DNA of 64,000 nucleotides. It comes from Microbacterium murale (GTDB lineage Bacteria; Actinomycetota; Actinomycetes; Actinomycetales; Microbacteriaceae). The notes beneath the pieces are model-generated. The model made no database searches. It saw only the letters and a program-made list of their open reading frames with translations, and was not told the DNA's origin. Location of the stretch: NCBI RefSeq assembly GCF_014635185.1, contig NZ_BMCM01000003.1, positions 171,623 through 235,622 of the forward strand, given 5' to 3'. A program made the position numbers and the translations under genes. Shown one piece after another: positions 1 through 64,000 of the stretch (its first letter is position 1; each line of letters begins with the position of its first letter).

Positions 1-529
1 CCTGCTTCAGCCAGCGCGTGACGGTGCCCTCGGTGACGCTCTCGCCGAGCTCGGGGAGCACGATGTCGGTGACGTCAGAGGAAGCGGCGGGCGCGGGCTC
101 TGCGGCAGGCGCGGGCTCTGCGGCAGGCGCGGGCTCTGCGGCAGGGGCGGCTTCTGCGGCAGGTGCGGCCTCAGCGGCAGGCGCGGCTTCAGCAGCGGGT
201 GCTGCCTCGGCGGCAGGCGCGGCCTCAGCGGGAGCGGCTTCTGCCTCAGGTGCGGCAGCCTCCGGAGCATCCGCGGCGGGTGCCGCAGCGCTGCCATCGC
301 CGATCCTGGCGAGCAGAGCGCCGACCTCGACGGTCTCGTCCTCGGCGACCAGGATCTCCTCGATCACGCCGGCGACGGGCGAGGGGATCTCGGTGTCGAC
401 CTTGTCGGTCGAGATCTCGAGCAGGCCTTCGTCCGCCTGAACGGTGTCTCCCACCTGCTTCAGCCAGCGGGTGACCGTACCCTCTGTGACGCTCTCACCG
501 AGAGCGGGGAGGACCACGGATGTGCTCAT
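1..529 (-). CDS. sucB: Dihydrolipoamide acyltransferase (E2), 5' part only
   Basis: E2 of a 2-oxo acid dehydrogenase (2-oxoglutarate or pyruvate type); it carries acyl groups on lipoyl-lysine between E1 and E3. About 176 residues are visible and the gene continues past the left edge. Residues 1-80 form a lipoyl domain with the lipoylation site [10 protein letters not shown] (Lys near 43). An Ala/Pro/Glu-rich linker of PAAEA/PAAEP units follows, and a second lipoyl domain starting [14 protein letters not shown] begins at the edge. The start is ATG at 529, preceded by AAGGAG. Downstream of pepA-lpdA on the same strand, 65 bp after lpdA, which supplies E3. Two or three lipoyl domains are usual for actinobacterial SucB; sucB versus pdhC cannot be separated without the catalytic domain. 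Confidence 0.9.
91..285 (-). repeat. Repetitive Ala/Pro/Glu linker coding segment
   Basis: Imperfect tandem repeats of about 15-18 bp, seen on the plus strand as recurring gcgggctctgcggcag and gcctcagcggcagg units. They lie in frame inside sucB and encode PAAEA or PAAEP pentapeptides. This is the flexible swinging-arm linker between lipoyl domains. Such repeats can change copy number by slippage, which would alter linker length only. Confidence 0.85.
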
Positions 530-594
530 GACGGAGTCTCCTTCAAGAATGTTTGTGACATGTTCAGCTTAGTGACCCTGACACCGGTTGGTGT

Positions 595-1971
595 TCAGAG
601 GGCGTGCAGTGGTTTTCCGGCAAGGGCGAGGAATGCCTCGCCCAGCGCTTCGCTCTGCGTCGGATGCGCATGGATGAGCGGAGCGATGTCTTCGGGATGG
701 GCTTCCCAGGCGACGGCGAGCTGACCCTCTGTGATGAGTTCGCCGACTCGATCGCCGAGCAGATGCACGCCGATCACCGGGCCGTCCTTCAGCCGCACGA
801 CTTTGACGAGCCCGGCGGTGCCGATGATCTCGCTCTTGCCGTTGCCCGCAAGGTTGTACTCGTATGAGACGACGGCATCCGCACCATGCGAGGTGATCGC
901 GGCCTGCTCGGTCACGCCGACGGACGCGACCTCCGGGTTGCAGTACGTGATCTTCGGGATCTGGGATTCGGGGATGGGCGCGGGCGAGAGGCCGGCGATC
1001 CGCTCAGCGACGTCGATGCCCTGCATGAATCCGCGGTGGGCCAGCTGCAGGCCGGGAACGATGTCGCCCACAGCCCACAGTCCGGCGACGCCGGTGCGCA
1101 GTTCCTCATCGACTGTCACGAACCCGCGATCGAGCGTGACACCGGCCTCTTCGAAGCCGAGATCGGCCGTGACCGGCCCGCGCCCGACGGCGACCAGCAG
1201 ATAGTCGCCGGTGAACGTCTTGCCGTCTTCCAGCGTGACGGTCACGCCCTGGTCATCCTGCGTCGCCGTCTGGAATCGGGTTCCGAGCGAGTACGCGATG
1301 CCGCGGCGTCGGAATGCACGCTCGAGACCCTTGCTGAGGGCGATGTCTTCATTGGGGACCAGGTGCTCGAGCGCTTCGATGATCGTCACCTCGGCACCGA
1401 ATGAGCGCCACACGCTCGCGAACTCCACGCCGATGACGCCGCCGCCGAGCACGAGCACGCGCTCGGGGATGACATCGAGAGCAAGCGCCTGCTCGCTGGT
1501 GATGATGCGCCCGCCGATGTCGAGCCCCGGCAGTGAACGGCTGTACGACCCTGTGGCGAGCACCACGTCCGCACCGACATAGACGTCATCGCCGACGCTC
1601 ACGCTGCGGTCGGCATTGAGCCGTCCGAAGCCGGCGACCGTCGTGATGCCCCTGGCCTTGATCAGGCCTTCGAGACCCTTGAATTTCTTGGCGACGATGT
1701 TCTCGCGGTAGGTGCGCACTCCTGCGGGATCGACGCCGTCGAATGTCGCGGAGACGCCGACGGATGCGGCGTCGCGCACGTGCTCTGCGACCTCGGCGGC
1801 GTGCAGCAGCGCCTTGGTGGGGATGCAGCCGCGGTGCAGGCAGGTGCCGCCGACCTTGTCCTTCTCGATCAGGGCGACGGTCTTGCCCAGTTCAGCAGCG
1901 CGAAGCGCCGCGGCATAGCCGCCGCTGCCGCCACCGAGTACGACGATGTCGAACGTGTGCGTGGTCATCAT
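595..1971 (-). CDS. lpdA: Dihydrolipoyl dehydrogenase (E3)
   Basis: Flavoprotein that reoxidises dihydrolipoamide on E2 with NAD+. 458 aa, the usual length. N-terminal FAD-binding GGGSGG at 13-18, redox disulfide C44/C49 in GGTCLHRGCIP, a central NAD-binding GGGVIGVEFA, FAD motif AVGD, and the C-terminal catalytic pair H436/E441 in HPTQSE. The start ATG at 1971 overlaps the pepA stop by 4 bp (ATGA) and is preceded by AGGAGG, so translation is probably coupled to pepA. The next gene on the strand is sucB, which fits a shared TCA/2-oxo acid dehydrogenase role. Confidence 0.96.
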   Translation of the reverse strand: MMTTHTFDIVVLGGGSGGYAAALRAAELGKTVALIEKDKVGGTCLHRGCIPTKALLHAAEVAEHVRDAASVGVSATFDGVDPAGVRTYRENIVAKKFKGLEGLIKARGITTVAGFGRLNADRSVSVGDDVYVGADVVLATGSYSRSLPGLDIGGRIITSEQALALDVIPERVLVLGGGVIGVEFASVWRSFGAEVTIIEALEHLVPNEDIALSKGLERAFRRRGIAYSLGTRFQTATQDDQGVTVTLEDGKTFTGDYLLVAVGRGPVTADLGFEEAGVTLDRGFVTVDEELRTGVAGLWAVGDIVPGLQLAHRGFMQGIDVAERIAGLSPAPIPESQIPKITYCNPEVASVGVTEQAAITSHGADAVVSYEYNLAGNGKSEIIGTAGLVKVVRLKDGPVIGVHLLGDRVGELITEGQLAVAWEAHPEDIAPLIHAHPTQSEALGEAFLALAGKPLHAL

Positions 1972-3443
1972 GCCTCCTGTGCGCGTGCCTCTGCGAACGC
2001 GACGAGCGAACGTACCGTCGCCCCCGTCGGGCCTTTGTCTGTGAATCCGTACGGTGAGCTGCCGTGCTCGGCGGAGCCGGCGACGTCCAGATGCACCCAG
2101 GGGATGCGCGGGGCGTCGTCCTCGTCGCTGGTGCGGCCGATGAAGCGCTGCAGGAAGAGTCCTGCGAACATGGTGCCCCCGGCCCGGTCGCCCATGTTGG
2201 CGTTGATCATGTCGGCGATGGGGGAGTCGAGCGATTCCTGCATGTAGTCCGGCAGCGGCAGCGGCCAGGCCAGCTCGCCTGTCTGCTCCGACACCGTCAG
2301 ATACTCGGCCACGGCCTCATCGTCGCCCATGACCCCGGTGTGCCGGTGGCCGAGCGCCACGAGCACGGCGCCGGTGAGCGTCGCGACATCGAAGATCACA
2401 TCAGGACGTTCACGGCTCGCGGCGACAAGACCGTCGGCCAGCACGAGGCGGCCTTCGGCGTCGGTGTTCAGCACTTCCACCGTCGTGCCGTCGAGCATCC
2501 TGAGCACGTCTCCTGGGCGCGTCGCCTTGCCGGAGGGCATGTTGTCGGTGATGCACATCCATGCTGTGACACGCACGGGCAGCTTCAGCGACGCGATCGC
2601 GCGCAGTGCGGCGAGCACCGTGGCCGATCCCGCCATGTCGAACTTCATCCCGACCATGGATGCTGCGGGCTTGAGCGAGAGCCCACCGGTGTCGAAGGTG
2701 ATGCCCTTGCCGACGAGGGCGATGTGGCCGGTGGCGTCGGCAGGGGAGTAGTCGAGGCGCACGACGCGCGGCGGGCGATCCGATCCCTGCGCGACGCCGA
2801 GCACGCCGCCGAAGCCCTGCTCTGCGAGAGCAGCCTCGTCGAGCACATCGACCGCGACGTCGAGGTCGGCGACGGCATCGACCGCGCTCTGCGCGAGCTC
2901 CGCCGGGCTCTGCCACTCTGCAGGCACCGAGACGAGGTCCTTCACGAGGGCGAGCGCGTCGCCGAGGATCCGGGCTCGGGAGACGTCCTCATCGGAGAGC
3001 GACTCGCTGTGCACGGTGACTTCGCCGGCACGCGACTTGCCGGGCTTTGCGCGGTACCCCTCGAAGCGGTAGCCGCCGAAGACAGCGCCCTCGGCCGCCT
3101 CCGCGGCGAACTGATCGAGATCACCCGCAAGGTCGAGAGCGACGTGACCGAACCCGGTCAGCGTGCGAAGCGCGGCCCCGGCGGCATCGCGCACCGCCGC
3201 CCCGTCGGGGGTGCTTCCGGCGCCGACGACGGCCAACGGCAGCGACGTCAGCGACGGGAGATGAACACGGGCGAAGGCGGAAGCGGATCCGGTGAAGCCG
3301 ATCGCGGTGAGCACCTCGGCCAGACCCGGATAGTCCTCCAGCGCTTCCGGGAACGCCGCGGTGTCCGGAACGACGAGCACTGCTGCGTCGGCAGCGCTCC
3401 CGGGGAATCGGTCTACGGTGTGCGAGAGCGCAGGAAGCGTCAT
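1968..3443 (-). CDS. pepA: Leucyl aminopeptidase (M17 family)
   Basis: Cytosolic two-metal aminopeptidase that trims N-terminal residues from peptides. 491 aa, typical for M17. The family signature NTDAEGRL starts at N326, and the metal-binding segment GKGITFDTGGLSLKP lies near 240-255. The N-terminal macro-like domain is less conserved, as usual. Start is ATG at 3443. A TAGGAT hexamer lies exactly six bases upstream of it on the coding strand and no Shine-Dalgarno is present, so a leaderless mRNA is likely. First gene of a pepA-lpdA-sucB transcription unit. Confidence 0.95.
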   Translation of the reverse strand: MTLPALSHTVDRFPGSAADAAVLVVPDTAAFPEALEDYPGLAEVLTAIGFTGSASAFARVHLPSLTSLPLAVVGAGSTPDGAAVRDAAGAALRTLTGFGHVALDLAGDLDQFAAEAAEGAVFGGYRFEGYRAKPGKSRAGEVTVHSESLSDEDVSRARILGDALALVKDLVSVPAEWQSPAELAQSAVDAVADLDVAVDVLDEAALAEQGFGGVLGVAQGSDRPPRVVRLDYSPADATGHIALVGKGITFDTGGLSLKPAASMVGMKFDMAGSATVLAALRAIASLKLPVRVTAWMCITDNMPSGKATRPGDVLRMLDGTTVEVLNTDAEGRLVLADGLVAASRERPDVIFDVATLTGAVLVALGHRHTGVMGDDEAVAEYLTVSEQTGELAWPLPLPDYMQESLDSPIADMINANMGDRAGGTMFAGLFLQRFIGRTSDEDDAPRIPWVHLDVAGSAEHGSSPYGFTDKGPTGATVRSLVAFAEARAQEA

Positions 3444-3545
3444 GGTTCCATCCTAGGCTCGACGCGACCGGCGCCTCTCGGTTCTGTTCGCTGTGAGCAT
3501 GACTCCGCCGCCCCGGGCAGCATCCGCTCCTCGTAGCATGGAAGC
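3444..3545. promoter_or_regulatory. Divergent promoter region, pepA / PAC2 gene
   Basis: A 102-bp gap between divergent genes. On the minus strand TAGGAT (complement of 3450-3455) ends six bases before the pepA ATG. On the plus strand TAGCAT (3534-3539) ends six bases before the ATG at 3546. Both fit the actinobacterial -10 consensus TANNNT placed for leaderless transcription. No clear -35 hexamers were seen. Confidence 0.6.
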
Positions 3546-4490
3546 ATGCCCGTCTCCGGAGAGCTGTACGAACGCGTCGCCAACGCCCCTGCCGTCCCTC
3601 AGGGGCTGCCACTCGTGATCCTGCTCACCGGATTCACTGATGCCGGAAGCGCCGTTTCCGGGCTCATCGATCACCTGCGCGACGTGTCGGATCCGCAGCC
3701 AGTGATCGTCTTCGACAACGATCTGCTGCTCGATTACCGGGCGCGTCGTCCGATCGTCGTGTTCGAGCAGGACCACCTCACGGAGTTCCGGCCGTCGAGG
3801 CTCGAGCTGTCGCTCGCGCACGACACCCTGGGACAGCAGTTCCTTCTCCTTGCCGGGTACGAGCCCGACTTCGCCTGGAACGCGTTCAGCGACCGGGTTC
3901 TCGCTCTGGCTGAGGAGTTCGGTGTCTCGGGTGTCAGCTGGGTGCACTCGATCGCGATGCCGGTGCCGCACACCAGGCCGATCAGTACGACCGTCAGCGG
4001 CAATCGCAAGGAGATCACCGCGAGCCTCTCGGTCTGGCGCCCTCGTACCCAGGTGCCTGCGACAGCCGGTCATCTGCTGGAGTACCGCTTCGCAGAGCGC
4101 GGCGACCGCATCGTCGGGTTCGTCCTGCTCGTGCCGCACTATCTCGCCGAGACGGAGTATCCGGATGCCGTGATCGCTGCGGCTGACCGCGTGATGGGCT
4201 CGACCGGTATCGTGCTGGCGCTCGATGATCTGCGCGAGAGTCGCGAGGAGTATCTCACCAAGGTCGACGAGCAGGTCGCCGGCAATGACGAGCTCCGTCA
4301 GATGGTGCAGACGCTCGAGCATCGCTACGACGCGTACATGGCCGGCCGTGATCCTGAGGACATGGATCGCTACGACGAGGGTGGTTTCGACGAACGCGAT
4401 CTGCCCAGCGCGGACGAGCTCGCCGCAGAACTCGAACGCTATCTGGCGACTCGGCGTCCGGGTGATGAGGACAAGCGTCCGCGAACCTGA
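3546..4490 (+). CDS. PAC2 family protein
   Basis: 314-aa soluble protein of the PAC2 (proteasome assembly chaperone 2-like) family common in actinobacteria. The archetypal segments are near the N terminus (LLTGFTDAGSAVSGLIDHL, 27-45) and mid-protein (GVSWVHSIAMPVPHTRP). The C-terminal quarter is acidic and charged (RDPEDMDRYDEGG). Bacterial members have no settled function; eukaryotic PAC2 helps assemble proteasome alpha rings, but a link to bacterial proteasomes is unproven. ATG at 3546 has no Shine-Dalgarno and sits six bases after TAGCAT. It stands alone upstream of sigA, a conserved actinobacterial neighbourhood. Confidence 0.85.
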   Translation: MPVSGELYERVANAPAVPQGLPLVILLTGFTDAGSAVSGLIDHLRDVSDPQPVIVFDNDLLLDYRARRPIVVFEQDHLTEFRPSRLELSLAHDTLGQQFLLLAGYEPDFAWNAFSDRVLALAEEFGVSGVSWVHSIAMPVPHTRPISTTVSGNRKEITASLSVWRPRTQVPATAGHLLEYRFAERGDRIVGFVLLVPHYLAETEYPDAVIAAADRVMGSTGIVLALDDLRESREEYLTKVDEQVAGNDELRQMVQTLEHRYDAYMAGRDPEDMDRYDEGGFDERDLPSADELAAELERYLATRRPGDEDKRPRT

Positions 4491-4672
4491 ACGGCGTCGC
4501 CACACGCAGGGCACAGCCAGGGGCGCGAGTTGCATCCGCACCTCCAATGGTGTGCGATACTGGTAATCCGACCCGTTGTCAATCGTTCGCCGCAAGGCTG
4601 CCGACTTGACAAGGGTCTTACTAGTGTCCGAAATGTCCCGGGGCGGGCGCGCTGCCCCGTGAAAGGCGAAAC
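4491..4672 (+). promoter_or_regulatory. Upstream region of sigA
   Basis: 182 bp without a gene. A consensus TTGACA lies at 4606-4611, but the -10 at normal spacing (around 4629-4634) is weak. A second possible -10-like GATACT lies near 4556-4561. Several promoters would be expected for a primary sigma factor; none can be fixed by eye. Confidence 0.4.
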
Positions 4673-5931
<1,259 letters not shown>

Positions 5932-5935
<4 letters not shown>

Positions 5936-6642
5936 CCCAGGCGAACGAGGGCACGGCGAACGACGGCAAGGCGCTCGAGACGAGCGTCGACGGCAAGAAG
6001 TACGCCCGCATCCCGCTGCGCACGCGCGTGGTCATGCCCGAGGACGACATCGACCAGATCGTCACCGAGTACGCGAAGGATGCCGTGCAGCCCGGCGACC
6101 TGCTTTTCGTGACCGAGAAGATCGTCGCGATCACGCAGGGACGCTCCTACCGTCTCGACGAGATCCAGCCGCGAAAGCTCGCGCTGTTCCTGTCGAAGTA
6201 CGTCACCCGCACGCCGTACGGCATCGGCCTCGGCATGCCCGAGACGATGGAGATGGCGCTTCGGGAGTGCGGCACGCCGCGCATCCTGCTCGCGGCCGCC
6301 GTCGCGGCGGTGACGAAGGCGTTCGGGCGCAAGGGCGACTTCTACCGCATCGCCGGTGACAAGGCTCGAGCGATCGACGGACCCACCTCGCACACGATCC
6401 CGCCGTACAACGAGGCTGTCGTGCTCGGCCCGAAGAATCCGCGCCAGGTGGCGACGCATCTCAAGGCACTCATCGGCGGCACGGCCGATGTCGCAGTCGT
6501 CGACATCAACGACCTCGGTGGGAACATCCTGGGTTCCACGCTCGACAAGGCCGGCGAACAGCGTCTCGTGCGTATCCTGAAGGACAACCCGCTCGGACAG
6601 GGACGAGAGTCCACCCCGATGGGTATCATCCGCACCGTCTGA
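5932..6642 (+). CDS. CofE-like (coenzyme F420-0:L-glutamate ligase family) amide ligase
   Basis: 236 aa, close to the size of the CofE ligase domain. CofE enzymes use GTP and Mn/Mg to join L-Glu to a carboxylate. Family traits seen: the opening [49 protein letters not shown] and the C-terminal [19 protein letters not shown]. No other F420 gene (cofC, cofD, fbiB-type FMN domain, deazaflavin synthase) is in the window. It sits between sigA (4-bp overlap) and a MurJ-type flippase (59 bp downstream), with ATP-grasp and racemase genes beyond. I infer it forms an amide or gamma-glutamyl bond on an envelope precursor, but an F420 role cannot be excluded. Confidence 0.75.
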
Positions 6643-6701
6643 GATCGCACCGTCTGACGTCGGATCGCCGACGACGGTCGCGGAGGGGAATCACCACACG
6701 C

Positions 6702-8294
6702 ATGGGACTCGGTCGCGCCAGCGCCATGATCGCGGCGGGTACGCTCACATCGCGGATCACTGGGCTGCTGCGCACGGTCGTGCTCATCTCCGCGATCGGC
6801 GCGCTCAGCGAGGCGGGAGACGCCTTCGCCACGGCGAACATGCTGCCCAACAGCATCTACCAGGTGATCTCCGCCGGTGTGCTCACGGGGGTTATCGTGC
6901 CCCAAGTGGTGCGGGCCACGGCGCAGAAGGACAGCGGTCACGCGTTCCTGGCGAAGCTGCTCACCCTGGGATTCGTGCTCGTCGGGGGAGTCACGGTCGT
7001 GGCGTTCTTGTGCGCGCCACTGCTGGTGAGTCTGTTCTCCTCGGCCGGATACTCACCCGAGCAGCATGCACTGGCGACCCAGTTCGCGTACTGGTGCATT
7101 CCACAGCTGTTCTTCTACGGCATGTTCGCCCTGCTGGGCGAGATACTCAACGCCCGCAGGATCTTCGCCCCATACGCCTGGGCGCCGATCATGAACAACA
7201 TCGTCTCGATCGCCGGGTTCCTCGTCTTCATGATGCTGTTCGGATCCGACCTCACGCAGGTTTCGCTCTGGAACCCGATGATGGTCATGGTGCTCGGCGG
7301 CACCGCGACACTCGGCATAGTCGCGCAGACCGTGGTGCTGATGTTCTTCTGGCGCAGAGCCGGCATCCCGCTGCGACTCGACTTCCGCTGGCGGGGCATG
7401 GGTCTCGGGCAGATGCGCACCCTGGCGACCTGGACGCTGCTGACCACCCTCATCGGTCAGCTCGTCGGCATCGTGCAGACTCAGACGCTTTCAGTGGCCT
7501 CCGGAGATTTCCCGTCCGTGTTCGCCTCGCAGAATGCGTGGCTGGTGTACATGGTTCCGTACTCGATGATCATCCTTGCGATCGGAACCCCGTACTTCAC
7601 CCGGATCAGTGAGCACGCCGCCGCCAAGCGCGATGTGGAACTGCGCGGAGACATCGCGCAGTCGATCCGCATCCTCGGACTCTTCGTCATCGTCGCGACT
7701 GCAGCGGTCGCGGCGGCCGCTGTTCCCGCGTCACGTGTTTTCAGCAACGGTGCAGACGAGGCGGTGCTGATCGCGCCGGTGCTGCTGGCGTTCCTGGTGA
7801 GCCTTCTGCCGATGGCGGTGCTGTTCATCGTGCAGCGCACGTTCTACGCGTACGGCGATGCGCGCACGCCGTTCATCTTCACGGTGGTGCAGGCCTCTTT
7901 GGTGCTCATCTTCACGATCGTGGTCGCCTTCACCGTCCCACTTGAGTGGCGTGCCGCCGCGGTCGCACTCGTTCAGGCGTGTTCCGGCATCGTGCAGACC
8001 GTGCTGGCGACGATCCTGCTGCGCCGCAAGATCGGCCCGCTCGGACTCGCCAGCACGTGGAGGGCACTCGCGCGTTTCGTGCTCATGGCGATCCCCGCCG
8101 GCGCCGCCGGTTACGGGGCGTTCCTGCTGAGCGGGGGAGCAGACGGTTGGATGCTGCAGGACAAGATCTGGGGAGCGCTCGGCGCCGTGCTGATCGCTGC
8201 GGTCTGCGGAGCGGTCTACCTGCTGCTGCTCTTCGTCTTCCGGGTGCCGGAACTGCGGGTCGCGATAGACACCGTGCGGAACCGTCGCGCCTGA
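6702..8294 (+). CDS. MurJ/MviN-type lipid II flippase paralogue
   Basis: 530-aa polytopic membrane protein of the MOP exporter superfamily, with about 14 predicted hydrophobic segments. The N terminus (SRITGLLRTVVLISAIGALSE, then AFATANMLPNSIYQV) matches the MurJ pattern of Arg-rich TM1 and the NxxPN-type loop. MurJ flips lipid-linked peptidoglycan precursor across the membrane. It lacks the long cytoplasmic kinase-like tail of mycobacterial MviN. The canonical actinobacterial murJ is normally near the rnpA/parAB end of the chromosome, so this copy, beside CofE-like, ATP-grasp and racemase genes, may be a second flippase for a modified substrate (inference). ATG at 6702 with GGAGGGG 10-15 bases upstream. 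Confidence 0.85.
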   Translation: MGLGRASAMIAAGTLTSRITGLLRTVVLISAIGALSEAGDAFATANMLPNSIYQVISAGVLTGVIVPQVVRATAQKDSGHAFLAKLLTLGFVLVGGVTVVAFLCAPLLVSLFSSAGYSPEQHALATQFAYWCIPQLFFYGMFALLGEILNARRIFAPYAWAPIMNNIVSIAGFLVFMMLFGSDLTQVSLWNPMMVMVLGGTATLGIVAQTVVLMFFWRRAGIPLRLDFRWRGMGLGQMRTLATWTLLTTLIGQLVGIVQTQTLSVASGDFPSVFASQNAWLVYMVPYSMIILAIGTPYFTRISEHAAAKRDVELRGDIAQSIRILGLFVIVATAAVAAAAVPASRVFSNGADEAVLIAPVLLAFLVSLLPMAVLFIVQRTFYAYGDARTPFIFTVVQASLVLIFTIVVAFTVPLEWRAAAVALVQACSGIVQTVLATILLRRKIGPLGLASTWRALARFVLMAIPAGAAGYGAFLLSGGADGWMLQDKIWGALGAVLIAAVCGAVYLLLLFVFRVPELRVAIDTVRNRRA

Positions 8295-8319
8295 GACCGC
8301 CGCTGCGGTACCGGGCGAC

Positions 8320-9354
8320 TCAGCGCTTGTTGTCGACCACGTCCGCGCCGATCGCGTCGCGGTAGCGGTACAGCAGCCCGGTGCGGATGCCTGAGGCGGA
8401 GGGCTTCATCTGGAAGACGCTCGAGTTGTGGTTCGCCTCGATGAGTGCGGGGCCCTCAGGCGTGATCGCGATGTCCCAGCCGACGTACGGCACGGTGGGC
8501 AGCCTCTTCGCAGCCTCGGCGATCATGTCGACCACCTCCGGGTAGAACGGCACCTGCAGACCCTTGATGGTCGTGCCGGTGGCCGGATGCTGGTGGTAGA
8601 TGTTCGACTGCTTGTCGACGCCGGGGTACAGAGCCACGCCGTCGTCGTCGAGCATGGTGAACATGCCGCCGGAGGCGAAGTTGTCGATCACGGCGCCATT
8701 GCCGATGCGCAGTACGGATGCGATCACGTGCAGCTCGTCCGCCGGGTCGCGGTAGGTGATCATCCGCACGGTGTTCACACTGTCGGGATACAACTTGTTC
8801 AGGTCGTCGTGCTGGGTCAGCACCTCTTCGAGCAGCGTCTGGTCGCGCTCGACCAGCAGCGTGCGCCACGCAGCGACGTCTGACACGTCCGCGGTCTCGT
8901 AGATGCCGATGCCCGCGCCGCCCTCACCGGCGGCCGGCTTGGCGATCACACGAGGGTGCCGGTCGATGAAGGCACGCAGTTCGTCGTCGTCGGCCGCAGC
9001 CGCATCGATCCACTCGCGGCCGGTGAGATCAGCGAAGTCGGTGAGAAAGCGCATCTTGTCGCCGAGGATGATCTTGGAATCCGGCCCGTTGAGGGTGCGA
9101 TTGAGTCGGAACGCCTTGGGGTGCGTCATCCACGTCGCCCGCTCGCGTGCGTTGAGGATGCGGATGTCCCACACGACGTAGTCGCGGAAGCCCATCTCGT
9201 AGCGTACGGAGCACCACAGCATGTCGCCGATGATGACGGGGAGAGGTGCCTTCGACACCTTCTTCACCTGATGCGCCAATTCGAACAGCTGGGTCGGATT
9301 GAGCCGCCGAGCCCGGTCGAAAAGGTACCGGATGCGCAACCGCTTCTGATCCAC
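8320..9354 (-). CDS. ATP-grasp ligase, sugar-transfer-associated (ATPgrasp_ST-like), copy 1
   Basis: 344 aa. ATP-grasp features: the ATP-binding lysine and glycine-rich loop VIAKPAAGEGGAGIG at 136-150, and the C-terminal metal-binding E306/N308 in LIEANHNS. The helical N terminus (about 1-100) resembles proteins annotated as sugar-transfer-associated ATP-grasp. Such enzymes activate a carboxylate as acyl phosphate and form amide bonds; the substrate is unknown. It is paralogous to the divergent gene at 9450 (shared VPTVPYxGWDxAxxPEGP and the final GIRTG motif). The start is GTG at 9354, six bases after TAGCCT with no Shine-Dalgarno, so leaderless. Convergent with murJ (25-bp gap). Confidence 0.8.
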   Translation of the reverse strand: MDQKRLRIRYLFDRARRLNPTQLFELAHQVKKVSKAPLPVIIGDMLWCSVRYEMGFRDYVVWDIRILNARERATWMTHPKAFRLNRTLNGPDSKIILGDKMRFLTDFADLTGREWIDAAAADDDELRAFIDRHPRVIAKPAAGEGGAGIGIYETADVSDVAAWRTLLVERDQTLLEEVLTQHDDLNKLYPDSVNTVRMITYRDPADELHVIASVLRIGNGAVIDNFASGGMFTMLDDDGVALYPGVDKQSNIYHQHPATGTTIKGLQVPFYPEVVDMIAEAAKRLPTVPYVGWDIAITPEGPALIEANHNSSVFQMKPSASGIRTGLLYRYRDAIGADVVDNKR

Positions 9355-9449
9355 CGACCCAGGCTAACACGCAGCCCTCAGCGGATCCGGGCAGGCGGAG
9401 CGAGTAGCATGAGACGTTCTGACATGCCCCCGCCGAAAGGTCTTTGCCC
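9355..9449. promoter_or_regulatory. Divergent promoter region between the two ATP-grasp genes
   Basis: On the minus strand TAGCCT (complement of 9361-9366) ends six bases before the GTG at 9354, giving a leaderless start. On the plus strand TAGCAT (9405-9410) lies about 40 bases before the TTG start at 9450, which has GAAAGG at 9435-9440. The paralogous ligases are therefore expressed from back-to-back promoters. Confidence 0.55.
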
Positions 9450-10481
9450 TTGTCTCGAGACGTCGCACCCATTGCGCGCCTGAAGTACCTTCTGAGGCGC
9501 CTCACCTCGTTCGATCCGCGTCGGGTGTGGGGGTTCGCGTCCCAGATCGCCAAGGAACAGGGCAAGTGGGCGCCGAGGGTCTTCGTCGACATGCTCGTCT
9601 GGGCGGCGTTGCACGACACGGCATACATCGACTACTACGAGGCCGACTTCGCGCTGCTGAGCAAGAGCGAGCGCAAGACCTTCATGACCTCGTTGATCCA
9701 GCATCATCTGGCCCAGGCGGTCAACGACCGCACCGACGTGCTGCAGTTCGAGAACAAGATCACCTTCAACCGCCGCTTCGCCGAGTACCTCGGCCGCGAC
9801 TGGCTCGACCTCGACGAGGTGGATGCCGAAGGCCTGCGCGCCTTCGCTGAGAAGAACCCGGTCTTCATCGCAAAGACACCTGTCGGCCGCGAGGGCAAGG
9901 GCGTCTTCCGGTACGAGGCGTCGGAGGTGACCGACTGGAACGCGTTCCGCGACGAACTGCGCGACAAGGGTCAGCGGCTCATCGAGCAGCGCATCGAGCA
10001 GCATCCGTATCTCTCCGAGTACTGCGAAGGCACCGTCAACACCACGCGCGTGGCGACGTTCTTCGACGGCACGAAAGTGCATGTGCTGATGGCCGCGCAG
10101 AAATTCGGCCGCGGCGCGGTGAGCGACCAGTTCACGTGGGGCGGCTTCTTCACGATGATCGACGAGAACGGCAAGTCCTTCGGACCGGGACACACCGGCA
10201 AGCACAAGTCGCGCTACGAGACGCACCCGGATTCGGGCAAGTCGATCGTCGACTTCGAGGTGCCGATGTGGGACCGCGTGGTCGATCTCGTCACACGCGC
10301 CGCACAGGAGGTGCCCACCGTGCCGTACATCGGGTGGGACGTCGCTGTCGGTCCAGAGGGTCCGATGCTGATCGAGGGAAACTGGACGCCAGGGCTCTAC
10401 GAGACCCGCGTGAGCGCCACCGGCATCCGCACCGGCAGCCGAGCGCGGCACCGTCCGGTGATCGAGGCCAGCAGGCGGTGA
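9450..10481 (+). CDS. ATP-grasp ligase, sugar-transfer-associated (ATPgrasp_ST-like), copy 2
   Basis: 343 aa from TTG at 9450, chosen because GAAAGG ends nine bases upstream; a TTG at 9444 would sit too close. ATP-binding loop VFIAKTPVGREGKGV at 138-152 and metal-binding E309/N311 in LIEGNWT. It parallels copy 1 along its length but differs in the putative acceptor region, so the two probably add different groups or act as a pair. Its stop overlaps the GTG of the racemase fragment gene by 4 bp (GTGA), so ligase and racemase are translationally coupled. Predicted cytosolic; substrate unknown. Confidence 0.8.
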   Translation: MSRDVAPIARLKYLLRRLTSFDPRRVWGFASQIAKEQGKWAPRVFVDMLVWAALHDTAYIDYYEADFALLSKSERKTFMTSLIQHHLAQAVNDRTDVLQFENKITFNRRFAEYLGRDWLDLDEVDAEGLRAFAEKNPVFIAKTPVGREGKGVFRYEASEVTDWNAFRDELRDKGQRLIEQRIEQHPYLSEYCEGTVNTTRVATFFDGTKVHVLMAAQKFGRGAVSDQFTWGGFFTMIDENGKSFGPGHTGKHKSRYETHPDSGKSIVDFEVPMWDRVVDLVTRAAQEVPTVPYIGWDVAVGPEGPMLIEGNWTPGLYETRVSATGIRTGSRARHRPVIEASRR

Positions 10482-11170
10482 CCCCGACGGGGAGCCTGCC
10501 GCGCGCACTCGTCTCGGCGGGAGCGCTGCGCGAGGGCGCCCTCGAGGCCGTCGCCCTCGGCGGCGAAATGGCCGACCTCCGCGGCGACGCGCTCGGACAC
10601 GGCGTACTCGAAGTCGCTGCGGTGGTGCGGGATGCCGGTGTGAAGACGGTCCTCGTCGACGATGCGCACATCGCCGAGCGCGTGCACGAACTGGACCTAC
10701 GCGCTGTGACGACCGGAGAAGCGGACATCGACAGCAGCGTCCTGTACGGTCTTCCCGGCGCCCAGACCGTACCGGCGATGCGGCTCGCGGGCCGGGTCGT
10801 CTCGACCAAGCCGCTGCGGGCCGGTGAAGCGGTCTCCTACGGCTACCGCCATCGAGCCGCCGTCGACACGACCGTGGCACTGGTGACCGGCGGCTACGCG
10901 CAGGGAATCGTCCGCGCACTCGGCAGCTCCGCTCACGTGGAAGTCGACGGCGTGCTGCGACCGATCGTGGGACGCGTGGCGATGGACGTGTGCGTGGTCG
11001 ACCTCGAGGACTCAGGGGCAGGCGAGGCCGTGGGTGCGGACGTCGTCTACTTCGGTGGCGCAGGGGTCGCTCGCGATGCCTTGGCGGAATGGGCCGACAT
11101 CACGGGACTCGGCATCGCCGAGCTCATCACCATCGCCGGCTTGAAGGCGGTGCGCGAATGGACGTCTTGA
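10478..11170 (+). CDS. Alanine racemase-like subunit: C-terminal (Tyr) domain with deleted barrel
   Basis: 230 aa, against about 370 for a full Alr. Residues 35-42 (RGDALGHG) align with the PLP loop KADAYGHG, with Arg35 replacing the Schiff-base lysine. The chain then jumps to the end of the barrel (SSVLYGLPG, 86-94), so about 130-150 barrel residues are missing. The C-terminal domain is well kept: GEAVSYGYR with the catalytic Tyr121, a GYAQG version of GYADG, and GRVAMD. By itself it should not bind PLP as an aldimine. It overlaps the upstream ATP-grasp gene (GTGA) and the downstream complementary subunit. The frame is open throughout and conserved motifs are intact, which argues against a decaying pseudogene. 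Confidence 0.8.
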   Translation: MTPTGSLPRALVSAGALREGALEAVALGGEMADLRGDALGHGVLEVAAVVRDAGVKTVLVDDAHIAERVHELDLRAVTTGEADIDSSVLYGLPGAQTVPAMRLAGRVVSTKPLRAGEAVSYGYRHRAAVDTTVALVTGGYAQGIVRALGSSAHVEVDGVLRPIVGRVAMDVCVVDLEDSGAGEAVGADVVYFGGAGVARDALAEWADITGLGIAELITIAGLKAVREWTS

Positions 11171-12210
11171 TGACTCCCACGCTCGAGATCTCACGCACGC
11201 GCTTCCTGCAGAACCTCGCTGCGGTGCACGAGCGGATCGGCCCCGCACAGCTCATGCTGGCGATGAAGGACGACGCGTACGGTCACGGCGTGGAGTGGGC
11301 GGCCTCCGTTGCGAAAGACGCGGCGCGACCTGTCGAAATGTTCGGCGGTTACGACGTGCACACTTCGTTGCGCATCCGCGCACAGGCAGAGCGGGCCACA
11401 GTGTTCGCCTGGGCGGATTCAAGCGATGACGAGATCGAACGAGCCCTCCACGCCCGCATCCAACTGGGAGTCGGATCCGCCGACTATCTGCGTCGCGTCA
11501 TCGACGTCGCCGGTCGCCTCGGTCTCACCGCACGCGTGCACCTGAAGATCGACACAGGGCTGCACCGCAACGGCATCCGGCCGGAGGACTGGCCACGAGT
11601 GGTCGCCGATGCGATGACTGCACAGCAGTCGGGCCTGATCGAAGTGGTCGGCGTGTGGAGTCATCTCGCCGAAGCGAGTGACGCGGAAGACGATGAGTCC
11701 GCCCGCGCGTTCCATGACGCCGTCGACGTGGTGCGCGCGATGGGCGGCGCTCCGCAGGCGCTGCACCTGACCGCCTCGGCAGCATCCTGGTGGCGTCCGG
11801 AGCTGCGCGGCACGGTATGCCGGATCGGTGCGTTCTGCTACGGCATCCGCTCGGCCGATGGACCTGAGATCCCCGGTGTCACACCGATCGCAGCCCTGCG
11901 CGCACGCGTGATCGAGGAGCGCGCAGGCGAAGTCGTGATCGGGCTGGGCGCGTACCACGGGCTTCCCTCGATCCTTGCCGGCGCGAGCATCGGAACCCCG
12001 GGAGGCGTGCGCGAGATCGTGCGGATCGACGCGACCAGCACCTTGGTCCGCGACTGGAACGATGCCCGCGTCGGCGACACGGTGACCGTGTTCGGGCCGG
12101 GGGATCAGGGCGAATCGGACGTGACGGCACTCGCCGAGCGGATCGACACCGTGGGCGAAGAGATCATCACCCGCCTCACCTCAGGGGTGCGGCGGGTGAT
12201 CGTGGACTGA
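11158..12210 (+). CDS. Alanine racemase-like subunit: PLP-barrel with degenerate C-terminal domain
   Basis: 350 aa from ATG 11158 (a second ATG at 11170 is possible). The N-terminal fold-III barrel is complete: KDDAYGHG with PLP Lys37, HLKIDTGLHRNG, a WSHLAEA segment and the barrel end GAFCYGIR. In the C-terminal domain the segment equivalent to VSYG reads VIGLG, so the catalytic tyrosine is absent. The GRxxMD motif is also lost, although GDTVTVFG and the terminal IDTVGEEIITRL remain. It overlaps by 13 bp the gene encoding the complementary half. I infer a heterodimeric amino acid racemase; Ala, Glu, Orn, Lys or Dab are all possible substrates. Confidence 0.82.
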   Translation: MDVLMTPTLEISRTRFLQNLAAVHERIGPAQLMLAMKDDAYGHGVEWAASVAKDAARPVEMFGGYDVHTSLRIRAQAERATVFAWADSSDDEIERALHARIQLGVGSADYLRRVIDVAGRLGLTARVHLKIDTGLHRNGIRPEDWPRVVADAMTAQQSGLIEVVGVWSHLAEASDAEDDESARAFHDAVDVVRAMGGAPQALHLTASAASWWRPELRGTVCRIGAFCYGIRSADGPEIPGVTPIAALRARVIEERAGEVVIGLGAYHGLPSILAGASIGTPGGVREIVRIDATSTLVRDWNDARVGDTVTVFGPGDQGESDVTALAERIDTVGEEIITRLTSGVRRVIVD

Positions 12211-12234
12211 AGAGTCAGTCAGGGGCGGGTTGCG

Positions 12235-12453
12235 TCAGACGGCGTCGACGAGACGGGCGGTCTCATCGTGCCAGGACGTCGCGACGTCGCGGAGCTTCTC
12301 TTCGTACTTGCGACCGTGGTGGGCGCAGAAGAGCAGTTCGGAGCCGTTGACCTCGGCTGCGATGTAGGCCTGCGCGCCACATGAGTCGCAGCGGTCCATC
12401 GCGGTCAGACGGTACTCGACGGTGGAGGTCTCACGTTCGGTTGTAGCGTTCAT
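12235..12453 (-). CDS. DUF7455 small zinc-ribbon protein
   Basis: 72 aa, conserved in actinobacteria next to topoisomerase genes; function unknown. One zinc-ribbon-like set is visible: CDSCG near residue 22 and CAHHG near 43. A strong GAGGAGG lies seven bases before the ATG at 12453. Divergent from parE across 183 bp. Confidence 0.85.
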   Translation of the reverse strand: MNATTERETSTVEYRLTAMDRCDSCGAQAYIAAEVNGSELLFCAHHGRKYEEKLRDVATSWHDETARLVDAV

Positions 12454-12636
12454 CTCGGTGCCTCCTCGGGTATCGGCATCTCCAGTGGGAATGTGCTCAA
12501 TACAACCACGACTGGCTGATAGTCATGCCCGATGGACGGCGTGTTTCGCTCAGCGCGTACGCCGGAGCAGTCAGGGTGCGTCGCCAGGGGAGTGTCTGCA
12601 GAGCTTCGAACGTGGTCGCGAATAGAATCGAGGATT

Positions 12637-14715
12637 GTGACCGCTGAGTATTCCGCCCATCATCTTCAGGTTCTCGAAGGCCTTGAAGCGGTTCGCAAGC
12701 GCCCGGGCATGTACATCGGGTCGAACGGGTCGCCCGGACTCATGCACTGCCTGTGGGAGATCATCGACAACTCCGTCGATGAGGCCGTCGGAGGCAATGG
12801 CACGCGCATCGACGTGATCCTGCACGCGGACGGCAGCGTCGAGGTGCACGACCGCGGGCGAGGCATTCCCGTCGACATCGAACCGCGCACCGGTCTGACC
12901 GGCGTCGAGGTCGTCTACACCAAGCTCCACGCCGGCGGAAAGTTCGGCGGCGGATCCTACGCGGCATCCGGTGGTCTGCACGGAGTCGGCGCGTCCGTCG
13001 TGAACGCGCTCTCCGAACGGCTCGACGTCGAAGTCGACCGCGGCGGCAAGACCTACGCGATGTCATTCCACCGCGGGGAACCGGGCAACTTCAAGGATTC
13101 GGGCGAGAAGCGGCCGGATGCGCCGTTCGCGCCGTTCGAGAAGAGCAGCGAGCTCAGGATCGCGGGCAAGGCCCCGCGAGGCGTCACCGGAACGCGGGTG
13201 CGGTACTGGGCGGATCGTCAGATCTTCACGAAGGATGCCGCCTTCCAGCTCGCAGAGCTGGAGAACCGCGCACGTCAGACAGCATTCCTCGTCCCTGGGC
13301 TCGAGATCGTCGTCCGCGACGATCGAGGCGAAAAGAGCGCCGAGGTCTCGTACCGCTACGACGGCGGCATCGCGGAGTTCGTCGACTATCTCGCCGTCGA
13401 CGCGCCGATCACCGACACCTGGCGCATTCAGGGCACCGGAACATTCAAGGAGACCGTTCCCGTCCTGCAGGCGAACGGCCACATGACCTCCCAGGAGGTC
13501 GAACGCGAGTGCCGGGTCGACATCGCGATGCGGTGGGGCACAGGCTACGAGACGGTCACACGATCATTCGTGAACATCATCGCGACGCCCAAGGGCGGCA
13601 CGCACCAGCAGGGATTCGAGCAGGAACTGCTGAAGGTGCTGCGCTCCCAGGTCGAGCAGAACGCGCGCAGGCTCAAGGTCGGTAACGACAAGGTCGAGAA
13701 GGACGATGTGCTCGCGGGTCTCACCGCCGTGCTCACCGTCGAGGTGCCTGAGCCGCAGTTCGAAGGCCAGACCAAGGAGGTGCTCGGCACACCGGCCGTA
13801 CGTCAGGTCGTGGCGCAGGTGCTTCGCAAGGAGCTCGGCGCACGGTTCACCTCGACGAAGCGCGATGACAAGAACCAGGCCAGCCAGCTGCTGGACAAGG
13901 TCGTCTCCGAGATGAAGGCGCGTATCTCCGCACGCGCACACAAGGAGACCCAGCGACGCAAGAACGCCCTGGAGTCGTCGTCACTCCCGATCAAGCTCGT
14001 GGACTGCCGATCCAACGACGTCTCACGCAGCGAGCTGTTCATCGTGGAGGGCGACTCGGCGCTGGGAACAGCGCGTCGAGCCCGCGACAGCGAGATCCAG
14101 GCACTGCTGCCGATCCGCGGCAAGATCCTGAATGTGCAGCGCGCGTCGATCGGCGACATGCTCTCGAACGCCGAATGCGCCGCGATCATCCAGACGATCG
14201 GCGCGGGCTCCGGCCGCACCTTCGACATCGACGCGGCGCGCTATGGCAAGATCATCCTGATGAGCGACGCCGACGTCGACGGTGCACACATCCGCACGCT
14301 GCTGCTCACACTCTTCTTCCGCTACATGCGTCCGCTGATCGAGGAGGGACGCGTGTTCGCCGCGGTGCCTCCGCTGCACCGGGTCATCGTGATGAACCCC
14401 GGGTCCAAGCCGAACGAGACCATCTACACGTACACCGAGCAGGAGCTGCACGCCCTCCTCGCAAAGCTCCGCAAGACGAACAAGCGCTGGCATGAGCCGA
14501 TCCAGCGTTACAAGGGTCTCGGCGAGATGGATGCCGATCAGCTGGCGAACACGACGATGGACCGCGGAGGGCGACTACTGCGGCGCGTGCGCATGGAGGA
14601 CGCCGAGGCCGCAGGCCGGGTGTTCGAGCTGCTGATGGGCAATGAGGTCGCTCCCCGTCGCGAGTTCATCATCGACTCATCCGATCAGCTCTCCAGGGAG
14701 TCGATCGACGCGTGA
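12637..14715 (+). CDS. parE: DNA topoisomerase IV subunit B
   Basis: ATPase subunit of the type IIA topoisomerase that decatenates chromosomes. 692 aa from GTG 12637. GHKL ATPase motifs include EIIDNSVDEAVGG and GRGIPVD; TOPRIM motif EGDSALG starts at about 471 and DADVDGAHI at about 545; the C terminus has QRYKGLGEMD. The partner parC lies at 15710-18154, which supports Topo IV rather than gyrase (gyrB normally sits near the origin with recF). TAGAAT at 12623-12628 is a likely -10, giving a very short or absent leader. The stop overlaps the downstream arginase-family gene by 4 bp. Confidence 0.93.
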   Translation: MTAEYSAHHLQVLEGLEAVRKRPGMYIGSNGSPGLMHCLWEIIDNSVDEAVGGNGTRIDVILHADGSVEVHDRGRGIPVDIEPRTGLTGVEVVYTKLHAGGKFGGGSYAASGGLHGVGASVVNALSERLDVEVDRGGKTYAMSFHRGEPGNFKDSGEKRPDAPFAPFEKSSELRIAGKAPRGVTGTRVRYWADRQIFTKDAAFQLAELENRARQTAFLVPGLEIVVRDDRGEKSAEVSYRYDGGIAEFVDYLAVDAPITDTWRIQGTGTFKETVPVLQANGHMTSQEVERECRVDIAMRWGTGYETVTRSFVNIIATPKGGTHQQGFEQELLKVLRSQVEQNARRLKVGNDKVEKDDVLAGLTAVLTVEVPEPQFEGQTKEVLGTPAVRQVVAQVLRKELGARFTSTKRDDKNQASQLLDKVVSEMKARISARAHKETQRRKNALESSSLPIKLVDCRSNDVSRSELFIVEGDSALGTARRARDSEIQALLPIRGKILNVQRASIGDMLSNAECAAIIQTIGAGSGRTFDIDAARYGKIILMSDADVDGAHIRTLLLTLFFRYMRPLIEEGRVFAAVPPLHRVIVMNPGSKPNETIYTYTEQELHALLAKLRKTNKRWHEPIQRYKGLGEMDADQLANTTMDRGGRLLRRVRMEDAEAAGRVFELLMGNEVAPRREFIIDSSDQLSRESIDA

Positions 14716-15677
14716 CGTCGAATCGCCGCACCGGAGACGACGGCACGGGGGAGGGCGACCCCGTGATCGCACTGATCTCCGCGCCGTCGAATCTCGGGCT
14801 GAGGCCCCCGCAGCCCGGTGCGGTGCCTGGTACTGCGAAGGCGCCTGAGGCGCTGCGCGAGGCCGGCCTGCATGAGGTGCTGATCGGCCGGGGAGCTGTC
14901 GACTGGGGCGCAGTGCTGCCCGGTCGCTATGTCGACGACGAGGGCCGTCGCGCCGCCGGCACCGTGCGCAATCAAGGAGCGATCATCTATCACGCGCGGC
15001 TCCTCGCGCGTCGCATCGTCGAGGCTCGCGCTGCCGGGCTGGCGCCGCTTGTTCTCGGCGGTGACTGCAGCCTGCTCATGGCCGCAGGCATGGCAAGCAA
15101 GGTATCGGGCGGCGGGGGACTCGTGCACGTGGACGGCCACACCGATTTCCGTCATCCGGGCAACAGCGACGCCTATGGGAGCCTCGCCGGCGAAGACCTC
15201 GCAGCCGCGATCGGGCACCACGTTCCGGAGATCGCCGACATCGACGGTCTCGGCCCGTACTTCGAGGCTGACGCGACCGCGCACGTCGGCTGCCGGCGCG
15301 AGGACGAGTACGTCTCGGAGGTGTCGGCGCTGGTGGCTCTGACGATCCCGGCCGACCGGGTCATCCTGCACGGCGGTGTGCGCGCAGCAGCACAGATCGT
15401 CGCCACACCCGGTCTGGAGCGCGGATTCTGGCTTCAGGTCGATGTGGACGTGCTCGACCCCGAGCACATGCCCGCCGTCGACAGCCCGGACCCAGGCGGA
15501 TTGGCGCCGGACGAGCTCATCGCTCTGCTCCGAGGGATCGCTCCTCGTGCCTGGGGCGCATCGGTCACGGTGTTCGATCCGGATCTGGATCCGGAGGGCG
15601 CATACGCCGAGACAGTCGCGCGGGTCATCGAGGAGGGGCTCGGCGAACTCGGCACGGAAGCCGTCGAGCGCGATTGA
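14712..15677 (+). CDS. Arginase/agmatinase-fold (ureohydrolase) family protein
   Basis: 321 aa. Ureohydrolases hydrolyse guanidino compounds with a dinuclear Mn centre. Ligand motifs seen: D141-x-H143-x-D145 in VDGHTDF, and D244/D246 in DVDVLDP. In the motif usually written GGDHS the His is replaced by C119 (GGDCS), as in a non-canonical subfamily, so substrate and metal occupancy are uncertain. The GTG start overlaps the parE stop (GTGA). It is tucked between parE and parC, and no other arginine catabolism gene is nearby. Predicted soluble. Confidence 0.8.
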   Translation: MTSNRRTGDDGTGEGDPVIALISAPSNLGLRPPQPGAVPGTAKAPEALREAGLHEVLIGRGAVDWGAVLPGRYVDDEGRRAAGTVRNQGAIIYHARLLARRIVEARAAGLAPLVLGGDCSLLMAAGMASKVSGGGGLVHVDGHTDFRHPGNSDAYGSLAGEDLAAAIGHHVPEIADIDGLGPYFEADATAHVGCRREDEYVSEVSALVALTIPADRVILHGGVRAAAQIVATPGLERGFWLQVDVDVLDPEHMPAVDSPDPGGLAPDELIALLRGIAPRAWGASVTVFDPDLDPEGAYAETVARVIEEGLGELGTEAVERD

Positions 15678-15681
15678 ACGC

Positions 15682-15704
15682 GGCCGGTCGATGAGACGCC
15701 GGCC
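15682..15704. terminator. Hairpin between convergent arginase-family gene and parC
   Basis: GGCCGG (15682-15687) pairs with CCGGCC (15699-15704) around an 11-base loop, within the 32-bp convergent gap. It has no U-tract, so termination is plausible but not certain. Confidence 0.4.
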
Positions 15705-15709
15705 AGAGG

Positions 15710-18154
15710 TCAGATGACGGGGCGGCCGATCGAGCCGATCACGCCGTCGATCAGCTGACCCGATGCGTCGCGCTTGGCCGGAGTCTCCGGAAGCTTGCGC
15801 ACGGCGCCGTCGGCACCCACCGCGTATGCGGGCGCTGCGCCTGCCCATGCCACGGTGAGTCGATCCTCGCCCCTCAGGAACGAGTGCGCGCGAACACCGC
15901 CCGTTCCTCGTCCCTTGGCGGGGAACTCGGCGAAGGCCGAGACCTTGGCGCGTCCGGCATCCGTTCCAGGAATCACGCCTTCGGCGCCGGACACCGTCGC
16001 GACGGCCACGTCGTCAGTCGCAGGAGCGGTGCCGAAGAAGAGCACAGCCGCTCCGGAGCCGAGCTTGATGCCGGCCATGCCGCCGGCCGCTGCGCCCTGC
16101 GGACGCACCGCTGACGCGGCGAAGTGCAGCAGTTGAGCGTCGGTCGTGATGAAGACCACTTCGGAGTCGTCTGAAGCAGCGGCCGCACCGACCACCGCAT
16201 CTCCGGGCTTGAGGGAGATGACTTCGATCTCGGGGCGCACAGGAAGACCGGACGGCACGATGCGTTTGATCGTCCCCTGCGCCGTGCCGAGCGCCACCGG
16301 GACGTCGGAGGACAGATCCACCAGCGCGAGAACCTTCTCCGAGCGCGACGTGATGCCCAGGTAGTCACGCAGCGGCGTGCCGGCGGCGAGCTGCACCGAC
16401 GTGCCGGGAACGGACGGCAGATCGACGGGGGAGAAGCGCAGCAGTCGCCCTGTCGTGGTGATGGCGCCGGCCTCTCCTCGTACCGTGGTGGTCACGGTGG
16501 AGAGGATCGCGTCGTGCTTGCTGCGGCGTGCCGGTCTGGACAGCTCCTGTCCCTCCGCGAGGTCGACGCGCACCGCGCGACCCGTCGTCGACAACGCGAC
16601 GACGGTCGGCGCGTCGGCGATCTGCAGATCGGGCTCGCCCGCCTTCGCGCGGCGCGGGGCTGCGGGCTTGCCGTTCGTCAGCAGCGTGCGCCGTGGAGTG
16701 CCGTATGCCTCGGCCGCTGCATCCAGTTCCTTGGCGACCTGCGCACGCAGCAGCACCTCGCTTCCGAGCAATTCGCGAAGTTGAGCGATCTCCGCCTGTA
16801 GCGCGTCACGCTCGGTCTCCAACTCGACGCGGGAGAACTTCGTCAGACGGCGAAGACGGAGTTCGAGGATGTACTCGGCCTGCGCCTCGGAGAGGTCGAA
16901 CACGGTCCGTAGACGTGCGCGTGCCTGCTCTGAATCGTCCGAGGAGCGGATGACCTGGATGACCTCGTCGATGTCGAGGATCGCGACGAGCAGTCCTTCG
17001 ACCAGGTGCAGTCGTTCCTCGCGACGGGCGAGACGATAGCGGCTGCGGCGGGTGATGACCTCGAGCCGGTGGCCAACGTAGACGCTGAGCATCTCCTTGA
17101 GACCGAGCGTGCGCGGCTGCCCCTCGACGAGCGCGACGTTGTTGATGTTGAACGAGTCTTCCAGCGGCGTCAGCCGGTACAGCTGCTCGAGCACGGCATT
17201 GGGGTCGAAGCCGGTCTTGATGCCGATCGCGACGCGCAGGCCGTACTGGCGGTCCGTGAGGTCGTTCACGTCGCTGATGCCCTGCAGCTTCTTCGCCTGC
17301 ACGGCATCGCGGATCTTCTCGATCAGTCGCTCCGGGCCGACCATGTACGGCAGCTCGGTGACGATGATGCCGGTACGGCGGGGGCCGATGGATTCGACGG
17401 AGACCTTGCCGCGCACCTTGAAGGCGCCGCGACCGTTGGAGTAGGCGTCCTTGATCCCGTCCAGGCCCATGATGATGCCGCCGGAGGGGAAGTCGGGCCC
17501 AGGAACGAACTCCATCAGCTCGTCGAGTGTGGCGTCAGGATTGTCCAACAGGTGGATCGCTGCGGCGACGACCTCGATGAGGTTGTGCGGCGCCATGTTC
17601 GTCGCCATGCCCACGGCGATCCCGCTGGCACCGTTGACGAGGAGGTTGGGGAACGCTGCCGGAAGCACGGCCGGCTGCTGGAACTGGCCGTCGTAGTTCG
17701 GTACGAAATCGACGACGTCTTCGTCGAGGTTCTCGGTGAGCGCAAGCGAGGCGGGTGCGAGGCGGGCTTCGGTGTACCTGGATGCGGCGGGGCCGTCGTC
17801 GAGGGAGCCGAAGTTTCCATGTCCGTCGACGAGCGGAACACGAAGCGCGAAATCCTGCGAGAGGCGCACGAGGGCGTCGTAGATCGCAGAATCGCCGTGC
17901 GGGTGCAGCTTTCCCATCACCTCGCCGACGACGCGGGCGCTCTTGACATGGCCGCGCTCCGGTCGCAGCCCCATCTCCGCCATCTGATACAGGATGCGGC
18001 GCTGCACGGGCTTGAGTCCGTCGCGGGCATCCGGAAGCGCGCGGGAGTAGATCACCGAGTATGCGTACTCGAGGAATGATCCCTGCATCTCGGAGGACAG
18101 ATCGATGTCCTGGATGCGCTCCTCGACGGGCTCGGCGGATTCGGTGCGGGGCAT
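15710..18154 (-). CDS. parC: DNA topoisomerase IV subunit A
   Basis: DNA cleavage and religation subunit of Topo IV. 814 aa from ATG 18154, preceded by AGGAAG; longer in-frame starts upstream would run into the divergent gene. Catalytic Tyr127 in AASRYTEA. The quinolone-determining segment HPHGDSAIYD carries Ser89 and Asp93, the drug-sensitive residues by homology to E. coli GyrA S83/D87. The C-terminal beta-pinwheel lacks a QRRGGKG GyrA box, which supports ParC over GyrA. Divergent from the phosphodiesterase gene. Confidence 0.93.
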   Translation of the reverse strand: MPRTESAEPVEERIQDIDLSSEMQGSFLEYAYSVIYSRALPDARDGLKPVQRRILYQMAEMGLRPERGHVKSARVVGEVMGKLHPHGDSAIYDALVRLSQDFALRVPLVDGHGNFGSLDDGPAASRYTEARLAPASLALTENLDEDVVDFVPNYDGQFQQPAVLPAAFPNLLVNGASGIAVGMATNMAPHNLIEVVAAAIHLLDNPDATLDELMEFVPGPDFPSGGIIMGLDGIKDAYSNGRGAFKVRGKVSVESIGPRRTGIIVTELPYMVGPERLIEKIRDAVQAKKLQGISDVNDLTDRQYGLRVAIGIKTGFDPNAVLEQLYRLTPLEDSFNINNVALVEGQPRTLGLKEMLSVYVGHRLEVITRRSRYRLARREERLHLVEGLLVAILDIDEVIQVIRSSDDSEQARARLRTVFDLSEAQAEYILELRLRRLTKFSRVELETERDALQAEIAQLRELLGSEVLLRAQVAKELDAAAEAYGTPRRTLLTNGKPAAPRRAKAGEPDLQIADAPTVVALSTTGRAVRVDLAEGQELSRPARRSKHDAILSTVTTTVRGEAGAITTTGRLLRFSPVDLPSVPGTSVQLAAGTPLRDYLGITSRSEKVLALVDLSSDVPVALGTAQGTIKRIVPSGLPVRPEIEVISLKPGDAVVGAAAASDDSEVVFITTDAQLLHFAASAVRPQGAAAGGMAGIKLGSGAAVLFFGTAPATDDVAVATVSGAEGVIPGTDAGRAKVSAFAEFPAKGRGTGGVRAHSFLRGEDRLTVAWAGAAPAYAVGADGAVRKLPETPAKRDASGQLIDGVIGSIGRPVI

Positions 18155-18198
18155 GGACTTCCTGGGGACGTTGCTGGGCCTGTGAAAGACTGGCTCGG

Positions 18199-19326
18199 AT
18201 GTCTCTGATTCTACCGTCCGCGCCGTCGCCAGCCCGGAGCCTGACCGGGGTGGCGGGCGACTTGCTGATGGCGCTGGAGGGCGCAGACGGGGCACTGAGA
18301 CCCGCCCGATCGGTTGTCCTCGTCGTCGTCGATGGACTCGGTGCGATCCAGCTGCGCGGACACGCCGGCCATGCCCGTCACCTGACGGCAGGGCTCGGCA
18401 AGAAGGACGTCGCCCACTCGGTGTTCCCGACGACCACGGCGGCGGCGCTGACCAGCACTCTCACCGGCCTGGAGCCCGGCGAGCATGGTCTGGTGGGCTA
18501 CCGCGTGCTCGATCGGAAGCACGACAGGCTGGTGAATCAGCTCTCCGGATGGGAGAACGACGGCATCGATCCGCTGGTCTGGCAACCGGCACCAACGGTG
18601 TTCGAGCGAGCCGTCGCGGCGGGGCATGGCGCCTTCGCAGTCGGCATCGCCGCCTACGCGCACAGCGGCTTCACACGGGCGACGATGCGAGGTGCCGCGT
18701 TCGTCGCGGCGAAGACGCCCGCCGAACGCGTGACCGTCGCCTACCAGCTCGCCGCTGACAATCCGGGCTCGCTCGTCTACTGCTACCTCCCCGAAGCCGA
18801 CAAGGCAGGGCACAAGCACGGCGTCGCGTCCGCGGAATGGATCGCGGCGCTGGAAGAGATCGACGGAGCGCTCGCTGTGGTCCCGCCGAGCCAGATCGGC
18901 GTGCTCGTCACGGCGGATCACGGCATGATCGACGTTCCTCCGCATCGGCACGTCATCCTCGATGAGGGCGACTCCCGCTTGGACGGGGTGCGACACATCG
19001 GAGGAGAGCCCCGCATGCTGCACGTGTACCTGGAGTCGGATATCGATGCCGAGGCGGTCCTTCAGCGATGGCGACTCGCGAGCGAGGGCGACGCCGACGT
19101 GCTCAGCGGCACCGAGGCGATCGCGACCGGCATGTTCGGTGCGCGTGTGACGCCCGAAGCGGCCTCTCGCATCGGCGACCTGTTGGTGATCGCGCGCGGC
19201 AACAGGGCGTTCTACGACGGCACCGCCGAAGACCAGCGTGCGCGCGGGATGGTCGGCCAGCATGGTGCACTGACACCCGAGGAACGACAGGTCCCGTATA
19301 TCCGGCGTGGGGCGTTCGCGGTCTGA
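18199..19326 (+). CDS. Alkaline phosphatase superfamily nucleotide pyrophosphatase/phosphodiesterase
   Basis: 375 aa from ATG 18199. Alkaline phosphatase fold: the first metal-binding Asp is in VVVDGLGAIQL, the nucleophile Thr in VFPTTTAAALTS, and later metal ligands are in PEADKAGHKHG and TADHGMID. No signal peptide is evident, so it is probably cytoplasmic, unlike eukaryotic NPPs. Actinobacterial homologues stand next to gyrA/parC and sepH, as here. The start is only 44 bp from parC's start on the opposite strand. Substrate unknown. Confidence 0.85.
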   Translation: MSLILPSAPSPARSLTGVAGDLLMALEGADGALRPARSVVLVVVDGLGAIQLRGHAGHARHLTAGLGKKDVAHSVFPTTTAAALTSTLTGLEPGEHGLVGYRVLDRKHDRLVNQLSGWENDGIDPLVWQPAPTVFERAVAAGHGAFAVGIAAYAHSGFTRATMRGAAFVAAKTPAERVTVAYQLAADNPGSLVYCYLPEADKAGHKHGVASAEWIAALEEIDGALAVVPPSQIGVLVTADHGMIDVPPHRHVILDEGDSRLDGVRHIGGEPRMLHVYLESDIDAEAVLQRWRLASEGDADVLSGTEAIATGMFGARVTPEAASRIGDLLVIARGNRAFYDGTAEDQRARGMVGQHGALTPEERQVPYIRRGAFAV

Positions 19327-19369
19327 TCGAGCGCGGAACCGCGTCGGCTCACTCGTCGGTGCGTGAGAA

Positions 19370-20428
19370 TCAGTCGTCGGTGCGTGCGCCGAAGACGATC
19401 TCGTCCCACGACGGCATCGCATTGCGGCGGCGACGTCGTCCGGAGGTGTCATTCGCCGAGTCCTGGGGCGCAGGATCCGGTGTGCGCTTCGGCTTCTGCT
19501 CCACGTACTCCGGCTCGAGAGACTCGAACAGCGCGATGGGCCCCGACTCTTCCGCCCGGTCGTGCTGCTCGGAGAACTCATCATCCAGCAGCGGCGCGCT
19601 CTCACGTTGTCCACGGCGTCTGCGAAGTGCTTCGAGCAGATCGGCCGTCTCAGCACTCGTCACCGACTCGTCGGGCGCGCGCTTGATCGCAGCGGCCTGC
19701 GCTGCCGCGTTGGAGCGCTCCGGCGGCAGGGGCTCTTCGACGTCGGCCTCCAGAGCGGGCAGCAGCCGCGGCCCGAACGCACCGGAATCGAAGCGACTGT
19801 CGTCCTTGTACGGAGACTCGGTGCGATCGCTGTCGACGGCTCGCAGGCGAGGGATGAGGCCCTCGGGCAGGGAACCCTGCCGCGAGAGTTGCGTGGCATC
19901 CGCGTTCAGGGGCGAGAGCGCGCTGCGGCGCGGGTCGAAGCTCCAGCGGGCATCGTGCGATACCTCGTTGGCGTCGAACTCGAGTTTGACGATCCAACCG
20001 GATTCGTCCTTCCAGCTCGCCCAGCGTTCTGCGGATGCCTGAAGATCGGCGAGCTTCGCGTGGATCGCGACGCCGAAGGTCGGCTGGGCGTCGGGTTCGA
20101 CCTCGCTGCCGATGAGCACCGGTACCGCGAGTGCCTGTCCGATGATGTGCTCGCGCTCGGCCAGCACAGGTCCTTCGAAGCGGGCGACATCGTCGACGCC
20201 GATCCCGAGAAGCTCGGCGACCTCAACGGCCGAGAGCCCGGAGCGGATGTGCGCCTGGATCTCGCGAGGGCTAGCCATGACGCGCGGGGCGTCGTCTGAG
20301 TCTCGGCGACGCGCGCGTCGGATCTCGCGCTGCAGCACGTCGTCGATGGCCAGCGCGAATCGCTCGCCGGAACCGGTGGCGAGGATCAGCAGGTCGTCTT
20401 CGGTGCCGACGATAGTGACGTTTTCCAT
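19370..20428 (-). CDS. sepH: Septation protein SepH (DUF3071)
   Basis: 352 aa. SepH is an actinobacterial division protein that binds FtsZ and promotes its assembly (known in Streptomyces and Mycobacterium). The N-terminal DUF3071 region (1-170) includes REIQAHIRSGLSAVEVAELLG, a helix-turn-helix-like segment, and WKDESGWIVKLEFDANEVSHDA. The long C-terminal half is low-complexity and charged, ending in the conserved short RRRRNAMPSWDEIVFG motif. Start ATG 20428. Convergent with the phosphodiesterase gene (43-bp gap) and divergent from the DUF4193 gene. Confidence 0.92.
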   Translation of the reverse strand: MENVTIVGTEDDLLILATGSGERFALAIDDVLQREIRRARRRDSDDAPRVMASPREIQAHIRSGLSAVEVAELLGIGVDDVARFEGPVLAEREHIIGQALAVPVLIGSEVEPDAQPTFGVAIHAKLADLQASAERWASWKDESGWIVKLEFDANEVSHDARWSFDPRRSALSPLNADATQLSRQGSLPEGLIPRLRAVDSDRTESPYKDDSRFDSGAFGPRLLPALEADVEEPLPPERSNAAAQAAAIKRAPDESVTSAETADLLEALRRRRGQRESAPLLDDEFSEQHDRAEESGPIALFESLEPEYVEQKPKRTPDPAPQDSANDTSGRRRRRNAMPSWDEIVFGARTDD

Positions 20429-20535
20429 GCGAATGCCCCTCTGATGGGTGTTCGATCATGGTGTCACGCAGAGGCGCCCACAGCCGGGAATACGCTGGGC
20501 GTGCCGTGAGTTTGATCTGCTGCGCGTGGCGGCAT

Positions 20536-20564
20536 TTGCTAAATGTCTCCGCGTCGTGCAAACT
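20536..20564 (+). promoter_or_regulatory. SigA-type promoter of the DUF4193 gene
   Basis: TTGCTA (20536-20541) and CAAACT (20559-20564) are separated by 17 bp. This gives a start near 20571 and a 5' UTR of about 55 bases with GTGGAG ahead of the ATG at 20627. The gap to sepH (20429-20626) also contains the sepH promoter, which I could not place. Confidence 0.5.
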
Positions 20565-20626
20565 ATGCCCGCCGCGTACCCGACGGCGCACCGCCCACTA
20601 GCACCATGAAAGTGGAGATCTACCGC

Positions 20627-20920
20627 ATGGCAACCGACTACGACGCCCCCCGAAAGAGCGAAGACGACTCCGAGTCGATCGAAGCCCTCAAGGAGCGTGT
20701 GCCGGACAAACTGTCTGGCACGACCGGCGACGAGGACTCCGACAACCCGTCGAGTTTCGACCTCCCGGGTGCCGACCTCTCCGACCTCGAACTCGATGTC
20801 GTCGTGCTGCCCGCGCAGCAGGACGAGTTCACCTGCATGAGCTGCTTCCTCGTGAAGCACCGCTCGCAGCTCGATCACGAAGGCGCAGAAGGTCCGATCT
20901 GCAAGGAGTGCGCTGCCTGA
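20627..20920 (+). CDS. DUF4193 family protein
   Basis: 97-aa acidic protein, widespread in actinobacteria and often highly expressed; function unknown. The N terminus MATDYDAPRK is typical. The middle is Asp/Glu-rich. The C-terminal CMSCFLVKHRSQL plus CKECAA forms a probable zinc ribbon (four Cys). ATG at 20627 is chosen over earlier in-frame starts because GGAG lies nine bases upstream and the family begins here. Confidence 0.9.
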   Translation: MATDYDAPRKSEDDSESIEALKERVPDKLSGTTGDEDSDNPSSFDLPGADLSDLELDVVVLPAQQDEFTCMSCFLVKHRSQLDHEGAEGPICKECAA

Positions 20921-20939
20921 CCGCAGACGCACCGCGTTC

Positions 20940-20970
20940 ACGCGCCCCAGACGAATGGCTTGGGGCGCGT
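20940..20970. terminator. Bidirectional hairpin terminator
   Basis: A perfect 10-bp stem: ACGCGCCCCA (20940-20949) with TGGGGCGCGT (20961-20970) around an 11-base loop, in the convergent gap between the DUF4193 and DUF3093 genes. Only a short T-containing tail follows. Confidence 0.65.
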
Positions 20971-21024
20971 TGTCGTACCAGGAGAGGTTCGAGGTCGACC
21001 GGCTTCGTTCTCAGCCCGCTTCGT

Positions 21025-21507
21025 TCAGCTGTGAGCGGATGCCGCGATCTGGGCATCGCGGATCGCCGCGAGCAGCCGATCCGGGGTGCGCGTGGAGATG
21101 GTCCAGCTGGTCACGGGGTCGTCAGGGTCGGTGTTCTGAATGACCACGACTCCGTCGATGCCGCCGCGGATGAGGTGCCAGCCGCGTGCGGGTAACGCCG
21201 TACCGCGTGCCTCGCGTGCCTCTTCGCCGGTCAGGGCGACGCCGGTGCCGAGCCAGCGCACGTCGATGTGCGCGCTGCCGGCATGCAGCATCGTGCCGAT
21301 CACGCGCACCGCAGGTGACGCCGTCATGAGCGTGATGATCAGCAGCAGAGCAGCCGCCGCGCCGAACAGGAGTGCGAGCAGCGACCCGAGCGGCGTGAAC
21401 GAGAGCGCCACCATCGGCCCGACCACGGCTGCTGTCACGAGCAGCCACAGGCTCGGGGAAAGACGTTCGCGGTAGCGAACGAGCGTGTCAGGGGTGGGGT
21501 TCTGCAT
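21025..21507 (-). CDS. DUF3093 membrane protein
   Basis: 160 aa from ATG 21507 (MQNPTPDTLVRYRERL); longer in-frame starts would run into dut. Two adjacent hydrophobic segments (about 16-36 and 42-60) anchor a C-terminal domain with YxxW-like features (GWHLIRGGIDGVVVIQN). Function unknown; it neighbours dut in many actinobacteria. The start codons of this gene and dut are only 12 bp apart on opposite strands. Confidence 0.88.
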   Translation of the reverse strand: MQNPTPDTLVRYRERLSPSLWLLVTAAVVGPMVALSFTPLGSLLALLFGAAAALLLIITLMTASPAVRVIGTMLHAGSAHIDVRWLGTGVALTGEEAREARGTALPARGWHLIRGGIDGVVVIQNTDPDDPVTSWTISTRTPDRLLAAIRDAQIAASAHS

Positions 21508-21519
21508 TAGCCTCGTGGG

Positions 21520-21993
21520 GTGAGCGATTCCGTTGATCTCCCCATTATCGCGTCTGTCGTGCCGCACTACGCCCATCCGGGCGACGCCGGTGCCGATCTG
21601 GTGGCGGCCGAGGCCGTGCGACTCGAGCCGGGAGAACGTGCCCTCGTGCCCACCGGCGTGCGGATCGCACTGCCGGACGGCTACGCCGCGTTCGTCGTGC
21701 CGCGCAGCGGTCTCGCCGCCAAGCACGGGATCACGATCGTCAACGCACCCGGCACGGTGGATGCGGGATACCGCGGTGAGATCAAGGTGAGTCTGCTCAA
21801 CACGGACAGATCGAGCGCGTACGATGTGGCGGTCGGAGACCGGATCGCCCAGTTGATCCTGATGCCGGTGACGCGCGCGAACTTCATCCCGGTCGACGAG
21901 CTTCCGGAGAGCGCCCGCGGTGCGGACGGATTCGGATCCACCGGATATCAGGCGCCCTCGCAGGGCGCCGAACAGGCAGGAAACAGCAGATGA
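21520..21993 (+). CDS. dut: dUTP diphosphatase
   Basis: Hydrolyses dUTP to dUMP and PPi, keeping uracil out of DNA and feeding dTMP synthesis; trimeric. 157 aa with all five motifs: GDAGADL, the RSGLAAKHG box, NAPGTVDAGYRGE with the catalytic Asp, GDRIAQL, and the C-terminal P-loop-like RGADGFGSTG. GTG start at 21520 lies six bases after TAGCCT (21508-21513), so leaderless. First gene of a dut-DUF3710-DUF3159 operon linked by ATGA and GTGA overlaps. Confidence 0.95.
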   Translation: MSDSVDLPIIASVVPHYAHPGDAGADLVAAEAVRLEPGERALVPTGVRIALPDGYAAFVVPRSGLAAKHGITIVNAPGTVDAGYRGEIKVSLLNTDRSSAYDVAVGDRIAQLILMPVTRANFIPVDELPESARGADGFGSTGYQAPSQGAEQAGNSR

Positions 21994-22580
21994 CTGAAGA
22001 GATCACACAGCCGCCGTCGAAGTCGGCACCGGCGAACCGCTCGACAGACGGACCGTTCGATGAGTCCGAGGCGAACCCGATCCGCCCGTACATCGACCTC
22101 GGGGGGATCAAGATCCTCCCGCGCGAGGGTCTGAATCTGCGCCTCGAGGTCGAGGAGCAGACCAAGCGCATCGTCGCCGTCGGACTCGACTATGCCGACT
22201 CGTCGCTCCAGGTGCAGCCCTTCGCCGCGCCGCGCACGCTCGGGCTCTGGCACGAGACCCGTGCGCAGCTGGTCGACCAGGTCCGCCAGCAGGGCGGTCG
22301 TGTCGAAGAGCGCGAAGGCCCCCTCGGCAAGGAACTTCTCGCCGAGGTGCCCAGCCCCGCATCCGAAGGGTCGGAGCTGCGCCTTGCGCGTTTCGTCGGC
22401 GTCGACGGACCGCGCTGGTTCCTTCGCGGAGTGATCGGCGGATCCGCGGCGTCGGATCCCGAAGCCGCAGCGAAGATCGAGGATCTTTTCCGCTCGATCG
22501 TCGTGGTCCGCGGAGGCGCACCGATGCCGCCGCGCGACCTGATCCCGCTGAAGATGCCGGCGACGCCCGGATCCGCGTGA
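21990..22580 (+). CDS. DUF3710 family protein
   Basis: 196 aa, actinobacteria-specific and conserved directly after dut; function unknown. Typical segments are PYIDLGGIKILPREGLNLRL (near 31-50) and the Trp-bearing GLWHETRAQL, FLRGVIGG. Soluble. ATG overlaps the dut stop (ATGA) and its own stop overlaps the next gene, so the three are translationally coupled. Confidence 0.9.
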   Translation: MTEEITQPPSKSAPANRSTDGPFDESEANPIRPYIDLGGIKILPREGLNLRLEVEEQTKRIVAVGLDYADSSLQVQPFAAPRTLGLWHETRAQLVDQVRQQGGRVEEREGPLGKELLAEVPSPASEGSELRLARFVGVDGPRWFLRGVIGGSAASDPEAAAKIEDLFRSIVVVRGGAPMPPRDLIPLKMPATPGSA

Positions 22581-23317
22581 GCAGCGAGAACCGCGAAGGC
22601 GACGAGGCACGCGAGCAGAGCACGTCTGAGCTGCTCGGCGCCGCACTCGGCGGTGCCGCGCGCAGGGCTGGCCTGGATCCTGCAGAGGAAGCCAGCACGC
22701 ACAAGGTCGTCTGGTCGGCGATCGGCGGATGGCGCGGCGTACTGGAATCGGTGCTCCCGAGCCTCGCGTTCGTCGTCCTGTTCACACTCCAACCCGAACC
22801 GCTCATCCTCGCGCTCGGCGTCTCCGTCGGGCTCGCTGCCGTGTTCACCATCGTGCGTCTGGTGCAGAAGTCGCCGCCCTCGGCGGCGCTGGGCGGGTTG
22901 ATCGCCGCAGGCGCAGCGGCTGCCCTCGCGCTGTGGACCGGTCGCGGCGTTGACAACTTCGTGCCGGGGCTCATCACGAACGCCGTGTACGGAACGGTCT
23001 TCCTCGTCTCCGCCCTCATCGGTTGGTCGCTGATCGGCATCGCCGCCGGCTTCCTCATGGGGGAGGCCACGGCATGGCGGACCGACAAGCGCAAACGCCG
23101 CGCGTTCCGATGGCTCGGCATCGCGTGGGCCGCGCTGTTCTTCGCGCGTCTGGCGGTGCAGCTGCCGCTCTACCTGACCGATCAGGTGACGGCGCTCGGC
23201 ACGCTCAAACTCATCATGGGGCTGCCGCTGTTCGCCCCCTTGATCGCGGTCACCTGGCTCGTGGTGCGAGCGCTCTATCCTCGCGAGTCGCCGCAGTCCA
23301 CGGCATCCCGTTCGTGA
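22577..23317 (+). CDS. DUF3159 membrane protein
   Basis: 246 aa. A soluble N-terminal 50 residues precede about six hydrophobic segments (for example SVLPSLAFVVLFTLQ, VYGTVFLVSALIGWSLIGIA, ALFFARLAVQLPLYL). The family is restricted to actinobacteria and has no known function; it normally ends the dut operon. In many relatives an OB-fold protein lies between DUF3710 and DUF3159; it is absent here. Start GTG 22577. Confidence 0.88.
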   Translation: MSSENREGDEAREQSTSELLGAALGGAARRAGLDPAEEASTHKVVWSAIGGWRGVLESVLPSLAFVVLFTLQPEPLILALGVSVGLAAVFTIVRLVQKSPPSAALGGLIAAGAAAALALWTGRGVDNFVPGLITNAVYGTVFLVSALIGWSLIGIAAGFLMGEATAWRTDKRKRRAFRWLGIAWAALFFARLAVQLPLYLTDQVTALGTLKLIMGLPLFAPLIAVTWLVVRALYPRESPQSTASRS

Positions 23318-23320
23318 TAG

Positions 23321-23344
23321 ATTTATCTTGACATCAAGATAAAT
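23321..23344 (+). promoter_or_regulatory. Perfect 11-bp inverted repeat upstream of acnA (candidate operator)
   Basis: Arms ATTTATCTTGA (23321-23331) and TCAAGATAAAT (23334-23344) are exact reverse complements around a 2-bp CA spacer. The AT-rich block stands out from the surrounding high-GC DNA. It contains TTGACA (23328-23333), so a bound regulator could cover a -35 element. Spacing and symmetry suit a dimeric MarR- or TetR-type protein; the regulator is not identified. Confidence 0.7.
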
Positions 23345-23382
23345 AGTGGGCTTTCGCAGACAGGCTTTCACGGCGCACACTG

Positions 23383-23401
23383 TTAGGTGTGCCTTGCTAG
23401 C
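23383..23401 (+). promoter_or_regulatory. Possible DtxR/IdeR-like iron box upstream of acnA
   Basis: TTAGGT followed two bases later by GCCTT and a C matches about 12 of 19 positions of the form TTAGGTAAGCCTTACCTAA. The right half is degenerate, so this is a weak candidate. Confidence 0.3.
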
Positions 23402-23469
23402 CGACAGCGTCGCACGCGAGCAAGATGGAGTCGCCTGTCGCTCCCATCAGACAAGAAGGAGACGGATTC

Positions 23470-26301
23470 GTGTCCACCGTTAACAGCTTCGGTGCCAAGA
23501 GCACCCTGACGGTCGGCAGTACCGACTATGAGATCTTCCGTGTTGACACGGTTCCGGGCTTCGAGAAGCTCCCGTTCAGCCTGAAGGTGCTCCTCGAGAA
23601 CCTTCTCCGCACCGAAGACGGCGCGAATGTGACGAAGTCGCAGATCGAGGCGCTCGGATCGTGGGATGCCGCGGCAGAGCCGAGCACCGAGATCCAGTTC
23701 TCGCCGGCGCGCGTGGTCATGCAGGACTTCACCGGTGTGCCCTGCATCGTCGACCTCGCGACCATGCGCGAGGCGGTCACCGCCCTCGGCGGCGACCCGA
23801 ACAAGATCAACCCGCTCTCGCCGGCTGAGATGGTCATCGACCACTCCGTCATCGCCGACCTGTTCGGCACCGAGAATGCGCTCGAGCGCAACGTCGAGAT
23901 CGAGTACGAGCGCAACGGTGAGCGCTACCAGTTCCTGCGCTGGGGCCAGACGGCATTCAACGACTTCAAGGTCGTGCCTCCCGGCACCGGCATCGTTCAC
24001 CAGGTGAACATCGAGCACCTCGCCAAGGTCATCTACGACCGCGTCAACGGCGGAGTCCTCCAGGCCTACCCCGACACCTGCGTCGGCACCGACTCGCACA
24101 CGACGATGGTCAACGGCCTCGGCGTGCTCGGATGGGGCGTCGGCGGTATCGAGGCCGAGGCTGCCATGCTCGGCCAGCCCGTCTCGATGCTCATCCCGCG
24201 CGTCGTGGGCTTCAAGCTCACCGGCGAGATCCCCGCCGGTGTCACCGCGACCGACGTCGTGCTCACGATCACCGACATGCTGCGTAAGCACGGCGTCGTC
24301 GGCAAGTTCGTCGAGTTCTACGGTGCCGGCGTCGCATCCGTGCCGCTGGCCAACCGCGCCACGATCGGCAACATGTCGCCCGAGTTCGGTTCGACCGCGG
24401 CGATCTTCCCGATCGACGACGTCACCACCGACTACCTGCGTCTGACCGGTCGCGACGAGCAGGCCGTCGCCCTCGTCGAGGAGTACGCGAAGCTGCAGGG
24501 TCTGTGGCACGACGCGGACAAGGAGCCCGTCTTCAGCGAGTACATGGAGCTCGACCTCAGCACGGTCGTGCCGTCGATCGCAGGCCCGAAGCGCCCGCAG
24601 GACCGCATCCTCCTCTCCGAAGCCAAGACGCAGTTCGAGCAGGACATCGTCAACTACGCCGACCCGTCCACCTCGGACTCGCTCGTCGACCTCGAGTCCA
24701 AGCACTCGTTCCCGGCATCCGACCCGGGTGCGGGCCCCGGCGACGAGGACCACAACACGCGCCCTGTGCACATCTCCAGCGGGGTCAACGGCACCTCCAA
24801 GCCGGTTCCGGTGACCACTCCCGATGGCGAGAGCTACATCCTCGACCACGGTGCGGTCACTCTCGCGGCGATCACCTCGTGCACCAACACGTCCAACCCC
24901 TCGGTGATGATGGCGGCGGGTCTTCTCGCTCGTAAGGCGCGCGAACGCGGCCTGAAGCAGAAGCCGTGGGTCAAGACGACGCTCGGCCCCGGCTCCAAGG
25001 TCGTCACCGACTACTACGAGAAGTCCGGTCTCGACAAGGACCTCGAGGGCCTCGGCTTCTACACGGTCGGCTACGGCTGCACGATCTGCATCGGCAACTC
25101 GGGTCCGCTGATCGATGAGGTCTCCGCTGCGGTCAACGACCACGACCTCGCCGTGACGGCCGTGCTCTCGGGCAACCGCAACTTCGAGGGTCGCATCAGC
25201 CCGGACGTCAAGATGAACTACCTCGCATCTCCGCCGCTCGTGGTGGCGTACGCGTTGGCAGGTTCCATGCACTTCGACTTCGAGATCGATGCGCTCGGCA
25301 AGGACAGCGACGGCAACGATGTCTTCCTGAAGGACATCTGGCCCACACCCGCCGAGATCCAGGAAGTCATCGACTCGTCGATCTCCCGCGAGCAGTTCAT
25401 CAAGCAGTACGCCACCGTGTTCGACGGCGACGAGCGCTGGACCAGCCTGCCCACGCCGACCGGCCCGATCTTCGAGTGGGACGACAAGTCCACCTACGTG
25501 CGTCGTCCTCCGTACTTCGAGGGCATGACGATGGAGCTGACTCCGGTCGCCGACATCGCCGGCGCCAGGGTGCTCGCGACGCTGGGCGACTCGGTCACGA
25601 CCGACCACATCAGCCCCGCGGGCAACATCAAGGCCGCGACCCCGGCTGCGAAGTACCTCGAGGAGCACGGCGTGCGCCAGAAGGACTTCAACTCCTTCGG
25701 ATCGCGTCGTGGAAACCACGAGGTCATGATCCGTGGCACCTTCGCGAACATCCGCCTGAAGAACCAGCTCGTGCGCGCCGTCAACGACGGTGCAGAGGTC
25801 GAAGGCGGTTACACGCGCGACTTCACGAAGCCCGACGCGCCGCAGTCGTTCATCTACGACGCCAGCCAGAACTACCAGGAGGCCGGCACGCCGCTGGTGA
25901 TCTTCGGCGGCAAGGAGTACGGCTCCGGGTCGTCGCGCGACTGGGCAGCCAAGGGCACCAGCCTACTGGGCGTCAAGGCCGTCATCACCGAGAGCTTCGA
26001 GCGCATCCACCGCTCGAACCTGATCGGCATGGGCGTCGTTCCGCTGCAGTTCCCCGCGGGCGAGAGCTGGGAGTCGCTGGGCCTCGACGGCACCGAGGTC
26101 GTCTCGATCTCCGGTCTGGAAGAGCTCAACGAAGGCGCCACACCGAAGACGGTCCACGTCACCGCCACTCCGAGCGAGCACTCGCCCGAGGGCAAGCAGG
26201 TCGTGGAGTTCGACGCGGTCGTCCGCATCGACACCCCTGGTGAAGCCGACTACTACCGCAACGGCGGAATCCTGCAGTACGTGCTGCGTTCGCTGGTCTG
26301 A
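23470..26301 (+). CDS. acnA: Aconitate hydratase A
   Basis: [4Fe-4S] enzyme converting citrate to isocitrate in the TCA cycle. 943 aa. Cluster ligands are C471 (ITSCTNTSN) and C537/C540 ([11 protein letters not shown]). The C-terminal swivel domain has [18 protein letters not shown]. The start is GTG at 23470 with AAGGAG seven bases upstream; the longer upstream ATG (23425) lacks a ribosome site. Monocistronic: it has its own regulatory region with a strong palindrome and ends at a good hairpin. Confidence 0.97.
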
Positions 26302-26312
26302 TCGTCGCTGTG

Positions 26313-26345
26313 AGAGGGCTCGGGCGCTGGTCGCCCGGGCCCTCT
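26313..26345 (+). terminator. Hairpin terminator after acnA
   Basis: A 14-bp stem pairs AGAGGGC/GCCCTCT and CGGGCG/CGCCCG with one G-U, around a 5-base loop, 11 bp after the acnA stop. The U-tract is short, as is common in high-GC actinobacteria. Confidence 0.7.
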
Positions 26346-26407
26346 GGCATACCTGCGATCATGGCGCGGCGCAACCGGGTTAACCGTAAGTTCTCGGGCT
26401 GCGAGGA

Positions 26408-26413
26408 TAGAAT
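26408..26413 (+). promoter_or_regulatory. Probable -10 element of dxs
   Basis: TAGAAT, near-consensus, about 58 bp before the dxs ATG. No clear -35 at 17-18 bp. A GGTTAACC palindrome lies just upstream at 26378-26385. Confidence 0.5.
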
Positions 26414-26470
26414 CGACGGGCGGGACTGAGTGGGTGATCGACCCGGTTCCCGGAACGAGGAGGAGGGCGG

Positions 26471-28411
26471 ATGCCGATTCTGCAGCGCATCAGCGGACCA
26501 CGAGATCTCGATGACCTCACCCCCGACGAACTCGTCGGACTCGCCGCGGAGATCAGGGAGTTCCTTGTCCAGAAGGTCTCCCGCACCGGCGGACATCTCG
26601 GCCCGAACCTCGGCGTCGTCGAACTCACCATCGCCCTGCACAGGGTCTTCGAATCACCGGACGACCCGATCATCTTCGACACCGGTCATCAGTCGTACGT
26701 GCACAAACTGCTCACCGGCAGGCAGGACTTCTCCGCATTGCGCGTGCGCGGCGGACTCGCCGGCTACCCGCAGCGCAGCGAGAGCCCGCACGACGTCGTG
26801 GAATCCTCGCACGCGTCCAGCTCGCTGAGCTGGGCCGACGGCGTCTCCAGAGCGCTCACAGCCACTGGCCGCTCGGACCGCCACGTCGTGGCCGTCGTGG
26901 GCGATGGCGCCCTCACCGGCGGCATGACGTGGGAGGCACTGAACAACATCACCGACGACAACGATCGCAACCTCGTGATCGTCGTCAATGACAACGGCCG
27001 CTCCTACGCCCCGACCATCGGCGGGATGTCTCGCTACCTCAACCGTGTGCGCACAGCGGGGGCCTATAAGGACCTGCACCGCAAGTCCGACCGATTCTTC
27101 CGCGTTTTCGGCCCGGTCGGGCGTGCGATGTTCCGCGGCATCCGCGGTGGCACGCATGGGTTCCTCTCGCGCTTCACCAACAACGAAGCGCTGTATTCCA
27201 ATCTCGACATCAAGTACCTCGGCCCCGTCGACGGTCATGACCTCCCGGCTCTCATGGAGACACTGGAGCTGGCCAAGTCGTATGGTGCTCCAGTGCTGGT
27301 GCACGCGATCACCGAGAAGGGCCGGGGCTATCAGCCTGCCCGCGATGACGAGGCCGACCAGTTCCATGCCGTCAACCGTATAGATCCGGCCACCGGCGAG
27401 CCGCTCTCGACCAGCGGGCAGAGTTGGACCGACGTGTTCTCCGATTCTCTCGTTCGGGTGGGTGAGCGCGATCCGAAAGTCATCGCGATGACGGCGGCGA
27501 TGCTGCGCCCGACCGGCCTCGCCCCGTTCGCGGAGCGCTTCCCCGACCGGGTCTACGACGTGGGCATCGCCGAGCAGCACGCCGTGGCATCCGCCGCCGG
27601 GCTTGCGTTCGGTGGACTGCACCCGGTGGTCGCTCTCTACGCCACGTTCATGGGGCGCGCCTTCGACCAGGTGCTGATGGATGTCGCGCTGCACAGGGCC
27701 GGTGTCACATTCGTCCTCGACCGCGCGGGAGTGACGGGGCCAGATGGCCCGAGCCACCACGGCATGTGGGATCTCGCCATGCTGCAGATCGTGCCGCACA
27801 TCCGCATCGCGGCGCCCCGAGACGGCGCACGGCTGAAGGAGTCCTTGGATGAGGCGGTGGCCGTCGATGACGCGCCCACCGTGATCCGATTCCCGAAGGG
27901 CGAGGTCGCCACGGACATCCCCGCGGTCGAGCGCCTCGATGACGGTGTCGATGTGCTCTCGCGTGGAGAGAGCGAAGACGTGCTGATCGTCGCGATCGGG
28001 CCGTTCGCCGCCATGGCGATGGATGTCGCGACGCGCCTGCGTGCGCAGGGGATCGGAGCGACGGTGATCGACCCGCGTTGGGCGATTCCCGTGCAGCCGT
28101 CGGTGCTTGAACTCGCCAGGAGCCATCGCCTGGTGATCACGCTGGAGGACGGCATCCGCGTCGGTGGCATCGGCACACGGGTGCGTCAGGTGCTCCGCGA
28201 GGCGGGGATCGATACCGCAGTGGATGAGCTGGGCCTTCCCGATGAGTTCATCGATCACGCATCCCGTGACCAGATCCTCTCAGATGCCGGTCTCACCGCA
28301 CCGAAGATCGCACAGGACATCGTCGCGCAGGTGCTCGGCACCCGCATCCCCGTCGCTCGTCATGCAGGCGAGACCGGCGCCATCGATCTGCCGTTGCACG
28401 ATCGGCGCTGA
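26471..28411 (+). CDS. dxs: 1-deoxy-D-xylulose-5-phosphate synthase
   Basis: Thiamine-diphosphate enzyme joining pyruvate and glyceraldehyde 3-phosphate, first step of the MEP isoprenoid route. 646 aa. Seen: the N-terminal SRTGGHLGPNLGVVELT with the conserved His, the ThDP motif GDGALTGGMTWEALNN, and the pyrimidine-binding DVGIAEQHAV with catalytic Glu. ATG 26471 follows GAGGAGG. Monocistronic. The C-terminal tail (after about 625) is a short lineage-specific extension. Confidence 0.96.
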   Translation: MPILQRISGPRDLDDLTPDELVGLAAEIREFLVQKVSRTGGHLGPNLGVVELTIALHRVFESPDDPIIFDTGHQSYVHKLLTGRQDFSALRVRGGLAGYPQRSESPHDVVESSHASSSLSWADGVSRALTATGRSDRHVVAVVGDGALTGGMTWEALNNITDDNDRNLVIVVNDNGRSYAPTIGGMSRYLNRVRTAGAYKDLHRKSDRFFRVFGPVGRAMFRGIRGGTHGFLSRFTNNEALYSNLDIKYLGPVDGHDLPALMETLELAKSYGAPVLVHAITEKGRGYQPARDDEADQFHAVNRIDPATGEPLSTSGQSWTDVFSDSLVRVGERDPKVIAMTAAMLRPTGLAPFAERFPDRVYDVGIAEQHAVASAAGLAFGGLHPVVALYATFMGRAFDQVLMDVALHRAGVTFVLDRAGVTGPDGPSHHGMWDLAMLQIVPHIRIAAPRDGARLKESLDEAVAVDDAPTVIRFPKGEVATDIPAVERLDDGVDVLSRGESEDVLIVAIGPFAAMAMDVATRLRAQGIGATVIDPRWAIPVQPSVLELARSHRLVITLEDGIRVGGIGTRVRQVLREAGIDTAVDELGLPDEFIDHASRDQILSDAGLTAPKIAQDIVAQVLGTRIPVARHAGETGAIDLPLHDRR

Positions 28412-28445
28412 GCGGCTCTGACAGCGCTGCCGTCGCGACAGCTGC

Positions 28446-29141
28446 TCAGTTGAGGGCGTGAAGCGCCGCGACCGCTGCAGGACCACGGTCGGTATCGCGC
28501 AGCGCCTGCGACAGCAGGTAGCCGTCGGTGAGTGCATCACCGGTGATCATGACGGAGAGTATCTCGATGCCTCCGGCCGACAGCGCGCGTTCTGCGCACT
28601 GGGCCAGCACCATGACGTTGACGTCTTCGTTGCGCGGAAGGACAGCGCCGTCGGTCACGTGGATGACGTCGCGCAGAGCCGCACCGACGATGTTCGCGGC
28701 TCGTTCCTTCACGTTGACGACGTCGAGTTCGAACACCCGCAGATCCCGGCCCGAGGGGACGGGACGCCATTCGAAGGAGGCGTGGATGAGGTGTTGATGT
28801 CCTGTCGCACCCGTGAGATGACGAGCGGGCAGATCCGTCGACCGGACGCGTACGTCGACGAGCTTGTACCAGTAGAACAGCGGGAACGCGCCGTGCGATC
28901 CCGAGTGCAGCACGACGACTTCGCCTGCGGTGCCTTTTCCGGTACGGACACTCCGTGCGCCGGCCTTGCGGATGATCGGCTTGCCGTTGCGGGTCCGGAT
29001 GGCGGCCCAGCCCTCGTCGACCGTCACGATGAACAGCTTCAGAAGCGCGGGAACCACGAGCAGTGTCGTGAGGACGGCGGTACCGGACTTGACGAGAGTA
29101 CTCATCGTCCCGGTGCCCAGTGCGCTGAATATCGCATCCAC
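28446..29141 (-). CDS. SPFH/band-7-like membrane-anchored protein
   Basis: 231 aa from a GTG at 29141; ATG 29105 and ATG 29186 are alternatives and no start has a convincing ribosome site. One N-terminal hydrophobic segment (AVLTTLLVVPALLKLFIVTV) is followed by VDEGWAAIRTRNGKPI, typical of SPFH proteins, and a charged helical C terminus with a GIEILSVMI strand. SPFH proteins form membrane microdomain scaffolds. It is shorter than flotillins or HflC, with no NfeD or protease partner nearby. Specific role unknown. Confidence 0.6.
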   Translation of the reverse strand: MDAIFSALGTGTMSTLVKSGTAVLTTLLVVPALLKLFIVTVDEGWAAIRTRNGKPIIRKAGARSVRTGKGTAGEVVVLHSGSHGAFPLFYWYKLVDVRVRSTDLPARHLTGATGHQHLIHASFEWRPVPSGRDLRVFELDVVNVKERAANIVGAALRDVIHVTDGAVLPRNEDVNVMVLAQCAERALSAGGIEILSVMITGDALTDGYLLSQALRDTDRGPAAVAALHALN

Positions 29142-29243
29142 ACTCACACTCTGCCTGCAGACTCGCGCCAAGTCAGGCCACATCACAGCTCAGCACGCGT
29201 TGTTCACCCGGATTTCGTGAACGGTTGGCCGGAAGGACGCAGC

Positions 29244-29275
29244 GAAGGGGCCGCGTCCGAGGACACGGCCCCTTC
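29244..29275 (-). terminator. Strong hairpin after the fadA-fadB operon
   Basis: GAAGGGGCCG (29244-29253) pairs perfectly with CGGCCCCTTC (29266-29275), with further inner pairing. It lies about 20 bp beyond the stop of the minus-strand multifunctional beta-oxidation gene. No U-tract. Confidence 0.6.
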
Positions 29276-29294
29276 ACGGGCGAGCGGTTCAGTG

Positions 29295-31463
29295 TCAGCT
29301 GTGCGCGATCCCGCGGATCGGCGGAGTGTGGAACGTGCCGTCGAACACGCGCTCGGAAGCGCCCTCTCGATCGAGGTAGACCGACGCGCCTCCGTCGATG
29401 AACGGCCAGCCGGCGCCGAGGATCAGGCAGAGATCGATGTCTTCGACCTCCGGCACCACATCCTCATCGAGCATGAGCTTGATCTCCTGTGTGAGACCGT
29501 CCTGCACGCGTCGCAGGATCGTCTCGGCTGAAGCCGGAGTGCTTGCGACGTGGCCCTTGAGTGCCTTCTCGGCGGCCTTCGTCCAACCGGTCACGCGGCC
29601 GCCCTTGTCCTTCTCGACGACCTGATCGAGTTCGGCGAGTGCGTGGAAGTTCTCGTTCGCGTAGAAGCGGTCGGGGAAGTGGCGCACCATCGTGTCCTGC
29701 ACGTGGGCCGCGACCTTCCAGCCCACCAGGTCGATGAGCTGGAACGGTCCCATCGGCAGGCCGAGCGGACCGAAGGCCTTCTCGACGTCTGCGACGGGGG
29801 TTCCCTCGTAGACCGCGCGTGCTGCTTCGCCCATGACCTTCGCGAGCAGACGGTTGACCACGAAGCCGGGAGCGTCGGCGGTGAGCACGGCGTTCTTGCC
29901 GAGCCCCTTCGCGACCACGAAGGCCGTCGAGAGGGTCTGCTCGTTCGTGCCGGGTGTCTTGACGATCTCGATCAGGGGCATCACCGCGACCGGGTTGAAG
30001 AAGTGGAACCCGACGAGACGCTCGGGGTGAGCGAGCTTGGCGCCGATCTCCTCCACGGAGAGCGAAGAGGTGTTGGTCGCCAGGATGGCGTCCTCGGCGA
30101 TGAACTTCTCGATGTCGCCGAACACCTGCTGCTTGACGCCGACCTCTTCGAAGACCGCCTCGATCACGAAGTCGCAGTCGGCGTATTCGCTCTTGTCGAC
30201 CGTGCCGTGGATGAGCCCGCGCAGCTGGTTGGCGCCGTCGGCGTCCAGACGCCCCTTCGCCTCGAGCTTGCCGATCTCATCGTTGATGTAGGACACGCCC
30301 TTGTCGACGCGCGCCTGGTCGATGTCGGTGATGAGCACCGGCACCCGCAGCTTGCGCACGAACAGCAGCGCGAACTGGCTGGCCATGAGACCCGCGCCGA
30401 TGATGCCGACCTTGGTGACCTTCTTCGCCAGTGCCTTGTCAGGTGCGCCGACCGGGCGCTTCGCCCGCTTCTGCACCAGGTCGAACGCGTACATGGATGC
30501 CGCGAACTGATCGCCCGTGACGAGCTCGCTGAGCGCCTCGTCCTCACGTGCGAAGCCTTCGGCCTTGTCCTTGGGCGACGTCCCGCTCTTCGCCTTGTCC
30601 AGCAGCTCCAGGGCCGCATACGGCGATTTCGGCACGGTGCCGATCTTCGACTCGAGCATGCCGCGCGCCATCTTGATCGCGATCGGCCACTTCGTCAGTC
30701 GTTCCAGCTTGCCGGGCTCGTTCTTGCGCTCGACCTTCTTGCCGCCGAGGACGGCGTCGGCCCATGCGAGTGAGTTCTCGAGGTAGTTCGCCGCGGGGAA
30801 GATCGCGTCGAAGATCCCGAGGTCGAACGCCTGCTGCGGTTTGAGCATGCGGTTCTGCTTCAGCGGGTTCGAGATGACGACCTCGAGTGCGTTCTCGATG
30901 CCGATGAGGTTCGGCAGCAGGTAGGCGCCGCCCCAGCCAGGGATGATGCCCAGGAAGACCTCTGGCAGCGCGACAGCGGCTGCAGAGGCATCGACCGTGC
31001 GATAGGTCGAGTTCAATGCGATCTCGAGGCCACCGCCCAGAGCCAGGCCGTTCACGAACGCGAACGACGGCACGCCGAGATCGCTGAGCGAGCCGATCAC
31101 CTTGTGGCCGAGCTGCGCGATGAGCCGAGCCTGTTCCTTCGACTGCACCTTCGAGATGTCGGAGAGGTCGGCACCGGCGGCGAGGATGTACTGCTTGCCG
31201 GTGATGCCGACCGCCTGGATCTCGCCGGCGGCCGCGCGGGCCTTGACGCTCGCGAGCGTCTCACCGAGTTCGGTGAGGGTGGCAGGACCCAGTGTGTTCG
31301 GGCGGGTGTGGTCACGTCCGTTGTCGAGCGTGATGAGCGCCAACGTCTTGCCGGACGGGAGGCGGATGTCGCGAACGGGGGAGTGCGTGACGACCTCATC
31401 GCCCGCGAGTGCCACGATGGGCGAGAAGTCGATCTCTTCGTAGTTGGTCACAGCTGCACTCAC
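29295..31463 (-). CDS. fadB: 3-hydroxyacyl-CoA dehydrogenase / enoyl-CoA hydratase (FadB/FadJ type)
   Basis: Multifunctional beta-oxidation alpha subunit: hydrates enoyl-CoA and oxidises the 3-hydroxy product with NAD+. 722 aa. The N-terminal crotonase domain (about 30-260) includes AAGADLSD and NGLALGGGLEIAL. The Rossmann motif VGIIGAGLMASQ starts near 351; ATNTSSLSVEEIG and GFHFFNPVAVMPLIEIV follow; the C-terminal HAD helices reach the end. GTG start at 31463 overlaps the thiolase stop (GTGA). The substrate range (chain length) cannot be told from the sequence. Confidence 0.93.
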   Translation of the reverse strand: MSAAVTNYEEIDFSPIVALAGDEVVTHSPVRDIRLPSGKTLALITLDNGRDHTRPNTLGPATLTELGETLASVKARAAAGEIQAVGITGKQYILAAGADLSDISKVQSKEQARLIAQLGHKVIGSLSDLGVPSFAFVNGLALGGGLEIALNSTYRTVDASAAAVALPEVFLGIIPGWGGAYLLPNLIGIENALEVVISNPLKQNRMLKPQQAFDLGIFDAIFPAANYLENSLAWADAVLGGKKVERKNEPGKLERLTKWPIAIKMARGMLESKIGTVPKSPYAALELLDKAKSGTSPKDKAEGFAREDEALSELVTGDQFAASMYAFDLVQKRAKRPVGAPDKALAKKVTKVGIIGAGLMASQFALLFVRKLRVPVLITDIDQARVDKGVSYINDEIGKLEAKGRLDADGANQLRGLIHGTVDKSEYADCDFVIEAVFEEVGVKQQVFGDIEKFIAEDAILATNTSSLSVEEIGAKLAHPERLVGFHFFNPVAVMPLIEIVKTPGTNEQTLSTAFVVAKGLGKNAVLTADAPGFVVNRLLAKVMGEAARAVYEGTPVADVEKAFGPLGLPMGPFQLIDLVGWKVAAHVQDTMVRHFPDRFYANENFHALAELDQVVEKDKGGRVTGWTKAAEKALKGHVASTPASAETILRRVQDGLTQEIKLMLDEDVVPEVEDIDLCLILGAGWPFIDGGASVYLDREGASERVFDGTFHTPPIRGIAHS

Positions 31464-32665
31464 TTCCGCTTCTTGCCGTCGTAGAAGGGGTTCTCCCAGA
31501 TGACGGAGCCGCCCTGGCCGAGACCCACGCACATGGCGGTGAGGCCGTATCGCACGTCCGGACGCTCGGCGAACTGCGCCGCGAGCTGGATCATCAGTCG
31601 GACACCGGATGCCGCGAGCGGGTGACCGACCGCGATCGCGCCGCCCCACTGGTTGACACGCGGGTCGTCATCTGCGATTCCGAAGTGATCGAGCAGCGAG
31701 ATCACCTGGATCGCGAAGGCCTCGTTCAACTCGAACAGGCCGATGTCGGAGATCGTCAGCCCGGCCTTCTTGAGGGCCTTCTCGGTCGAGGGGATCGGAC
31801 CGATGCCCATGATCTCCGGCTGCACGCCGGCGAACGCGAACGACACCATCTTCATCTTCGGCCTCAGGCCGAGTTCCTTCACCGCACCGCCGCCGGCGAG
31901 CAGCGACATGGTGGCGCCGTCGGTCAGGGGTGACGATGTGCCGGCGGTCACGCGACCGTGCGGACGGAACGGCGTCTTGAGCGCGGCGAGGTCTTCCATC
32001 GTCGTCTGGGGACGTCGGCCTTCGTCCTCGGTGGCGAGGCCCCAGGCGCCGTCGGCGCCCTTGATCGCGACCGGCACGAGGTCCGGCTGGATCTTGCCCG
32101 CGTCATATGCCGCCTGCACCTTGTGCTGGCTCAGCATGCCGAAGCGGTCGGAGCGTTCCTTCGTGAGGTGGGGGAATCGGTCGAAGATGCGCTCCGCGGT
32201 CACGCCCATGTTCAGCGCGCCGGGGTCGACCATCTTCTCCGCGACGAAGCGCGGGTTCGGGTCGGCGTTGGCGCCGATCGGGTGATGCCCCATGTGCTCG
32301 ACGCCGCCGGCGAGGGCGAAGTCGTACATCCCGATGCCGATCGATGCGCCCATCGTGGTGACGCTGGTCATCGCGCCGGCGCACATGCGCTCGACGGCGA
32401 GACCGGGGACGGTGTTCGGCAGGCCTGCGAGGATCGCGACCGAGCGGCCGAGGGTCAGGCCCTGATCGCCCGTCTGCGATGTCGCGGCGATCGCGACATC
32501 GTCGATGCGGCCGGCCGGGACGCCGGCATTGCGCTCGAGCAGACCGATCGTCGCCTTCACGGCGAGATCGTCTGCGCGGGTGTTCCAGTACATGCCTTTT
32601 TCGCCGGCGCGCCCGAACGGGGTGCGTACGCCATCAACGAAGTAGACGTCCGAGATCTCGGCCAC
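31460..32665 (-). CDS. fadA: Acetyl-CoA C-acyltransferase (thiolase)
   Basis: 401 aa, thiolytic last step of beta-oxidation, working with the downstream FadB-type protein as an alpha-beta pair. Nucleophile C95 in RMCAGAM, and the C-terminal GHPLAASG His and MCVGLGQGG Cys. GTG start at 32665, preceded by GGAGG. The 72-bp gap upstream should hold the operon promoter; a short AGGT-TTG-ACCT repeat at 32681-32691 is the only symmetric element noted. Confidence 0.95.
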   Translation of the reverse strand: MAEISDVYFVDGVRTPFGRAGEKGMYWNTRADDLAVKATIGLLERNAGVPAGRIDDVAIAATSQTGDQGLTLGRSVAILAGLPNTVPGLAVERMCAGAMTSVTTMGASIGIGMYDFALAGGVEHMGHHPIGANADPNPRFVAEKMVDPGALNMGVTAERIFDRFPHLTKERSDRFGMLSQHKVQAAYDAGKIQPDLVPVAIKGADGAWGLATEDEGRRPQTTMEDLAALKTPFRPHGRVTAGTSSPLTDGATMSLLAGGGAVKELGLRPKMKMVSFAFAGVQPEIMGIGPIPSTEKALKKAGLTISDIGLFELNEAFAIQVISLLDHFGIADDDPRVNQWGGAIAVGHPLAASGVRLMIQLAAQFAERPDVRYGLTAMCVGLGQGGSVIWENPFYDGKKRK

Positions 32666-32737
32666 TCTGCCTCCAAGGTTAGGTTTGACCTCAGACTACG
32701 AGGCGCCCGATACCGTGCGGAATCGGTTGGATCGAAC

Positions 32738-33931
32738 CTACGACTCGGGTGCGTCGGGCTGATCAGCCGGTTGACCGGCTTCTACAAAGGCATCCACGAT
32801 CTTCTGTGCAGTCTGCTCAATCTGCCACGGTCTGGCACCGAGCTCTGCGAGGGCGGCGCCGACAGCATCCGTCGTCAATTCGGGCGGTGTCCATGCGACT
32901 CGACGCAGGGTCTCCGGCTTCAGCAGGTTCTCGGTGGGCATGCCCAGTTCTTCTGCCTGCGCCTCGACGACGGGACGGGCGAGCTTCAGCCGTGCGTCCG
33001 CCTCAGGGTTGCGATCACTCCACGCCCGCGCAGGAGGCAGCGCGTCGCTGTGCCCGCGTTCACGGGGAACGGCAGGAGCTTCACGTCCTCGGACGATCGC
33101 ATCCCACCATCGGTCCAGCTGCGACCTGCTCGCACGCCCGTTGAACGCCTGCACTCCCGCGAGCGCCTGTTTGCTCTGCGGATTGGCCAGGACAGCCGCG
33201 ACCAGGGAGCGGTCGGGGACCAGACGTCCGGGAGACGTGTCCTGCTGCTGTGCGAACTCCTCGCGCGCCTCCCACAGCGATCGCGCCACGGCGAGCCCGC
33301 GGGCACCCTTGACCTGGTGCAGTCCGCTGAGGCGGCGCCAGGGGTCTTCTCGCGGTGGGCGGGGCGGCTGCGCGAGAGTGGCGGCGAACTCCTGCGCGGC
33401 GAACTCGGTCTTGCCCTGCTCTTCGAGCTCGGACGCGATGACATCGCGTACGTCGACGAGATGCAGCACATCGAGTGCCGCGTAGTCCAGCCAGGAATCC
33501 GGAAGCGGTCGCGTCGACCAATCGGCCGCGGAGTGCTCCTTCTTGAGCATGATGCCGAGGGTGTCTTCGACCACGGCGGCGAGGCCGACGCGCTCATGTC
33601 CGAGCAGACGGGACGCGAGCTCGGTGTCGAAGATCGTGGCGGGCTCGAGTTCGAGTTCGCGAAGGGAGGGGAGATCCTGGCTCGCGGCGTGGAAGACCCA
33701 CTCGACGTCGCCGATCGCGTCCTGCAGCGGGGCGAAGTCGCCGATCGCAGGGGGGTCGAAGAGGAAGACGCCTGCACCACGTCGAAAGACCTGCACCAGA
33801 TACGCCCGTTGCGAGTACCGGAATCCGGAGGCACGTTCGACGTCGACGGCGACAGGTCCGGTACCGGCGGCCAGTAGCCGCGAGGCTGCCTGGAATTCGA
33901 TCGGATCATCGATGACGCTGTACTCAGTCAC
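32738..33931 (-). CDS. rnd: Ribonuclease D-like 3'-5' exonuclease with HRDC domain
   Basis: 397 aa from GTG 33931. DEDD exonuclease: VAVDVERASGFRYSQ (first D, E), FHAASQDLPSL (second D) and LDYAALDVLHL (Y..D). The rest contains HRDC-type helices. Processes tRNA and other RNA 3' ends. It overlaps the DUF3000 gene end by 8 bp, a gene order common in actinobacteria (DUF3000-rnd upstream of fadA-fadB). Confidence 0.92.
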   Translation of the reverse strand: MTEYSVIDDPIEFQAASRLLAAGTGPVAVDVERASGFRYSQRAYLVQVFRRGAGVFLFDPPAIGDFAPLQDAIGDVEWVFHAASQDLPSLRELELEPATIFDTELASRLLGHERVGLAAVVEDTLGIMLKKEHSAADWSTRPLPDSWLDYAALDVLHLVDVRDVIASELEEQGKTEFAAQEFAATLAQPPRPPREDPWRRLSGLHQVKGARGLAVARSLWEAREEFAQQQDTSPGRLVPDRSLVAAVLANPQSKQALAGVQAFNGRASRSQLDRWWDAIVRGREAPAVPRERGHSDALPPARAWSDRNPEADARLKLARPVVEAQAEELGMPTENLLKPETLRRVAWTPPELTTDAVGAALAELGARPWQIEQTAQKIVDAFVEAGQPADQPDAPES

Positions 33932-34505
33932 GCCCTGCCTTTCGTGCGCCGAACACGGCGATGTTCTCAGAGCCGGGCGGGAGACCGGCAAGCATGCCGA
34001 CGAGTTCGGCCCATGCTTCCACGTGCGGTCGGAACGGTTCTTCCGGCGTCCAAGAAGATCGTAGTTCGATCTGCGCGCCATCGCCTTCGCTCGTCAGAGC
34101 TCCGAAGCCCTTGGAGAGGGTCTTGGTCGATGTTCCGGATGCGGAGTGGTACGCGGCATCCCGTGACTCCAAGGCATCGACGAGCCAGGACCAGGTCACA
34201 TCGGCGAGCAGAGGGTCGGTGCCGATCTCGGGCTCGAGCGGCGCCTGCGCGAACGTCACGATCCGCCACGCACCGTCCCACGCGGGCGGGGCATCCGGGT
34301 CATACAGCAATACGAAGCGGCCGGTGCCGTAGATCGAGTCGCCATGGTCATCCGGACGGACGTCCGCGGCGAGAGCGATCGAGAACGGCGCCAGACCCTG
34401 CGGAGAGGGAATCTCGCGGATCACGATGTCGTCTCGGAAGACCGTGTCACGCAGCTCGGCTGCGGCACGTTCGAAATGCGCTCCGGCATCGGGGTGTGCG
34501 CTCAC
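33924..34505 (-). CDS. DUF3000 family protein
   Basis: 193 aa, actinobacterial family of unknown function that pairs with ribonuclease D. Recognisable segments: IREIPSPQGLAPFSIALAADV and DPDAPPAWDGAWRIVTFAQA. Soluble. GTG start at 34505 is six bases after TAGCCT on the coding strand, so the mRNA is probably leaderless. Confidence 0.88.
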   Translation of the reverse strand: MSAHPDAGAHFERAAAELRDTVFRDDIVIREIPSPQGLAPFSIALAADVRPDDHGDSIYGTGRFVLLYDPDAPPAWDGAWRIVTFAQAPLEPEIGTDPLLADVTWSWLVDALESRDAAYHSASGTSTKTLSKGFGALTSEGDGAQIELRSSWTPEEPFRPHVEAWAELVGMLAGLPPGSENIAVFGARKAGRD

Positions 34506-34530
34506 GCTGACAGGCTAGAGTCAGGAAGCG
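34506..34530. promoter_or_regulatory. Overlapping divergent -10 elements
   Basis: Only 25 bp separate the two start codons. The minus-strand TAGCCT (complement of 34512-34517) and the plus-strand TAGAGT (34516-34521) overlap by two bases. RNA polymerase could not occupy both at once, so DUF3000-rnd and the hydrolase gene may be expressed in competition. Confidence 0.55.
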
Positions 34531-35688
34531 ATGAAGAGTCTCAGGCACGCCGTTGCACTGCTGGTCCCTGCGCTGATCGCGATGCTGGGCACCGCGGTTG
34601 CGTTTCTCGTGTTCGCCATCGCCCGCAGGGTGGTCACGCCGTCGGTCCGCGCCGCCGACACAGATATTCTCGCGGTCGACACCGGTGCGCAGACCATCGA
34701 ACTGTCCCGCACACCCGACACGGAGCTGCCGGGGCGCTACGGTCTGTTCACGACCGGCACCTACGGTTACGTGAAGCTCGGCGCGGTGTTGAGCGCGGAT
34801 GCCACCACGGTGCGCCGGAAGCTGCTCACGCAGATCGAGACGGGCGCCAAGATCGATCGTGCCGCCGGTTTCAGCGGCTGGTACTACTCGACCCCGAGTG
34901 AACTGCATCTTCCGTGGGACAACGTGCTGATCGGCTCTCCCGCCGGCCCGTGTCCTGCGTGGCTGTTCCCTGCCGAATCATCGACGTGGGTCATCCAGGT
35001 GCACGGACGAGGTGTCACCCGCGCAGAATGCCTGCGTGCGGTGCCGGTGTTCCATGCGCTCGGGATGCCGAACCTCGTGGTCTCGTACCGGAACGACGGA
35101 GAAGCGCCGCGCAGCAAGGGCGGGTCGTACGCGCTCGGCGCCTCGGAATGGCGGGACGTGGATGCTGCGATCTCCTACGCGCTGCGTCACGGGGCGACCC
35201 AGGTGCTGCTGATGGGATGGTCGATGGGCGGCGCGATCGCGCTGCAGACCGCCGTCTCATCGACCCACCGCGAGGCGATCGTCGGGCTCGTGCTCGATTC
35301 GCCGGTGGTCGATTGGCGAAACGTGCTGCGTTTCCAGGCGCGGGAGGAGGGCATCCGCGATCCGTTCCCCGCCTTGGCGATGAATGCACTGTCATCGCCG
35401 CTGACCGCGCGACTGTCCGGCTCGGAGTTCGTGATCCCCTTCGACAAGCTCGACATGGTCGCGCGTGCCGACGAGCTCACGGTTCCGATCCTCATCCTGC
35501 ATAGCGAGGACGACGGGTTCGTGCCGGCCGATGCCTCGCACGCTCTCGCCGAGGCGCGCCCGGACCTCGTCACGATGCCGCGTTTCACCGGGGCACGGCA
35601 CACGAAGATCTGGAACTACGACCAACTCGGCTGGACAGCGACGATCACCGACTGGACGGCCGCGAACGGCTTCAGCCCTTCTGTGTGA
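34531..35688 (+). CDS. Membrane-anchored alpha/beta hydrolase
   Basis: 385 aa. The N-terminal hydrophobic segment (about 6-32) is a signal anchor. The hydrolase domain has the nucleophile elbow GWSMG (S231), acid D327 or D328 in HSEDDGFVP, and H357 in GARHTKIW. The region before the core (about 40-130) matches no domain I know. It resembles prolyl-oligopeptidase-like and acyl-hydrolase proteins annotated only as alpha/beta hydrolase; substrate unknown. ATG 34531 has AGGAAG just upstream. Confidence 0.85.
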   Translation: MKSLRHAVALLVPALIAMLGTAVAFLVFAIARRVVTPSVRAADTDILAVDTGAQTIELSRTPDTELPGRYGLFTTGTYGYVKLGAVLSADATTVRRKLLTQIETGAKIDRAAGFSGWYYSTPSELHLPWDNVLIGSPAGPCPAWLFPAESSTWVIQVHGRGVTRAECLRAVPVFHALGMPNLVVSYRNDGEAPRSKGGSYALGASEWRDVDAAISYALRHGATQVLLMGWSMGGAIALQTAVSSTHREAIVGLVLDSPVVDWRNVLRFQAREEGIRDPFPALAMNALSSPLTARLSGSEFVIPFDKLDMVARADELTVPILILHSEDDGFVPADASHALAEARPDLVTMPRFTGARHTKIWNYDQLGWTATITDWTAANGFSPSV

Positions 35689-36120
35689 TCAGCGCTTCTG
35701 CGTGACCTGCCGCTTGACGCGCATCAGCATCCCCGTCATCCCGCCGATGCGCAGCGGCGAGACCGCGCGGGTCAGACCGATCGACTGGGGAAAGTCGTCG
35801 GGGATCGCGAGCACTTCGTCGGCAGTCAGACCGCTGATGCCCTGCACGAGGATGCTGGCGAACCCGCGCGTCGTCGGTGCCTCCGGTGGCGCCGTCGCGT
35901 GCATCGTGACGACATCGTCGTGGACCTCGACGTAGATGTAGACGGGCGACTGGCACTCTGCGACTCGCTCGCACATCTCCGGGTGGTTCGCGACTTCTTC
36001 CGACACCTCGGGGAGCTCATTGGAGAACTCCAGCAGCAGCTGAAGACGCTCGTCTTCCGGAAGCTCGAGGAAGTCGTCGCGGATCTCCGCGAGGGTGTCA
36101 GGAACGTGCGTGGTGCTCAT
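35689..36120 (-). CDS. sufE: SufE family sulfur acceptor protein
   Basis: 143 aa. SufE takes persulfide sulfur from SufS for Fe-S assembly. Acceptor C56 lies in AECQSPVY. Start ATG 36120 (ATG 36129 possible). It lies 19 bp after the rhodanese gene sseA, a pairing typical of actinobacteria where the two may cooperate in sulfur trafficking; sufSBCD is not in this window. Confidence 0.88.
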   Translation of the reverse strand: MSTTHVPDTLAEIRDDFLELPEDERLQLLLEFSNELPEVSEEVANHPEMCERVAECQSPVYIYVEVHDDVVTMHATAPPEAPTTRGFASILVQGISGLTADEVLAIPDDFPQSIGLTRAVSPLRIGGMTGMLMRVKRQVTQKR

Positions 36121-36139
36121 CCCTGTCATTGTCACACGT

Positions 36140-37036
36140 TCAGAGGGCACCTGGCGCGCTGCCGGTGACGATGGGCACGCGCACGGCACTGCCCCACTCG
36201 GTCCATGATCCGTCGTAGTTGCGCACGTTCTCGAACCCGAGCAGGTGCTTGAGCACGAACCAGGTGTGGCTGGAGCGCTCACCGATGCGGCAGTAGGCCA
36301 CGACGTCGTCGCCGTCCTCGAGGCCCGCGCCGTCGCGGTAGATCGCGTCGAGCTCGGCGCGGCTGCGGAAGCCGCCATCCTCTGCCACGGCCTTGGCCCA
36401 CGGCACGCTCTGCGCGGTGGGGATGTGCCCGGCCCGCAGCGTGCCCTCCTCGGGGTAGGCGGGAGCGGTCGTGCGCTCACCGCTGTACTCCTCGGGGGAG
36501 CGCACGTCGATGAGGGGCCCGGTGCCGATGAAGGCGACAACGTCGTCCTTGTACGCACGCAGTGCGGAATCATCGCGCTCGACGATGGGGTACTCGGTCG
36601 GCGTCACCTCGGCGCGATCGGTGGTGATCTCGCGGCCCTCGCTGATCCAGCGGTCGCGACCGCCGTCGAGAAGGCGCACGTCCTCGTGGCCGAAGAGGGA
36701 GAAGACCCAGAGAGCGTATGCCGCCCACCAGTTGTTCTTGTCGCCGTAGATGACGACGGTGTCATCGCGGGAGATGCCCTTGCGGCTGAGCAGAGCGGCG
36801 AAGCCCTCGCCGTCGACATAGTCGCGGACGACGGGGTCGTTGAGTTCGGTGTGCCAGTCGACCTTCACTGCTCCCGGAATGTGGCCCGTCTCGTAGAGGA
36901 GCACGTCCTCGTCGGATTCGATGACGACCAGGCCCGGTTCGCCGAGATGCGCTGCGAGCCATTCGGTGGTGACGAGCCGGCCCGGCTCGGCGTACTCGGC
37001 GAACTTCTCGGATGAAGAATCGAACTCGATGGTCAC
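36140..37036 (-). CDS. sseA: Thiosulfate/3-mercaptopyruvate sulfurtransferase
   Basis: 298 aa with two rhodanese domains. The inactive N-terminal domain has [10 protein letters not shown] and [13 protein letters not shown]. The C-terminal domain has [10 protein letters not shown] and the active-site loop CRIGERS with C249. The CRIGERS loop is the mycobacterial SseA type rather than the CGSGVTA of mercaptopyruvate enzymes. GTG start 37036 with GGAG upstream. Forms an operon with sufE. Confidence 0.92.
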
Positions 37037-37165
37037 GTGATGCTCCAAGGTGGGGTGCGGGCGAAGGCTCTGGCGATGACGGCGTAGTGTGGAGCCGTCC
37101 CTTCGACGATAGAGCCGTTCGGTGCGCCTGGCACCCGTTCTGTAAGACTTCGACACAGGAAACGA

Positions 37166-38212
37166 ATGACCGACACCACCAGCCCTGACGCCGCGCATCT
37201 CACCGAGCGCCAGCCGGTGGTCACCGGACCCGAGATGCTCGCGAGTCTGGTGCCGCCGCCGCAGTTCGACGATGCCACGTTCGAGAGTTATCGCTCGGAT
37301 GCCGAGTTCCCCTCTCAGGCGGCGTCGAAGGCGCTGCTGGAGAAGTTCGCGGGGCGTGGAGCGCCGGTCAAGCGCGGAGGCTTCTTCAGCCGTGCGAAGA
37401 AGGAGCCTGAGCTGAAGCCGGGCGTCTACCTGGATGGTGGCTTCGGAGTCGGCAAGACCCACCTGCTCGCATCGATCTATCACGCGATGCCGGCACGTCG
37501 GAAGTACTTCGGCTCGTTCATCGAGTACACCGCGCTCGTCGGAGCGCTCGGCTACCGGAACACCGTCGACCTGCTCCGCGGTGCGGATCTGATCTGCATC
37601 GACGAGTTCGAACTCGACGATCCGGGCGACACCATGGTGATGACGAGGCTCCTCGGCGAACTGGTGAGCACGGGCACCCGCCTCGCCGCCACCTCGAACA
37701 CCCCGCCGAACGCCCTCGGGGAGGGCCGCTTCGCCGCACAGGACTTCCTCCGCGAGATCCACGCGATGTCGGACAGCTTCGAGACCATCCGCATCGACGG
37801 CGTCGACTTCCGCCAGCGAGCACTGGACGGTCACGCCGTCGCGCTGGATGATGCCGAGTACACCCAGCGCATCGTGGCGGCAGCGGGCACGGCATCCGAT
37901 GACGTCTTCGGAGATGTCATCCGTCATCTGGCCAAGGTGCACCCGTCGCGCTATATCCGGCTCATCGACGGACTGTCGCTCGTCGGCCTGCGTGATGTGC
38001 AGGTGCTGACCGATCAGTCCGAGGCGCTGCGCTTCGTCGCATTCGTCGACCGCGTCTATGACGCGCAGCTTCCGATCGTCGCGACCGGTGTGAGCCTCGA
38101 TCAGGTCTTCGCGGAAGAGATGTTGGGTGGCGGATATCGCAAGAAGTATCTTCGCGCCATCTCCAGGCTGAACGCGCTCACACATTCTGCGCAGCAACCC
38201 AGCATCGCGTAA
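37166..38212 (+). CDS. zapE: Cell division ATPase ZapE (AFG1-like)
   Basis: 348 aa. AAA-type ATPase of the AFG1/ZapE family, which binds FtsZ in proteobacteria. Walker [10 protein letters not shown] near 91-99, Walker [12 protein letters not shown], and the family phrase [20 protein letters not shown] 37166 follows AGGAAA. Divergent from sseA. The stop codon sits in the loop of a small hairpin (CATCGCG/CGCGATG). No membrane segment. Confidence 0.92.
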
Positions 38213-38219
38213 CGCGATG

Positions 38220-38255
38220 GTTACACCCGGCTCACGGCTGTAACCGATCGGAAAC
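38220..38255 (+). promoter_or_regulatory. GlnR-like box upstream of amt
   Basis: GTAAC (38240-38244), six bases, then GAAAC (38251-38255) exactly fits the actinobacterial GlnR half-site pair gTnAC-n6-GaAAc. A second, poorer pair GTTAC-n6-CTCAC lies just upstream (38220-38235). It is 70-110 bp before the amt start, as expected for nitrogen-control activation. It also contains a GGTTACA/TGTAACC inverted repeat. Confidence 0.6.
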
Positions 38256-38328
38256 ACTCACTGCGCATCCCGGAAATCGGGCCTCGCCACACTGAAGCTC
38301 TCAATTACTTCGGATGTGAGGTTTTCCT

Positions 38329-39567
38329 ATGGATGCTCCCGGCAACATCTCCTGGGCCATCACCGCGACAGCGCTGGTGCTGCTGATGACACCAGGCGTC
38401 GCGTTCTTCTACGGCGGTCTCGTCAAGGCGAAGAGCGTGGTCAGCATGATGATGATGAGCTTCGGCTCCATCGGACTGGTCGCGGTGCTCTGGATCCTGT
38501 TCGGCTTCTCGATGAGTGCAGTGGAGAGCCCGACGCAGTTCGCTGGCAACCCGTTCGCAGACTTCGGTCTGGGCGGTCTCGCAACCGGTGAGGGGTCGAA
38601 CGTCGCACTGCTCGGCGTCGCGTACGGTGCGACATTCGCCATCATCACGGTCGCCTTGATCTCGGGCGCAATCGCAGATCGCGCCAAGTTCGGCAGCTGG
38701 CTGATCTTCGCCGGCATCTTCGCGACGGTGGGCTACTTCCCGATCGCTGCCTGGGTCTGGGGCGGCGGCTGGATCATGAACCTCGGGAACACCCTGTTCG
38801 GTGAGGACAGCGGCATCGCCGTGATCGACTACGCCGGTGGAACGGCAGTGCACATCAACGCCGGTGCCGCCGCCCTCGCCCTCGCTCTCGTGCTCGGCAA
38901 GCGCATCGGATTCCAGAAGGGCATCCTCAAGCCGCACAACGTGCCGCTGACGCTTCTGGGTGCGGCGCTGCTGTGGTTCGGCTGGTTCGGCTTCAACGCG
39001 GGTGCCGAGTGGCTGTCCGAGGACATGGGCGGTGTCGGTCTGATCGGCCTGAACACCCTCGGTGCTACGGCTGCCGCCATCCTCGGCTGGATCCTGATCG
39101 AGCGCATCAAGGACGGCAAGGCCACGTCGGTCGGTGCGGCATCCGGTGCCGTCGCGGGTCTGGTCGCCATCACGCCGGCCTGCGCCAACCTGACCCCGGG
39201 CTGGTCGCTGCTGCTCGGCGCCGTCGCGGGTATCGTCTGCGCTCTTGCAGTCGAACTGAAGTTCCGGCTCGGCTTCGACGACTCACTCGACGTCGTCGGC
39301 ATCCACCTCGTCGGCGGTCTGCTCGGCACGCTCTACCTGGGCTTCTTCGCTTCGGAGACCGGCCTGTTCGTCGGTGGTGACGGCCGCCAGCTGGTCGTAC
39401 AGCTCATCGCGGCGCTGGGCGTGCTGATCTACTCGTTCGTCGTCGCCTTCATCATCGGCTTCGCGATTCAGAAGACGATCGGCTTCCGCATCACCAACGA
39501 GGACGAGATCGCCGGTGTCGACTCGGTCGTCCACGGTGAAGAGGGCTACGCGCTGGTCGACGCCTGA
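38329..39567 (+). CDS. amt: Ammonium transporter (Amt family)
   Basis: 412 aa, about 11 membrane helices. Imports ammonium. Typical phrases: LMTPGVAFFYGGLVKAKSVV near the N terminus, and the pore histidines in YAGGTAVHINAG and GIHLVGG. ATG 38329. The partner genes glnK and glnD, usually downstream in actinobacteria, are absent; the next gene encodes an unrelated MazF-like protein with its own promoter. A GlnR-like box upstream suggests nitrogen-limitation control. Confidence 0.96.
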   Translation: MDAPGNISWAITATALVLLMTPGVAFFYGGLVKAKSVVSMMMMSFGSIGLVAVLWILFGFSMSAVESPTQFAGNPFADFGLGGLATGEGSNVALLGVAYGATFAIITVALISGAIADRAKFGSWLIFAGIFATVGYFPIAAWVWGGGWIMNLGNTLFGEDSGIAVIDYAGGTAVHINAGAAALALALVLGKRIGFQKGILKPHNVPLTLLGAALLWFGWFGFNAGAEWLSEDMGGVGLIGLNTLGATAAAILGWILIERIKDGKATSVGAASGAVAGLVAITPACANLTPGWSLLLGAVAGIVCALAVELKFRLGFDDSLDVVGIHLVGGLLGTLYLGFFASETGLFVGGDGRQLVVQLIAALGVLIYSFVVAFIIGFAIQKTIGFRITNEDEIAGVDSVVHGEEGYALVDA

Positions 39568-39595
39568 GCCGCGGGGTCGCCGATAGGGTGACGGG

Positions 39596-40153
39596 GTGAC
39601 CTCTTCCAAGAGCATCCTGTCTCAGCTCGCCGACATCGTTCTGAAGGCGCTGACATCTCGAACGTCCCGTTCTCCTGAGAAGGAGGCGGGACGTTCTGGT
39701 GTGGCCGTCGCCGTTGCGACCGGTGGCGACGCGGGTCAGTCCCGTGGGAGCGATACGGTGCGGATCGGCCCCGAGCGCATCGGGGTTCTTCAGGTCGGTT
39801 ACAGCCCTGAAAGGGACGGCGCCCCGGATTCCGGCGAGATCATCTGGACGTGGGTGCCGTACGAGGAGAACGACGGCAGGGGCAAGGACCGCCCCGTGCT
39901 GGTGATCGGTCGGCAATCCGCAGACCGCGTGTACGCGGTGCGGATGACGAGCAAGGCACACGATCGTGACAGGGATTACCTCTCCATCGGCAGCGGTGCC
40001 TGGGACTCACAGCGACGGGAGTCGTGGGTCGACATCGAGCTGCTGTACAGCGTTCACGAGGACGGCATGCGCCGCGAGGCGGCCGTGCTGGAGCGCACAC
40101 TCTACGATCGCGTGGCCGCGGCGCTCATCACGCGCTACGGGTGGGCTCGCTGA
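39596..40153 (+). CDS. MazF/PemK-like protein without a visible antitoxin
   Basis: 185 aa. The C-terminal region (about 75-185) has the PemK/MazF pattern: GEIIWTWVPYEENDGRGKDRP then VLVIGR, a beta-barrel opening with the conserved basic residues. The first 60-70 residues are an extra low-complexity tail. MazF-type enzymes cleave mRNA, but this subgroup is often chromosomal and solitary in actinobacteria and may not be toxic. The GTG start is six bases after TAGGGT (39584-39589), so leaderless. No small antitoxin gene lies beside it. Confidence 0.75.
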   Translation: MTSSKSILSQLADIVLKALTSRTSRSPEKEAGRSGVAVAVATGGDAGQSRGSDTVRIGPERIGVLQVGYSPERDGAPDSGEIIWTWVPYEENDGRGKDRPVLVIGRQSADRVYAVRMTSKAHDRDRDYLSIGSGAWDSQRRESWVDIELLYSVHEDGMRREAAVLERTLYDRVAAALITRYGWAR

Positions 40154-40162
40154 CGCTCAACG

Positions 40163-40588
40163 TCATGCGCGCAGCGCTTCGCTCAGCCAACGCGCGTGGA
40201 GTCGCCAGGGTTCGCCCGCCGTCCGAAGCTCGATGATGTGAGCCTCGAGTTCGCGCGTGAGCGTGAACCACTCGCCGCCCTCCCTCAGCGCACTGAACTG
40301 GCGATGACGCTGCTGTTCGACGACTCGTCCGCCGCGTTCGAAGGCGAGAAGCTCATCATGGCGGATGCTGGCGAGCCGCTGCCGCGGACGCATGCTCGTG
40401 CCGATCTTCACTCGGCGATCGAACCGCAGGTAGTAGACGACGTCGATGCGGGGGAGCGGCAGATCAGCATCCGGCACATCGCCGTAACGCCATCCGCACG
40501 AGGCGCAGTGCCACGATCCGTTCAGTCGCTGCCCACGGGCGCCACCGCACAGCGTGCACGGACCGGGGAGCGGAGTGTTCTTGACCAT
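40163..40588 (-). CDS. Zinc-ribbon GIY-YIG-type (T5orf172/MUG113-like) nuclease
   Basis: 141 aa. N-terminal zinc ribbon C11-x2-C14 ... C28-x2-C31. It is followed by a compact GIY-YIG-like domain: VYYLRF (51-56), KIGTS (61-65), a helix with R71, E91 in VVEQQRHRQF and GEWF (105-108). This arrangement matches MUG113/T5orf172 small nucleases seen in phage and mobile contexts. ATG 40588, six to seven bases after TACTCT, likely leaderless. Convergent with the MazF-like gene (9-bp gap). Target and role unknown. Confidence 0.7.
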   Translation of the reverse strand: MVKNTPLPGPCTLCGGARGQRLNGSWHCASCGWRYGDVPDADLPLPRIDVVYYLRFDRRVKIGTSMRPRQRLASIRHDELLAFERGGRVVEQQRHRQFSALREGGEWFTLTRELEAHIIELRTAGEPWRLHARWLSEALRA

Positions 40589-40677
40589 CAGATGGAGAGT
40601 ACCCGTGAGCGCCGACGTCGGTGGTCCGGTAGAGCGATACTTGACTCTCACACTGTGGAAGGCGAGAGAACTGAGAC

Positions 40678-41481
40678 ATGTTATCCATCGGAGCCTTCGC
40701 GCAGATCGGCCAAGTGACCCATCGGATGCTGCGGCATTGGGACACGGCCGGCCTGCTCGTGCCGGCTCACGTGGACGAGTACAGCGGTTATCGATCCTAT
40801 GACCCATCGCAACTCGAGCGTCTGCATCGGATCGTCGCGTTGCGTCAGCTCGGGTTCGGCCTTGACGACATCTCGTCGATTCTCGACCAGGGAGTCGACG
40901 CGGGTCGCATCGAGGCTCTGCTGCGCATCCGTCGTGCAGAGGTCGAGCAAGAACACCGCCTCGCTGCTGGCAGACTCATCGACGTGGAACGGCGACTCCA
41001 ACTCATCGAGAGAGAGAACCACATGTCCCAGATCGAGATCATCGAGAAGTCCCTGCCCGCTGTTCGTCTCGCGGCTCGCCGCGCGATCGTCTCCGAGCAA
41101 CCCGATGTCGCGGGTGTCGTCGGCCCCGCCTTCGACGCCGTCGCGGAGATCATCGGTGATGAGCGCGGGTCCCTGGCGACGCCGATCGCACAGTACGAGA
41201 CGACTGAAGACGGGCTGCAGATCATCGCCGGGTATGCCTACAACGGGCCCACTCGGGACGGCTTCGAGGTCGTAGAACTGCCCGCCGCCGAAGCTGCCGT
41301 CTGCGGCATCCATCTCGGCTCGATGGACCACATTGCCGAGAGTTGGCAAGCGATCCACGCCGAGATCTTCGCTCGAGGGCTCGTTCACTCTGGCCCGTGC
41401 CGCGAACTGTATGTTCGGGCGACTTCGGAGGACCAGTCGGACTGGGTGACCGAACTGCAGCAACCCGTCACTCGCGGCTGA
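40678..41481 (+). CDS. MerR-family regulator with GyrI-like effector domain
   Basis: 267 aa. The N-terminal MerR helix-turn-helix (1-70) has IGQVTHRMLRHWDTAGLL and YRSYDPSQLERLHRI; a dimer helix follows; the C-terminal domain (about 115-267) resembles GyrI/SOUL-type small-molecule binding domains, as in BmrR-like multidrug regulators. ATG 40678. No transporter is next to it, so the regulated target is not evident. Confidence 0.85.
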   Translation: MLSIGAFAQIGQVTHRMLRHWDTAGLLVPAHVDEYSGYRSYDPSQLERLHRIVALRQLGFGLDDISSILDQGVDAGRIEALLRIRRAEVEQEHRLAAGRLIDVERRLQLIERENHMSQIEIIEKSLPAVRLAARRAIVSEQPDVAGVVGPAFDAVAEIIGDERGSLATPIAQYETTEDGLQIIAGYAYNGPTRDGFEVVELPAAEAAVCGIHLGSMDHIAESWQAIHAEIFARGLVHSGPCRELYVRATSEDQSDWVTELQQPVTRG

Positions 41482-41504
41482 CGCTTCGTGCGGCCTCTGG
41501 CGCG

Positions 41505-42659
41505 TCAGGCCGATCGCTGCGTGAGCGCCTTCGACAGGTCGGGGAATGCCTGCAGCACCATGTCGACCAGGTTGCTCAGCGGACGCGTCAGAGGATCGGT
41601 CGCCGGAACTCCGAGATCGAGCTCGATCTCGTCGATCGCGGCGGTGATCTGCGAATCCGTGAGGTTCTCGTGGTTGACGGTCACGCCGATCACTCTGGTG
41701 TCGGCGAATGCCTCGATGAGTGCGACCTCGCTGGCGACGTCAGGCATGGGCATCATCGGGAAGTCTCCGAGTACCTGCCTGCCCGGTGCATGCTGCACGA
41801 TCACACCAGCCGGGCGGCTGCCTCGAAGGATGTGCGCGGAAGTGAGGTACGCGGGGTGGCTGAGTGCGCCCTGGCCCTCAACGATGATGATGTCCGGATT
41901 CTCGCCTTCGAAGGCTGCGACGACCTGGTTCTCGACCTCGCCGGAGCAGAACTGCGGCACCAGAGCGTCAAGTGCCACGCCGTAGCGGCCACCCTGGATG
42001 ATCGTGGTCTGGCCGGTGCCGACCATGACCGCGTGGATGCCGCGTTCGTTGAGTGCCTGGACGAGCAACGTCGCGGTGGTCCGCTTGCCGATCGCGCCGT
42101 CGGTGCCGAGCACGGCGATGCGCGGGCAGGTGACGTCGAAGATGCGTCCAGAGAACAGGTGGAGATCCTTCTTGTCCTTCGGTCGTCGCACGTCGGTGAT
42201 CGTGACACCGGAGAGCAGCGCGGCGGCGACGAACTCGGCATCGTCGTTGAGGAACTCGTGCAGGCCGTTGATGATGTGCATGCCGTGGGCGATGCCATCC
42301 AGCAGAACGACGCGCTGCGCGTCGGAAAGGAGTCCGTCTGCGGGTGCGACACCGCAGATGAGGTAGTCGGGGATGTTGCCTGCGTGCGCGATGGCTTCTG
42401 CCAGGCTCGCGAGGATCGGGATGCCGTTGGCTGTGCCGTCAAGGAATGCGCCGGCGTCTGCGCCGGCGTGGCGGCTGTCGATGACGCTGAGGATGTCGTA
42501 CTTCTCGGAATGACGGACCAGGCCGTTGGCCGTCTTACCGTCCTGCTCACCGAACTGGGCCTCGCAGTAGACGATCGCGGTCGAGCCGACCGGAAGCACG
42601 GGGAGTGCGGCCGTTGCGTTGTCTGCTCGCGACTCAGTGGAATGGGTATACGGGTGCAC
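41505..42659 (-). CDS. DUF1611 / DgcN-family P-loop protein
   Basis: 384 aa. The N-terminal Rossmann-like DUF1611 domain (AIVYCEAQFGEQDGKTANGLV) is followed by a P-loop domain with Walker A GTDGAIGKRTT at 185-195 and IIIVEGQGALSHP. DgcN is one half of an N-acetyl-based D-glutamate to L-glutamate conversion with the enolase-like DgcA; no DgcA gene is present here. The GTG start at 42659 is uncertain since the GGAG lies about 11 bases upstream. It could instead act on another amino acid or dipeptide. Confidence 0.78.
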   Translation of the reverse strand: MHPYTHSTESRADNATAALPVLPVGSTAIVYCEAQFGEQDGKTANGLVRHSEKYDILSVIDSRHAGADAGAFLDGTANGIPILASLAEAIAHAGNIPDYLICGVAPADGLLSDAQRVVLLDGIAHGMHIINGLHEFLNDDAEFVAAALLSGVTITDVRRPKDKKDLHLFSGRIFDVTCPRIAVLGTDGAIGKRTTATLLVQALNERGIHAVMVGTGQTTIIQGGRYGVALDALVPQFCSGEVENQVVAAFEGENPDIIIVEGQGALSHPAYLTSAHILRGSRPAGVIVQHAPGRQVLGDFPMMPMPDVASEVALIEAFADTRVIGVTVNHENLTDSQITAAIDEIELDLGVPATDPLTRPLSNLVDMVLQAFPDLSKALTQRSA

Positions 42660-42916
42660 GGAAATCGGGTCTCCTCGAGATGGTCCAGAGGAGGCGACGG
42701 AGAACGAAGCGGCCGTAACGGCCCGTTGGTCGACAAGAAGTCTTCCCTGACGCCGGCGAGATGCCGACTTCGCTCACCGTAGCAGTCAAAACTGCGGGTC
42801 AGACGTGAATCGCAACCGGCTGGCGTTCACCTAGCCGTGTCGACGACCGACATCAAGCCCCTGATTCCCGGGCTCGCCCGGGGATACATTGGGGAACCCA
42901 GACGAAAGGATGCGGT
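42660..42916. promoter_or_regulatory. Intergenic region with palindrome and -10
   Basis: 257 bp between divergent genes. Palindrome CCCGGGC (42867-42873) / GCCCGGG (42876-42882) immediately precedes a TACATT -10 (42885-42890), which would start transcription near 42897 for the small gene at 42917. The dgcN-like promoter was not resolved. Confidence 0.4.
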
Positions 42917-43123
42917 ATGTCACACGAAGAGATGAGCCACGAACAGAAGCGCCACGATCAGCTCACGACAGCGCCGGACGCCACCGAGGCCGACGCTGCG
43001 CCGCGCGTGGAAGTGACCGAGCGCGACGGCGTCACAAGAGTGAACGTCGCTGAAGATGCGGCGGTGCGCCCCGGGCCGGGTCCGGGTATGCCTGAAGCAG
43101 ACGGAGAATCTGCTTCAGCGTGA
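42917..43123 (+). CDS. Small hydrophilic protein, unknown
   Basis: 68 aa, highly charged, no membrane segment: MSHEEMSHEQKRHDQ, then Glu/Asp-rich and a Gly-Pro stretch. ATG 42917 is preceded by GAAAGGA and a plausible promoter, and codon use looks coding. I do not recognise a family. The last codons form a perfect 10-bp stem-loop (43092-43118). Probably disordered. Confidence 0.6.
   Translation: MSHEEMSHEQKRHDQLTTAPDATEADAAPRVEVTERDGVTRVNVAEDAAVRPGPGPGMPEADGESASA
43092..43118 (+). terminator. Stem-loop inside the 3' end of the small gene
   Basis: CTGAAGCAGA (43092-43101) and TCTGCTTCAG (43109-43118) pair perfectly around a 7-base loop and end just before the TGA. No U-tract follows; it could stabilise the mRNA end or attenuate read-through. 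Confidence 0.4.
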
Positions 43124-43180
43124 GATGAGTTTCGTCGGCATCCCATCCGATTTCCCCGTTGCGCCGAACCTTCAGTGACA

Positions 43181-43196
43181 GCCGCGATATCGCGGC
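43181..43196 (+). repeat. 16-bp perfect palindrome before the SPW gene
   Basis: GCCGCGAT/ATCGCGGC is a continuous palindrome that ends eight bases before the AAGGAGG ribosome site of the next gene. It may be an operator, or a hairpin affecting translation. Confidence 0.5.
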
Positions 43197-43214
43197 CATA
43201 CTCAAGGAGGAATC

Positions 43215-43595
43215 ATGCGCTTCATCCCCACCAAGGTTCACGGAGTCCTCGACTACCTCGTCGGCATCGCGCTCATCGCGGCGCCATGGCTGTTCGGATT
43301 CGCCGGCGTCGGAGGCCCCGCCGTCGTCATCCCGATCGTGCTCGGCGTCGGCCTGATCGTCTACAGCCTCTTCACGAAGTACGAATGGGGCCCCTTCGGA
43401 CTCATTCCGATGCCCGTTCACCTCGTGTTCGACATCGTGGCGAGCCTGTTCCTGGCGCTCTCGCCGTGGATCTTCGGCTTCGCGGGCGAAGCGCTCAACG
43501 TCTGGTTGCCGCACGTCGTGGTCGGCATCACGGTGATCATCGTCGTGCTGTTCTCCAAGACCCAGCCTGGACCCAGCGCGAACCGGAACAGCTGA
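43215..43595 (+). CDS. SPW-repeat membrane protein
   Basis: 126 aa with four hydrophobic segments in two repeats, each with the SPW-type motif (IAAPWLFGFAG near 21-31 and LALSPWIFGFAG near 82-93). Function unknown. Very strong ribosome site AAGGAGG, four bases before ATG 43215. Confidence 0.85.
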   Translation: MRFIPTKVHGVLDYLVGIALIAAPWLFGFAGVGGPAVVIPIVLGVGLIVYSLFTKYEWGPFGLIPMPVHLVFDIVASLFLALSPWIFGFAGEALNVWLPHVVVGITVIIVVLFSKTQPGPSANRNS

Positions 43596-43634
43596 GCCGC
43601 GTTCAGCCCGAGGGAGCTTGTGCGTGCGCCGTGT

Positions 43635-44291
43635 CTAGTCGAGACGGCGCACGCACAGCACTGTGTCGATGAGGACTACGTCTTCTTCGTCACGCCACTT
43701 CGTCGTCCGCTCGATCAATGCGTTCGTCTCGACGACCCATCCGGTGGGCAGATCGAGCGCCGCGAGCACCTCGTCGGGCGACGGGAACGGCGGGACCTCA
43801 CCGTCGTGCACGTGCTCGGACATGGGCGGAAATCCGCCGTGTCCGATCACGAGAAGTCTTCCGCCCGGCGCGATCGCGGACACCGCACGTCGGAGGATGG
43901 CATCCCGTGGGAAGTCGACTGGCGAGTGCAGGAACGCGGACATCACGAGGTCGTACTGTGCGGACGGACGCCACGCCGCCAGGTCGGTCTGCACCCACTC
44001 GATCCGGTCGGAGAGTCCCGCCTTCGCTGCCTCTCCTGCGCCGACCTCCAGGGCGATCGACGAGATGTCGAGCGCGGTGACATCCCAGCCTCGCGCCGCG
44101 AGCCAGAGGGCATCTGCACCTTCTCCCGATCCGAGTTCGAGCGCGGTGCCGGGGGCGAGGTCCGACACCTGCTGCGCCACCGTCGCGTTCACGCGCCCGC
44201 TCCACATCCGGCCGTGCTCGGTGCGCCGGCTGACGTACCGTTCGTCCCAGAACCGAGTCGCATCTGCGGCGGCATCCGATTCGTGACTCAT
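43635..44291 (-). CDS. Class I SAM-dependent methyltransferase
   Basis: 218 aa. SAM motif ALELGSGEGAD at 50-60, DVTALDIS, then the post-motif IAPGGRLLVIGHGG. The N terminus (FWDERYVSRRTEHGRMWSGR) resembles TehB/thiopurine-type or small-molecule methyltransferases. The ATG overlaps the stop of the upstream reductase gene (ATGA), so they form an operon. Substrate unknown; TehB-like detoxification is one possibility. Confidence 0.85.
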   Translation of the reverse strand: MSHESDAAADATRFWDERYVSRRTEHGRMWSGRVNATVAQQVSDLAPGTALELGSGEGADALWLAARGWDVTALDISSIALEVGAGEAAKAGLSDRIEWVQTDLAAWRPSAQYDLVMSAFLHSPVDFPRDAILRRAVSAIAPGGRLLVIGHGGFPPMSEHVHDGEVPPFPSPDEVLAALDLPTGWVVETNALIERTTKWRDEEDVVLIDTVLCVRRLD

Positions 44292-45304
44292 CGCACTCCC
44301 GCTTCCTGATCGGCGTTCGCTGCGTGTGCGGCGGCCGCCACCTCTTCCGCCACGAACTCGCCGTTCAACGCGAGAGCGGCAGTCGCGCCCGACCCCATCG
44401 CGATCGGAACCAGCGCACCCGGATTCGCGGTGTTGCCCACGGCCGAGACACCAGGGACGCTCGTCCGTCCGAACTCGTCGACAGTGGGCCACGCGCCGAA
44501 CGGCGTGTCCGTGCGTGCGGCGCCGAGCTGCTGAAGCGGTTCGTCGAGCGGGACGAGTCGCGGTTCGGCGAAGAGCGCATCGATCTGTACGACTGTGCCA
44601 TCGGCGAGAGCGAGTCCGGTCAGTCGATCCCCGTCGGTCACGACGCGGGTGACGCTCTGGTCTTCCACGCGGATGCCGCGTTGCTCGAGGATGCGCCGAT
44701 CGGACTCGGAGATCGGATCCGCGAGTGCCGTGAACACCGTGATGTCGGTCGAGTACGAGCGCAGCATATGCGCCTTGTGGATGCCGGCGGCAGAGCCCAG
44801 TAGCACGCCGATCCTGCGTCCGGCGGCCTCGTAACCGTCGCAGTAGGGACACGCCACTACACCGCGACCCCACTGTTCTGCGAGTCCGTCGATCTCGGGC
44901 AGCACGTCGCGGGTTCCTGTCGCGATGATGAGGCGACGTCCGGTGATGCGGGCGCCGGCTTCAGTGATGACCTCGAACCCGTCGTCGATCGCGCGGGTCT
45001 CGATGATGCGTGCGGTTTCGATGACTCCGTCCGCGGCGATGACCTCGCGTCTGCCGTCGGCGACGAGATCGAGAGGGGAGTAACCGTCGCGGCTCAGCAC
45101 GCCGTGCATGTGCGGCGCGAAACGGTTGCGCGGCTCCTGCGCATCGAGCACCAGAACACGTCGTCTGGCGCGGGAGAGGATGAGCGCGGCGCTCAGGCCT
45201 GCGGCGCCGCCACCGATGATAACGACATCCCAGAGCTCGTCCTCGAGCTGTCGCTCTGGGGCCGTGGGGGCGGATGCTGTCGATGCTGGGTCGTTGCGTG
45301 TCAT
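44288..45304 (-). CDS. Thioredoxin reductase-like FAD-dependent oxidoreductase
   Basis: 338 aa from ATG 45304. FAD-binding GGGAAGLSAA (31-40), redox CPYC at 152-155 in ACPYCDGYE, NAD(P)-binding IGVLLGSAAG, and the C-terminal VSAVGNTANPG. It is a divergent TrxR rather than the housekeeping TrxB, as it lacks the usual GGGDSA nucleotide motif and is not next to trxA. No Shine-Dalgarno; CACTCT six bases upstream may be a weak leaderless -10. Divergent from the cupin regulator and upstream of the methyltransferase. Confidence 0.85.
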   Translation of the reverse strand: MTRNDPASTASAPTAPERQLEDELWDVVIIGGGAAGLSAALILSRARRRVLVLDAQEPRNRFAPHMHGVLSRDGYSPLDLVADGRREVIAADGVIETARIIETRAIDDGFEVITEAGARITGRRLIIATGTRDVLPEIDGLAEQWGRGVVACPYCDGYEAAGRRIGVLLGSAAGIHKAHMLRSYSTDITVFTALADPISESDRRILEQRGIRVEDQSVTRVVTDGDRLTGLALADGTVVQIDALFAEPRLVPLDEPLQQLGAARTDTPFGAWPTVDEFGRTSVPGVSAVGNTANPGALVPIAMGSGATAALALNGEFVAEEVAAAAHAANADQEAGVR

Positions 45305-45371
45305 GAGTTCAGAGTGCACCGGTGGTACGGTTGTGGCAACTATCCATGCCGAATCAGCAAGGAGGAAGACG
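45305..45371. promoter_or_regulatory. Divergent promoter between reductase and XRE-cupin regulator
   Basis: 67 bp. A GTTG-TGG-CAAC inverted repeat (about 45333-45343) near the centre is a candidate site for the neighbouring regulator. On the minus strand TTGCCA may serve as a -35. Confidence 0.35.
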
Positions 45372-45977
45372 ATGCCCGACGACTCGGTCGCACTCATCGG
45401 CCCGCGGCTCAAGAGCTGGCGCGAGAAGCGCAGCATGACCCTCGCCGATCTCTCGCAAGCGACGGGGATCTCGTCGAGCACGCTGTCGCGCCTGGAGGCG
45501 GGCAAGCGGGCTCCGAACCTGGAACTCGTCGTGCCGATCGCCAGGGCGCTGAGGCTCGAGCTTGACGACATCGTTCCGCGCAAAGCGCCGGACCCGCGTG
45601 TGGCGCGCACCAAGAAGCGCATGGGGGACACCTGGTACGAATCGCTCTCACCGGAATCGAGTCCGGTGCAGACGTACAAGGTCACGTTTCCGGCGAATCC
45701 GGCCGGCATCACCGCGGTGCCGGAGCCGAGAGTGCATGACGGGCAGGAATGGCTCTACGTACTGTCGGGCCGCCTGCGCCTGGTGATTGGCGAGCAGGAC
45801 GTCGTTCTCGGCCCCGGTGAGGCTGCCGAGTTCGACACGCGCATTCCGCACTGGTTGTCGGGCGTCGGGACCCAGCAGACGGAGATGCTGTCGATCTTCA
45901 GCAAGGAGGGCAAGCGCATCCACCTGCGTGCGCGTCCTGCTGCCCCGTCCGTCAGGAGTACGGAGACGCCTCGGTGA
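45372..45977 (+). CDS. XRE-family regulator with C-terminal cupin
   Basis: 201 aa. Helix-turn-helix at about 9-65 (TLADLSQATGISSSTLSRLEAGKRAPNL split across helices 2 and 3), then a cupin domain (about 105-175) with HDGQEWLYVLSGRLRL and IPHW. Such proteins sense small ligands through the cupin and usually repress a neighbouring operon, here probably the reductase-methyltransferase pair. GGAGGAAG lies before the ATG at 45372. Confidence 0.88.
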   Translation: MPDDSVALIGPRLKSWREKRSMTLADLSQATGISSSTLSRLEAGKRAPNLELVVPIARALRLELDDIVPRKAPDPRVARTKKRMGDTWYESLSPESSPVQTYKVTFPANPAGITAVPEPRVHDGQEWLYVLSGRLRLVIGEQDVVLGPGEAAEFDTRIPHWLSGVGTQQTEMLSIFSKEGKRIHLRARPAAPSVRSTETPR

Positions 45978-45999
45978 TCGCGTGCGGAGCGACGCTCTG

Positions 46000-46557
46000 T
46001 CAGCCTGCGCGCCGGTAGTGCATGGCGACCGCGCCGTTGTGCAGTGGCTGTGCTGAGATCAGCTCGAGCTTTCGCGTGCCGGCCAGCCCGCGCTGATACA
46101 GAGTCGGGCCGTGGCCTGTGATCACGGGGTGGACGAGGAACCTGTACTCGTCGATCAGCTCCAACCGGTCCAACTCGGTCGCGAGCGCGCCGCTGCCGAG
46201 GAGAACGCCATCCGGGGTCGCATCCTTGAGCTTCTGCACGCCCGTTCGCAGGTCGCCGGCGATGTGGTGGCTGTTGTTCCACGGGAATTCGCTTCGCGTG
46301 GACGAGACCACGTACTTCGGCTTGGCATCGAGTTTGACCGCCCAATCGCGCAGTGCCGCCGGTGCGTCTTCTTCGCCGCGGGCGACGGCCGGCCAGGCGC
46401 TCTCCATCATCTCGTAGGTGACGCGGCCCCATAGCATCGCCCCGGCGCCGTCCATCATCCGAGTGAAGTGGGCGTGCGTCTCGTCATCGGCGATACCCTC
46501 CTGATGATCGACGCATCCGTCCAGAGTGACGTTGATGCTGAAGGTCAGGAGTCCCAT
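46000..46557 (-). CDS. RibD C-terminal/dihydrofolate reductase-fold protein
   Basis: 185 aa of the DHFR-like RibD_C family (MLWGRVTYEMMESAWP, KYVVSSTRSEFPWNN, GSGALATELDRLELIDEYRFLVHPVITGHG). These are NADPH-type reductases of unknown substrate, not FolA. ATG 46557 follows TATACT by six bases, so leaderless. Adjacent to tRNA-Val(CAC). Confidence 0.88.
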   Translation of the reverse strand: MGLLTFSINVTLDGCVDHQEGIADDETHAHFTRMMDGAGAMLWGRVTYEMMESAWPAVARGEEDAPAALRDWAVKLDAKPKYVVSSTRSEFPWNNSHHIAGDLRTGVQKLKDATPDGVLLGSGALATELDRLELIDEYRFLVHPVITGHGPTLYQRGLAGTRKLELISAQPLHNGAVAMHYRRAG

Positions 46558-46581
46558 GCGGGGAGTATAGATCTGACAGGG

Positions 46582-46657
46582 TGGTGGGCGATACCGGACT
46601 CGAACCGATGACCTCTTCCGTGTGAAGGAAGCGCGCTACCAACTGCGCCAATCGCCC
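46582..46657 (-). tRNA. tRNA-Val (CAC)
   Basis: Cloverleaf on the minus strand: acceptor GGGCGAT/ATCGCCC, anticodon loop TTCACAC between CTTCC and GGAAG, TpsiC sequence GGTTCGAGTCC, discriminator A. The 3' CCA is encoded (46582-46584). Reads GUG. Confidence 0.95.
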
Positions 46658-46747
46658 ATGACCCAGGGGGTCGAGAAACGATATTACCCGAACGCCGGAC
46701 ACGCTCACGACCAAACCGCATGACACGCGCGAGATCGGGTTTCGGTT

Positions 46748-46775
46748 TTGCGGGATCGAAATGATCGGCTAATGT
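46748..46775 (+). promoter_or_regulatory. Promoter of the tRNA-Gly-Cys-Val cluster
   Basis: TTGCGG (46748-46753) and TAATGT (46770-46775) with a 16-bp spacer; transcription would start about 25 bp before tRNA-Gly. Confidence 0.55.
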
Positions 46776-46806
46776 TTTACAAGTGCCCGGTCAGCCGGAA
46801 CACAAC

Positions 46807-46878
46807 GCGGATGTAGCGCAGTGGTAGCGCATCACCTTGCCAAGGTGAGGGTCGCGAGTTCGAATCTCGTCATCCGCT
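46807..46878 (+). tRNA. tRNA-Gly (GCC)
   Basis: Acceptor GCGGATG/CATCCGC, anticodon loop TTGCCAA, TpsiC GAGTTCGAATCTC, discriminator T. CCA not encoded. Confidence 0.95.
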
Positions 46879-46932
46879 CGAGTGCAGGAGTCTCTTTCTG
46901 AGAGGCTCACGGCACGTGGGGTCAATCCACAC

Positions 46933-47003
46933 GGTGGCGTGGCCGAGCGGCTAGGCACCGGCCTGCAAAGCCGTTTACACGGGTTCGAATCCCGTCGCCA
47001 CCT
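46933..47003 (+). tRNA. tRNA-Cys (GCA)
   Basis: Acceptor GGTGGCG/CGCCACC, anticodon loop CTGCAAA, TpsiC GGGTTCGAATCCC, discriminator T as required for Cys. CCA not encoded. Confidence 0.95.
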
Positions 47004-47031
47004 CGTCGCTTCAACTGAATAGCCTTTACAG

Positions 47032-47103
47032 GCGCGATTGGCGCAGCGGTAGCGCGCTTCCCTGACACGGAAGAGGTCACTGGTTCGATCCCAGTATCGC
47101 GCA
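47032..47103 (+). tRNA. tRNA-Val (GAC)
   Basis: Acceptor GCGCGAT/ATCGCGC, anticodon loop CTGACAC between CTTCC and GGAAG, discriminator A. Closely resembles the divergent tRNA-Val(CAC) through the D and anticodon arms. CCA not encoded. Confidence 0.95.
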
Positions 47104-47108
47104 CACTT

Positions 47109-47136
47109 AAAAACCCCCGGTTCTCCGGGGGTTTTC
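47109..47136 (+). terminator. Rho-independent terminator of the tRNA cluster
   Basis: Stem AAAACCCCCGG / CCGGGGGTTTT around TTCT, ending in a T-run; classical and strong. Confidence 0.9.
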
Positions 47137-47160
47137 TCGTTGCTGCGGGAGTCTCGCCGT

Positions 47161-47313
47161 TCAGCCACCCGACGGGTTCTCTAGCGGCTTGCCTTCGTCG
47201 TCGGTGGTCTCATCCTCCAACACTTGTTCGGCATCGTCGGGGGCTCCGCCGGAAGCGGTGTCGGCCTCCTCGTTGGCACCGGGTGTTCCGTGGGTGTTGC
47301 TCGGATCGCTCAT
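47161..47313 (-). CDS. Small acidic protein, unknown
   Basis: 50 aa from ATG 47313, preceded by GAGGAC. Entirely hydrophilic: Asp/Glu about one quarter, many Gly/Thr, no Cys, ends in KPLENPSGG. Probably disordered. Looks coding from its ribosome site and codon pattern; I do not recognise a family. Confidence 0.6.
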   Translation of the reverse strand: MSDPSNTHGTPGANEEADTASGGAPDDAEQVLEDETTDDEGKPLENPSGG

Positions 47314-47428
47314 GTTCTGTCCTCTTTCTCTCGATCGGTGTCCCGACACTACTTCCGGCCGTGCGCTGGGACGAGGGGATTGACAGCGCCGACGGCATCC
47401 GAGCCTCCCGCCGTGTGAGAGAATTGAG

Positions 47429-47452
47429 ATGTTCACGCGTCGTCCCTTCTAG
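47429..47452 (+). CDS. Candidate leader peptide upstream of thrS (MFTRRPF)
   Basis: A seven-codon ORF ATG-TTC-ACG-CGT-CGT-CCC-TTC-TAG, 16 bp before the hairpin at 47468. It contains one Thr and tandem Arg codons. It could be the sensor peptide of a ribosome-controlled attenuator, or chance. Confidence 0.3.
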   Translation: MFTRRPF

Positions 47453-47467
47453 ACGAACGTGATCGAC

Positions 47468-47496
47468 GCTCCCGTGGACTTCCACTCCACGGGAGC
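47468..47496 (+). terminator. Hairpin in the thrS leader (terminator or attenuator)
   Basis: A perfect 11-bp stem: GCTCCCGTGGA (47468-47478) with TCCACGGGAGC (47486-47496), followed by a T-containing tail. An upstream CTCCCG..GTG segment (47405-47415) could pair with the right arm instead, giving an alternative fold. Confidence 0.6.
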
Positions 47497-47562
47497 ACTT
47501 CTCGTTAACGGGACGCCCGAGTCCTACCGGCTCCGCGCGCGCAGACGATGCCGCGAGGCGAG

Positions 47563-47568
47563 TAGCCT
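47563..47568 (+). promoter_or_regulatory. Probable proximal -10 of thrS
   Basis: TAGCCT, with a start expected near 47575 and GGAG at 47584-47587 ahead of the GTG. It lies downstream of the hairpin, so thrS would have one promoter that bypasses the leader. Confidence 0.45.
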
Positions 47569-47593
47569 AGAGGCGACCCAAATGGAGTGATCA

Positions 47594-49585
47594 GTGCCTG
47601 AAAACGCCCAGCCGACAGACGGCTTCGCCTTGTTCTCTGACCGATCCGTCGTCGCGATGCGCGTCAACGGCGAACTCAAGGATCTCGCGACCACCGTGAC
47701 GACGACCGATGAGGTCTTGCCGGTCACGATCGACAGCGAAGACGGGCTCGCGATCCTGCGGCACTCGACGGCGCACGTCCTCGCCCAGGCGGTACAGCGC
47801 ATCAACCCGCAGGCGAACCTTGGCATCGGCCCGCCGATCACCGACGGGTTCTACTACGACTTCGGCGTCGAGACGCCCTTCACCCCCGAGGACATCAAGG
47901 CGATCTCGAAGGAGATGCAGCGCATCGTCCGCGAGGGGCAGCGCTTCGTGCGCCGCGTCGTCACGGATGACGAGGCTCGCGCCGAACTGGCGAACGAGCC
48001 GTTCAAGCTCGAGCTCATCGGGCTCAAGGGCGGCAACAAGGAAGCGGCCGAAGGCGCATCCGTCGAGGTGGGCGCCGGCGAGCTGACGATCTACGACAAC
48101 ACCACGAAGGACGGCGAGGTCGTCTGGAAGGATCTCTGCCGCGGTCCGCACCTGCCCAGCACCCGCATGATCGGCAATGGCTGGGACCTCACCCGCATCG
48201 CCGCCGCCTACTGGCGCGGCAGCGAGAAGAACCCGCAGCTGCAGCGGATCTACGGCACCGCATGGCCGACCAAGGACGAGCTGCGCGCCTACCAGCACCG
48301 CCTCGAAGAGGCCGCCAAGCGTGACCACCGCCGCCTCGGCAAGGAACTCGACCTCTTCTCGTTCCCCGAGGAGATCGGCTCCGGTCTGTCGGTCTGGCAC
48401 CCTCGTGGCGGGATGATCCGCGGCGAGATGGAGCAGCACGCGCGCAAGCGCCACATCGAGGGCGGTTACACCTACGTCTACACGCCGCACATCTCGAAGG
48501 AAGACCTCTTCCTCACCTCGAACCACCTCGTCACCTACAAGGAGGGCATGTTCCCTCCGATCGTGATGGATGAGGAGCGCGACGAGAACGGCGAGATCAC
48601 CAAGCAGGGCCAGGACTACTACCTGAAGCCCATGAACTGCCCGATGCACATCCTGATCTACAAGGAGCGTGCGCGCAGCTACCGTGATCTGCCGCTGCGC
48701 CTTGCGGAGAACGGCACCGTGTACCGTAACGAGCTCTCCGGCGCTCTGCACGGCCTCACCCGCGTGCGCGGCTTCACCCAGGACGATTCGCATCTCTTCG
48801 TCACGCCGGACCAGCTGGAGGATGAGGTCGCGAAGGTCCTGGAGTTCATCCTGTCGATGCTCCGCGACTTCGGTCTCACCGACTTCGAACTCGAGCTGTC
48901 GATGAAGGACGACGAGAAGTCCAAGTGGATCGGCTCGGACGAGTTCTGGGAGTCGTCCACCGACGCGCTGCGACGGGTCGCCGTGGCATCCGGTCTCAAG
49001 CTCACCGAAGTGCCGGGCGAGGCCGCCTTCTACGGTCCCAAGATCGACCTGAAGACGCGGGATGCGATCGGCCGCACCTGGCAGCTGTCCACCGTGCAGG
49101 TCGACCCGAACCTGCCAGAGCGCTTCGACCTCGAGTTCATGGACAGGGACGGGCAGAAGAAGCGCCCGATCATGATCCACCGCGCGCTGTTCGGCTCGAT
49201 CGAGCGGTTCTTCGCGATCCTGCTCGAGCACTACGCCGGTGACTTCCCGGTGTGGCTCTCGCCTGTGCAGGTCGTCGGCATCCCCGTCGCGGACGACTTC
49301 GCCGACTACCTCGGCGAGGTCATCACGACGCTGCGTGACGGCGGTGTGCGCGCCGAACTCGACACATCTGACGACCGGATGCAGAAGAAGATCCGCACCC
49401 ACACCACGGGCAAGGTTCCTCTGATCCTCATCGCGGGGGAGAAGGACCGGGATGCCGGTACGGTTTCCTTCCGGTTCCGTGATGGTACTCAGGAGAACGG
49501 CGTGCCGATCGCGGATGCTGTCGCACGCATCCGTATCGCGATCGACACCCACGCGCTCGTGCACACCGTGGAGGACCTGGCGTGA
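47594..49585 (+). CDS. thrS: Threonyl-tRNA synthetase
   Basis: 663 aa class II synthetase. The N-terminal region is shorter than E. coli ThrRS at the TGS domain; the editing domain has [12 protein letters not shown] and the CRGPHLP zinc-type motif; the catalytic core has [11 protein letters not shown] and FTQDDSHLF; the C-terminal anticodon domain begins near [11 protein letters not shown] 47594 with GGAG six bases upstream. The stop overlaps the HIT gene (GTGA). Confidence 0.97.
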
Positions 49586-50175
49586 CCTCGGCGCCGGACC
49601 CTTCGATCGCTGACGCCACGTCGGGGACCGAGGCGCCCGGCGTGGGCGCGGAGGACGCCGGGCACCTGGCCGGCATCCCCGATGAGTTCCAGCGCCTGTG
49701 GACCCCGCACCGGATGGCCTACATCCAGGCGGGACCGCAGCCATTGCGCGACGAGTGCCCGTTCTGCGAAGCGCCGAAGCATCCGGATGCCGAGCGACTG
49801 ATCGTCGCGCGCGGCGAGACCGCCTACGTCCTGCTGAACCTGTTCCCGTACAACTCTGGCCACCTGCTCGTGTGCCCGTACCGTCACATCGCGACGTACG
49901 ATCAGGCCACGGCGGAGGAGGTCGCTGAGATCGGTGCTCTGACGCAGACCGGCATGCGCGTGCTTCGTGAGGTGTCGAACTGCGACGGCTTCAACCTGGG
50001 CATGAACCAGGGCGCGGTCGCCGGCGCCGGCGTCGACGGGCACCTGCACCAGCACATCGTGCCGCGGTGGAAATCGGACTCGAACTTCTTCCCGATCATC
50101 GCCAAGACCAAGGCGCTGCCGCAGCTGCTCGGACAGGTGCGCGAGGCCGTGGCTCACGCCTGGCCGCAGGAGTGA
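49582..50175 (+). CDS. HIT-domain protein
   Basis: 197 aa. Histidine-triad nucleotide hydrolase/transferase with HLHQHIVP as the triad, plus [18 protein letters not shown]. The two Cys in [11 protein letters not shown] suggest zinc binding. Co-transcribed with thrS (4-bp overlap), a conserved actinobacterial pair. In many relatives pgsA follows; here it does not. Confidence 0.92.
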
Positions 50176-50180
50176 GGCCT

Positions 50181-50216
50181 GGGCTGAGGCTTCGACTCGC
50201 TTCGCTCGCTCAGCCC
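50181..50216 (+). terminator. Hairpin after the thrS-HIT operon
   Basis: GGGCTGAG (50181-50188) pairs with CTCAGCCC (50209-50216), then GTTTCGTCTC. It lies at the start of the repeat region described next. Confidence 0.5.
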
Positions 50217-50232
50217 GTTTCGTCTCGCTGAC

Positions 50233-50285
50233 GCTCGCTCAACGACCCGCGGGGTAGGTGCCGTGCTCGCTCAACGACCCGCGGG
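50233..50285. repeat. Two 21-bp direct repeats, intergenic
   Basis: A 21-bp unit beginning GCTCGCTCAACGACC and ending CGCGGG occurs at 50233-50253 and again at 50265-50285, identical, 32 bp apart. A related CGCTTCGCTCGCTCA stretch lies at 50198-50212. It resembles dispersed GC-rich intergenic repeats found in this family; the function is unknown. Confidence 0.75.
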
Positions 50286-50293
50286 ATTTGCGG

Positions 50294-51145
50294 TCAGCGG
50301 ACCTGACGGGCGGCGAACTGCAGCTTCGGGTGCGCGTATGACTCCTGCGCCTCGATGAGCTGCAATTCGCGCTCGCCCGAGTCCAGCGTCAGCTGCAGCA
50401 GATCGAACACGCTCGACGCGGTGCGCTCGAGAGCGATCTTCGCGCTGCCCGTGGAAACGTAGTGCGCCGTGAACAGCGCGGCCGTCACGTCACCGGACCC
50501 GTTCGCCTTCATCGGCAGGAACGGCGTCTGCACGATCCAGGCCCCGGCATCGTCGACGGCGAGCATCTCGATCGTGCCCTCCTCACGGTCGGGGCGCTCG
50601 ACACTCGTGACGAGCACGGTCGACGGGCCCATCGCGCGAGCGGCGTCGACCGAGGCGAGAGTCGACTCCAGCGTGTCGGGCTCAGTGCCTGTGAGGAAGC
50701 CCAGCTCGAACTGATTCGGCGTGATGATGTCGGCGACCGGTACGACGCGCTCGCGCAGGAGCTCGGGGATCGCCGGCGCGACGAAGCATCCTGATTTCGC
50801 ATTGCCCATCACGGGATCGCACGCATATAGCGCCTTCGGATTGGCGGCCTTCACGCGGGAGACGGCATCGATGATGACGTCTCCGATGCCTTCGCCGCCC
50901 TGATAGCCCGACAGGATCGCGTCGACCTGGGGGAACGCGCCACGCTCCTCTATACCGGTGATGACGTCGGCGACATCGCTCGGGTCGATCAGGGGTCCGC
51001 GCCACGCGCCGTAACCGGTGTGGTTCGAGAAGTTCACCGTGTACACGGGAAGCACGTCGACACCGATGCGCTGAAGGGGGAACACCGCGGCGGAATTGCC
51101 GACGTGGCCGTAGGCGACAGCTGACTGGATCGAGAGGATCTTCAT
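50294..51145 (-). CDS. pdxY: Pyridoxal/pyridoxine/pyridoxamine kinase
   Basis: 283 aa, ribokinase superfamily. Salvages pyridoxal to PLP. Seen: the N-terminal SIQSAVAYGHVGNSAAVFPLQ typical of PdxY/PdxK, TPNQFELGFLTG and the anion-hole PMKANGSGDVTAALF. ATG 51145 with GAAGG upstream. It lies after pdxR on the same strand. Confidence 0.92.
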   Translation of the reverse strand: MKILSIQSAVAYGHVGNSAAVFPLQRIGVDVLPVYTVNFSNHTGYGAWRGPLIDPSDVADVITGIEERGAFPQVDAILSGYQGGEGIGDVIIDAVSRVKAANPKALYACDPVMGNAKSGCFVAPAIPELLRERVVPVADIITPNQFELGFLTGTEPDTLESTLASVDAARAMGPSTVLVTSVERPDREEGTIEMLAVDDAGAWIVQTPFLPMKANGSGDVTAALFTAHYVSTGSAKIALERTASSVFDLLQLTLDSGERELQLIEAQESYAHPKLQFAARQVR

Positions 51146-51192
51146 CCTTCGATCTTCTCACTGCTGAGGGCCGCCCCGCGCACCTCAGCGCC

Positions 51193-52500
51193 TCAGCGCA
51201 CTGCACCCGCGATATCGGCCACCAGCTGCTCGGCCTCGTCATCTGTGAGATCGTGCACCGTGAGCCGCAGATGACGTGACGGCGTATCCGCGTTCGTGAG
51301 CGAGAATCCGTCGCCGGTTCGTACCAACCAGCCACGACGCATCAGTCGCTCCGACACCGTCTGCGCGGGGATCGGCAGCTCGACCCACAGATTCATGCCG
51401 TCCACGTAGCGTGTCTGGATCCCGTGTGCGCGCAACTGCTCTGCGAACGCCGCGTTGTGTTCGGCGTAGTGCGCGCCTGCGGCACGGATCGCCCCGCGCA
51501 CATCCTTGTCGTCGAGCAGCCCCAGCGTCAGGCGCTGCAGCAGGTGGCTCACCCAGGTGGTGCCGGGGCTCAGGCGCATGGCGAGTCGCTCGGCGGTCTC
51601 GGGATCTGTCGCCGCGACCGCGAGGCACATGTCAGGGCCGAGGAACTTCGACACCGACCGCAACAGCGCGAAGCGCCTGTGATCCGGGCCGATCAGACTC
51701 TCGTACCCGCGTGCCGAGAGCATCGAGAAGTGGTCGTCCTCGATGATCAGGACATAGGGATGCTCCGCCAACAGCGCCCTCAGCGCGGCAGCACGTGCGG
51801 GGGAGAGACTCACCCCCGTCGGGTTCTGCGCCCGAGGGGTGCAGATGATCGCCCTGACCCCGGCCTCGAGCGCCGCACGCAGTCCGTCGACCGTCATCCC
51901 CTCGTCATCCACAGGGACCGGAACGGCCCGATACCCGCCGAGCCGCACGGTGTGGATGCTGGCGAGGAAGCACGGATCCTCGAGGGCAACGGCGTCGTCG
52001 CGCATCAATGCCTGCGCGAGCAGCCGCTCGACGGCATCCACCGCTCCGCTGGTGATGGTGATGCGGAAGTCGTCCGCGGGGAGATCCGGGGAGATCCACT
52101 GCCGCGCCCACGCCTCCAGGTCGGTGTCGATCACGGGTTCGCCGTAGAGCACTGGTCGCCCGGTGACCGTCGCCAGCACGGGGGTGGGATCGGGAATCAG
52201 CCGAGGGTCGGGGTTGCCGGTGCCGACGTCGCGCAGCACGGTGTCGGCGGCGTAGCCCTCTTGCGCGACCGCATCGTGCTCGACCAGCATGGTGCCCGCG
52301 CGTCCACGACTGACGACGAGTCCTGCCTGCGCCAGTTGCCGGTATGCCGCGACGGTGGTGTTGCGGTTCACTCCGAGGCGCGCTGCGAGCTCGCGCACCG
52401 GGGGGAGCGGGGAGCCGGGACGCAGCACACCGCGGTCGCGCAGTTCGCGCACGCTCGTCGCGATGTCGGATGCTGTGGTACCCGTGATCTGGTCGTTCAT
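51193..52500 (-). CDS. pdxR: MocR/GntR-type regulator, PdxR
   Basis: 435 aa from ATG 52500. An N-terminal winged helix (about 10-75; [21 protein letters not shown]) is joined to a fold-I aminotransferase domain with the PLP lysine in [10 protein letters not shown]. It senses PLP and activates pdxST in Corynebacterium, Listeria and others. The 5-residue longer start at 52515 would lie upstream of the transcription start predicted from TAGACT (complement of 52519-52524), so 52500 is preferred. Divergent from pdxS, as in characterised systems. Confidence 0.9.
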
Positions 52501-52596
52501 CTCACCCCTCGACATGTGAGTCTACGGGGCGCAGCGGCAGTGGTATCTTTTGGCATAGATCAAAGTGCACGTTTGGATACCCGGAAGGAACAGCTC
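52501..52596. promoter_or_regulatory. pdxR/pdxS divergent control region
   Basis: AT-richer than its surroundings. AGTGGTATCT (52540-52549) and CAAAGTGC (52561-52568) resemble the corynebacterial PdxR motif core AAAGTGG. GGTATC (52542-52547) and GATACC (52576-52581) form a spaced inverted repeat. GGAAGGA before the pdxS ATG is the ribosome site. Confidence 0.45.
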
Positions 52597-53514
52597 ATGG
52601 CTGCAGACCAGAATCCCGCCACCGGCCAGAACCCCACGACGGGGTCATCGCGCGTCAAGCGCGGTCTTGCGGAGATGCTCAAGGGCGGCGTCATCATGGA
52701 CGTCGTCACCGCAGAGCAGGCCAAGATCGCCGAAGACGCCGGCGCCGTCGCGGTCATGGCACTCGAGCGTGTTCCGGCCGACATCCGTGCACAGGGCGGC
52801 GTCTCGCGCATGAGCGACCCGGACATGATCGACAGCATCATCGAGACCGTCTCGATTCCGGTCATGGCGAAGGCGCGCATCGGGCACTTCGTCGAGGCGC
52901 AGGTGCTGCAGGAACTGGGCGTCGACTACATCGACGAGTCCGAGGTGCTCTCGCCCGCCGACTATGTGAACCACATCGACAAGTTCGGCTTCAAGGTTCC
53001 CTTCGTCTGCGGCGCGACCAACCTGGGTGAGGCACTGCGGCGCATCAACGAGGGCGCGGCCATGATCCGATCCAAGGGCGAGGCGGGCACCGGAGACATC
53101 TCCGAGGCCATGAAGCACATCCGCAAGATCCGCGGCGAGATCGCTGCGCTCACCGCACTGCCCAAGGACGAGCTGTTCGTCGCGGCGAAGGAGCTTCAGG
53201 CACCGTACGAGCTCGTCGCCGAGATCGCGGAGACCGGAAAGCTGCCTGTCGTGCTGTTCGTCGCGGGTGGCGTCGCCACACCGGCGGATGCCGCGATGAT
53301 GATGCAACTCGGTGCGGACGGCGTGTTCGTCGGCTCCGGCATCTTCAAATCCGGCAACCCTGTGGAGCGCGCCGCCGCGATCGTGAAGGCCACGACGTTC
53401 TACGACGACGCCAAGGTCGTCGCCGAGGTCTCACGCGGACTGGGCGAGGCCATGGTCGGCATCAACGTCTCCGACCTGCCCGCACCGCACCGCCTCGCCG
53501 AGCGTGGCTGGTAA
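52597..53514 (+). CDS. pdxS: Pyridoxal 5'-phosphate synthase, PdxS subunit
   Basis: 305 aa. Builds PLP from ribose 5-phosphate, glyceraldehyde 3-phosphate and ammonia on a TIM barrel. Seen: [20 protein letters not shown], the Schiff-base lysine in VMAKARIGH, and the second lysine region [12 protein letters not shown]. Forms a 12+12 complex with PdxT, whose gene overlaps by 11 bp. The N-terminal 15 residues are a short extension rich in Asn/Thr/Gly. Confidence 0.97.
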
Positions 53515-54097
53515 CCCCACCGTCGGCGTCCTCGCCCTTCAGGGCGATGTCCGCGAACACGAGCGGATTCTGCACGACCTCGGGGCGGCCGTCATCCGCG
53601 TGCGCCGCCCCGAGGAGCTCGCGCAGGTCTCAGGACTCGTGATCCCGGGCGGAGAATCGAGCGTTATCGACAAGCTGTCGCGGCTGTTCGGTCTGCAGCA
53701 TCCGATTCGCGACGCGATCCGCGACGGGATGCCGGTGCTCGGTACGTGCGCAGGACTCATCATGCTCGCCGACAGCCTGGTGGATGCTATCGACGGTCAG
53801 GAGTCGTTCGGCGGCCTGGACGTCGTCGTGCGGCGCAACGCCTTCGGCAGGCAGGTCGAATCCTTCGAGGCCGATCTCGACGTCTCGGGGTTCGACGACG
53901 GTCCCGTCCACGCGGCGTTCATCCGCGGACCGGTGATCGAGCACGTCGGGCCGAACGCGACGGCGCTGGCCAGCCTCGACGACGGTCGGGTCGTCGCGGT
54001 CGAGCAGGGCGCGCTGCTGGGGATCAGCTTCCACCCCGAGATCACGGAGGAGACGCGCTTCCACCAGCGGTTCCTGTCGAGTGTGAATGCCCGCTGA
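53504..54097 (+). CDS. pdxT: Pyridoxal 5'-phosphate synthase, glutaminase PdxT
   Basis: 197 aa class I glutaminase that feeds ammonia to PdxS. Catalytic C82 (GTCAGL), H177 and E179 (FHPE); IPGGESSV near 47-54. The GTG start lies inside the pdxS 3' end. Confidence 0.96.
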
Positions 54098-54102
54098 CCC
54101 GC

Positions 54103-54163
54103 ACACTTGTCGGCTCAGATCACGGGTGTCGGCTGAAACCGGGGAATTTCGGCTGACAAGTGT
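54103..54163. repeat. Intergenic inverted repeat
   Basis: ACACTTGTC (54103-54111) and GACAAGTGT (54155-54163) are exact inverse arms; TCGGCT recurs three times between and inside them. It sits between convergent pdxT and the decarboxylase gene. It may act as a bidirectional terminator or be a small non-autonomous dispersed element. Confidence 0.6.
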
Positions 54164-54192
54164 ATTCCGGACCGACAGGTGCAACTCGGAGG

Positions 54193-55557
54193 CTACGCGT
54201 TCACGAGTCTGCGGATCGCGCTCACTGTGCGGTCGATGTCGGATGTTGTCGTCGCCCATGACGACATCGAGCAGCGCAGAGTCGCGCGTCCACGCCACTC
54301 TGCGCCGGTGACGGCTGCGGTGCCATCCGCGAGGATCGCCGCACCGAGAGCCCGAGTGGCGTCATCCGTCTCGAGCCGGAACATGACCTGCGTGTAGTCG
54401 ACGTCGTTGAGCACCTCCATGGCATCGATCGCGGCGAGCCCGGCCGCCATCGCCACCGCGTTGGCATGCAGGCCGTCGATCAGCCGGGCGATGCCGTCCT
54501 GACCCATGCTGCGCATCGCCGCCCACGCCGGCACACCGCGTGCGCGGCGGGACAGTTCCGGAGTGACATCCCATGGATCCAGCCCCGAGTAGATGAGGTA
54601 GTCCCCACCCGTACGGAACGCGGCGATCGAGTCCGCCGGGTTTCGCACGATCGCCATGCCGCAGTCGTACGGAACGTTGAGCGTCTTATGCGCATCCGTC
54701 GCCCATGAATCCGCGAGGTGCATGCCGGCCGTCAACGGGCGCAGCGATGCGGATGCCGCGGCCCACAGTCCGAACGCGCCATCGACGTGCACCCACGCCC
54801 GGTGGCGCTGCGCGATGGGAATCAGCGCGCCGAAGTCGTCGAACGCGCCGGTGTGCACCTCTCCGGCCTGCAGGCAGACGATCAGCGGCCCGTCCTCACC
54901 CTCGAGAGTGCGCTCCAGCGCATCCGCTCGCATCCGGCCCTGATCGTCAGAGGCGATGATCGTGAACTCCGAGCGGCCGATTCCGAGGAAGCGCGCTGCA
55001 CGGTCGATGGAGCCGTGACGATCGGCACCGATGACGAAGCGCACGCGCGGCGCGGAGCGCAGTCCGAGTTCGGCGATGTCCCATCCGTGGCGCGCCAGGA
55101 CGGCGCTGCGGGCCGCGGCGAGGCACGTGAAGTTCGCGAGTTGACCACCCGTGACGAAACCGACGCTCGCCGATGCCGGCAGGCCGAACAGCTCCAGCAT
55201 CCATTTTCCGGCGACGCGCTCCATCGCCACGGTCGCCGGCGTCAGAGTGGAGGACCCCGAGTTCTGATCCCATGCGGAGACGAGCCAGTCCGCCGCGAGG
55301 GCCGCCGGGTGCGTGCCCCCGATCACGAATCCGAAGAATCGCCCGCCGGGGATCGCGACGAGACCGGGGTCGGCCCGCTGCGCGATCTCGTCCACGACTG
55401 CCGCGGGATCCATGCCGTGCGCGGGCAGCGGGCCGCCGAACGCCCCCAGCATCTCGTCCAGGCTCGCGCGCGGCCACACCGGTCGGTCATCCAGTGTCTG
55501 CAGGAATTCGGTCGCACGGCGGTGGGCAGCGTCGAGAGCACGCTCCCGATCGTCCAT
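54193..55557 (-). CDS. PLP-dependent amino acid decarboxylase family protein
   Basis: 454 aa, group II (aromatic/glutamate decarboxylase-like). PLP lysine K291 in [20 protein letters not shown] near 133-144; HVDGAFGLW. Actinobacterial members act on aromatic or other amino acids, or in aspartate-type decarboxylation; the substrate cannot be assigned. ATG 55557. Its location next to PLP biosynthesis genes may be incidental. Confidence 0.82.
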
Positions 55558-55661
55558 GCGCGCAAGTCTTGCACCGGCCCGACAGATGGACAAGAGGGTC
55601 CTGAGGCCTGGCTTCGCGAGCCGGCACAGCGGCAGAGCGAGGTGCCGCGGGCGGGGTTCGT

Positions 55662-55667
55662 TAGAAT
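55662..55667 (+). promoter_or_regulatory. Probable -10 of yebC-ruvC
   Basis: TAGAAT, about 50 bp before the yebC ATG; the leader has GAGCGGAG just before the start. Confidence 0.5.
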
Positions 55668-55716
55668 GGACGACGCGCTGCGATGTCAGCAGGGCGGATA
55701 CGACGAGCGGAGACAT

Positions 55717-56478
55717 ATGTCCGGGCATTCCAAGTGGGCGACGACCAAGCACAAGAAGGCGGTCATCGACTCCAGGCGCGCGAAGTCGTGGGCCAAGCTC
55801 ATCAAGAACATCGAGGTCGCGGCGAAGCTCGGCGGCGCCGACATGTCGGGCAACCCGACCCTGTTCGACGCCGTGTTCAAGGCGAAGAAGATGTCTGTCC
55901 CGAAGGACAACATCGACCGTGCCGTCAAGCGCGGCGCCGGCATCGGCGGCGAGAGCGTCGAGTACACCTCGATCATGTACGAGGGATACGGCGCCAACGG
56001 CGTCGCACTCATGATCGAGTGCCTCACGGACAACAAGAACCGCGCGGCAGCCGAGGTGCGCACCACGCTCAGCCGCAACGGCGGAACGCTGGCGGACCCT
56101 GGCAGCGTCGCGTACAACTTCACCCGTAAGGGCGTCATCGTCGTCGGCTCCGAGGGCACGACCGAAGACGACGTCATGATGGCGGCGCTGGAGGCCGGTG
56201 CCGAGGAGATCGAACCCCACGCCGAGGGCTTCGAGGTAATCACCGACGCATCCGACCTCGTGACAGTACGCACCGCGCTGCAGGACGCCGGCATCGACTA
56301 CGAGTCCGCCGACGTGGAGTTCGTGCCGAACCTCAAGGTCGAGATCGACGCCGACACCGCACGCAAGATCTTCCGCCTCATCGATGCACTCGAAGACAGC
56401 GAGGACGTGCAGAACGTCTACACCAACTTCGATCTGAGTGCAGAGGTGCAGGCAGAACTCGAGAACAGCGAAGACTGA
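55717..56478 (+). CDS. yebC: YebC/PmpR family protein
   Basis: 253 aa. N terminus [14 protein letters not shown] and GGNP-like [13 protein letters not shown] are diagnostic. Family members bind DNA or act on the ribosome (recent work links YebC to translation of proline-rich stretches). Precedes ruvC, a conserved order in actinobacteria. ATG 55717. Confidence 0.95.
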
Positions 56479-56524
56479 GGCGCGCCCTCGCCCCCGTTGC
56501 TCCCCTGACGCTTAGCCTGGGGGA

Positions 56525-57109
56525 GTGGCGGCTTCTTCTCTGCGGGTACTCGGCATCGACCCCGGTCTCACCCGGTGCGGCGTCGGCATCGTCGACGTCG
56601 ATCGCTCGCGCCGGGGCACCCTCGTGCACGTCGGCGTCATCCGCACGCCTCCGGAGATGCCGATCGGCGATCGCCTCGCCGCGATAGCAACCGGAATCAG
56701 GGCCGTTCTCGAGCAGCATCGACCGGATGCCGTCGCCGTGGAGCGCGTCTTCGCACAGCACAACAGCCACACCGTGATGGCGACGGCACAGGCGAGCGGA
56801 GTCGCACTGCTGCTCGCCGCAGAGGCGGGCCTGCCCGCCGCGACCCACACACCGAGCGAGGTGAAGGCCGCCGTGACCGGCTACGGCTCGGCGGACAAGA
56901 AGCAGGTGCAGGCGATGATCGCCCGCATCCTGCGTCTCGACGCGCCCCCGCAGCCCGCCGATGCCGCCGATGCTCTCGCGATCGCCCTCTGCCACGCCTG
57001 GCGCAGAGACGGTGCGACGGCAGGCGCATCCGAATCGCTGACGCCGGCGCAGCGCGCGTGGGCGGATGCTGAGCGTGTCGCTCGAACATACATACGATCA
57101 GGCTCGTAG
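56525..57109 (+). CDS. ruvC: Holliday junction resolvase RuvC
   Basis: 194 aa endonuclease that cuts four-way junctions with RuvAB. Acidic residues in [17 protein letters not shown] and DAADALAIA. The GTG start at 56525 is six bases after TAGCCT (56513-56518), so it can be transcribed leaderlessly and separately from yebC. The C-terminal 25 residues are a short extension. Confidence 0.95.
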
Positions 57110-57118
57110 GCTGGGAGG

Positions 57119-57742
57119 ATGATCTCCTCGCTGCACGGGACCGTGCTCTCCACAGGCGCCGACCACGTCGTGATCGAGGTCGGTGGCGTGGGGTTCTTCG
57201 TCTTCGTCCCCGGCGACGTGGCGCACACGAGCCGAGTCGGCGAGCAGTTGCGCCTGCACACCAGTCTGATCGTGCGCGAAGACGCGCTCACTCTCTTCGG
57301 ATTCGCGGAGCCGCTCGAGCTGGAGGTGTTCGGACACCTTCTGAGCGTCACAGGGGTCGGGCCGAAGTCGGCGCTGGGCGTGCTCGGACACCTCACGGTC
57401 GATCAGATCGCGACTGCCGTCGCCGATGATGACGACGCGCCGTTCCGGCGGGTCTCGGGGATCGGTCCGAAGACCGCGAAGCTCATCGTCGTGCAACTCG
57501 CGGGCAAGCTCAAGGCGCCATCGCCGCGCGCGGCCGATGCTCGCCCCGGTACAGGTACGGATGTCGTCGCACAACTGACCGCGGCTCTGGTCGGGCTCGG
57601 TTGGTCGGAGAAGGTCGCGAACGAAGCCGCGACGGAGACTGCGGAGGCGGCGAGCGATGCCGACCGCCGGTCCGTGTCAGCGCTGCTGCGTCAGGCCCTC
57701 GCCGCACTCGGCCCGGCCAAGGCAGGAGCACCACGTGGTTGA
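57119..57742 (+). CDS. ruvA: Holliday junction branch migration protein RuvA
   Basis: 207 aa. Tetrameric junction-binding protein. N-terminal OB fold, then two helix-hairpin-helix motifs ([17 protein letters not shown] and [15 protein letters not shown]), and the C-terminal RuvB-binding three-helix domain. TAGGCT ends six bases before the ATG and overlaps the ruvC stop. GGGAGG directly before the ATG may be too close to act well. Confidence 0.95.
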
Positions 57743-58775
57743 CGAAGGGGCGTCGGAGGGCAGGAGCGCCGAACCCATCGACGAGGCAGAGCTCGCCATC
57801 GAAGGCGCACTGCGCCCCGGCAGTCTCGGCGAGTTCGTCGGACAGCCGAAGGTGCGCGGTCAGTTGCAGCTGCTGCTCGACGCCGCGCGGATCCAGAACC
57901 GCTCGCCCGACCACATCCTCCTGGCCGGCCCTCCAGGACTAGGCAAGACGACACTGGCGATGATCGTCGCGCACGAGAGCGAGCGCCCTCTCCGCCTCTC
58001 CAGTGGCCCCGCCATCCAGCACGCGGGCGACCTCGCCGCGCTGCTCTCGAGCCTGGTGCCTGGCGAAGTGCTGTTCATCGACGAGATCCACCGCATGGCA
58101 CGCTCCGCGGAGGAGATGCTCTACCTCGCGATGGAGGACTTCCGCATCGACATCATGGTCGGAAAGGGCGCCGGTGCCACCAGCATCCCGCTCGATCTGG
58201 CACCCTTCACGCTCGTCGGCGCCACGACGCGCTCCGGACTGCTCCCCAATCCGCTGCGTGACAGGTTCGGCTTCACGGGGCACCTCGAGTTCTACGACGA
58301 CAGCGACCTCGAGAAGGTCATCCTGCGATCGTCCGGCGTGCTCGGGGTGTCGATGCCAGGCGATGCACGTGCGGAGATCGCACGCCGCTCACGGGGAACG
58401 CCGCGCATCGCCAACCGTCTGCTGCGCCGTGTGCGCGACTACGCCCTCGTGCACGGAGAGCACGGCTCGGCCTCGATCGCCGAGGTGCGGGCCGCGCTCG
58501 AGCTGTACGACGTCGATCCGATCGGCCTGGACCGGCTCGATCGTGCCGTGCTCGACATGCTCGTGCGCAGGTTCCGCGGTGGTCCGGTCGGCCTCAGCAC
58601 CCTTGCCGTCGCGGTCGGTGAGGAAGCAGAGACGGTGGAGAGCGTCGTCGAACCCTTCCTCGTACGGATCGGGTTCCTCGGCCGCACTCCGCGAGGCCGT
58701 GTGGCGACGCCGGAGGCATACGAACACCTCGGACTCCAGCATCCGGAGACTGCGGCATTGTTCAATGACCTATAA
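57735..58775 (+). CDS. ruvB: Holliday junction helicase RuvB
   Basis: 346-aa AAA+ motor. Walker [12 protein letters not shown], Walker B FIDEIHRM, sensor [17 protein letters not shown] with the arginine finger, and a C-terminal winged helix. GTG 57735 overlaps the ruvA end by 8 bp and follows AGGAG. Confidence 0.97.
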
Positions 58776-58776
58776 T
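58771..58776 (+). promoter_or_regulatory. Consensus -10 for yajC-secDF
   Basis: TATAAT overlaps the ruvB stop (TAA 58773-58775). Perfect -10 hexamers are rare at this GC content. The -35 at 17 bp is poor. It would give a 5' UTR of about 62 bases. Confidence 0.5.
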
Positions 58777-58844
58777 CGCTGGAGGCTTCCCCCGACCCTC
58801 TGCGCGTCCTTCGATGGCGTGCGCTCTTTGAAAGGCTTCGCCTG

Positions 58845-59273
58845 ATGGAAATCGTCCTCTTCGGACTCCTCGCAGTTCTCCTCGTCTTCATGTTCCTCAA
58901 CACGCGCAAGCGTCAGAAGCAGATGAAGGCCGAGCAGGAGGAGAAGGCCACCAAGACCGTCCCCGGTGTCAAGGTGCTCATGCAGGGCGGGCTCTACGGC
59001 ACGATCGTCGCCTATGACGCCGACGACCTCGACTCGCCGGCGCTCGTGGAGATCGCTCCCGGCACCATCATCGAGGTGCACAGCCAGGCGATCCTCCGCA
59101 TCGTCGAGCCGAAGGAAGCCGTCGTCGCCGACGACGACCTGGATGCCGATGCCGACGTGTCCGACGAGATCGTCGACGAGCCGCAGACGCCCCTCGACCC
59201 TCCGGCCGAGTCCTCGCTCGAGACCCCGGAGGAGACTCGGGCCCGCCTGGATCGCGACTCCGACGGCAAGTAG
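58845..59273 (+). CDS. yajC: Preprotein translocase accessory protein YajC
   Basis: 142 aa. One N-terminal membrane helix (about 3-19), a basic RKRQKQMK stretch, the YajC core VPGVKVLMQGGLYGTIV, and an acidic C-terminal tail longer than in E. coli. Part of the SecDF-YajC complex; secD follows 43 bp downstream. Confidence 0.93.
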   Translation: MEIVLFGLLAVLLVFMFLNTRKRQKQMKAEQEEKATKTVPGVKVLMQGGLYGTIVAYDADDLDSPALVEIAPGTIIEVHSQAILRIVEPKEAVVADDDLDADADVSDEIVDEPQTPLDPPAESSLETPEETRARLDRDSDGK

Positions 59274-59316
59274 ACCTTCGCCTCGCCCGCCCGGCATCGT
59301 AGAAAGCTGAACGTAC

Positions 59317-61044
59317 GTGGCATCTTCTTCTCCAGTCCGTCACGCCTGGAAGGTCCTTCTCAGCCTTCTGATCGTGACGGCCGCGCTCTTCGGCGTGAAC
59401 ACGGTCGGCGTCATGCTCGGGAAGAGCTCTTGGGCACCCGAACTCGCACTCGACCTCCAGGGCGGCACCCAGATCGTGCTCGGCGCCGTCACGGAAGACG
59501 GCTCCGACCCGACGCAGGAACAGCTTGATCAGGCTGCGGCGATCATCCGGCAGCGTGTCGACGCCGCCGGCGTGGCCGAGGCCGACATCACCACCGAGGG
59601 CGGCCGCAACATCGTCGTCCAGATCCCGGGCACGGCCGATGAGGAGACGCGCGCGCGGATCCAGGCGAGCGCTCAGCTCGAGTTCCGTTCCGTGATCTAC
59701 GTGGGAGACCCCGCCACCGAGTTCGTCGGCGAAGACGGCAACGCCACGCCGTATCCGACACCGGATCCCAGTGCCAATGACGTTCCGACCGCCGAGCCGA
59801 CCGACGGCAGCGACATGTCGTGGGTCACGGAGAAGCTGCAGGCCGAGTTCCTGGCGTTCGACTGCGCCGACCCCGACAACACCGCGGCGGACGCCCCCGA
59901 GGACGAGCCGCTGATCACGTGCGACGACACCGGCGCCGTGAAGTACATCCTCGGTCCGATGGAACTCTCCGGAGACGCCATCGACGATGCGACCAGCGGA
60001 CGCGCGCCCGACTCCGGCGCATGGACCGTGCAGTTGACACTCGACGCCAACGGCACCGATGTCTTCGGAAAGATCAGCCAGCGGCTGTACCAGAACAAGC
60101 TCGACGGCCTGAGCCCGCGCGACCAGTTCGCGTTCGTGCTCGACGGCAAGGTGATCTCTGCTCCGCAGATGAACGCCCAGATCCTGAACGGCAAGCCCAG
60201 CATCTCCGGCTCCTTCACTCAGGAGACGGCGGAGACTCTCGCCGACCAGCTCAGGTACGGTGCTCTGCCGCTCAGCTTCACGACCGAGAGCTCCGACACC
60301 GTCTCCGCGACGCTCGGCACGCAGCAGCTGCAGATCGGTCTGATCGCGGGCCTCATCGGCCTCGCACTCGTCGCGGTCTACTCGCTGCTCAGCTACCGTG
60401 CACTCGGCTCGGTGATCATCGCATCCATCGCGGTGATGGGTGTGCTGACCTACATCATCGTGTGCATCCTGGCGTGGCGTCTCGGCTTCCGCCTGTCGCT
60501 CGCCGGCGTCGCGGGTCTGATCGTGTCGATCGGATTCACCGCCGACTCGTTCATCGTGTACTTCGAGCGCATCCGAGACGAGCTGCGTGACGGGAAGTCG
60601 ATCACCGGCGCGGTGGAAGACGGATGGGGTCGCGCGAAGCGCACGATCTACATCTCGAAATCGATCAACATCCTCGCCGCCGTCGTGCTCTACGTCCTGG
60701 CCGACTCCACGGTGAAGGGCTTCGCGTTCACGCTCGGTCTCACGACCCTGATCGACGTCTTCATCTTCGTGATCTTCACGCATCCCGTGATGCAACTGCT
60801 GGCGCGAACACGGTTCTTCGGGGGTGGCCACAAGCTGTCCGGCCTCGATCCCGACGCGCTCGGCGCGGTCTACCGCACACGCACGCAGTACCGTCAGGTG
60901 GCGCCAGCGACCGTCGGGCGTGCCGCCAAGAACAGTCGTTCGCGCGCCGAAGCAGAACGCCGACAAACCATCGCCGAACGCAAACGCGCCGAGGCGCTCG
61001 CCGGCGACAGAACCACCGATGCCGGAAGCGAGGGAGAGCGCTGA
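59317..61044 (+). CDS. secD: Protein translocase subunit SecD
   Basis: 575 aa, six membrane helices. Uses the proton gradient to complete preprotein export. The D1 motif LALDLQGGTQIVL is near 46; a large extracytoplasmic loop has an acidic Pro-rich insertion (about 145-200) typical of actinobacteria; the D4 region is AGVAGLIVSIGFTADSFIVYFERIRDE. The basic C-terminal tail is cytoplasmic. GTG 59317. Confidence 0.96.
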   Translation: MASSSPVRHAWKVLLSLLIVTAALFGVNTVGVMLGKSSWAPELALDLQGGTQIVLGAVTEDGSDPTQEQLDQAAAIIRQRVDAAGVAEADITTEGGRNIVVQIPGTADEETRARIQASAQLEFRSVIYVGDPATEFVGEDGNATPYPTPDPSANDVPTAEPTDGSDMSWVTEKLQAEFLAFDCADPDNTAADAPEDEPLITCDDTGAVKYILGPMELSGDAIDDATSGRAPDSGAWTVQLTLDANGTDVFGKISQRLYQNKLDGLSPRDQFAFVLDGKVISAPQMNAQILNGKPSISGSFTQETAETLADQLRYGALPLSFTTESSDTVSATLGTQQLQIGLIAGLIGLALVAVYSLLSYRALGSVIIASIAVMGVLTYIIVCILAWRLGFRLSLAGVAGLIVSIGFTADSFIVYFERIRDELRDGKSITGAVEDGWGRAKRTIYISKSINILAAVVLYVLADSTVKGFAFTLGLTTLIDVFIFVIFTHPVMQLLARTRFFGGGHKLSGLDPDALGAVYRTRTQYRQVAPATVGRAAKNSRSRAEAERRQTIAERKRAEALAGDRTTDAGSEGER

Positions 61045-62033
61045 TGGCCTCCATGAATGAATTCGGCAACAACCTCTACAGCGGGAAGACCTCGTTCCCG
61101 TTCGTCGGCAGGCGCCGCCTGTGGTTCATCATCGCGATCGCTCTCGTCGTCGCATCCGCTCTCGTTCCGCTGCTGCGCCCTGTGCAGTTCTCGATCGAGT
61201 TCACCGGCGGTTCGCAGTTCACGGTGCTCGCACCGGGCAGCACCGACCAGTCGATCGCCTCGGAAGCCGTCCAGTCCATCGTTCCCGAAGCCGCCGCCAA
61301 GGTCGCCATCGTGAACGGCACGGATGTGCGAGTGCAGACCTCGCAGATGAGCCCGGAGGAGACGCAGAGCGTCGCCGGCGCTCTGGCAGAGGCATACGAC
61401 GTTCCCGCCGAGGAGGTCACGTCGTCGTTCATCGGTCCGGTCTGGGGCGAGAGCGTCACCAGGCAATCGCTCTGGGGCCTCGCGATCTTCCTCGCACTGA
61501 CATTCCTGATCCTCGCGATCTACTTCCGCACCTGGAAGATGTCTGCCGCGGCGATCCTCGGTCTGCTCGATGTTCTCGTCATCACCGTCGGCGTCTACGC
61601 CCTGGCCGGTTTCGAGATCTCGCCGGCGGCGGTGATCGGCTTCCTCACGATTCTGGCCTACTCGTTGTATGACACGACGGTGGTGTTCGACAAGATCAGG
61701 GAGAACACGACGGAGGACGGTGAGAACTCCTCGCGTACCTTCGGCGAAGCCGTCAACCTTGCGGTCAACCAGACGCTGATCCGGTCGATCAACACCTCGA
61801 TCGTCGCGGCGCTTCCCGTCGGAGCGATCCTGTTCATCGGCTCGTTCTGGCTCGGGGCGGAGACCCTCACAGACATCTCGCTGTCCATCTTCGTCGGCAT
61901 CCTCGTGGCCACGTACTCGACGCTGTTCGTGGCGGCGCCGCTGTATTCGCTGTTCCGTGAGAAGGAGCCGCAGATCATCGCCAGGGACAACCGTGTGCTC
62001 GAGCTTCGCGAGCGCGCACGCGCCGACGCGTAG
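61044..62033 (+). CDS. secF: Protein translocase subunit SecF
   Basis: 329 aa, six membrane helices. IEFTGGSQF (D1-equivalent) follows TM1, and AVIGFLTILAYSLYDTTVVFDKIRENT is the D4-F motif. The ATG shares an A with the secD TGA (TGATG), so translation is coupled. Confidence 0.96.
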   Translation: MASMNEFGNNLYSGKTSFPFVGRRRLWFIIAIALVVASALVPLLRPVQFSIEFTGGSQFTVLAPGSTDQSIASEAVQSIVPEAAAKVAIVNGTDVRVQTSQMSPEETQSVAGALAEAYDVPAEEVTSSFIGPVWGESVTRQSLWGLAIFLALTFLILAIYFRTWKMSAAAILGLLDVLVITVGVYALAGFEISPAAVIGFLTILAYSLYDTTVVFDKIRENTTEDGENSSRTFGEAVNLAVNQTLIRSINTSIVAALPVGAILFIGSFWLGAETLTDISLSIFVGILVATYSTLFVAAPLYSLFREKEPQIIARDNRVLELRERARADA

Positions 62034-62098
62034 CACTGTCAGGCGCGAGTCCGTGCCTGTTCGGCACGCGTAGGATGTTCTGACCCGGAGGTGCAGTG

Positions 62099-64000
62099 AT
62101 GGCGGAGGCTAACACTCAGGCGCAGGGATCCAGTCTGAGGAGACTGGTGCCGCGCATCTTCTCTCGCGCGCCCCGCATCAACGACCTCGACAACCTCGTC
62201 CGCACCGTCCGGGTGAACCACCCCAAGGGTGACCTCGCGATCATCGAACGCGCGTACCGGGTCGCCAAAGAGAAGCACGAGGGGCAGAAGCGGCAGAGCG
62301 GCGAGCCGTACATCACGCATCCGCTCGCCGTCGCGCAGATCCTCGCCGAGATGGGTCTCGGCCCTCGGGCCATCGCCGCGGCTCTGCTGCACGACACGGT
62401 CGAAGACACCGGCTACCCACTCTCCGAGCTGACCGAGGCCTTCGGCGACGAAGTCGCGATGCTCGTCGACGGCGTCACCAAGCTCGACAAGGTCAAGTAC
62501 GGCGAGAGCGCTCAGGCCGAGACCGTCCGCAAGATGATCGTGGCGATGTCGAAGGACATCCGGGTGCTGCTGATCAAACTCGCCGACCGTCTGCACAACG
62601 CCCGTACCTGGGGGTTCGTCCCGCCGGAGAAGGCCGAGCGCAAGGCCAGGGAGACGCTGGAGATCTACGCTCCGCTCGCGAACCGCCTCGGCATCCAGGC
62701 GATCAAGTCCGAGCTGGAAGACCTCTCGTTCGCGGTGCTGCACCCCAAGATCTACGCCGAGATCAACAGCCTGATCGCGCAGCGCACCCCGCAGCGCGAG
62801 AAGTATCTCGGTCAGGTCATCGAGTCCATCAATGAGGACCTGCACGATCTGAGGATCCGAGGCAAGGTCGGCGGCCGTCCGAAGCAGCTGTACTCGGTGT
62901 ACCAGAAGATGGTGATCCGCGGGCGCGAGTTCGACGACATCTACGACCTCATCGGCATCCGCGTCCTGGTCAACTCGGTGCGCGACTGCTACGCAGTGCT
63001 CGGTGCGATCCACGCGCGCTGGACACCGCTTCCCGGCCGGTTCAAGGACTACATCGCCACCCCGAAGTTCAACCTCTACCAGTCACTGCACACCACGGTC
63101 ATCGGGCCGAGCGGCCGCACGGTCGAGATCCAGATCCGCACGCACGAGATGCATCAGCAGGCCGAGTTCGGTGTCGCAGCCCACTGGATGTACAAGGAGC
63201 GGATGAACGGCGGCAAGCCCGTCGCCGGTCCCACGGACACCGACATGACCTGGCTCGCCCACATCTCGGACTGGCAGGCCGAGACCGCCGACCCCAGCGA
63301 GTTCCTCGATTCACTCCGCTTCGAGATCGGCGCGAAAGAGGTCTACGTCTTCACCCCGAAGGGGCGGGTGATCGGACTTCCGGCCGGCGCGACGCCCGTC
63401 GACTTCGCATACGCCGTGCACACCGAGATCGGCCACCGCACCATGGGCGCGAAGGTCAACGGCCGCCTGGTTCCGCTCGAGACGGCCGTCAAGAGCGGCG
63501 ACGTCGTCGAGGTCTTCACCTCCAAGAACCCGGATGCCGGCCCAAGCCAGGACTGGCTCAGCTTCGTCAAGAGCACCCGCGCACGCAACAAGATCCGCGG
63601 CTGGTTCACGAAGGAGCGCCGCGAAGAGGCGATCGAGCAGGGCAAGGAGTCCATCGCCCGCGCGATGCGGCGTCAGAACCTGCCGCTGCAGAAGCTGATG
63701 AGCCACGATTCGTTCGCCGAAGTGGCGCAGCAGCTGCACTACGAAGACGTCTCCGCGCTCTACGCCGCGGTCGGCGAGGGCCACGTCTCCACTCAGTCGG
63801 TGCTGGAGAAGGTCACCGCACTCATCGCGGTGAACGACACCACGACAGGTGCGATCGAGATTCCGGGAAGGCCCCGCTCCCGCGAGCCTCGGACGGGCGA
63901 CTCCGGCATTCTCGTTCGCGGCGCTGATGACATCCTCGTCAAGCTCGCCAAGTGCTGCACCCCTGTGCCTGGTGATCCGATCGTCGGCTTCGTCACCCGC
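62099..64000 (+). CDS. rel: Bifunctional (p)ppGpp synthetase/hydrolase, 3' end missing
   Basis: 634 codons visible; runs off the right edge. Stringent-response enzyme. The HD hydrolase domain has HDTVED with H98/D99, so hydrolysis should be active. The synthetase domain has EFDDIYDLIGIRVLV and FKDYIATPKFNLYQSLHTTV. The TGS domain has VFTPKGRVIGLPAGATPVDFAYAVH. The visible end has LAKCCTPVPGD, the zinc-finger domain. ATG 62099 with GGAGG seven bases upstream; TAGGAT at 62071-62076 is the likely -10. Confidence 0.96.
   Translation, partial: MAEANTQAQGSSLRRLVPRIFSRAPRINDLDNLVRTVRVNHPKGDLAIIERAYRVAKEKHEGQKRQSGEPYITHPLAVAQILAEMGLGPRAIAAALLHDTVEDTGYPLSELTEAFGDEVAMLVDGVTKLDKVKYGESAQAETVRKMIVAMSKDIRVLLIKLADRLHNARTWGFVPPEKAERKARETLEIYAPLANRLGIQAIKSELEDLSFAVLHPKIYAEINSLIAQRTPQREKYLGQVIESINEDLHDLRIRGKVGGRPKQLYSVYQKMVIRGREFDDIYDLIGIRVLVNSVRDCYAVLGAIHARWTPLPGRFKDYIATPKFNLYQSLHTTVIGPSGRTVEIQIRTHEMHQQAEFGVAAHWMYKERMNGGKPVAGPTDTDMTWLAHISDWQAETADPSEFLDSLRFEIGAKEVYVFTPKGRVIGLPAGATPVDFAYAVHTEIGHRTMGAKVNGRLVPLETAVKSGDVVEVFTSKNPDAGPSQDWLSFVKSTRARNKIRGWFTKERREEAIEQGKESIARAMRRQNLPLQKLMSHDSFAEVAQQLHYEDVSALYAAVGEGHVSTQSVLEKVTALIAVNDTTTGAIEIPGRPRSREPRTGDSGILVRGADDILVKLAKCCTPVPGDPIVGFVTR

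Follow-up and report, generated by a model that had tools for sequence, protein, structure and literature searches.

Racemase genes of the window and their neighbours

The window, the whole 64,000-nucleotide stretch of Microbacterium murale DNA that was analysed, contains two neighbouring and overlapping genes on one strand, designated A and B, whose products correspond to different parts of alanine racemase (Alr). These genes, the codons discussed below and the relevant neighbours are as follows.

6702..8294, plus strand: gene for a MurJ-family flippase (TIGR01695, 247 bits, cut-off 235.6)
8320..9354, minus strand: second ATP-grasp ligase (PF14397)
9444..10481, plus strand: ATP-grasp ligase (PF14397), the proposed bridge ligase, overlapping gene A by 4 nt
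10478..11170, plus strand: gene A, the Tyr half, 230 aa with a GTG start, encoding a truncated barrel and a complete Alr C-terminal domain
10580..10582, plus strand: codon for A Arg35, in the PLP-lysine position
10838..10840, plus strand: codon for A Tyr121, the equivalent of Alr Tyr265
11170..12210, plus strand: gene B, the Lys half, 346 aa, encoding a complete barrel and a C-terminal domain without the Tyr segment (alternative ATG start at 11158, graded less likely than 11170)
11266..11268, plus strand: codon for the B PLP lysine (Lys37 counted from 11158, Lys33 from 11170)
12157..12159, plus strand: codon for B Glu330 (346-aa numbering), in the Alr Tyr354 position
12532..14715, plus strand: parE, a conserved neighbour outside the system, labelled by sequence reading

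Profile searches recognize the whole Alr C-terminal domain in A (PF00842, 89 bits), with no match to PF01168 in the same protein, and the Alr barrel in B (PF01168, 133.8 bits), where PF00842 is matched in its distal part only (28 bits). Both proteins are predicted to adopt the Alr fold in single-chain models. The hallmarks of the alanine racemase family are distributed over the two chains, PF01168 with the lysine being found in B, and PF00842 with the tyrosine and the GRxxMD motif in A. The combination of lysine and tyrosine in one chain that characterizes a homodimeric Alr is missing, since the Tyr segment is absent from B in 42/42 of the pairs compared below and the lysine from A in 41/42, and the Tyr354 of alanine-specific enzymes is replaced in B by Glu or Asp in 42/42. 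Residue positions (39, 43, 136, 166, 204, 219, 265, 284, 312, 354) follow Geobacillus Alr numbering; in the Alr structure the residues kept by B and by A are the two sets that opposite subunits give to one site, and position 354 adjoins the substrate side chain. A separate, normal Alr that keeps Tyr354 is encoded elsewhere in the window genome (C2:530875-531942), and the A/B pair is therefore an addition.

The earlier note on this DNA had described complementary active-site halves in two overlapping genes, and this description stands with small corrections, A being the Tyr half and B the Lys half, reciprocal in 42/42 pairs. The 13-bp overlap that it gave is probably a start-codon artefact, with the B start at 11170 favoured over the ATG at 11158.

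Conservation, fusion and origin of the split pair

Forty loci from other genomes of the family were compared with the window, giving 41 Microbacteriaceae loci with 42 pairs, as locus L098 has two. The loci were chosen from match lists, mainly by their best B matches with A matches in view, so that a score of 42/42 describes found pairs that are intact and is not a pair frequency, and the counts include related genomes and are to that extent inflated. The same reciprocal loss is seen in 42/42 pairs, with A immediately preceding B in the same orientation in every one and an A/B overlap of 4 nt in 35/42, a figure that depends on the start choice made. B keeps Lys39, Tyr43, Arg136, His166, Ser204 and Arg219 throughout, has a gap at Tyr265 in all 42 proteins, and is invariably acidic at position 354 (Glu 22, Asp 20). 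All 42 A proteins have Tyr265 and Met312 and either Tyr or Phe at 284, and all lack His166; Lys39 is missing from 41 (two of these being gaps), and the sole A with Lys39, at L081, has it in a degenerate N-terminus. A and B gave pN/pS values of 0.33-0.55 and 0.28-0.51, respectively, across nine comparisons, and A is under purifying selection. Two split pairs each occur in M. sufflavum (G309: L197, L207) and in G225 (L098).

These 42 pairs in 41 loci bear out the co-occurrence across the Microbacteriaceae that the earlier note had raised, and the broken or absent fragment beside its partner that it had envisaged was not seen among the 42, the loci having been picked from B and A match lists. The interpretation given in that note is supported in part. 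Its account of duplication and reciprocal loss, yielding a partner pair that would share one composite site, is well supported by comparison, namely by this conservation and by the fusions and split Alr described below. When the B profile was run against 297 genomes of the order (274 from other families), a search that could miss rare split pairs outside the family, the matches listed outside the family were all at or below 355.4 bits, which is within the range of canonical Alr, as canonical Alr reaches 396 bits in the family. A scan of viral contigs for B gave 11 pattern stretches with no relative among them.

Acid-354 racemases also occur unsplit, as full-length homologues with the lysine, Tyr265 and an acid at 354 that are encoded in tandem after a normal Alr (Tyr354). 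This tandem is present in 12/20 loci of one fetched set, as well as in G163 and two genomes of Curtobacterium (L111, L112), and the other eight loci of the set consist of four single canonical Alr, three split or fused pairs and one whose frame is ambiguous. In a barrel tree built without L232, L175 and L238 (the last being the same locus as L248), the acid-354 racemases, split or unsplit, form one clade of 66 rows with support of 100/97, the exception being one long-branched row, L097. Genomes of the window genus are intermixed with named Microbacterium on this tree. Split B requires six state changes on this tree, at least five of them forced by well supported branches. The barrel tree rejects a single origin of the split (AU p 0.010, the group having been named after the tree was seen), and constraining the 14 unsplit acid-354 proteins to one group does not lead to rejection at the 0.05 level (AU p 0.055); L097 and L102 were excluded from the AU tests because of their long branches. 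As loss of a segment is easier than its regain, there have probably been several independent splits, with regain by recombination as the alternative. The C-domain tree, with 134 columns, is poorly resolved and does not separate descent of A from Alr and descent from an acid racemase.

The halves are found joined as well. In G234, A and B form a single 832-codon open frame of uncertain start, in which the Tyr half precedes the Lys half, and both racemases of this genome are fused half-plus-half open frames (L237 2682-5180, minus strand; L252 91-1929).

Alr itself has been divided in parts of the family. Each g78 genome (G077, G140, G192, G238, G278; 5/5 in the sample) has four PF00842 matches that are the halves of two pairs, one of the acid type and one of the Ala type, the latter with Tyr354 kept and the Lys half followed by the Tyr half, and the PF00842 search revealed no intact Alr in any of the five. 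The Tyr half of this Ala-type pair is placed amid acid-354 racemases of full length on the C-domain tree, a hint that the pair may have arisen from two different racemases that became complementary. In g74 (G073, G136, G188, G234, G274; 5/5) a single chain, 612-627 aa long when counted from the first start codon, contains both Ala-type halves; one divergent intact racemase-like gene is additionally present in each of G073, G188 and G274, no such gene was found in G234 by PF00842, and G136 has a single match to the B profile and to the A profile. The same fused Ala-type chain is present in the four g21 genomes examined of six (G020, G211, G255, G293; G100 and G161 being outside the check), with a single match each in the B and A profile searches. 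Altogether, Alr is seen as complementary halves alone in five genomes with separate genes and nine with fused ones, and since D-Ala is required for peptidoglycan, these halves very likely work, unless D-Ala comes from elsewhere, for example from a transaminase. A literature search for split or heterodimeric Alr listed nothing relevant. Further divergent intact racemase-like proteins have His or Ala at 354 (L254, at G106 C1:3063782, and L264-L266).

Ligase genes beside the pair and walls of the carriers

By profile, the ligase adjoining the pair in the 41 loci is MurT plus GatD at 23 and ATP-grasp at 14, with both at 0 and neither at four (L096, L100, L103, L110), and this exclusivity has a Fisher p of 9e-8 with related genomes treated as independent. 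A MurT_C search of the window genome gave no match. ATP-grasp was rejected as a universal partner, PF14397 being over its cut-off in just 62/299 family genomes. A MurJ-family gene and two ATP-grasp genes precede the racemase pair in 3/41 loci, those of the window (6702-10481), G137 and G084 (L076, L083). In G180, G127, G173, G118, G107 and G032 an ATPgrasp_ST gene has a MurT_C-like match no more than ~2 kb away, an arrangement that may belong to another polymer system. An arginase-family gene (PF00491) occupies 14712-15677 of the window between parE and parC, and a search of the other 40 loci gave no homologue of it.

The GatD encoded at these loci aligns with Staphylococcus aureus GatD (E 2e-30), and the nucleophile Cys of the latter (ICGGYQ) is missing from 33/33 GatD copies linked to acid-354 racemases, which come from 22 pair loci, two named Microbacterium, six verified-tandem genomes, two genus-assigned cases and one weak match (L101). 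It is present in 11/11 canonical GatD, two of them second copies in the pair-bearing genomes G054 and G066; the GatD profile was built without three off-frame ORFs. Ammonia supply by a Cys-less GatD is not expected. Cys-less GatD with MurT also lies between sigA and parE in G002, G086, G142, G240, G010 and Cryobacterium sp. Y11 (the sigA, parE and parC labels are our reading of the sequences), and no acid-354 racemase was found in G002, G142, G240 and Y11 by sequence check or in G086 and G010 by match count, so that Cys loss tracks the locus and not the racemase. A Fisher test of the Cys (0/32 vs 9/10) was set aside because it predates this finding; racemase absence had been sequence-checked in 2/9 of its Cys-bearing genomes (G003, G270) and taken from match counts in the others, and G016, counted there as racemase-free, has two matches in the racemase count search. 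The parE match is interrupted by in-frame stop codons in G002 (a TAG) and in G121 (a TGA and a TAG), which may lie at the edge of the match.

Among the 13 genomes of the window genus in the 297-genome order sample, G485, G519 and G589 have one racemase match each, a canonical Alr with Tyr354, and between sigA and parE they carry an ATP-grasp gene alone. Microcella alkalica likewise has an ATP-grasp gene without the racemase pair at this spot, and no ligase was found between sigA and parE in G003, G024 and G121. The two components can also lie apart, as in G471, where the split pair is far from that genome's own MurT-GatD locus, and in Curtobacterium, where the racemase is away from the ligase. 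A ligase with or without a racemase is what D-bridge and L-bridge walls, respectively, would need, and we predict L-Lys in the walls of G485, G519 and G589.

Sixteen genomes were reached via named loci, and among the matches listed 11 have the split pair, two (Curtobacterium) the unsplit tandem and three neither. The split pair is present, among the matches listed, in Microbacterium resistens, M. testaceum StLB037, M. oxydans and M. sufflavum SSW1-51, in the Microbacterium strains or MAGs TPD7012, USTB-Y, 69-10 and BIN20, and in three further MAGs, one labelled Cryobacterium; these named-genome matches are mostly canonical Alr, absence of the pair from a named species is not readable from them, and the chemotype support consists of positive cases only. 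The wall of M. resistens contains ornithine, and that of Cryobacterium Dab. Cryobacterium sp. Y11 has Tyr354 racemases only and, with Dab in the wall of its genus, would need another racemase, which makes it a possible exception to the fit between racemase and D-bridge.

One taxonomic source (PMC10757982) gives D-ornithine for the wall of M. sufflavum, naming strain SSW1-51, and likewise for closely related type strains, M. oxydans included. The source also assigns D-Orn to the M. liquefaciens/oxydans clade and to the M. testaceum clade except M. enclense, which has L-Lys, and lists D-Orn, L-Lys or Dab for walls across the genus Microbacterium. The literature agrees with a D-diamino acid in carrier walls for M. 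sufflavum and for the M. oxydans and M. testaceum clades, and Y11 has no simple fit.

A proposed composite diamino acid racemase

We consider it likely, on sequence grounds, that A and B make up a D-ornithine/D-diaminobutyrate racemase, a heterodimer that has a single composite site and supplies the ligase for the type-B peptidoglycan bridge. A and B would form a 1:1 heterodimer like an Alr dimer with one of its two active sites retained, and the small gene overlaps may keep their synthesis near 1:1. The natural fusions lend indirect support to such an association. From B would come the PLP lysine, the contacts to phosphate and pyridine, and the acidic residue at 354; from A, the catalytic Tyr on the opposing side, a second Tyr and the GRxAMD loop. 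B Lys33 would hold PLP, A Tyr121 would reach over as the second Alr subunit does, and the Lys and Tyr bases would act on opposite faces. The acid at 354 could bind the ammonium group on the side chain of ornithine or 2,4-diaminobutyrate, selecting diamino acids, in which case the enzyme would make a D-diamino acid. In the species of the window the product would be D-Orn, which would bridge D-Glu to D-Ala in type-B2 peptidoglycan. It would pass to the neighbouring ligase (ATP-grasp here, MurT plus Cys-less GatD in other genomes) which would join it to the precursor at the D-Glu alpha-carboxyl, and the loss of the GatD Cys would fit a switch from ammonia to an amino acid as the nucleophile. ATPgrasp_ST enzymes are not known to have a proven role in peptidoglycan.

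Among the close comparators, Alr itself (PF01168 plus PF00842), a homodimer of PLP fold type III, shares with A/B the fold, the PLP-Lys motif, the GRxxMD loop and, by our proposal, the Tyr contributed from the opposite chain, but A/B has two dissimilar chains with half a site each, the acid at 354 and, as proposed, a single composite site in place of two. The broad-specificity and lysine racemases Bar (4dyj), Lyr (4dza) and BsrV (7agz) have the same fold and, as proposed for A/B, a cationic substrate, though they are listed as full-length chains of 371-388 residues. Serine palmitoyltransferase and the trypanosomatid prozymes are similar in being paralogue pairs with one partner lacking the catalytic Lys, but they have other folds and reactions, whereas A has lost much of its barrel and would give the second catalytic base. 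Homologues of the MurT/GatD lipid II amidotransferase are found at 23/41 pair loci, but unlike that enzyme the pair-locus GatD is without the glutaminase Cys. PddB, a cofactor-independent Dab racemase, yields D-Dab, as proposed for some relatives of A/B, but it has DapF homology and no PLP (PMC8225329).

Decay of a tandem duplicate could leave reciprocal losses in two copies within one genome, but the complementary residues are conserved in 42/42 pairs with pN/pS well below 1, and there are signs of repeated origin and in-frame fusions, so that a functionless pair is highly improbable. That B is an active PLP enzyme alone, with A as a non-catalytic regulatory or chaperone subunit of the kind known in prozyme-type activators of other enzymes, is distinctly unlikely, for A has kept the catalytic Tyr, the second Tyr/Phe and the GRxAM loop in 42/42 despite the loss of much of its barrel, B has no Tyr segment in any pair, and the unsplit homologues hold both Lys and Tyr in one chain. 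If instead the composite racemase acted on alanine or another small amino acid, its membership in the Alr family and the existence of Tyr354 split and fused halves would fit; we regard this as unlikely, as an intact Alr is also present in the window genome, position 354 is acidic in all 42 split B and in the unsplit homologues although the Ala-type halves keep Tyr, and the acid-354 racemases form one clade (100/97), one long-branched row excepted.

There is a small but appreciable chance that the racemase is a genuine composite enzyme but its product is destined for elsewhere than the wall bridge, for example a capsule, a poly-amino acid or a free D-amino acid. PF14397 is named 'sugar-transfer associated', and MurJ relatives may export other polymers, but MurT occupies the same place as the ATP-grasp gene and, in the known systems, activates the D-Glu alpha-carboxyl of lipid II, and D-Orn walls are given for carriers in the source cited above. 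A heterodimeric diamino acid racemase serving the wall bridge is the reading that we prefer, and it extends the earlier note by probably several splits, by the unsplit acid-354 homologues, by the probable diamino acid substrate and by a putative cell-wall bridge locus. A literature search covering open-licence papers found no paper naming these enzymes.

On balance we lean towards a wider view, in which the racemases of Microbacteriaceae, Alr included, have repeatedly turned from two-site homodimers into single-site enzymes, either obligate heterodimers or fused pseudo-dimers, whose one site is composite. In this view the acid-354 pair, together with either MurT/Cys-less GatD or an ATP-grasp ligase, would make and attach the type-B D-diamino acid bridge, and the presence of the racemase would predict D over L bridge residues. 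If so, a textbook two-site enzyme would have been naturally dissected into two interdependent halves, apparently more than once in evolution. The locus would also provide candidate genes for the type-B peptidoglycan cross-bridge, and the wall chemotype (D-Orn, D-Dab or L-Lys) that is used in the taxonomy of the family would become predictable from one locus.
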